This document shows, one piece after another, positions 1 to 22,910 of a DNA stretch of 22,910 nt. The DNA is from a virus. Within the stretch, counting starts at the first letter, position 1. The number at the start of each line of letters is the position of its first letter. A program made the position numbers and the translations under genes. The notes beneath the pieces are model-generated. The model did not search any database, had not been told where the DNA came from, and was given only the letters and a program-made list of their open reading frames with translations. Location: positions 1-22,910 of the IMG/VR virus record IMGVR_UViG_3300025120_014484; one strand, 5' to 3'.

Positions 1-1
1 T

Positions 2-1003
2 GTTCCATCAAAGTCTCATCCAGATCAGATGGTTGATAACTTTGTAAAAATGCTGGAACATATCAAAGTTCGTAAGTCTCTTATTCAGGTTGATCATAAG
101 ATTCATTCTATTAATCGTAATGCGCAACTTAAAGAAATTTGTGAACGGATGGATGTCCTTATGTGTCATTCAACTGAAAATGCATTTGGTAAATGGGTTC
201 GTAAGAATGGAATCAAAACTCCACTAACTGGTATGGGTGTAGGATTCAATTTCAATAAAGATTATTGGAAACCTATTGAGCAACAAGATACACGATATAT
301 TCGATGGGTTGGTCGTACCGCAATGTGGAAAGGTCCAGATGTTATGATTGATCTACACAATGATCATTTTAAACAGGCTGGATTTATTACAGTACTAGAA
401 GGTTTAGAAGCATCGATACAATATCCATTGGTACTATATAAAAATCCAAAGGAAATGAAAGATCGTAGAGAAGTCATTAACTATTTCAGACCTGAAAAAG
501 GTATTGACAATAATCTTACACGTGATCCTGATTATGGTTCAGAAAATACTAACAACGGTGCTTATCTCTATTCAGCATACACACATTCAGAAATGATGGA
601 TCGCATGAGTAGCGGTGCCTTTGGTTCTGATCTTATGTACTTTAAAGAAAATACATATGGTGATAACGTAGAGTATTGTCATACAGATTCATTTGCTGCT
701 GGAGTTATTCCAATCTTTCATAAACATTTCTGTGATCATGTGGTACACCGTAAGATTGGTGATCCTATTAGTCAATGTAAAAATACAGGTACTATTGGTA
801 TCGATGCAACTAATGCTGGTGAAATGGTACAGACCATGAAAGTCTTAGCAAATAACAATGATATACGTGAAGACTGGCGTAATCAAATGTTTGAGTTCTG
901 GAAAGATCACTGCGATGCTACGATCATATATAATGATATAATAGAAAAAACACTCAACTACAATAATGTTGAACAACAAGGCTTGGAGGCTTTCTTCGCA
1001 TGA
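2..1003 (+). CDS. GT-B fold glycosyltransferase, 5' end outside window
   Basis: Probable sugar transferase of the GT-B (GT4-like) class. The reading frame is open back to base 2 and the first ATG, at 29, has no ribosome binding site, so the N-terminal part lies outside the window. Counting from that ATG, a segment near residues 90-104 (RYIRWVGR then MWKGPD) has the GR...KG shape that opens the nucleotide-sugar-binding half of GT-B enzymes. Near residues 218-232, SFAAGVIPIF resembles the acceptor-side loop 'E...G.P.V' of the same half. The end overlaps the next gene by ATGA (1000-1003), so translation is probably coupled to the epimerase and the cytosine methyltransferase. That context suggests a role in glycosylating modified DNA bases; transfer to a host surface polymer is the alternative. 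The class is fairly clear; donor and acceptor are unknown. Confidence 0.72.
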   Translation, partial: VPSKSHPDQMVDNFVKMLEHIKVRKSLIQVDHKIHSINRNAQLKEICERMDVLMCHSTENAFGKWVRKNGIKTPLTGMGVGFNFNKDYWKPIEQQDTRYIRWVGRTAMWKGPDVMIDLHNDHFKQAGFITVLEGLEASIQYPLVLYKNPKEMKDRREVINYFRPEKGIDNNLTRDPDYGSENTNNGAYLYSAYTHSEMMDRMSSGAFGSDLMYFKENTYGDNVEYCHTDSFAAGVIPIFHKHFCDHVVHRKIGDPISQCKNTGTIGIDATNAGEMVQTMKVLANNNDIREDWRNQMFEFWKDHCDATIIYNDIIEKTLNYNNVEQQGLEAFFA

Positions 1004-1749
1004 AAATAATGATTACTGGGTCAAGTGGATTTATTGGCAGCCACTTAAAAGAACATTTTGAAAAAGACAAGCATGAAGTTATTGGCTGGGATCGAAAAGC
1101 TGGCAAAGATATTCATGATTTTAAATTAGAACCAGATACTGATTTTGTAATACATCTTGCAGCTGATGCAGATGTTCGTCGTAGTATTGAAGAGCCGGAT
1201 GAATACTGGCATAATAATGTAACACCTACAACTAAGATTCAACAATTGTGTTATCATTCTCATGTACCATTATTGTATGCTTCATCATCGTGTATTCATC
1301 AATGGCATTTATCTCCGTATGGTATTAGTAAAAAAGTAAACGAAGAAACTGCACTAGCAGGTCAAGTTGGCTTAAGGTTTACTACCGTGTATGGTGATGG
1401 TGCTCGAGATGCTATGTTTATTGGTAAGCTTATGAGAGGAGACTTGAAATATGCTACAGATCATATTAGAGATTTCATTCATGTTGATGATGTTATACAT
1501 GCTATTGAACTTATAATGTTAAAAATTACAGACACTCATTTATTTCCAGAGTGTAGTCTTAGATCGGCATATGATATTGGAACCGGTAAAGGAAATGTAG
1601 TATCTACTTTAGCTCGCATTCGTTTTCCAGGTGTAAATTATAAACGTGGTGATCCTTGTGAAGCTCAAGATAATACAGCTGATCTTATGGCTATAAAAGA
1701 ATTAGGATTTGAAGCTAAAGTAGATGTTGTGGAATATATAACACCATGA
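1000..1749 (+). CDS. NAD-dependent epimerase/dehydratase (extended SDR family)
   Basis: Predicted nucleotide-sugar epimerase or dehydratase. The N-terminus carries the Rossmann motif TGSSGFIG (residues 6-13). The catalytic set is present: serines at 95-97, then Tyr107 and Lys111 in YGISK. RDFIHVDDV matches the conserved extended-SDR segment that follows. At 249 residues it is clearly shorter than typical GalE-type epimerases of about 330, mostly through trimmed C-terminal substrate-binding parts. It overlaps the glycosyltransferase upstream by ATGA and the methyltransferase downstream by ATGA (1746-1749), so the three form one translational unit. The likely job is to supply or convert the sugar donor used by the upstream enzyme. 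The exact sugar cannot be read from the sequence. Confidence 0.85.
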   Translation: MKIMITGSSGFIGSHLKEHFEKDKHEVIGWDRKAGKDIHDFKLEPDTDFVIHLAADADVRRSIEEPDEYWHNNVTPTTKIQQLCYHSHVPLLYASSSCIHQWHLSPYGISKKVNEETALAGQVGLRFTTVYGDGARDAMFIGKLMRGDLKYATDHIRDFIHVDDVIHAIELIMLKITDTHLFPECSLRSAYDIGTGKGNVVSTLARIRFPGVNYKRGDPCEAQDNTADLMAIKELGFEAKVDVVEYITP

Positions 1750-2942
1750 ATTATGCAAGTATAGTTCCGCTTATTGGTGGTGAAACAATCGCCATGCAGA
1801 ACATCTTTAATAAAAAACCGGAGTATATTGTAAGCTATGATGGATTTCAAGCAAATGATGCTCACCTCGTTGAGTACTATCAAAACAAAGTTCCCTACCA
1901 TCTTATTGGAGATGGTAGGCTACCTGATTTACCTAGTGTTGATGTTATTAATACCGTTTGCCCTTGTGCTGGGCTTAGCAGTCTTAGCCCTTCAGCTAGT
2001 AGCGATGCTAGTGCTAACGATTGGATGCGTACCTCGGCAAATTATGTATTGGAGTCACTCCAACCTCAGGTATTCTGGGGCGAAAATGCACCAAGACTCG
2101 CTAGCAAAATGGGAGAGCCAATCGTACGAGATCTTAGAAAAATCGGGAAAAAGTTTGGATATACTTTCTCGATCTATAAAACAAAATCGCTTCTTCACGG
2201 ATTAAGTCAAACACGAGATCGAACATTTTATTTCTTTTGGAAAGGTGATAAAGTGCCGATGTTTGAATATATAAAAAGGGAGCATGAAAAGATTGAAGAT
2301 GCTATTCGTTCTGTTGAACGTAAAGCTGATGATCCCATGAATATATTAACTAATAGTAAAACACCTTCAGAAGATCCTTATTACAAATATGTTTTAGAAG
2401 AAATTGAAGGTGGTATTAGTCATAAAGAATTTTCAGATAAGATTACTAAGTCTGCAAATCTTTTTGATTATATCGAAGCTCATGGTCCTAAGTATGATGT
2501 AGTCGGTAAGTGGATGTCAAAGAAAGGCTTTGATAATCAAGCTGGTCGGTGTGATCGCATGTATAATAAACTTAAAGATGGGTTTAATATCATGAGAAAA
2601 GGCACAGAAATTCCTAAAGATTATATTGGAGCATTTGTAGGACATCTACCTCATAGCCTTACACATCCGGATGAGGATAGATATCTTACTATTCGAGAAG
2701 CAATGGAAGTCATGAAGCTTCCACGTGATTTTGTACTACAAGGTGGTCTACGAAATTTGAATCATATATGTCAGAATGTACCAGTGACAACTGCTATGGA
2801 TATGGCAGAACATGTTCTTAAATTTTGTGATGGTAGACTCGATAACTCAATGATCGATACAGACTTTTTAGTTCAAGATAATAAATCACGTAAAATCGAT
2901 TATGAAAAAAGTAGTGTACATTTAGATGAATTTATGGTATAA
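1746..2942 (+). CDS. C5-cytosine DNA methyltransferase
   Basis: A DNA (cytosine-5) methyltransferase of 398 residues. Recognisable motifs in order: a divergent motif I near residues 6-14 (VPLIGGETI, lacking the usual FxGxGG); motif IV CPCAGLS with catalytic Cys74; motif VI ENAP at 113-116; motif VIII QTRDR at 155-159; and a motif X-like segment CQNVPVTTAMDM near the C-terminus. The stretch between VIII and X, the likely target-recognition region, is not one I recognise. No partner restriction enzyme is visible, so it is probably a phage modification enzyme. It could protect the genome from host restriction, or it could mark cytosines for oxidation and glycosylation. The last 28 bases contain the promoter of the next gene. 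Confidence 0.88.
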   Translation: MNYASIVPLIGGETIAMQNIFNKKPEYIVSYDGFQANDAHLVEYYQNKVPYHLIGDGRLPDLPSVDVINTVCPCAGLSSLSPSASSDASANDWMRTSANYVLESLQPQVFWGENAPRLASKMGEPIVRDLRKIGKKFGYTFSIYKTKSLLHGLSQTRDRTFYFFWKGDKVPMFEYIKREHEKIEDAIRSVERKADDPMNILTNSKTPSEDPYYKYVLEEIEGGISHKEFSDKITKSANLFDYIEAHGPKYDVVGKWMSKKGFDNQAGRCDRMYNKLKDGFNIMRKGTEIPKDYIGAFVGHLPHSLTHPDEDRYLTIREAMEVMKLPRDFVLQGGLRNLNHICQNVPVTTAMDMAEHVLKFCDGRLDNSMIDTDFLVQDNKSRKIDYEKSSVHLDEFMV

Positions 2943-2943
2943 T
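2915..2943 (+). promoter_or_regulatory. Sigma70-type promoter for uvsX, palindromic start region
   Basis: The -35 box TGTACA (2915-2920), a 17-base spacer ending in TATGG, and a perfect -10 box TATAAT (2938-2943) are visible. They overlap the 3' end of the methyltransferase gene. The -10 runs into the palindrome ATAGTACTAT (2942-2951). The same layout occurs before three other genes in the window. It would separate uvsX expression from the upstream modification trio. Confidence 0.8.
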
Positions 2944-2972
2944 AGTACTATAATGTCGTAAGGAGATATGTT

Positions 2973-4022
2973 TTGAGTATTATGGATAAACTAAAAAAGA
3001 ATAGTAAAGTAAAAGAAACTTCTATTCTTTCCGAATCTAAATTTTTCAATGAGAAAGATTTAGTATCAACACCAGTACCAATGATGAATGTAGCATTGTC
3101 TGGTTCTATCGATGGTGGATTAGCACCCGGTCTTACTGTGCTTGCTGGTCCATCCAAACATTTTAAGACTTCCTTTGGTCTTATTATGGCAAGTGCATAT
3201 CTTAAAAAATATAAAGATGCAGTCCTTCTTTTCTATGATTCAGAGTTTGGTTCACCTCAAGCATACTTTGAACAATTTGAAATTGATACTTCACGTGTAT
3301 TGCATACACCAATTACAAATGTAGAAGAACTTAAGTTTGATTTGATCGGCCAGCTTGAAGGTTTGGATCGTAAAGACAAAGTTGTGGTAATGATTGATTC
3401 AGTTGGTAACCTAGCATCAAAGAAAGAAATGGATGATGCCATTAACGAGAAGTCAGTAGCTGATATGTCTCGTGCAAAAGCACTTAAAGGTTTGTTCCGT
3501 ATGACTACACCATACTTGAACATGAAAGATATTCCTTTGATTGCTGTTAATCATACGTACATGGAGATTGGTCTATTCCCTAAAGCTGTAGTCTCTGGTG
3601 GTACTGGAATCTATTACTCTGCTGATAATATCTGGATCTTAGGTCGTCAGCAGGACAAAGTCGGTACAGAAATTAAAGGCTACCACTTTGTTATTAATGT
3701 GGAGAAGTCAAGGTATGTCAAAGAAAAGTCTAAAATACCTATTAGCGTGTCTTGGGATGGCGGCGTTCAGTCTCATAGCGGCTTACTCGACGTCGCTCTC
3801 GGCGGCAATTATGTTGCTAAGCCTAGTAACGGTTGGTACTGTCGTGTTGATAGAACTACTGGAGAATTGGTCGACCCCAAGGTTCGAGAGAAAGACACAT
3901 TGGATCCCTCTTTCTGGGAACCAATCTTCAACGAAACTGATTTCGCAAGTTATATTAAATCCAAATACTGTATTGGAGCTGGAGCAGGTATTGGAGAGGA
4001 AGACTCTGAAGATGCAGCATAA
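2973..4022 (+). CDS. uvsX: UvsX, T4-type RecA-like recombinase
   Basis: Strand-exchange recombinase that coats single-stranded DNA during phage recombination-dependent replication and repair. The protein has 349 residues, close to T4 UvsX. Walker A is GPSKHFKTS (59-67), of the UvsX type rather than the bacterial RecA GPESSGKT. Walker B is VVVMIDSVGNL (137-147). The C-terminal part is also UvsX-like. The start used is TTG at 2973, seven bases after the Shine-Dalgarno AGGAG (2961-2965). The only ATG closer to it (2968) runs into a stop after two codons; an in-frame ATG at 2982 is possible. It has its own promoter and is followed, with an 11-base overlap, by a small ORF and then the replicative helicase, a common T4-like order. 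Confidence 0.95.
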   Translation: MSIMDKLKKNSKVKETSILSESKFFNEKDLVSTPVPMMNVALSGSIDGGLAPGLTVLAGPSKHFKTSFGLIMASAYLKKYKDAVLLFYDSEFGSPQAYFEQFEIDTSRVLHTPITNVEELKFDLIGQLEGLDRKDKVVVMIDSVGNLASKKEMDDAINEKSVADMSRAKALKGLFRMTTPYLNMKDIPLIAVNHTYMEIGLFPKAVVSGGTGIYYSADNIWILGRQQDKVGTEIKGYHFVINVEKSRYVKEKSKIPISVSWDGGVQSHSGLLDVALGGNYVAKPSNGWYCRVDRTTGELVDPKVREKDTLDPSFWEPIFNETDFASYIKSKYCIGAGAGIGEEDSEDAA

Positions 4023-4311
4023 AGAAAATGTAACTTATCAATTAGTTCCCGGTGATGACGGTGACCAACATTGGTTAGTTCGTTTTATGGATGGGCCATA
4101 CACTGAAACAGTTATTCAGTATGGTGCCATTTCTATTAATGAAAATGGAGCAGGTGTTATGAACTTCAACTTTTTTGTTGAATCATCACCTGACTCTGAA
4201 CTAACTTCAGAAGATGTTGGTTTACAAGAATGGGCTGGTGACGTATTACAAGAAATACTTCGCCAAGGTATTGAAGATGGTAGCACACAGATTACAGATA
4301 AAGAGGAATGA
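4012..4311 (+). CDS. Small acidic protein between uvsX and helicase, unknown
   Basis: A 99-residue acidic protein I cannot name. The frame is open further upstream inside uvsX, but the sensible start is ATG 4012, preceded by a GGAGAGGA stretch about a dozen bases away, overlapping the uvsX end by 11 bases. It contains no cysteine and no membrane segment. The middle alternates polar and aromatic residues in a beta-like pattern (WLVRFMDGPY, VMNFNFFVES) and the C-terminus is an acidic helix-like tail. It is wedged between uvsX and the gp41-type helicase, with its stop codon overlapping the helicase start. That placement suggests a replication or recombination accessory role, which is inference only. 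Confidence 0.75.
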   Translation: MQHKENVTYQLVPGDDGDQHWLVRFMDGPYTETVIQYGAISINENGAGVMNFNFFVESSPDSELTSEDVGLQEWAGDVLQEILRQGIEDGSTQITDKEE

Positions 4312-5699
4312 TGCAAGCAAATCTTGAACAGACTATACTTAGAAATTTATTGACTGATGAAAAGTATATGCGTAAAGTATTACCTTTCATTAAGCCAGAT
4401 TATTTCCAAGGTGTCTATCGTATATTATTTAAAGAAGCCGGTAAGTTTGTTGGTAAGTATAATAAACTACCGAGTGCTGAAACATTTAAGATTGAGTTAG
4501 ATCAATCTGATATGATAGGAGGAGAGCAATATAGTGTTGCTGTAGATATATTACCGCAACTTTTTTCAAAAGAAAAGATTGATGATACATGGTTAATTGA
4601 TACCACAGAAAAATGGTGTCAAGATCGTGCAATCTATAATGCTGTTATGGAATCTATTTCTATTATCGATGGAAAGCATGAATCATTAACCAAAGGTGCT
4701 TTGCCAGACCTATTATCAAAAGCTTTGGGTGTTGCCTTTGATACTAACGTTGGCCACGATTATATTGAAAATGCTGATGAACGTTTCGAGTTCTATCATA
4801 AAGAAGAAAATCGTATTCCATTCGATCTTGAATACTTTAATAAGATTACTAAAGGTGGTGTTCCAAACAAGAGTTTGAATATTTGCCTTGCGGGTACAGG
4901 TGTGGGCAAGTCATTATATATGTGTCACCTTGCCTCAGCTAATCTTTCTGCTGGTTCTAATGTTTTGTATATCACAATGGAAATGGCAGAAGAAAGAATT
5001 GCTGAACGTATTGATGCTAACTTATTGAATGTGCCTATTGATCAATTAGAAAATCTATCAAAAGATATGTTCTCTACTAAAGTTGCTGACCTACAACGTA
5101 AGACAAATGGTAAGCTTATTGTAAAAGAATATCCTACCGGTTCTGCTCATGCTGGACACTTCCGTGGTTTACTCAATGAATTAAAACTAAAGAAACAGTT
5201 CATTCCTGATATAATATATATTGATTACTTAAACATTTGTGCTTCATCTCGTATGAAAGCAATGGGAGGATCGATCAATTCATATACGTACATTAAAGCA
5301 ATTGCTGAAGAGTTACGTGGTCTTGCAGTCGAGTTCAACCTACCGATCTTCTCTGCAACGCAAACGACTCGTAGTGGTTTTAGTAACTCGGATGTTGGGC
5401 TTGAAGATACCTCCGAGTCTTTTGGATTACCCGCTACCGCGGATTTGATGTTTGCCTTGATTTCAACCGAAGAGCTTGAAAAATTAGGTCAACTTATGGT
5501 CAAACAATTAAAGAATAGATATAATGACCCTACCAATCATAAACGGTTTGTTGTTGGTGTTGATAGATCTAAAATGAGATTGTATGATGTTGATGAATCA
5601 GAACAAACATTAACTCAAGATCAAGATACTCCAGTGTTTGATAACTCAAATAGTGGAGAAAAAATTAAATCAGAAAGGTTTGAAGGTTTTAAGATATGA
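4308..5699 (+). CDS. Replicative DNA helicase, gp41/DnaB-like
   Basis: Hexameric 5'-3' replication-fork helicase of the T4 gp41/DnaB group, 463 residues. An N-terminal helical domain (about 1-150) is followed by the RecA-like motor. Walker A is AGTGVGKS (195-202), Walker B IIYIDYLNI (302-310), and downstream lies the arginine- and glutamine-rich segment ATQTTRSG typical of motif H3. ATG codons at 4308 and 4311 are in frame. The AAGAGG at 4301-4306 is better spaced for 4311, so the true protein may lack the first Met. The start overlaps the previous stop and the end overlaps the next small gene by ATGA, implying coupled translation. I left the symbol blank because gp41 and dnaB naming both apply. 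Confidence 0.94.
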   Translation: MMQANLEQTILRNLLTDEKYMRKVLPFIKPDYFQGVYRILFKEAGKFVGKYNKLPSAETFKIELDQSDMIGGEQYSVAVDILPQLFSKEKIDDTWLIDTTEKWCQDRAIYNAVMESISIIDGKHESLTKGALPDLLSKALGVAFDTNVGHDYIENADERFEFYHKEENRIPFDLEYFNKITKGGVPNKSLNICLAGTGVGKSLYMCHLASANLSAGSNVLYITMEMAEERIAERIDANLLNVPIDQLENLSKDMFSTKVADLQRKTNGKLIVKEYPTGSAHAGHFRGLLNELKLKKQFIPDIIYIDYLNICASSRMKAMGGSINSYTYIKAIAEELRGLAVEFNLPIFSATQTTRSGFSNSDVGLEDTSESFGLPATADLMFALISTEELEKLGQLMVKQLKNRYNDPTNHKRFVVGVDRSKMRLYDVDESEQTLTQDQDTPVFDNSNSGEKIKSERFEGFKI

Positions 5700-5911
5700 T
5701 ATACAAAGGACCCGGAATAAGCACTTATTGGGGAAGTGATGAGTATGTAAGTAGACGAGCAGAAGTCATGCATGATGAAGAAGCGGGTTACTATGTTGAT
5801 ATGTATTTTGATGGTGAGCTAGTAGAAACAAGACCTTTATACAAGCACAGCGAAAGATATGCTGAAGACTGTGCTGAAAATTATGTAATGGGAATTAATG
5901 ATGCTAAGTAG
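5696..5911 (+). CDS. Small conserved-type protein, unknown (71 aa)
   Basis: A 71-residue protein of unknown function. It starts with ATGA overlapping the helicase stop and ends inside the start of thyX, so it sits in a tightly coupled operon, which is the main support for it being real. It is rich in Tyr, Glu and Asp, with a beta-hairpin-like stretch YYVDMYFDGELVETRPL followed by a helix-like acidic tail (HSERYAEDCAENYV). There is no membrane segment and no recognisable motif. Its position among replication and nucleotide genes suggests an early-expressed accessory protein. Confidence 0.72.
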   Translation: MIYKGPGISTYWGSDEYVSRRAEVMHDEEAGYYVDMYFDGELVETRPLYKHSERYAEDCAENYVMGINDAK

Positions 5912-6581
5912 ATTAATTAGTTATAGTAAACCACCGGAGGATCTCTATGTCGGTAACGATGTCCAAGAACTTATTGCGTACGCAGCCCGTGTCTCGAATC
6001 CCTCGAACCAAGATAAAACCGAAACCTCAGAAAAATTATTACGATATCTCATTAGAGAAAACCACTGGTCGCCATTTGAAATGGTTAGCGCTTGCTTAGA
6101 GGTTACAACAACTCGAGATATTGCACGGCAATTATTAAGGCATAGATCATTCTCTTTTCAAGAGTTTAGTCAAAGATACGCCGATCCAACTCAAGATCTA
6201 CAATTTAAATTTAAAGATGCTAGGTTACAAGATAATAAGGATCGTCAAAATAGTATTGAATTAGCTGATATGATGGATAGCGATCAGAGAGTTGATTTAG
6301 AATTTAATTGGTTACAAAAACAAGCGGAGGCAACAAATGCAGCAAAAAAATCTTATCAATGGGCAATTGAAAATGGCATTGCGAAAGAACAAGCTCGTGC
6401 AGTTCTTCCGGAAGGTATTATGGAATCCCGCCTCTACGTCAATGGGACCATTAGGTCATGGATCCATTATATCGGATTACGTTCAGGTCATGGGACACAG
6501 AAAGAACACATCGAATTAGCTAGATCTTGTGCAGATTCTTTGGAACCTATCTTTCCTATGATAAAAGAATTCTGTAATTAA
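5898..6581 (+). CDS. thyX: Flavin-dependent thymidylate synthase ThyX
   Basis: ThyX makes dTMP from dUMP using FAD, NADPH and methylenetetrahydrofolate, supplying thymidine for phage DNA synthesis in the cytoplasm. The signature RHR-x7-S is present as RHRSFSFQEFS (residues 81-91), followed by QRY. The C-terminal half keeps the family pattern ARAVLPEG...NGTIRSWIHYIGLR. At 227 residues it has the normal ThyX length. ATG at 5898 and 5901 are both in frame; either overlaps the end of the upstream small ORF, so exact starts are uncertain. It closes the uvsX-helicase operon; an AT-rich stretch with an imperfect inverted repeat and a new promoter follow. Confidence 0.96.
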   Translation: MMLSRLISYSKPPEDLYVGNDVQELIAYAARVSNPSNQDKTETSEKLLRYLIRENHWSPFEMVSACLEVTTTRDIARQLLRHRSFSFQEFSQRYADPTQDLQFKFKDARLQDNKDRQNSIELADMMDSDQRVDLEFNWLQKQAEATNAAKKSYQWAIENGIAKEQARAVLPEGIMESRLYVNGTIRSWIHYIGLRSGHGTQKEHIELARSCADSLEPIFPMIKEFCN

Positions 6582-6589
6582 ATGAAAAA

Positions 6590-6609
6590 AAATACATTTA
6601 AATGCATTT
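6590..6609 (+). terminator. Possible weak terminator / upstream box of promoter
   Basis: An inverted repeat AAATACA (6590-6596) and TGCATTT (6603-6609) encloses a six-base loop with one mismatch, just after the thyX stop and before a run of T. A related perfect repeat (AAATGCA, TGCATTT) lies in the same place before the promoter at 20234. It may be a weak terminator, or a regulator-binding box 6-10 bases upstream of the -35. The stem is AT-rich, so terminator strength is doubtful. Confidence 0.35.
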
Positions 6610-6615
6610 TAGGGG

Positions 6616-6644
6616 TGTACATTTGCTGAAAACTGTGGTATAAT
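6616..6644 (+). promoter_or_regulatory. Phage promoter, copy of shared palindromic type
   Basis: The -35 TGTACA (6616-6621), a 17-base spacer ending CTGTGG, and -10 TATAAT (6639-6644) run into the palindrome ATAGATCTAT (6643-6652) and AAAAT. Nearly the same string occurs at 19478 and 20234, and a related one at 2915. It drives the small gene at 6680 and the genes behind it. Confidence 0.85.
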
Positions 6645-6679
6645 AGATCTATAAAATGGAAAAGGAAGAGGAGTCCTAA

Positions 6680-6904
6680 ATGTCAAAGCCAATCTCAAAT
6701 GCAGCTTTTAAGCGTATGGTAAAATCACTATCCCCAGAAAAGCAACAAGAAGTTATTAGTAGAACACTTCGGGTTATTCCACATTGGTTGATGGAAGAAG
6801 TTGCTCGCCCAATGCCAAATGAAAAAGTTATTAAACATTTGGAATCACGGCTTAAGCAAGCTCGGTTAATGTGGTCTTCTATTTTAGTAAACCGCCATGC
6901 TTAA
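6680..6904 (+). CDS. Small basic protein, unknown (74 aa)
   Basis: A 74-residue basic protein of unknown function, first gene behind the strong promoter at 6616-6644. The ATG at 6680 follows a strong Shine-Dalgarno (GAGGAG, 6668-6673). The sequence looks all-helical, with Lys/Arg scattered through it (FKRMVKSLSPEKQQEV, KHLESRLKQARLMW); there is no signal peptide, membrane segment or cysteine motif. A nucleic-acid or host-protein binding role would suit such an early-type gene but nothing shows it. Its last eight bases overlap the secreted hydrolase gene that follows. Confidence 0.78.
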   Translation: MSKPISNAAFKRMVKSLSPEKQQEVISRTLRVIPHWLMEEVARPMPNEKVIKHLESRLKQARLMWSSILVNRHA

Positions 6905-7469
6905 AAGTATTTTTATTCTAGGATGCACAGCATCCTTTATAGGTGGATTCGCTACAGGCGAATCTGCTTTTGCTGGTGAGGCTAATGCAGCTGCTTTTCA
7001 TGCATCATACACAGAACAGAAATGCTTAGCTGATAATATATATTGGGAAGCTCGTAATCAATCAACAAAGGGAATGATCGGTGTCGCTCTTGTCACTCGC
7101 AATCGTGTTAATGATACTCGTTTTCCTCACTCATATTGTGAGGTTATTAAACAAGGACCTGAAAGACCATCTTGGAAAGACAAAAACAATATGGTCCCAT
7201 TGCGCCATCGCTGTCAATTTAGTTGGTACTGTGATGGGAAGTCTGACAATATTCCTACTGTTGATCTTGACATCTATGAGTTTGCTCGTACCATCGCTTT
7301 TAAGATCTATAATGGACATCTTACAGACTTCACCGATGGCGCTACTCATTATCATGCCGACTACGTAAAACCGGCATGGGCTAAATCTAAAACAAAAACT
7401 ATTACTATTGATGAACATATCTTTTATAGATGGGAAAGACCGAATGAAAATCGATTACAAGTTCAATGA
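6897..7469 (+). CDS. Secreted SleB-type cell-wall hydrolase
   Basis: Peptidoglycan hydrolase of the SleB/CwlJ (Hydrolase_2) family, 190 residues. An N-terminal signal peptide is clear: a hydrophobic core (IFILGCTASFIGGF) and a likely cleavage after AFA near residue 26. The catalytic domain begins at CLADNIYWEARNQ with the family Glu at residue 51, and continues through VALVTRNRV, CQFSWYCDG and the ATHYHADYVKPAW segment, all family landmarks. A signal peptide means export to the periplasm by the host Sec system, unlike most phage endolysins that wait for a holin. It may act in lysis or in remodelling the wall. The start overlaps the previous gene by eight bases and no strong ribosome binding site is seen, so translation is probably coupled. 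Confidence 0.88.
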   Translation: MLKSIFILGCTASFIGGFATGESAFAGEANAAAFHASYTEQKCLADNIYWEARNQSTKGMIGVALVTRNRVNDTRFPHSYCEVIKQGPERPSWKDKNNMVPLRHRCQFSWYCDGKSDNIPTVDLDIYEFARTIAFKIYNGHLTDFTDGATHYHADYVKPAWAKSKTKTITIDEHIFYRWERPNENRLQVQ

Positions 7470-7722
7470 AGGTGATCTGATACAAGAGTTTCAAGAGTAT
7501 ATTGATTCTACGTATGATTCACACTACTCAAAAGATAAGTTCCAAGCCACCGAGTTCATTATTGACGGTGGCCATGGAACAGGCTTTTGTGTTGGTAATG
7601 TGTTAAAGTATGCGCAACGTTATGGTAAAAAAGGTTCTAACGATGACGCCCGGAAAGATCTAATGAAAGTTCTTCATTACGCGTTAATTCAGCTATATGT
7701 TCACGATCAAGATTGTGTTTAG
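7444..7722 (+). CDS. DUF3310-like (SaV-like) protein
   Basis: A 92-residue protein resembling the small phage DUF3310 family. The match is the pattern HYSKDKFQATEFI, then FCVGNVLKYAQRYGKKG, then a DLMKVLHYA helix, which fits the family's 'HY...E.I....F..GN.iKY..R..KK...DL.KA..Y'. The family is common in phage early regions; a nucleotide-related role has been proposed but I would not assign one. I prefer ATG 7444 over an in-frame ATG at 7408: it follows GGGAAAGA and keeps the overlap with the hydrolase short. The 3' end overlaps the convergent minus-strand gene by 86 bases. Confidence 0.75.
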   Translation: MKIDYKFNEGDLIQEFQEYIDSTYDSHYSKDKFQATEFIIDGGHGTGFCVGNVLKYAQRYGKKGSNDDARKDLMKVLHYALIQLYVHDQDCV

Positions 7723-7864
7723 CCCAGAATATTCTTTCTTTAATATCTGCACATTTTTTATCTAAATCTGTTCGCGGCATATGAACATAAATACTATTTT
7801 CGTATGTCCATCCGACAAACAAAGAAAAAAGAAATATCAGAATAATGGTGAAAACAAGTATCAT
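7637..7864 (-). CDS. Small single-pass membrane protein, unknown (75 aa)
   Basis: A 75-residue protein with one N-terminal membrane segment (MILVFTIILIFLFSLFVGW) and a charged, helical C-terminal part (DLDKKCADIKERIF, LDREHIAELTR) likely on the outside or periplasmic side. The start is ATG at 7864, giving an ATGA overlap with the stop of the upstream minus-strand gene; an upstream in-frame ATG at 7900 lies within that gene and is less likely. The layout (one anchor plus a short coil) is like that of an inner-membrane spanin or a holin accessory, but no motif proves it. The 3' end overlaps the plus-strand DUF3310-like gene by 86 bases. Confidence 0.62.
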   Translation of the reverse strand: MILVFTIILIFLFSLFVGWTYENSIYVHMPRTDLDKKCADIKERIFWAKHNLDREHIAELTRNEELSLDLSGRHR

Positions 7865-8337
7865 ACTGATATGTACATTACGTAAATAAATGCTCCACAT
7901 CCTAATATCATTGCCATTAGGATTATAGCCATCATTTTCATTTGTTCTACAAATTCGGCCTGTTCTCTTAGTTTTTCTCTTTTAATACGAGCCATTTCTT
8001 CCTTATGTTCTTGTATTCGTTTTGCTCTTTCATCTACAATCGATTGCCACGTGTTTGGACCAAAGCGCATATTAATCATGTTTTTCATTTCTTGCATTTT
8101 TTCTTGTGCAAGTTTAGCATCAATCATTTCTTGCGCTACGCTTTTAATTCCAAACTGGTCACCTATTGTTACTCCAGACTTTTTTGATCTTTCAGCCTGA
8201 ACCTCATCATGGCCGCGAAACAATCCGTCCACAGCACCTGCTATTTCGCCAATATCTTTTGCTGTATTGATATTAGACTTGATAAAATCTACGCTAGCTT
8301 TTAATAGAGATATTCCTGCTAGAGTTTCTGCAATCAT
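7861..8337 (-). CDS. Membrane-anchored coiled-coil protein, unknown (158 aa)
   Basis: A 158-residue protein I do not recognise. It has an amphipathic N-terminus (MIAETLAGISLLKASVDFI), a glycine-containing middle (EIAGAVDGLFRGHDEVQ), a long charged helix rich in Lys, Glu and Arg around residues 90-135 that looks like a coiled coil, and a C-terminal membrane segment (AIILMAMILGCGAFIYVMYI). This resembles a tail-anchored membrane protein. The start is ATG at 8337 with AAGGGA upstream on the minus strand, ten bases away. It is transcribed away from the tmRNA and coupled to the small membrane protein that follows; a shared role in lysis or envelope change is plausible. Confidence 0.68.
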   Translation of the reverse strand: MIAETLAGISLLKASVDFIKSNINTAKDIGEIAGAVDGLFRGHDEVQAERSKKSGVTIGDQFGIKSVAQEMIDAKLAQEKMQEMKNMINMRFGPNTWQSIVDERAKRIQEHKEEMARIKREKLREQAEFVEQMKMMAIILMAMILGCGAFIYVMYISV

Positions 8338-8439
8338 TTCGATTTATCCCTTACATAAGTTATGGATAAATGTAGATCACTCTTTGCATATTATTATTCG
8401 CTCCCGTAACTATTTATAAAAAAAATGAAATATTAGCTG

Positions 8440-8468
8440 TTTACTTTTATGAATAAGTATGGTATAAT
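8440..8468 (+). promoter_or_regulatory. Promoter for permuted tmRNA
   Basis: The -35 TTTACT (8440-8445), a 17-base spacer ending TATGG, and -10 TATAAT (8463-8468) share the GGTATAAT core with the other phage promoters. The palindrome after the -10 is not conserved here. Transcription should begin near 8475, just before the acceptor half of the tmRNA. Confidence 0.72.
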
Positions 8469-8474
8469 ATACTA

Positions 8475-8700
8475 ATATAAATAGACTTGAAGATGTTAGA
8501 TGGTAGACAGGACTCGGGGGCGGTACCCGACGGCTCCACCAATATCCACCTAAGGGTGTATGCTTATGGGGCCGAAATAGGATCGACTGATGCTGGAGTC
8601 TTCGAAGAGTAAATGCAAATGATAACATTGCACCTACAGGTTACGCCCTAGCGGCATAATACTGATGAGCCCGAAGGAGCTTGGAAACAGAATCCTTCAA
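8475..8700 (+). ncRNA. ssrA: Circularly permuted (two-piece) tmRNA
   Basis: The acceptor half comes first and the coding half second, the reverse of a normal tmRNA. The acceptor half ends in CGGCTCC-ACCA (8531-8541). Its T-stem TCGGG/CCCGA (8514-8518, 8526-8530) encloses a seven-base loop. The coding half begins GGGGCCG (8568-8574), which pairs perfectly with CGGCTCC (one G-U) to make the seven-pair acceptor stem. A 26-base spacer (8542-8567) between them would be removed. The long-range P2 helix is visible too: 8487-8494 pairs with 8598-8605 over eight pairs. The tag frame follows at 8615-8659, then a hairpin GAAGGA/TCCTTC (8673-8698) and a T-rich run. It would rescue stalled ribosomes with SmpB and tag the products for proteolysis. 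Exact ends are estimated from the promoter and last hairpin. Confidence 0.93.
8615..8659 (+). other. tmRNA proteolysis tag reading frame
   Basis: Read from the GCA resume codon, the frame gives ANDNIAPTGYALAA and a TAA stop. The ANDN start is typical of alphaproteobacterial tags, and the ALAA end is the canonical recognition end for ClpXP-type proteases. The middle, IAPTGY, is not one I recall, so the tag may be phage-specific. Confidence 0.92.
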
Positions 8701-8721
8701 CTTATTTTTATAGGAGAAATC

Positions 8722-9819
8722 ATGCCACCACGTAATCATAATAACTGGACCAAAACACCAAAAGTTGAATACATCAGTAGCGAATGCTACAATAACTTCG
8801 AAGTGTTTCAACAAGAGCAAGAGCACATCTTTTCAAAAGTATGGGTACCTATGTGCCACAAATCTGAGCTTCCGGAAGCAGGTAGGTTTAGAACAACTCA
8901 GATTGCTGGTCAAAACGTTATAGCAATTAACAATGGCGACAATATTAAGACATACTTAAATCCTGGAAAGTTTAGTACTCCAGCTGGATCGATGACACGA
9001 GTTCAATTCTTAATGGATGACTATACTCCTTTGCATACTGAAGTCAAACACGGTGGAATGGTATGGACAACATTAAATTCTAATCCTACACAAAGTGTAG
9101 ATGAATGGACTGCTGGTGCATTTGATTGTATTGCCGATGCCATTGATACCGAAGAGATGGAAGTATTCCATTACCATAAAGCGGTTATAGATACTAACTA
9201 TAAACTATGGCATGATACTAATAGCGAATTCTATCACGACTTTATGCATTACTTTAATCGAGTGTCAGGATTCAACGATGAGTATTTCGCTAGAAAGAAT
9301 ATTCCTTTTGATAATGGTCATGTTAATGTCAGCAGCTTTACTGTTAACTATGAAGAGTATGAAGGATTTGAGGATAGAGGGGAGTTATCTTTTCCCAATT
9401 TGCCGCCCAACCAGTGGTACATGGTCGACCTCTTCCCAGGCTTTAACTTCAACCTTCGTGGTAGCGCCTATAGGTCAGATTCAGTGACACCGCTTGGACC
9501 AAACAAAGTATTAATTGAGTTCCGCGGATACGGACTTAAGTGTGATACACCAGAAGAAAGACAAACAAGAATCAAACACCATAATTCTATTTGGGGACCG
9601 TTCGGTCGTAACCTACATGAAGATCTTATCGGTGTTGCGGGTCAAGGTACGACCATGAGAGAAGGTACCGAATCAAGAAACATTTTACACGGACGCCATG
9701 AAAATTCTACAATTCATGATGAAGTTGGAATGAGACATTACTATGAAGCATGGGGGAACATGTTGGGTGTAAGTCCAATGAATCCTTTACAAATGGAGCT
9801 TAGTAGAAAAGCTGCATGA
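8722..9819 (+). CDS. Rieske-type oxygenase homologue lacking the [2Fe-2S] ligands
   Basis: A 365-residue protein homologous to alpha subunits of Rieske non-heme iron oxygenases (the group that includes betaine, carnitine and stachydrine oxygenases). The N-terminal Rieske-like domain is recognisable (VWVPMCHKSELPEAGRF, residues 40-56, then IAGQNVIAINN) but the CxH...CxxH cluster ligands are missing: where 'NVCRHRG' is expected it reads LNPGKFSTPAG, and the second ligand loop is deleted. The catalytic domain looks kept: EFYHDFMH (169-176) and HEDLIGVAGQ with Asp301. The histidine pair is Hx3H, not the usual Hx4H. The start is ATG 8722 after AGGAG (8712-8716); an upstream in-frame ATG at 8665 lies inside the tmRNA. 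Activity without the Rieske cluster would need another electron donor, or a different chemistry. Substrate is unknown. Confidence 0.8.
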   Translation: MPPRNHNNWTKTPKVEYISSECYNNFEVFQQEQEHIFSKVWVPMCHKSELPEAGRFRTTQIAGQNVIAINNGDNIKTYLNPGKFSTPAGSMTRVQFLMDDYTPLHTEVKHGGMVWTTLNSNPTQSVDEWTAGAFDCIADAIDTEEMEVFHYHKAVIDTNYKLWHDTNSEFYHDFMHYFNRVSGFNDEYFARKNIPFDNGHVNVSSFTVNYEEYEGFEDRGELSFPNLPPNQWYMVDLFPGFNFNLRGSAYRSDSVTPLGPNKVLIEFRGYGLKCDTPEERQTRIKHHNSIWGPFGRNLHEDLIGVAGQGTTMREGTESRNILHGRHENSTIHDEVGMRHYYEAWGNMLGVSPMNPLQMELSRKAA

Positions 9820-9834
9820 CCCTTGGAGATAATC

Positions 9835-10260
9835 ATGAAAGATTATGAAACTGAAAAGACTTTTAGAAAGATAGATAAATTCGGTATTCAATTATTAATT
9901 GGATTTGTTACTACTATACTATTATTAGTAGGATTAAACACAGCATTTGCAGGACCCGATGACTGGATACCTCCAACTAAAGAAACACCTGCGTGGGTTC
10001 AAAAACCTGTGCAATGTGCATCACCTGAAGCTGTGTTTGATCGGATCGAATCAGGTGGTTTGTTACCATTATTTTCTTCAACAGGTAATGCTCGTGTTGA
10101 AGATGAAATGTACGCGTTACCATACGGATTCTTTTATAATCCAGACACTGGTTATTGGTTATTTGTAGAATTCTTTTCGCCAACATCGGCGTGCGTAATT
10201 GGCGTTGGTGAAGGTGTAGACTTTGATGTACAAGGTGAAGAAACAAAAGCTCCGTATTAA
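9835..10260 (+). CDS. Exported or membrane-anchored protein, unknown (141 aa)
   Basis: A 141-residue protein of unknown function. After about 17 charged residues comes a hydrophobic segment (LLIGFVTTILLLVGL) ending in NTAFAG, which looks like a signal peptide or anchor with cleavage after AFA. The exported part has two cysteines (in VQCAS and TSACVIG) that could form a disulfide and an aromatic-rich region (YGFFYNPDTGYWLFVEFF). ATG 9835 follows TTGGAG with six bases between; an in-frame TTG at 9823 is part of that ribosome binding site. It follows the Rieske-like gene by 15 bases and precedes the adenylating enzyme with its stop touching that gene's ATG, so all appear to be one operon. Confidence 0.75.
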   Translation: MKDYETEKTFRKIDKFGIQLLIGFVTTILLLVGLNTAFAGPDDWIPPTKETPAWVQKPVQCASPEAVFDRIESGGLLPLFSSTGNARVEDEMYALPYGFFYNPDTGYWLFVEFFSPTSACVIGVGEGVDFDVQGEETKAPY

Positions 10261-10887
10261 ATGCTTACATTACTTACTAGTGGTACAACTGGAAAACAAA
10301 AAATAGTATATCATAATTGGCATAATATTGAAAAGCATGCCTATTACTCTTTATATAAGTATGGTATACATCAGCATTCAGTAATATTGAATATGTATCC
10401 TAATTCATCTATAGCACACTATACTTTAACTAGTTATCCAGCAATATTAGCTAAAGCTACTTTAAGCAACTTTGTGTGGAATCCTTATAACTTTAAAAAT
10501 GCTATAGATATAAAACCAACTCATATCGGCTGTACACCAAAACAAATAGAAATATTATCTAAAACAAAAGCTTGGAAAAGTATAGACTTAAAAAATGTAA
10601 AAATAATTATTGGTGGTGAAAAAGTAAATCAAGAACTAATAAAAATGTTAAATGACAAAGGATGCAGAGTGTATGTAACATACGGCTCTACTGAATTCCC
10701 TCCTGCCTATATGACAGGGTTTAATAGTGAGTGGTTAGTTTTAAATAATAGAAGTACTTTTATAGATAACGAATTACATATTGATAATATACCTACAGGT
10801 GATTTATTCGAAGTAGTAAATAATAAATGTAGATTTATAAAGCGAAAAGTTGAATCTAAAAATATAACATGGAAAAATAAATTATGA
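10261..10887 (+). CDS. Miniature adenylate-forming (ANL-type) enzyme
   Basis: A 208-residue protein of the acyl-CoA synthetase/NRPS adenylation superfamily, less than half the normal size. It begins straight at the phosphate-binding loop (LLTSGTTGKQK, residues 4-14) and keeps the YGSTE adenine/substrate motif (141-145), a TGD motif (179-181) and a trace of the A8 hinge (FIKRK, 192-196). Missing are the usual N-terminal 150-200 residues and the C-terminal lid domain with the catalytic A10 lysine. The ATG directly follows the preceding stop, and its end overlaps the full-length ANL gene by four bases (ATGA). It might form adenylates alone, act with the neighbour as a two-part enzyme, or be a decaying copy. 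The intact frame and kept motifs argue against simple decay. Confidence 0.78.
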   Translation: MLTLLTSGTTGKQKIVYHNWHNIEKHAYYSLYKYGIHQHSVILNMYPNSSIAHYTLTSYPAILAKATLSNFVWNPYNFKNAIDIKPTHIGCTPKQIEILSKTKAWKSIDLKNVKIIIGGEKVNQELIKMLNDKGCRVYVTYGSTEFPPAYMTGFNSEWLVLNNRSTFIDNELHIDNIPTGDLFEVVNNKCRFIKRKVESKNITWKNKL

Positions 10888-12320
10888 ATCCGTTCTATAC
10901 ATTATTACCAACCGATAGACCAGCTATTAGCGATATCAATGAAACAATAACATATAAAGAGCTTATACCACAAGCAATAAAGATACGAGATTGGCTAACG
11001 TCTTTAGGTTATAAGCATGGTCATCGTATTGGAATTGCCGGCAATCAATCGATTGAAACTTACAAATACTTTCTTGCAGCATGGATGGTATCGTCTACAG
11101 TAGGTTTAAGAATAGATCACAAACAAAATGATTGGAACCATAAGATTCCTGCTAGTAATTTAAACGTTGTTATAGAATTATCAAATGAAATAAAAGTACA
11201 TCATAAGCATTTTGATAAATCTACAGAATGCCCAAAAGAGTTTGCCACATATTTTAGTTCCGGAACTACTGGTAATAGGTGGGGACAAGCACAGACAACT
11301 CCTATGGTATGGGAAATAGATGAGCATAATTGGGGACAAAGCTTAGATGTAAATCACTATTGTCGTGCAATTGCAAATCCATATGTACAAGAACCAACAC
11401 AAAATATACAAATACAACCTATGCAACCATGGATTACATGGGGGCAAGAACTAGTTGCATATAATCTAATACATCAAGCGCATATAGTTCTAGTAGATAA
11501 ACTTTCTGAATGGGATACATTAGTAGAAAGATTTAAGCCAACTTGGACTGTAATGTTTCCTATGATAGCATTTAGATTAATGGAAGAAAATACTGGTACG
11601 AATCACAAATTAAAATGTGTGGAAATGTCTGGCGCTCGTCCAACATTAAAACAAATTGATGATATGAAAAACTTTTTTAATTGTGATTATTTTACATCAC
11701 ACTATGGAACATCACAAGCTGGTAATGTTAATTATAATTATGGTGACGGAAAAAATTTACAACACATTGGTAAAGTGTGTGAAGGGTTTATACACGCCTT
11801 TGGCGAAGATATGCATCGTATAGGAAAAAATGGAACCTTTGAAATTAAATGGCCAGCAAGTCCTCCAACAATGTTAAATGAAGATGGATATTATGATACT
11901 AATGACATTGTAGAATTAGACGATGATGGTAATTACCAATTTTTAGGTAGAGCAAACGAAATGCTTATGATACGCGGTGGATCTAAATTTCAGGCGCCGA
12001 GTGTTGAAGATAGACTTATGGAACATCCACATATAAAAGAAGCTTACATTTATCCAATACCTGACCCAAAAATAAATGATAGAGGATCGCTTTTTCAAAT
12101 ACCTGGATGTTTATATTTTGGAGATTTGACAGTAGATCAAGTAAAAGAATATTGTGCTGATCAGCTTCCGCCATATATGAGACCTATACATATTCATAAG
12201 CTAAGAAATAAATTATCTGTGTTTACTGATGAATCAATATGGAAAGTAAGAAGACTTTCTATGCATGATATATTATTGGAGAAAAAAAATGAGTGGTGCT
12301 CAGCTTCTTATTATCAATAG
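10884..12320 (+). CDS. AMP-dependent synthetase/ligase (full-length ANL enzyme)
   Basis: Adenylate-forming enzyme of 478 residues with both domains: it should activate a carboxylic acid as an acyl-AMP and usually pass it to CoA or a carrier. Motif A3 is SSGTTGNRWG (125-134); note that the usual lysine of 'GTTGxPKG' is tryptophan. A5 is HYGTSQAG, and the hinge region reads DTNDIV then GRANEMLMIRGG. The C-terminal lid has EDRLMEHPHIKEA and, near the end, SIWKVRR, whose lysine matches the catalytic A10 position. The start overlaps the mini-ANL gene by ATGA. The C-terminus overlaps the next gene. I cannot assign the acid: a short or modified carboxylate is as likely as a fatty acid. Confidence 0.86.
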   Translation: MNPFYTLLPTDRPAISDINETITYKELIPQAIKIRDWLTSLGYKHGHRIGIAGNQSIETYKYFLAAWMVSSTVGLRIDHKQNDWNHKIPASNLNVVIELSNEIKVHHKHFDKSTECPKEFATYFSSGTTGNRWGQAQTTPMVWEIDEHNWGQSLDVNHYCRAIANPYVQEPTQNIQIQPMQPWITWGQELVAYNLIHQAHIVLVDKLSEWDTLVERFKPTWTVMFPMIAFRLMEENTGTNHKLKCVEMSGARPTLKQIDDMKNFFNCDYFTSHYGTSQAGNVNYNYGDGKNLQHIGKVCEGFIHAFGEDMHRIGKNGTFEIKWPASPPTMLNEDGYYDTNDIVELDDDGNYQFLGRANEMLMIRGGSKFQAPSVEDRLMEHPHIKEAYIYPIPDPKINDRGSLFQIPGCLYFGDLTVDQVKEYCADQLPPYMRPIHIHKLRNKLSVFTDESIWKVRRLSMHDILLEKKNEWCSASYYQ

Positions 12321-13023
12321 TTTACAAGGCGGAGGAGGTCACAGAGTAGGGAGAATTTTTTCTTGTTTCAATAATGTGTATTGGTATGGTCACGATAATA
12401 ACGGTTGGAAACCATGGGAGTTTGCACTTAATACAAAGTTAAAAGAGGCGCAATTTTCAAAAATGCATTATGATAGATTACTATCTGATGGAACACCTGT
12501 TCCTCTTATCGGTAGTAGAATAGAAAAATATTGGGATAATGAAAACTGGTACTATAATTGGTTAACAATAATATCTAAACTAAAATTACCAGAAGAATAT
12601 ATTACATATGTAGTACATGATAGTCCGGAATATTTAAGAAGACTATTCCCAAAAAGTTACATAGTAAATCTTATATGTGATCCTAAAGATGCAACAGATC
12701 ACCATATGAAAACTTCTGCAAACTTTAGAATTAATTTTAAATTTGCGGGTCAACGCCCGAACTATAAAAGTCAATGGGTAAAATTAAGTGATGCTATTCT
12801 AGATTTACATGATAGTACAACAGAAAGAGAAGCTTGGGAGTTTATTAATCCTAAAAAAAGTTATTATAATCATATGTTAAAAATTAATAATAATAAAAAT
12901 GAAAAAAATATAAAAGAAAAATCAGTCGCAAATATAACAATTGATAAAGTATCTTTTGATCCTACTAAAATAAAAGACTTTGGAAAACTAGATGTTAATT
13001 ACAAAAGACTCATGCGATCTTAG
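12289..13023 (+). CDS. Protein with N-terminal glycine-rich loop, possibly sulfotransferase-like
   Basis: A 244-residue protein of uncertain family. The start is ATG 12289, seven bases after TTGGAG, overlapping the end of the ANL gene by 32 bases; an earlier in-frame ATG at 12265 lacks a binding site. The N-terminus reads IINSLQGGGGHRVGRIFS (residues 8-25), a strand, a glycine-rich loop, then a helix. This resembles the 5'-PSB loop of sulfotransferase-like P-loop proteins found in marine phages and bacteria, but the match is weak. Aromatic residues are abundant. The C-terminal 40 residues are Lys/Asn-rich (KINNNKNEKNIKEK), and base composition here is very AT-rich. Its place between an adenylating enzyme and a possible acyltransferase suggests a transfer step in the same pathway. 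Confidence 0.62.
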   Translation: MSGAQLLIINSLQGGGGHRVGRIFSCFNNVYWYGHDNNGWKPWEFALNTKLKEAQFSKMHYDRLLSDGTPVPLIGSRIEKYWDNENWYYNWLTIISKLKLPEEYITYVVHDSPEYLRRLFPKSYIVNLICDPKDATDHHMKTSANFRINFKFAGQRPNYKSQWVKLSDAILDLHDSTTEREAWEFINPKKSYYNHMLKINNNKNEKNIKEKSVANITIDKVSFDPTKIKDFGKLDVNYKRLMRS

Positions 13024-13588
13024 TGACTTAGAACTATTCATAAAAAAATGTAGAAGAATAGGATATAGAGATCACAAAGATATAAAGCAACTAGAAATTG
13101 ATAAAACTATAAACGAAAAGTGGGGTAAATTCTTTTATACATATAAAGGTCAAAATATAATTGCTTTATCAGGCTGTCACGAGTTTTCATTTTTACAATT
13201 TTGCGATGATAAGTCTAAATATATAGAAGGAATGAGAATATGCTTTAGAGGAGCACAGTTGCCCGGTGAAGATACGTATAAAAAACTAAGTAAGTGTCAT
13301 ATGAATTCTATACCATTTCGTGAACATGTACCTCTTGCAATAGAATGGGGAAAAAGTCTAGGGTACAATAGATTTTTTATAACAACACATAACTGGCACG
13401 GCAACCCAGCTAATCTATATAGAGGTCCATCAAAAACACAGAACAGAACTAACAGAGTTATGAAATTATTGTGTAAGATGAAAGTAGTAAATAATTGCGG
13501 CGATCTCTTTATAAGAAATTATAATCAAACAATATGGGAGCTAAATCAAGATGAATATTTTAGACTTCAAGCACTTACAAAAAACTAG
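12992..13588 (+). CDS. Possible GNAT-like transferase
   Basis: A 198-residue protein that I assign only tentatively to the GNAT acyltransferase fold. Support is a strand-rich N-terminal half (FFYTYKGQNIIALSGCHEF), a central GAQLPGEDTYKK loop, then HMNSIPFREHVPLAIEWGKSLGYNRFFITTHN, where a helix followed by a strand ending in asparagine resembles the acetyl-CoA-binding half of GNATs. Similar small proteins occur in T4-like phages of marine bacteria. The start at ATG 12992 overlaps the previous gene by 32 bases and has only a weak GGA upstream, suggesting coupled translation. It might pass an acyl group made by the adenylating enzymes, but nothing in the sequence shows the substrate. Confidence 0.6.
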   Translation: MLITKDSCDLSDLELFIKKCRRIGYRDHKDIKQLEIDKTINEKWGKFFYTYKGQNIIALSGCHEFSFLQFCDDKSKYIEGMRICFRGAQLPGEDTYKKLSKCHMNSIPFREHVPLAIEWGKSLGYNRFFITTHNWHGNPANLYRGPSKTQNRTNRVMKLLCKMKVVNNCGDLFIRNYNQTIWELNQDEYFRLQALTKN

Positions 13589-13754
13589 TAGTAATTATGG
13601 AAAACATTTTTGTTATGCAATGTACTATAATTTTTTAGCTTTATTTGTTTTTTTAACAGGTATGATACACGCTTTTGTACCATTTCTATTTCCTTATTTA
13701 CCTTATGAACTAGCAAAAAAGATTACTGATGGAACAGAAAGAAATCTTAAATAA
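13551..13754 (+). CDS. DUF6356-like small membrane protein
   Basis: A 67-residue protein that resembles the DUF6356 family, short membrane proteins seen mostly in alphaproteobacteria. The recognisable part is HFCYAMYYNFLALFVFLTGM followed by IHAFVPFLFPYLP and YELAKKITDGTE. A hydrophobic helix (about 20-45) is followed by a re-entrant-like stretch with prolines, then a short charged end. It overlaps the genes on both sides (38 and 26 bases), a very compact arrangement typical of phage operons. Function is unknown; its presence supports an alphaproteobacterial host and suggests part of this block came from host DNA. Confidence 0.66.
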   Translation: MNILDFKHLQKTSSNYGKHFCYAMYYNFLALFVFLTGMIHAFVPFLFPYLPYELAKKITDGTERNLK

Positions 13755-14253
13755 TTATTTTGAATATAATTGGAAGCCTAATTATAATAATAGACAACTT
13801 TCTGGTTATTCATTAACGCGCAAATTAAACACGGGTCAAGATATACTTGACATCGGCTGTGGTTATAATCTTTTCAAAGAATCGTTCCCTAAAAATCTTC
13901 ACGGTATTGATCCAGCCAATGATGCCGCTGATGAACGCGTAAGTATTGAAGAGTTTAATAGTGTAGGAAAACAATGGGATGTTGTACTATGTTTAGGTTC
14001 TCTTAACTTTGGTGATGAGTCAGTCGTTAAACCGCAGGTAGAAAAAGCTGTTTCACTCTGTAAAAAAGGTGGGATTATATATTGGCGGCAAAATCCTGGG
14101 CAAAATGACCATAAGTGGGAAGGTATGGAAAACATTATATTTTTCCCTTGGTCTGAAGATTTAAATTATAAATGGGCAAAAGAGTTTAACTGCACTGTAC
14201 AAAAATGCTGTATGGACGGTAAACGAATTTATGCTGAATGGATTAAAAATTGA
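13729..14253 (+). CDS. Class I SAM-dependent methyltransferase
   Basis: A small methyltransferase, 174 residues. The SAM-binding motif I is ILDIGCGYN (39-47), followed by the acidic end of strand 2 (HGIDPAND) and the motif IV-like VVLCLGSLNFG (about 85-95), then KKGGIIYWRQNPG typical of the fourth and fifth strands. The cap is small, so the substrate may be a small molecule or a residue on a protein. The start overlaps the DUF6356-like gene by 26 bases and the end overlaps the TctA gene (TTGA). The operon context suggests methylation of the product of the neighbouring enzymes. Confidence 0.82.
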   Translation: MEQKEILNNYFEYNWKPNYNNRQLSGYSLTRKLNTGQDILDIGCGYNLFKESFPKNLHGIDPANDAADERVSIEEFNSVGKQWDVVLCLGSLNFGDESVVKPQVEKAVSLCKKGGIIYWRQNPGQNDHKWEGMENIIFFPWSEDLNYKWAKEFNCTVQKCCMDGKRIYAEWIKN

Positions 14254-15683
14254 ATGAGATATATGCACTCTTAGCCGGTACGTTTTATGGTTTAATGATA
14301 GGAATAATTCCAAGCGCTGGTGCTACAACAGGTCTTGTAGCTCTTTTTGGATTCATATCATATTTCATTAATGAACCATATTTAGGAGTCATTTTTTGTA
14401 TGGCTGTTGTTGCGGCGAGTACAACCGGTGATTCTTATGCCGGAGTTTTACTTGGAATTCCGGGTGCGAACAGCGCAGCTGCAACCATGGTTGATGGCTT
14501 TCCTTTAGCTCAACAAGGAAAAGCCACTTATGCAATCACAGCAGCAGTAACTGCAAGTACTATTAATGGCATTATATGGGGAACTCTTACCTTCGCTTTA
14601 CTTCCATGGTATAGTAAACTTATTATGATTCTTGGTATACCCGAACTATGGGCATTCACAATGCTCGCTCTTGCTACTGTTGCTTTTGTGTCAGGCAAAT
14701 GGTGGTTTAGAAGCTTTATTGCAATAGGTCTAGGAATATTTCTTGGACTGGTTGGTACAGATCCAGAAACAAACGCTGACAGATACACACTTGGATGGGA
14801 ATACTTAAGTGATGGTATACAAATAATGGCAGTGGCTGCAGGATTGTTTGCTTTACCTGAGTTAATCTTAGGTCTTAAAAGAATGCAAACATCGAATAAA
14901 AGTATTAATGAATTAACACAAACAATTGATGGGTTGAAAGCTGTTTGGCAAAACAAATGGGATTCTTTGCGTGGTGGATTTATAGGAGCGTTTATCGGAT
15001 TGTTGCCTGGGCTAGGTGGAGGAGCTGCGGACTGGATATCATATAGCGCAACTGTTGCAGCAAATCCGAAAGAAGATTTTGGTAATGGAAATATAAAAGG
15101 TGTAGTTGGACCAGAAGGAGCAAACAACGCTCAAAAAGCTACATCAATGATACCTACAGTTTTATTTGGAATACCCGGTGCAAAGTACGCTGCCGTTATT
15201 ATGGCACTTTTTTCTTATCTAGGTTTTGAACTAGGTACTATGGAGTTAGTTAGTGATCAAAAGTTTTTTGATAGTTTGACATATGGATTTATGTGGGCTA
15301 CTGTTTTAGTTGGAGTATTTTGTTTATTGTTTACAAGATATATTAGTGCAATTACTCGAGTTCCATATAAGTACTATTTCCCTATTATATTTCTATTCAT
15401 CGTGTGGGCATGCACAAGATACACAGGCGGATGGGAAGACTTTGCTATGCTTGGTATATTCACAATAGTCGGTTTAATTGCAAAGATATATAAATTTAGT
15501 AGACCAGGAATGATCATTGGATTTATACTAGCAGATAGAATTGAAGGTTTAACATTACAGATTAATGCGCTATATACATTTGAATCTTTGATGACAAGAC
15601 CGATATTTTTAACAATAGTTATAGGCGCAACTATAGCTTTTATTATAGGCATAAAATCTAAAAGGAAATTAAATTATGCGTAA
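14250..15683 (+). CDS. tctA: TctA, large permease of tripartite tricarboxylate transporter
   Basis: Integral membrane permease of the TTT family, which imports carboxylates with a periplasmic receptor (TctC) and a small subunit (TctB). The protein has 477 residues, close to the usual 500, with about 11-12 hydrophobic segments. Family hallmarks are TTGDSYAGVLLGIPGA (about 60-75), VDGFPLAQQGKA, RGGFIGAFIGLLPGLGG near residue 245 and the second repeat KATSMIPTVLFGIPGAKY. The start is read as TTG at 14250, overlapping the preceding stop; the first in-frame ATG lies 15 codons in, inside the first helix, so TTG with coupled initiation is preferred. No TctB gene is visible, but the TctC-like receptor follows at once. 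A phage copy would put carboxylate import under phage control. Confidence 0.9.
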   Translation: MNEIYALLAGTFYGLMIGIIPSAGATTGLVALFGFISYFINEPYLGVIFCMAVVAASTTGDSYAGVLLGIPGANSAAATMVDGFPLAQQGKATYAITAAVTASTINGIIWGTLTFALLPWYSKLIMILGIPELWAFTMLALATVAFVSGKWWFRSFIAIGLGIFLGLVGTDPETNADRYTLGWEYLSDGIQIMAVAAGLFALPELILGLKRMQTSNKSINELTQTIDGLKAVWQNKWDSLRGGFIGAFIGLLPGLGGGAADWISYSATVAANPKEDFGNGNIKGVVGPEGANNAQKATSMIPTVLFGIPGAKYAAVIMALFSYLGFELGTMELVSDQKFFDSLTYGFMWATVLVGVFCLLFTRYISAITRVPYKYYFPIIFLFIVWACTRYTGGWEDFAMLGIFTIVGLIAKIYKFSRPGMIIGFILADRIEGLTLQINALYTFESLMTRPIFLTIVIGATIAFIIGIKSKRKLNYA

Positions 15684-16731
15684 ATTGTTATTAGCAGCAA
15701 TGTTAATGTTTTCAACACCAGCATTTGCAGACTATACATTCGTAATTCCACAACGTCCGGGTAGTGGAACAAGTATTTGGGCTGAAATCGTAGCAAAAGA
15801 ATTAGAACCATTTCTTGGTGAAAAAATTATTATTAAAAACATTCCGGGAGGTAGAGATATTCCGGGCTTTAATAAGTTTCATAATGAGTTACAGTATGAT
15901 GATAAGACAGTAATGGTATCACATGGCGGTAACGGCGTATCATTTTTACAAGAAAAAGTAGATTATGATTATAACGATTATACCAGCATTGGTTTAATGA
16001 ATCTTAATATTATTACAGCTATTCGTAAAGACTATGATCCTCAAGAAAAAATTAAATTTTCTGCTGGCTCAGGACAAACACCAGAAGCTTATGCAATGAC
16101 TATGCTATTGTGTGGTCCACGACTTACTACCGATGAATATATTGCATGTTTTAAAGATAATGTAGTGTGGGTAAAAGGTATGAAAGGTGGAGAAAGACGG
16201 TTAGCATTTAAACGTGGTGAACTTAACGCAACTCGTGAAAATCCCGCAGCTTTCAAAAAACATGTTATGCCAGATGAAAATGCAGAAGTTTGGTTTCACC
16301 ATGGCATATTACAGCCAGACGGAAGCCACGCTGATGATGCTAACTATCCGGGTTATCAATTTGAAATGCTATTCGAAAAGTATTATTTCGAAAAACCATC
16401 CGGTGAATTTTATAATGCATATAAACTTGTTAAGAGTTTTAGAGATGGATTACAAAAAGCATTATGGGTACGTAAAGATAATCCCAATGCACCAATGCTA
16501 CAAGCCGCTTTAGTTGCTATGACACAAAATACAGATTCGCGATTAAGAATTGAAAAGAAAGTTGGCAAATATAATTGGTTAATTGGTGTTGCCGGCGATG
16601 CTCATAGAGATGTGCTTATGACATTAATTAATAGAGATGCTTTAAGGACTCTGGTAAAATTTAATAAAGAAGCTTTAGGATTAAAAAGCATGTTAAAAGA
16701 ATTAGCAGGTTTGAGTATAGTTTATAAGTAA
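15676..16731 (+). CDS. TctC-like periplasmic solute-binding protein (BUG family-like)
   Basis: Periplasmic receptor for a tripartite tricarboxylate transporter, 351 residues. The signal peptide is clear (MRKLLLAAMLMFSTPAFA, cut near residue 18). The mature start FVIPQRPGSGTSIWAEIVAKEL matches the receptor family's 'PGGGTD..ARL.A..L', and LGEKIIIKNIPGGRDIPGFN corresponds to the strand and loop that bind the ligand. The rest is divergent, and there are two cysteines (in LLCGP and IACFK). ATG 15676 follows AAAAGGAA at 15660-15667 and overlaps the end of tctA by eight bases, so the two are co-translated. Ligand not predictable; citrate-like acids are only a family default. Confidence 0.82.
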   Translation: MRKLLLAAMLMFSTPAFADYTFVIPQRPGSGTSIWAEIVAKELEPFLGEKIIIKNIPGGRDIPGFNKFHNELQYDDKTVMVSHGGNGVSFLQEKVDYDYNDYTSIGLMNLNIITAIRKDYDPQEKIKFSAGSGQTPEAYAMTMLLCGPRLTTDEYIACFKDNVVWVKGMKGGERRLAFKRGELNATRENPAAFKKHVMPDENAEVWFHHGILQPDGSHADDANYPGYQFEMLFEKYYFEKPSGEFYNAYKLVKSFRDGLQKALWVRKDNPNAPMLQAALVAMTQNTDSRLRIEKKVGKYNWLIGVAGDAHRDVLMTLINRDALRTLVKFNKEALGLKSMLKELAGLSIVYK

Positions 16732-17006
16732 TGAAGCAATGGCAAATTCAAATAACGCCTAAATGTAAAGGTGGTAATGAAGTATTTGTTACATCTACCG
16801 GTGCTGTACGGCCATGCATGTGGATTAATGAAAGATCAAAAGAAAAATTGATATTTGACAATGATGATAAGTTTAATATGAGTCATACACCATTTGATGA
16901 AATAATTAATGTGCATTTAAAAAAGTTCGTGGATGATATAGAAGAAGATCCGTATAATGCTTTAAAGGTTTGTTTTTATGAATGCACTCAAAAACGTATA
17001 CCTTGA
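16731..17006 (+). CDS. Stand-alone SPASM-type Fe-S domain, C-terminal half of a split radical SAM enzyme
   Basis: A 91-residue protein that looks like the C-terminal auxiliary-cluster domain of radical SAM/SPASM enzymes, encoded separately. The signature CX9-15GX4C is exact: Cys12, eleven residues, Gly24, four residues, Cys29 (PKCKGGNEVFV...TGAVRPC). A second cysteine pair, VCFYEC, sits near residues 81-85. The expected radical SAM core follows in the next gene, overlapping by 29 bases and in another frame, so the order is reversed relative to a normal protein. The ATG at 16731 touches the previous stop (TAATG). The two products probably assemble into one enzyme. A lone Fe-S protein is the alternative. 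Confidence 0.72.
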   Translation: MKQWQIQITPKCKGGNEVFVTSTGAVRPCMWINERSKEKLIFDNDDKFNMSHTPFDEIINVHLKKFVDDIEEDPYNALKVCFYECTQKRIP

Positions 17007-17523
17007 ATTAAGTTCAAAGTGTTTAATGTCTTGTTCTCGTTGTCCACGAACAATTATGAAAGGAACATATGCTGAACTTGATTTATCTTTAGACCATATT
17101 GAGAGTATTGTAAAAACAAAACCACAGCGAATATCGTTTTTAGGTAACTTAGGAGATCCTATATATCATAGTAAATTTCATACTATAATGTATATAATGG
17201 ATGAACATATTCAAAAATTTACAGTGTACACTGCTGGATCTGGTTATTCAAAAACTTGGTGGGAAGCTACGTATGATCATGAAATTAATAGTAGATGGGT
17301 ATTTTCAATTGATGGTGGACCACAAACAGCTGGAATATATAGAGTAGGATTAGATTATAATTCTGCATTTGAAGCTATGAAATTAGGTGCATTACGAGGT
17401 AAGCAGGTAGAATGGCAATACATAATATTTGATCATAATAAAGATGAAGTAAAAGAATGTAAAAAAATAGCTAAGGATAATAATATAAAATTTAATACTG
17501 TCACATCACCAATCTCTGATTAA
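16978..17523 (+). CDS. Radical SAM core protein lacking C-terminal domain
   Basis: A 181-residue radical SAM protein. The CxxxCxxC cluster motif is KCLMSCSRCP with Cys15, Cys19 and Cys22. FLGNLGDPIYHS replaces the GGEP motif, and WVFSIDGG near residue 120 is a core strand. It lacks the C-terminal auxiliary-cluster domain normally found in its closest relatives; that domain is encoded just upstream. Related enzymes modify peptides, lipids or tRNA using a 5'-deoxyadenosyl radical. The GTTTTT-rich region around the ATG has no strong ribosome binding site, so initiation is probably coupled to the gene upstream. It converges on the minus-strand oxygenase gene with a 23-base overlap. Confidence 0.83.
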   Translation: MNALKNVYLELSSKCLMSCSRCPRTIMKGTYAELDLSLDHIESIVKTKPQRISFLGNLGDPIYHSKFHTIMYIMDEHIQKFTVYTAGSGYSKTWWEATYDHEINSRWVFSIDGGPQTAGIYRVGLDYNSAFEAMKLGALRGKQVEWQYIIFDHNKDEVKECKKIAKDNNIKFNTVTSPISD

Positions 17524-18379
17524 CCATATCTGTTGGATGCATTTTATTAAAATATTCATTTGTAGTCCATATACCATTGTCATAATCAAGCCATGGAGTA
17601 AAGCCTAACACTATACATGTTCTATTAATTATATTTTTATGATAATCAAATGACCATCGATGAATTTGATCATATGTGTTCCAATGATATGCGTAACCGG
17701 GTTCAAAATAAAATCTAGTACCTGTATCTTTAAATTCTATATAATAGTCATCACTATATACCAAAGGGATAAGCATTCTAGTTACTGTGTCAGGTTTTTC
17801 ATCGCGATGCCAAATAAAATCTTTATTAGGATGGTCGCCATAATCCGCAGCTTTAATTTGTGCTATTCTACCTTGAATTGGAGTAAAATTTAATTTTTCA
17901 AATATATGTTTAAAAGATCTAAACTTTGTTACATCTGTAGGATTCCTGAATCCTAAACAATCATCATATGTATCTTTACCTCTAATCAGCGGAGTATTTT
18001 CAAATTCAGAATAATTTTTTCTATCTAATGACTCTAACCAAACCTTCGAATCTTCTGCGTTTTTTGATGATCTAGGTTGACCATAAGTATGAGCATGATA
18101 AGACATATTAAATTTATATGTAGGATTATAAGTAAGACCTAGCCCACCATAGATCTCGCTTCTATTCCAATCAGAGTTAGCTCTATGACACATACCATAC
18201 CAACCGAATTTTTCAAAGGCTAATTCAATATCTTTTTCTAATTCTTTCCATGGTAAGTCTATAGGTATCTTAAGAAACTCTGCTTTGCATTTCTTATCAA
18301 CGCTGTCAAACTTAAATAAAGATTTTAGTTGCGATTCTCTGGTTTTATTGTCATTAAGATTTTTATCATACACTTGCAT
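17501..18379 (-). CDS. 2-oxoglutarate/Fe(II)-dependent oxygenase
   Basis: A probable non-heme iron oxygenase of 292 residues, on the minus strand. The iron-binding set is WHRDE (His191, Asp193) and a later histidine in HWNTYDQIHRW (His240 likely), with Arg253 in NRTCIVLGF placed to bind 2-oxoglutarate. The spacing fits the double-stranded beta-helix fold, most like aspartyl/asparaginyl hydroxylase-type or phytanoyl-type phage oxygenases. The N-terminal 150 residues are not familiar. The target could be a protein side chain, a lipid or DNA; I see no sign that it is a TET-type DNA oxygenase. The start at 18379 has only a weak AGGG about 14 bases upstream. It is transcribed towards the radical SAM gene and divergently from the betaine-binding gene. 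Confidence 0.76.
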   Translation of the reverse strand: MQVYDKNLNDNKTRESQLKSLFKFDSVDKKCKAEFLKIPIDLPWKELEKDIELAFEKFGWYGMCHRANSDWNRSEIYGGLGLTYNPTYKFNMSYHAHTYGQPRSSKNAEDSKVWLESLDRKNYSEFENTPLIRGKDTYDDCLGFRNPTDVTKFRSFKHIFEKLNFTPIQGRIAQIKAADYGDHPNKDFIWHRDEKPDTVTRMLIPLVYSDDYYIEFKDTGTRFYFEPGYAYHWNTYDQIHRWSFDYHKNIINRTCIVLGFTPWLDYDNGIWTTNEYFNKMHPTDMVNQRLVM

Positions 18380-18386
18380 TTTTTTG

Positions 18387-18415
18387 TTTACAACCCTAAC
18401 GTTATTTGATATAAT
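18387..18415 (+). promoter_or_regulatory. Promoter of betaine-binding protein gene
   Basis: The -35 TTTACA (18387-18392), a 17-base spacer and -10 TATAAT (18410-18415) lie in the divergent gap before the ProX-type gene. Unlike the other promoters it lacks the TATGG and palindrome features, so it may be a host-like sigma70 promoter recognised at a different time. Confidence 0.7.
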
Positions 18416-18452
18416 ATATATTACATAAGATTAATTAAGGAGAAATCTATCA

Positions 18453-19412
18453 ATGAATAAACTAAGTATGGTTGCGGTTGCTGCCGTGGCAATGATGAAC
18501 ACCAGCGCATATGCGTGTGGTAATATTACAATGGCAGGATTGAGCTGGGGATCGGCTGCAATTCTAGGTGCCATTGATCAAAAAATTGTAGAAGAAAATT
18601 TTGGATGTCAAGTTGAAGTTATTCCCGGCGGAACAGTTCCATCTTTTACTTCTATGACTACAAAGGGCGTACCTGATATTATGGGTGAACTCTGGCCGAA
18701 CGCAGCCGGAATTGATTTATACGATAAGGCAATCGCTGATAATCGTATTGTGTCAGTTGCCAAATCTTCACCGATTGGTGGTGTAGCTGAAGGTTGGTAT
18801 ATTCTACCTAATATTCTAGAAAAAAATCCTGAACTTACAACTCTTGAAGCCGTGTTAAATAGACCAGATCTATTTCCGCACTACGAAGATGAGAGTAAAG
18901 GTGGATTTGTAACATGTCCTCCTGGTTCTGGTTGTCAAATTTCTAATGCAAATCTTTTTGTTGCAAATCGTATGAAAGAAAAAGGATGGGAAATGATTGA
19001 ACCGGGTTCGTATGCTTCTGAAGATGCAACTATTACTAAAGCAGCACTACGGAATAAGCCATGGTTCGGTTACTATTCAGCTCCTACAGCTTTTGTCGGT
19101 AAATACAATCTAGTAAAACTTGACTGGGGCGTTGACTTTGCTGGCCAAGAAAATTGGAATTGTATTACAAAGCCAGATTGTCCAGCACCAAAGCCTTCAG
19201 CATGGACAGAATCTTTTGTTCGAACTATTTTTACTCAAGAGTTTGATCAAAAAGTATCTCCTGAAATGAAAAGCTATTTTGCTACTCGTGTTATTCCAGG
19301 AGATTTAATGAATAATTTGCTATTGTACAAAGAAGATAACCAAGCAACGCCTGAAGAAGTTGCAGAGTATTTTCTAGAAACATATCCTGAAGTATGGAAA
19401 AACTGGCTATAA
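18453..19412 (+). CDS. ProX/OpuAC-type glycine betaine/choline-binding protein
   Basis: Periplasmic substrate-binding protein of betaine-type ABC transporters, 319 residues. A signal peptide ends near SAYA (residue 21), leaving Cys22 at the mature start. The family pattern is good: ITMAGLSWGSAAILGAIDQKIVEENFGCQVE, then PDIMGELWPN, GVAEGWYILP and KPWFGYYSAPTAFVGKY, with tryptophans 32, 81 and 115 available for an aromatic cage around a quaternary amine. ATG 18453 follows AAGGAG at 18437-18442. It has its own promoter and a strong terminator, so it is a stand-alone unit. No permease or ATPase gene is in the window, so it would work with host OpuA-type subunits to boost uptake of betaine, choline or similar osmolytes. 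Confidence 0.87.
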   Translation: MNKLSMVAVAAVAMMNTSAYACGNITMAGLSWGSAAILGAIDQKIVEENFGCQVEVIPGGTVPSFTSMTTKGVPDIMGELWPNAAGIDLYDKAIADNRIVSVAKSSPIGGVAEGWYILPNILEKNPELTTLEAVLNRPDLFPHYEDESKGGFVTCPPGSGCQISNANLFVANRMKEKGWEMIEPGSYASEDATITKAALRNKPWFGYYSAPTAFVGKYNLVKLDWGVDFAGQENWNCITKPDCPAPKPSAWTESFVRTIFTQEFDQKVSPEMKSYFATRVIPGDLMNNLLLYKEDNQATPEEVAEYFLETYPEVWKNWL

Positions 19413-19428
19413 TCTAAATAAACTATGT

Positions 19429-19456
19429 AAAAAAGTGGGCGGATGCTCACTTTTTT
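19429..19456 (+). terminator. Rho-independent terminator after betaine-binding gene
   Basis: A six-pair stem GTGGGC/GCTCAC (19435-19440, 19445-19450; one G-U) with a GGAT loop is flanked by six A and six T, so it may serve both directions. It ends the ProX-type gene and insulates the early-gene promoter that follows. Confidence 0.88.
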
Positions 19457-19477
19457 CATTTTAAGTGCATTTTTTCC

Positions 19478-19506
19478 TGTACATTACTGAAAAACTATGG
19501 TATAAT
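19478..19506 (+). promoter_or_regulatory. Phage promoter, second copy of shared palindromic type
   Basis: The -35 TGTACA (19478-19483), 17-base spacer ending CTATGG and -10 TATAAT (19501-19506) run into ATAGATCTAT (19505-19514) and AAAAT. The copies at 6616 and 20234 share this core nearly base for base. A TGCATTTT box (19466-19473) lies just upstream of the -35. Confidence 0.87.
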
Positions 19507-19539
19507 AGATCTATAAAATAAATAAAGAGGAGTTTTATA

Positions 19540-19716
19540 ATGATTAAGTTTGAGTTTCAGAATCCGGATCACAATGATATTTGGAGAGAAATCATTGACT
19601 TTTGTATGTCAAAGCCTGAAGGTACTTCTTCAGAGTCTCTACAATATATGCTGGCTAAAGAGCTCGGCATCGAAGCAAGCGAGACTGCTTGTTCATTAGC
19701 TGCAATCAGATTCTAG
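19540..19716 (+). CDS. Small protein, unknown (58 aa)
   Basis: A 58-residue protein: the first gene after the promoter at 19478, with AAAGAGGAG (19525-19532) eight bases before the ATG. The product looks helical and mildly acidic, begins MIKFEFQNPDHNDIW and contains two cysteines (FCMSK and TACSL) but no motif I recognise. Initiation and stop are clean and the next gene follows by nine bases with its own binding site, so this small gene is likely real. Function unknown; its position suggests early expression. Confidence 0.7.
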   Translation: MIKFEFQNPDHNDIWREIIDFCMSKPEGTSSESLQYMLAKELGIEASETACSLAAIRF

Positions 19717-19725
19717 GAGATTATT

Positions 19726-19797
19726 ATGGGACAGATTATTTTAGGTATCATCTTTATGTTTGCCATGGCTTCACTTCCAATCCTGATGTTTATCTAA
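19726..19797 (+). CDS. Tiny hydrophobic peptide (23 aa)
   Basis: A 23-residue peptide starting MGQIILGIIF and ending ILMFI, almost wholly hydrophobic and likely to span the membrane once. It has a perfect ribosome binding site (AGGAG, 19715-19719) with a good spacer, and its TAA overlaps the next ATG (TAATG). Such a tidy start with no random ORF features supports real translation. It could be a leader-type coupling peptide, a membrane-active small phage protein, or a regulator of a host membrane enzyme. Confidence 0.55.
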   Translation: MGQIILGIIFMFAMASLPILMFI

Positions 19798-19994
19798 TGG
19801 CGCATCAGTCTGAAGTTATCGATACCAAAGGACACCACTTAGTCGGTGTCCAATGGCCTGTTACTGGAAGTAAAGGTAACAACTACCTTGTTGGCATGTA
19901 CGATTCAGGTTTTGATTGTACCTGCATTGCTTTCAGAAAGTGCAAACATATTAAATCAGTAGAGGAGCTACTCTGTGCAGAACCCAATAGTTAA
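19797..19994 (+). CDS. Small protein with SWIM-like zinc finger (65 aa)
   Basis: A 65-residue protein with the cysteine/histidine pattern CTC-IAFRK-CKH: Cys41, Cys43, Cys49 and His51. That is the CxC...CxH layout of SWIM zinc fingers, with a gap of five residues, slightly shorter than the usual six or more. It may bind DNA, RNA or protein. The ATG at 19797 overlaps the stop of the tiny hydrophobic gene by one base. An in-frame ATG further upstream (19689) is inside other genes and has no binding site. The end overlaps the next gene by 20 bases. Confidence 0.68.
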   Translation: MAHQSEVIDTKGHHLVGVQWPVTGSKGNNYLVGMYDSGFDCTCIAFRKCKHIKSVEELLCAEPNS

Positions 19995-20220
19995 ATATCT
20001 CATGTGTTCATATGCTTATTATAAAGAAGATAGCCCTTTAATTTCTGATGCTGAGTTTGATGAGCTAGGTAAGTGGCTATTAGAAAACTGGGATAGTGTT
20101 GATCACCGTCATAAGTTGTATATCACAAAGCATGACCTTAAGGCTGGAACATTTCTAGGGAAGTATCCTTCTATGGTTCCGGGTGCAGTCCAAAGTTATC
20201 GAAAAATAAATGCACTTTAG
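19975..20220 (+). CDS. Protein resembling domain Ia of NAD-dependent DNA ligase (81 aa)
   Basis: An 81-residue protein whose middle, AYYKEDSPLISDAEFDEL (residues 14-31), strongly resembles the NMN-binding Ia domain of bacterial LigA (consensus 'Y.Y...D.P.I.DAEYD.L'). The rest of a ligase, including the adenylation lysine motif, is absent. The start is GTG at 19975 after AGAGGAG with good spacing. Possibly a NAD- or NMN-binding domain used alone, or a small protein that interferes with the host ligase. The coincidence of a short motif cannot be excluded. It ends inside the upstream box of the next promoter. Confidence 0.66.
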   Translation: MQNPIVKYLMCSYAYYKEDSPLISDAEFDELGKWLLENWDSVDHRHKLYITKHDLKAGTFLGKYPSMVPGAVQSYRKINAL

Positions 20221-20228
20221 ATGCATTT
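20208..20228 (+). terminator. Inverted repeat, possible terminator or regulator box
   Basis: A perfect seven-pair inverted repeat, AAATGCA (20208-20214) and TGCATTT (20222-20228), encloses the stop codon and is followed by TTA. It matches the imperfect repeat at 6590-6609 in position relative to the promoter. The stem is AT-rich, so a regulatory role is as likely as termination. Confidence 0.4.
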
Positions 20229-20233
20229 TATCC

Positions 20234-20262
20234 TTTACATTAAGTGAAAACTGTGGTATAAT
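20234..20262 (+). promoter_or_regulatory. Phage promoter, third copy of shared palindromic type
   Basis: The -35 TTTACA (20234-20239), 17-base spacer ending CTGTGG and -10 TATAAT (20257-20262) run into ATAGATCTAT (20261-20270) and AAAAT. The TGCATTTT box (20222-20229) lies just upstream. It serves the KOW-like gene at 20296 and the genes behind it. Confidence 0.87.
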
Positions 20263-20295
20263 AGATCTATAAAATGGAAATGAGAGGAATATATA

Positions 20296-20571
20296 ATGTT
20301 AAGTAAGTCTCAAATGTCAAAGATTCAAGCCCTGTTTGTAGAAGCATCAGACGAACAGATGAGTGAAATTGCTAGTATGTTTAATGATGCTCGCAATATC
20401 AAAGTAGCTCGAGCTGCTAGGTCTTTTAAAGTTGGACAATCTGTTTCATGGTCAGGTCGTAAAGGTGCCATGTCAGGTAAAGTTATTAAAGTTCTTAAAA
20501 AGAACATTCGTGTTAAAACTGAAGCAGATGGCATATGGAATGTTACTGCATCACTTGTAAAAGCTGCTTAA
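20296..20571 (+). CDS. Small beta-barrel (KOW/SH3-like) protein, unknown role
   Basis: A 91-residue basic protein. The N-terminal 40 residues form a helical region (SQMSKIQALFVEASDEQMSEIASMF). The C-terminal half looks like a small SH3/KOW-type barrel: FKVGQSVSWSGRKGAMSGKVIKVLKKNIRVKT and WNVTASLVKAA, a pattern seen in proteins that bind nucleic acid or ribosomes. I do not know the family name. ATG 20296 follows GAGAGGA (20282-20288). Its stop TAA sits inside the Shine-Dalgarno of the DUF932 gene, so the two are probably translated together from the promoter at 20234. Confidence 0.76.
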   Translation: MLSKSQMSKIQALFVEASDEQMSEIASMFNDARNIKVARAARSFKVGQSVSWSGRKGAMSGKVIKVLKKNIRVKTEADGIWNVTASLVKAA

Positions 20572-20582
20572 GGAGATATATA

Positions 20583-21539
20583 ATGGCACATCAAGTAGAA
20601 ACAATGGCGTATGCGGGTCAGGTCCCATGGCATGGATTAGGTGTACCCGTCAGCAATGACTTAACACCAGTTCAAATGATGGACAAAGCTGAACTGAATT
20701 GGTCAGTCCGTGAAGTCGAATCATTTATCGAGTTTGATGGTAAGCGTATGCCAACAGGTCAAAAGTCTTTGGTTCGTGAAACAGACGGTAAGATCCTGAC
20801 TAACGTTGGTGAAAACTGGAATCCAGTTCAGAATGAAAAAGCTTTTGACTTCTTCTCTGAGTTTGTAATGTCAGGCGATATGGAGATGCATACAGCTGGT
20901 TCACTCAAAGGTGGACAGATGGTATGGGCATTGGCCAAAGTCAAGGATTCATTTGAAATCCTCGGTGGCGATCGTATCGATTCATACCTTCTTTTTTCTA
21001 ATCCACACCAGTATGGCAAGTCAATTGACATTCGCTTTACTCCTATCCGTGTGGTATGCAACAACACTCTTTCTTACTCGCTTGAGTCAAAGACAGATAA
21101 CTCTGTAAGAGTTGGCCATCGAGTAGAGTTTGATGCATCAAGTGTTAAGAATGCATTAGGCATTGCAGCAAAGAAAATGAATACATATAGTGATGTAGCT
21201 CAGTTCCTTGCTGGTAAGCGATTCACTAATGACTCTTATATTGAATACCTTAACACCGTATTCCCTCGTACCGCAGACAAACGTGTACAAGGGAAAGGAC
21301 TCTCTGTTGATACTCTATCACGTAATGCAAAACTTGCATATGATGCATTAGAGACTCAGCCGGGTGCAGAATACGGTGAAGGTTCATGGTGGCAAGCATT
21401 CAATTCAGTTACCTTTATTACAGATCACGTACAGGGTCGTAATTCAGATAATCGGTTGTATTCATCATGGTTCGGCGGAAACCAAGTCCGCAAAACAAAA
21501 GCACTATCGTCAGCAATTGAATATGCAGAAGTAGCCTAA
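20583..21539 (+). CDS. DUF932 phage/plasmid-like protein
   Basis: A 318-residue protein of the DUF932 family (TIGR03299-like), common in phages and plasmids, with unknown biochemistry. Typical parts are the start AHQVETMAYAGQVPWHGLG, the repeated 'W.P...E.F.F' pattern (ENWNPVQNEKAFDFFSEF), LLFSNPHQYGKSIDIRFTPIRVVCNNTL, and the C-terminal SWWQAFNSVTFITDH. Members are thought to act in DNA metabolism or mobile-element replication, without a proven role. The start is ATG 20583 after AAGGAG (20570-20575). An in-frame ATG at 20535 sits within the preceding gene and has no binding site. It lies in the early gene set next to the KOW-like protein. Confidence 0.88.
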   Translation: MAHQVETMAYAGQVPWHGLGVPVSNDLTPVQMMDKAELNWSVREVESFIEFDGKRMPTGQKSLVRETDGKILTNVGENWNPVQNEKAFDFFSEFVMSGDMEMHTAGSLKGGQMVWALAKVKDSFEILGGDRIDSYLLFSNPHQYGKSIDIRFTPIRVVCNNTLSYSLESKTDNSVRVGHRVEFDASSVKNALGIAAKKMNTYSDVAQFLAGKRFTNDSYIEYLNTVFPRTADKRVQGKGLSVDTLSRNAKLAYDALETQPGAEYGEGSWWQAFNSVTFITDHVQGRNSDNRLYSSWFGGNQVRKTKALSSAIEYAEVA

Positions 21540-21553
21540 GGAGGGCTTATATT

Positions 21554-22054
21554 ATGAATGATAATCTATGTGAAGAAATTAGACAATATCTAAAAAAAGA
21601 AGCTACATTTTCTGGTACTAAAGTTACAACAAAACAACTTGGCATGCTTATGGGTCTGTTAAAACCTAATCAAGTTGGTGCTAATTCTGATAATAGAATG
21701 GAAACTATAATTGGTGATGAATTACGCAGGCTAAGACATAAAAAATGTAAAGGTAGAAAACGTACTAACGACACCAGTAAACATGCACATATGGCATATG
21801 AACATGGCTTTGAAGTAAAAGTAGCATCATATAAATCTGAAAATTCACAAGGTGGCAGGAGACCTGCTATTCTATGGAAGATTAAAAAAATACAAAAAAG
21901 TTTAGAAAACTTTATGATAGAACAACCTATGTCTGAAACGATAGTAGAAAAATGTCCTATATCTAAATCATTAGTACTTGAAGCTATGCATTCTTTAACA
22001 ATCGATGAAGTTTATGAAGTGCTAGGTGAAAAGTTAAAAGAAATTGCGGCATAA
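21554..22054 (+). CDS. Basic protein, unknown (166 aa)
   Basis: A 166-residue basic protein I do not recognise. ATG 21554 follows AAGGAGGG (21538-21545) well. The N-terminus is helical (LCEEIRQYLKKEATF), a middle basic patch (RRLRHKKCKGRKRTND) suggests nucleic-acid binding, and a final helical region (ISKSLVLEAMHSLTIDEVYEVLGEKL) resembles a small interaction domain, possibly with a winged-helix feel around residues 5-75. No membrane segment is present. The TAA stop overlaps the ATG of the small lipoprotein gene by one base (TAATG). A regulator or DNA-binding accessory protein is a reasonable guess but unproven. Confidence 0.74.
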   Translation: MNDNLCEEIRQYLKKEATFSGTKVTTKQLGMLMGLLKPNQVGANSDNRMETIIGDELRRLRHKKCKGRKRTNDTSKHAHMAYEHGFEVKVASYKSENSQGGRRPAILWKIKKIQKSLENFMIEQPMSETIVEKCPISKSLVLEAMHSLTIDEVYEVLGEKLKEIAA

Positions 22055-22197
22055 TGCGGGTTGTATTTAGTATACTGATAGTAGTCTCTATGAGTGGTTG
22101 TACTGCCATAGAGACTAGTAGTCAGTTATATCAAATGTGTAAATATCAGGACAAGTGTCCTATAGAAGTAGTTGGTAACTGGTTAGGTGGTGGTTAA
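22054..22197 (+). CDS. Small lipoprotein (47 aa)
   Basis: A 47-residue protein with a lipoprotein signal: a hydrophobic stretch (VVFSILIVVSM) and a lipobox-like MSGC with Cys16, so about 32 residues remain after processing. The mature part has two further cysteines (MCKYQDKC). The start overlaps the previous stop (TAATG) and the stop touches the next GTG. Small outer-membrane lipoproteins of phages often serve as o-spanins or as superinfection-exclusion factors; neither role is shown here. It sits beside a membrane protein, which keeps a lysis-like pair possible. Confidence 0.62.
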   Translation: MRVVFSILIVVSMSGCTAIETSSQLYQMCKYQDKCPIEVVGNWLGGG

Positions 22198-22629
22198 GTG
22201 TACCGCGTTAAAGGATACTTTAGAGATCATACTGTAGTTCGATATTTTATTGATCAGTACGATGCTATAGAGTTTAAAGACATAGTGGATGCTCACTATC
22301 CACTAAAAGTAACATATGAAAAGGGAGTTTATCCAGTGAGAACATTTGTAGTTAATGGTTGGAATGCTGTAATGGATGACAAACGAAATCCACTCAGTAA
22401 TATTCCAGATCTTCAAGTACGGCACTTAGTAATGCAAGTGTTGGCTTGGATGTGGTGTATTGTATTTGCGTTTATCGTTGGTAGTTGGACAGCATTTGGT
22501 GTAAGTGTTATCGGACATGTTATTCTACTTGCAGCTATTGCAATTACTGTTGGAACATTTGAAACAGCCAGACGAGCTCCACAATATTTCGGTGGACTTG
22601 GTCGAGGCAATGGTGGAGAACACGAATGA
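22198..22629 (+). CDS. Membrane protein with N-terminal cytoplasmic-type domain, unknown
   Basis: A 143-residue protein. The first 75 residues form a soluble alpha/beta-like domain (VKGYFRDHTVVRYFIDQYDAIEFKDIVDAHY), then two close membrane segments follow (VLAWMWCIVFAFIVGSW and VIGHVILLAAIAITVG), and the tail is glycine-rich and short. The start is GTG 22198, right after the preceding stop; a weak GGTGG lies upstream. I do not recognise the family. It is placed between a lipoprotein and a small coiled-coil protein, so the three may act together at the membrane. The end overlaps the next gene by ATGA. Confidence 0.65.
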   Translation: MYRVKGYFRDHTVVRYFIDQYDAIEFKDIVDAHYPLKVTYEKGVYPVRTFVVNGWNAVMDDKRNPLSNIPDLQVRHLVMQVLAWMWCIVFAFIVGSWTAFGVSVIGHVILLAAIAITVGTFETARRAPQYFGGLGRGNGGEHE

Positions 22630-22826
22630 GAAGTGTAGATAGAGATGTAAAGGCTATGGCACAAGGTATCGATGCAATTAATAAAGAGATAGATATTTTA
22701 ACTAGTAATATTAAAATACATAAAGCAGAACGCATGAGACTTGAAAGGTTATCTGCAGTCAAGAGTCAATTAATAGATAATCCTAAAGACTGTGCAAAAT
22801 TGGTGAAACGATACAAGGAAATGTAA
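22626..22826 (+). CDS. Small coiled-coil protein (66 aa)
   Basis: A 66-residue highly charged protein with helical heptad character (IDAINKEIDILTSNIKIHKAERMRLERL), probably a short coiled coil. The ATG at 22626 overlaps the previous stop by ATGA, which supports real translation. One cysteine is present near residue 56 and no membrane segment. Its partner may be the membrane protein just upstream. It is followed by another gene one base after its stop. Confidence 0.66.
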   Translation: MRSVDRDVKAMAQGIDAINKEIDILTSNIKIHKAERMRLERLSAVKSQLIDNPKDCAKLVKRYKEM

Positions 22827-22827
22827 A

Positions 22828-22910
22828 ATGAACGACGGCCCTTTGAAATCAGCACTTGACAACTTATCGAGTCAAGGTGTAATTAGACGTGAATTAGTCA
22901 CGTATAAAAT
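22828..22910 (+). CDS. Start of a gene cut by the window edge
   Basis: An open frame begins at ATG 22828, one base after the previous stop, with AAGGAA upstream at 22815-22820. Twenty-seven codons are visible (MNDGPLKSALDNLSSQGVIR then RELVTYK) without a stop. The pattern looks soluble and helical. Too little is present to suggest a function. Confidence 0.6.
   Translation, partial: MNDGPLKSALDNLSSQGVIRRELVTYK

Follow-up and report, generated by a model that had tools for sequence, protein, structure and literature searches.

A two-piece tmRNA gene without pseudoknot PK1, preceded by a T4-type late promoter box, in a T4-like phage

The locus described here raises the question of what form of tmRNA a T4-like phage carries, and how the phage would express and use it. 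The window (the whole stretch of 22,910 nt that was analysed) is a 22.9-kb virus record, IMGVR_UViG_3300025120_014484, representing a fragment of the genome of a marine T4-like phage. Its T4-like genes encode the UvsX recombinase, a DnaB-type helicase, ThyX, a DNA alpha-glucosyltransferase and a cytosine methylase, and the closest isolate is phage C48C1 of the Kyanoviridae (75.5% identity for UvsX and 68.3% for the helicase). The tmRNA gene is flanked by a minus-strand gene at 7861-8337 and by an oxygenase gene at 8722-9819.

Elsewhere in the window, genes for the DNA alpha-glucosyltransferase, a nucleotide-sugar epimerase and the cytosine-C5 methylase stand in a row (29-2942), which suggests that the phage DNA is modified. 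Transport genes, unusual for a phage, occupy 14250-16731 and 18453-19412; they encode a TctA family membrane protein (Pfam PF01970, E 1.7e-91), an adjoining protein that resembles its periplasmic partner and has no Pfam match, and a glycine-betaine-type substrate-binding protein (PF04069). Two neighbouring AMP-binding (acyl-CoA synthetase-like) genes are located at 10261-12320.

The permuted tmRNA gene and its known relatives

Positions 8489-8702 of the plus strand encode a circularly permuted alpha-type tmRNA, which scores 94.5 bits with the Rfam model alpha_tmRNA RF01849 (cut-off 50, E 6.8e-25) and 85.2 bits with a second permuted-tmRNA model, RF04321 (cut-off 47). ARAGORN, proposed earlier as a check, reported no tmRNA in the window at default settings but returned the same gene and the same tag once its threshold was relaxed. 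The parts of the gene are as follows.

8487-8494, plus strand: P2 helix, 5' strand, pairing with 8598-8605; covaries in relatives
8489-8541, plus strand: acceptor piece (Rfam match), stopping at the encoded CCA; 5' end predicted
8514-8530, plus strand: T arm, stem 8514-8518 with 8526-8530 and loop 8519-8525 (Rfam alignment)
8531-8537, plus strand: acceptor stem, 3' strand CGGCTCC, pairing with 8568-8574
8538-8541, plus strand: discriminator A (8538) and encoded CCA (8539-8541), from the sequence
8542-8567, plus strand: spacer of 26 nt, expected to be cut out
8568-8702, plus strand: coding (messenger-like) piece (Rfam alignment); 3' end approximate
8568-8574, plus strand: acceptor stem, 5' strand GGGGCCG; third pair G-U
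8598-8605, plus strand: P2 helix, 3' strand, followed by just 9 nt to the resume codon
8615-8659, plus strand: tag reading frame, resume codon GCA at 8615, ANDNIAPTGYALAA-stop
8666-8698, plus strand: 3' H-type pseudoknot, 8666-8670 with 8679-8683 and 8673-8678 with 8693-8698, from the sequence

The first-pass annotation had proposed a phage-encoded permuted tmRNA, and both Rfam models bear it out, as do the order of the halves (8489-8541 before 8568-8702), the spacer of exactly 26 nt and the P2 helix, whose eight positions all pair (two of them as G-U). The acceptor stem that it called perfect has indeed seven pairs of seven, but the third is a G3-U70 wobble. This wobble is the usual alanine identity signal, and G-U at the third pair is constant in all 12 versions of the stem found in viral relatives. 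Compensatory changes across these relatives are seen in the T stem (19 distinct versions), in P2 and in the acceptor stem, where covariation is slightly favoured by our parser, which demanded at least 6 of 7 acceptor pairs. The window tag ANDNIAPTGYALAA ends in ALAA, and nearly all tags of relatives start with A-N and finish with -AA. Spacer length spreads widely in relatives, from about 8 to 277 nt.

A permuted tmRNA in a T4-like phage, which was first taken to be new, has been published for two marine T4-like phages, Melnitz and Mosig (PMC9004378), and the 2021 survey in the Melnitz paper counted 53 two-piece RNAs among 133 unique phage tmRNA structures (PMC9004378). The alpha_tmRNA cut-off is exceeded by 24 of the first 50 viral contigs with the oxygenase and by 16 of 50 viral contigs chosen by UvsX. 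In Brevundimonas phage Bajun, the segment that matches the window carries a tmRNA annotation, and isolate phages match the window tmRNA DNA only in short pieces. Intact permuted tmRNAs are also present, though unannotated in the records, in isolate phages of Ruegeria, Rhodobacter, Phaeobacter and Mesorhizobium; in one of them, RcRudolph, a hypothetical protein is annotated over the tmRNA. Permuted phage tmRNAs are thus already known, and the window tmRNA is a variant whose most distinctive features, absent from the earlier reading, are the PK1-less form and a T4-type late box.

The nearest known systems compare as follows. The SsrA of Methylophilales phage Melnitz (MZ577097, PMC9004378) is also a two-piece RNA of a marine T4-like phage (Kyanoviridae) with TATAAATA upstream; unlike the window tmRNA, it has a resume offset of 82 nt, which places it in a PK1-bearing group, a spacer of 142 nt, a glutamine riboswitch reported with the tmRNA (PMC9004378) and, at a distance downstream, a late-transcription coactivator gene rather than an oxygenase. 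The SsrA of Pelagibacter phage Mosig (MT647606) is likewise a tmRNA of a marine T4-like phage and adjoins ThyX, but a late-transcription accessory gene follows it and its offset is about 66 nt in an uncertain parse. The alphaproteobacterial two-piece tmRNA (RF01849) shares with the window the permuted order, the G3-U70 acceptor stem, the T arm, P2, the 3' pseudoknot and the type of tag; however, its consensus has PK1 columns, which are deleted in the window tmRNA, and it uses a host promoter instead of a late box.

Absence of pseudoknot PK1 among viral tmRNAs

PK1, the pseudoknot between P2 and the resume codon, is usual for this type of tmRNA, though not strictly defining. In the window tmRNA it is absent: 47 nt lie between the mature 5' end and the resume codon, P2 is separated from that codon by 9 nt, and the PK1 columns of the Rfam alignment are a gap. 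We parsed 193 distinct viral permuted tmRNAs for the distance from the mature 5' end to the resume codon, and these offsets fall in clear groups.

Class A (including the window tmRNA): offset 46-49 nt, 54 RNAs
Class B: offset 56-60 nt, 22 RNAs
Class C: offset 61-66 nt, 30 RNAs
Class D, the PK1-bearing group: offset 78-96 nt, 86 RNAs
Outlier: offset 33 nt, 1 RNA

In class A, the resume codon follows P2 at a distance of only 7-12 nt in 48/54 RNAs, and in class B at 11-12 nt in 20/22, whereas the gap is mostly larger in class D. The two strands of P2 change together (GAAGAT/GTCTTC, GTAGAT/GTCTAC, GTAAGC/GTTTAC and others), and P2 is fully paired over six positions in 53/54 class A RNAs, against 23.6/54 when strands are swapped between phages. 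Unconstrained two-strand folding of P2 gave inconsistent structures, and covariation was used in its place. Because the gap is so short and P2 is supported by covariation, classes A and B have, on the sequence evidence, no space for PK1. This form comprises 76 parsed viral tmRNAs, and its share in sets not selected for the absence of PK1 is 8/81, 4/18 and 2/8 parsed RNAs. The 3' pseudoknot fold is present in 53/55 class A relatives. Isolate phages that could be parsed have offsets of 82-89 nt, with the exception of Mosig.

Class C tmRNAs, with their offsets of 61-66 nt, may hold a reduced PK1; examples of this class were seen at loci outside the window's gene context. Three related PK1-less tmRNAs have an unusually long, basic tag of 31 residues, ANDNVAQPKFMKKRNTFARKVGFTKGMALAA.

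One could suggest that the window encodes an ordinary alpha-type tmRNA, one more of the Melnitz kind, whose PK1 has been shortened or is hidden by misalignment. Both Rfam models accept the RNA, and Melnitz and Mosig are annotated precedents. Nevertheless, just 9 nt lie between the resume codon and a P2 that covariation supports at this very place, the Melnitz RNA itself belongs with its 82-nt offset to the PK1-bearing group, and viral offsets are grouped, not continuous. We therefore consider this explanation quite unlikely.

To see where else the form occurs, we used the search pattern GGATCGAC, 14-40 nt, AAWTGCAAANGAYAA. It was found in at least 120 viral contigs, some of them class C, and in 84,980 prokaryote species genomes it gave no true case: two contigs matched, and both matches proved to be chance hits inside coding regions, without an Rfam match and not tmRNAs. 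The end motifs of the pattern fit 53/54 class A but 26/86 class D RNAs, which limits the sensitivity of the genome scan, and the scan may have overlooked PK1-less genes of bacteria whose motifs differ. Within a motif scan of this limited sensitivity, the PK1-less form was found only in viruses; a lone bacterial exception on record is the Oenococcus oeni tmRNA, which is without one PK1 helix (PMC1168896).

Most class A and B RNAs share a conserved locus within a T4-like clade, with the gene context of the window: DnaB, ThyX, a DUF3310 gene and a minus-strand gene precede the tmRNA, and the oxygenase often follows. Class D is also present in the same clade. Since the oxygenase is found in unrelated phages too, the oxygenase tree was set aside and the helicase tree preferred; on it, at least six changes of PK1 state are required, which may reflect recurrent loss or an exchange of the RNA gene between phages. 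As for the earlier proposal of an alphaproteobacterial host as the source, the data agree with it as far as compatibility with the alpha-type family goes. Any capture from a host is probably old, because the gene occupies a conserved locus in a large phage clade.

Promoters and the downstream gene

The elements that flank the tmRNA gene are the following.

8440-8468, plus strand: sigma70-like promoter, TTTACT, 17 nt, TATAAT, extended TG (consensus scan)
8476-8483, plus strand: T4-type late promoter box TATAAATA, predicted start 8489
8712-8716, plus strand: ribosome-binding site AGGAG of the next gene, about 10 nt past the tmRNA (sequence)
8722-9819, plus strand: ring-hydroxylating oxygenase alpha subunit (Pfam PF00848)

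The promoter of its own that the first-pass annotation gave to the gene can be found as the sigma70-like site, but such sites are expected by chance (three in the window against 2.1 in shuffles). The late box TATAAATA is the better-supported promoter element. Its copy at 8476-8483 is the only one on the plus strand of the window, and an exact TATAAATA occurs within 220 nt upstream of 133/193 viral tmRNA genes, nearly always at a fixed distance, while shuffles predict any such box in 3-5%. About 30% of relatives have no exact box, and thus the late promoter is not universal.

The T4 late box spans -13 to -6 (PMC2988020). Since T4 boxes begin at -13, 8489 is the predicted +1, and the P2 core GAAGAU starts with this very base; in most other class A and B genes, the helix starts 2-6 nt past the box. 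Homologues of the late sigma factor gp55 (59-64% identity) are encoded by seven long related contigs, class A contigs included, the window itself being a fragment. In C48C1, the same box stands 29-85 nt before several structural genes. TATAAATA could also act as an ordinary -10 element, and what favours the late reading is that all 8 bp match exactly and that the setting is T4-like.

The tmRNA ends about 20 nt before the start of the next gene, with the ribosome-binding site in between, and no terminator-like site was found after it. A nearby start with a ribosome-binding site follows 31/47 class A and 18/20 class B genes, compared to 6.6% of random positions. From the adjoining ribosome-binding site and start, the conservation of this arrangement and the lack of a terminator-like site, the tmRNA and the message of the next gene probably form one transcript, which would be split when the tmRNA 3' end is formed.

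The oxygenase is 72.6% identical to the annotated methanesulfonate monooxygenase alpha subunit of the SAR116 phage HMO-2011, and at least 599 viral contigs carry a relative. One 316-kb viral contig has a tmRNA with a 277-nt spacer at 8434-8985; its oxygenase is 96% identical, although the relationship of its head protein is only distant, and the oxygenase gene thus appears to pass from one phage to another across unrelated lineages.

Proposed function and its meaning

Most probably, this gene encodes a functional two-piece, permuted alpha-type tmRNA that is naturally PK1-less. We infer the following course of events. Directed by the phage late sigma, RNA polymerase would initiate near 8489, where the conserved P2 core begins, and the sigma70 promoter would possibly supplement expression earlier. 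Host tRNA-processing enzymes would cut after CCA (8541) and before the mature 5' end (8568), discarding the 26-nt spacer, and the acceptor stem and P2 would keep the two pieces joined. Host alanyl-tRNA synthetase would charge the CCA end via G3-U70, and SmpB would carry the RNA to stalled ribosomes; it is presumed to be the host's, because no SmpB gene was found in 19 related records (several of them fragments). Translation would resume at GCA 8615, and the tag ANDNIAPTGYALAA would direct the product to the host's proteases. The phage would probably gain from the recycling of ribosomes stalled on broken messages late in infection. In 13 relatives, several with long spacers, tmRNA and tRNA were the only Rfam families found.

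The alpha-type tmRNA and the resemblance of the next gene to one in SAR116 phage HMO-2011 point to an alphaproteobacterium as the likely host, although phages of a different class may have an alpha-type tmRNA too, as Melnitz demonstrates (PMC9004378).

A different role would be that of a decoy that occupies SmpB or ribosomes and so inhibits trans-translation in the host. Such a phage inhibitor has been described: mycobacteriophage DS6A bears a tmRNA-like RNA for which this role was proposed and which is reported as inhibitory, but that RNA has little beyond its tRNA-like domain. Here the resume leader, the full tag frame and the 3' pseudoknot are intact and conserved, and the intact tag frames argue against a pure decoy, which we find very unlikely. 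That the gene is a captured host ssrA or a functionless integration-site remnant is extremely improbable: ssrA genes often serve as integration sites, and an origin by imprecise excision has been discussed for the Melnitz tmRNA (PMC9004378), but the conserved locus in the T4-like clade, the compensatory stem changes, the phage-type late box and the failure of the motif scan to find the PK1-less form in bacterial genomes all speak against it.

Beyond the functional tmRNA itself, we give about even chances to a broader proposal: a phage-only class of two-piece tmRNA which lost PK1, with the changes of state traced on the helicase tree, whose T4-type late promoter sets the 5' end and so makes 5' processing of the acceptor piece unnecessary, and whose transcript continues as the message of the next gene, freed by 3' trimming of the tmRNA.

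A late promoter would put the phage tmRNA among the functions of late infection. This timing contrasts with the early role suggested for the Melnitz tmRNA, which lies just downstream of an early promoter (PMC9004378).

The need for PK1 has been debated mainly from engineered E. coli mutants. According to PMC4236655, citing Wower 2009, engineered E. coli tmRNA with a hairpin or single-stranded RNA instead of PK1 still tags; one review states that tagging requires PK1 (Nameki 2000), yet that a hairpin can replace it. The engineered E. coli tmRNA is one-piece and man-made, whereas the window tmRNA is natural and two-piece. A natural, widespread PK1-less lineage beside PK1-bearing sisters at the same phage locus offers a ready-made comparison.
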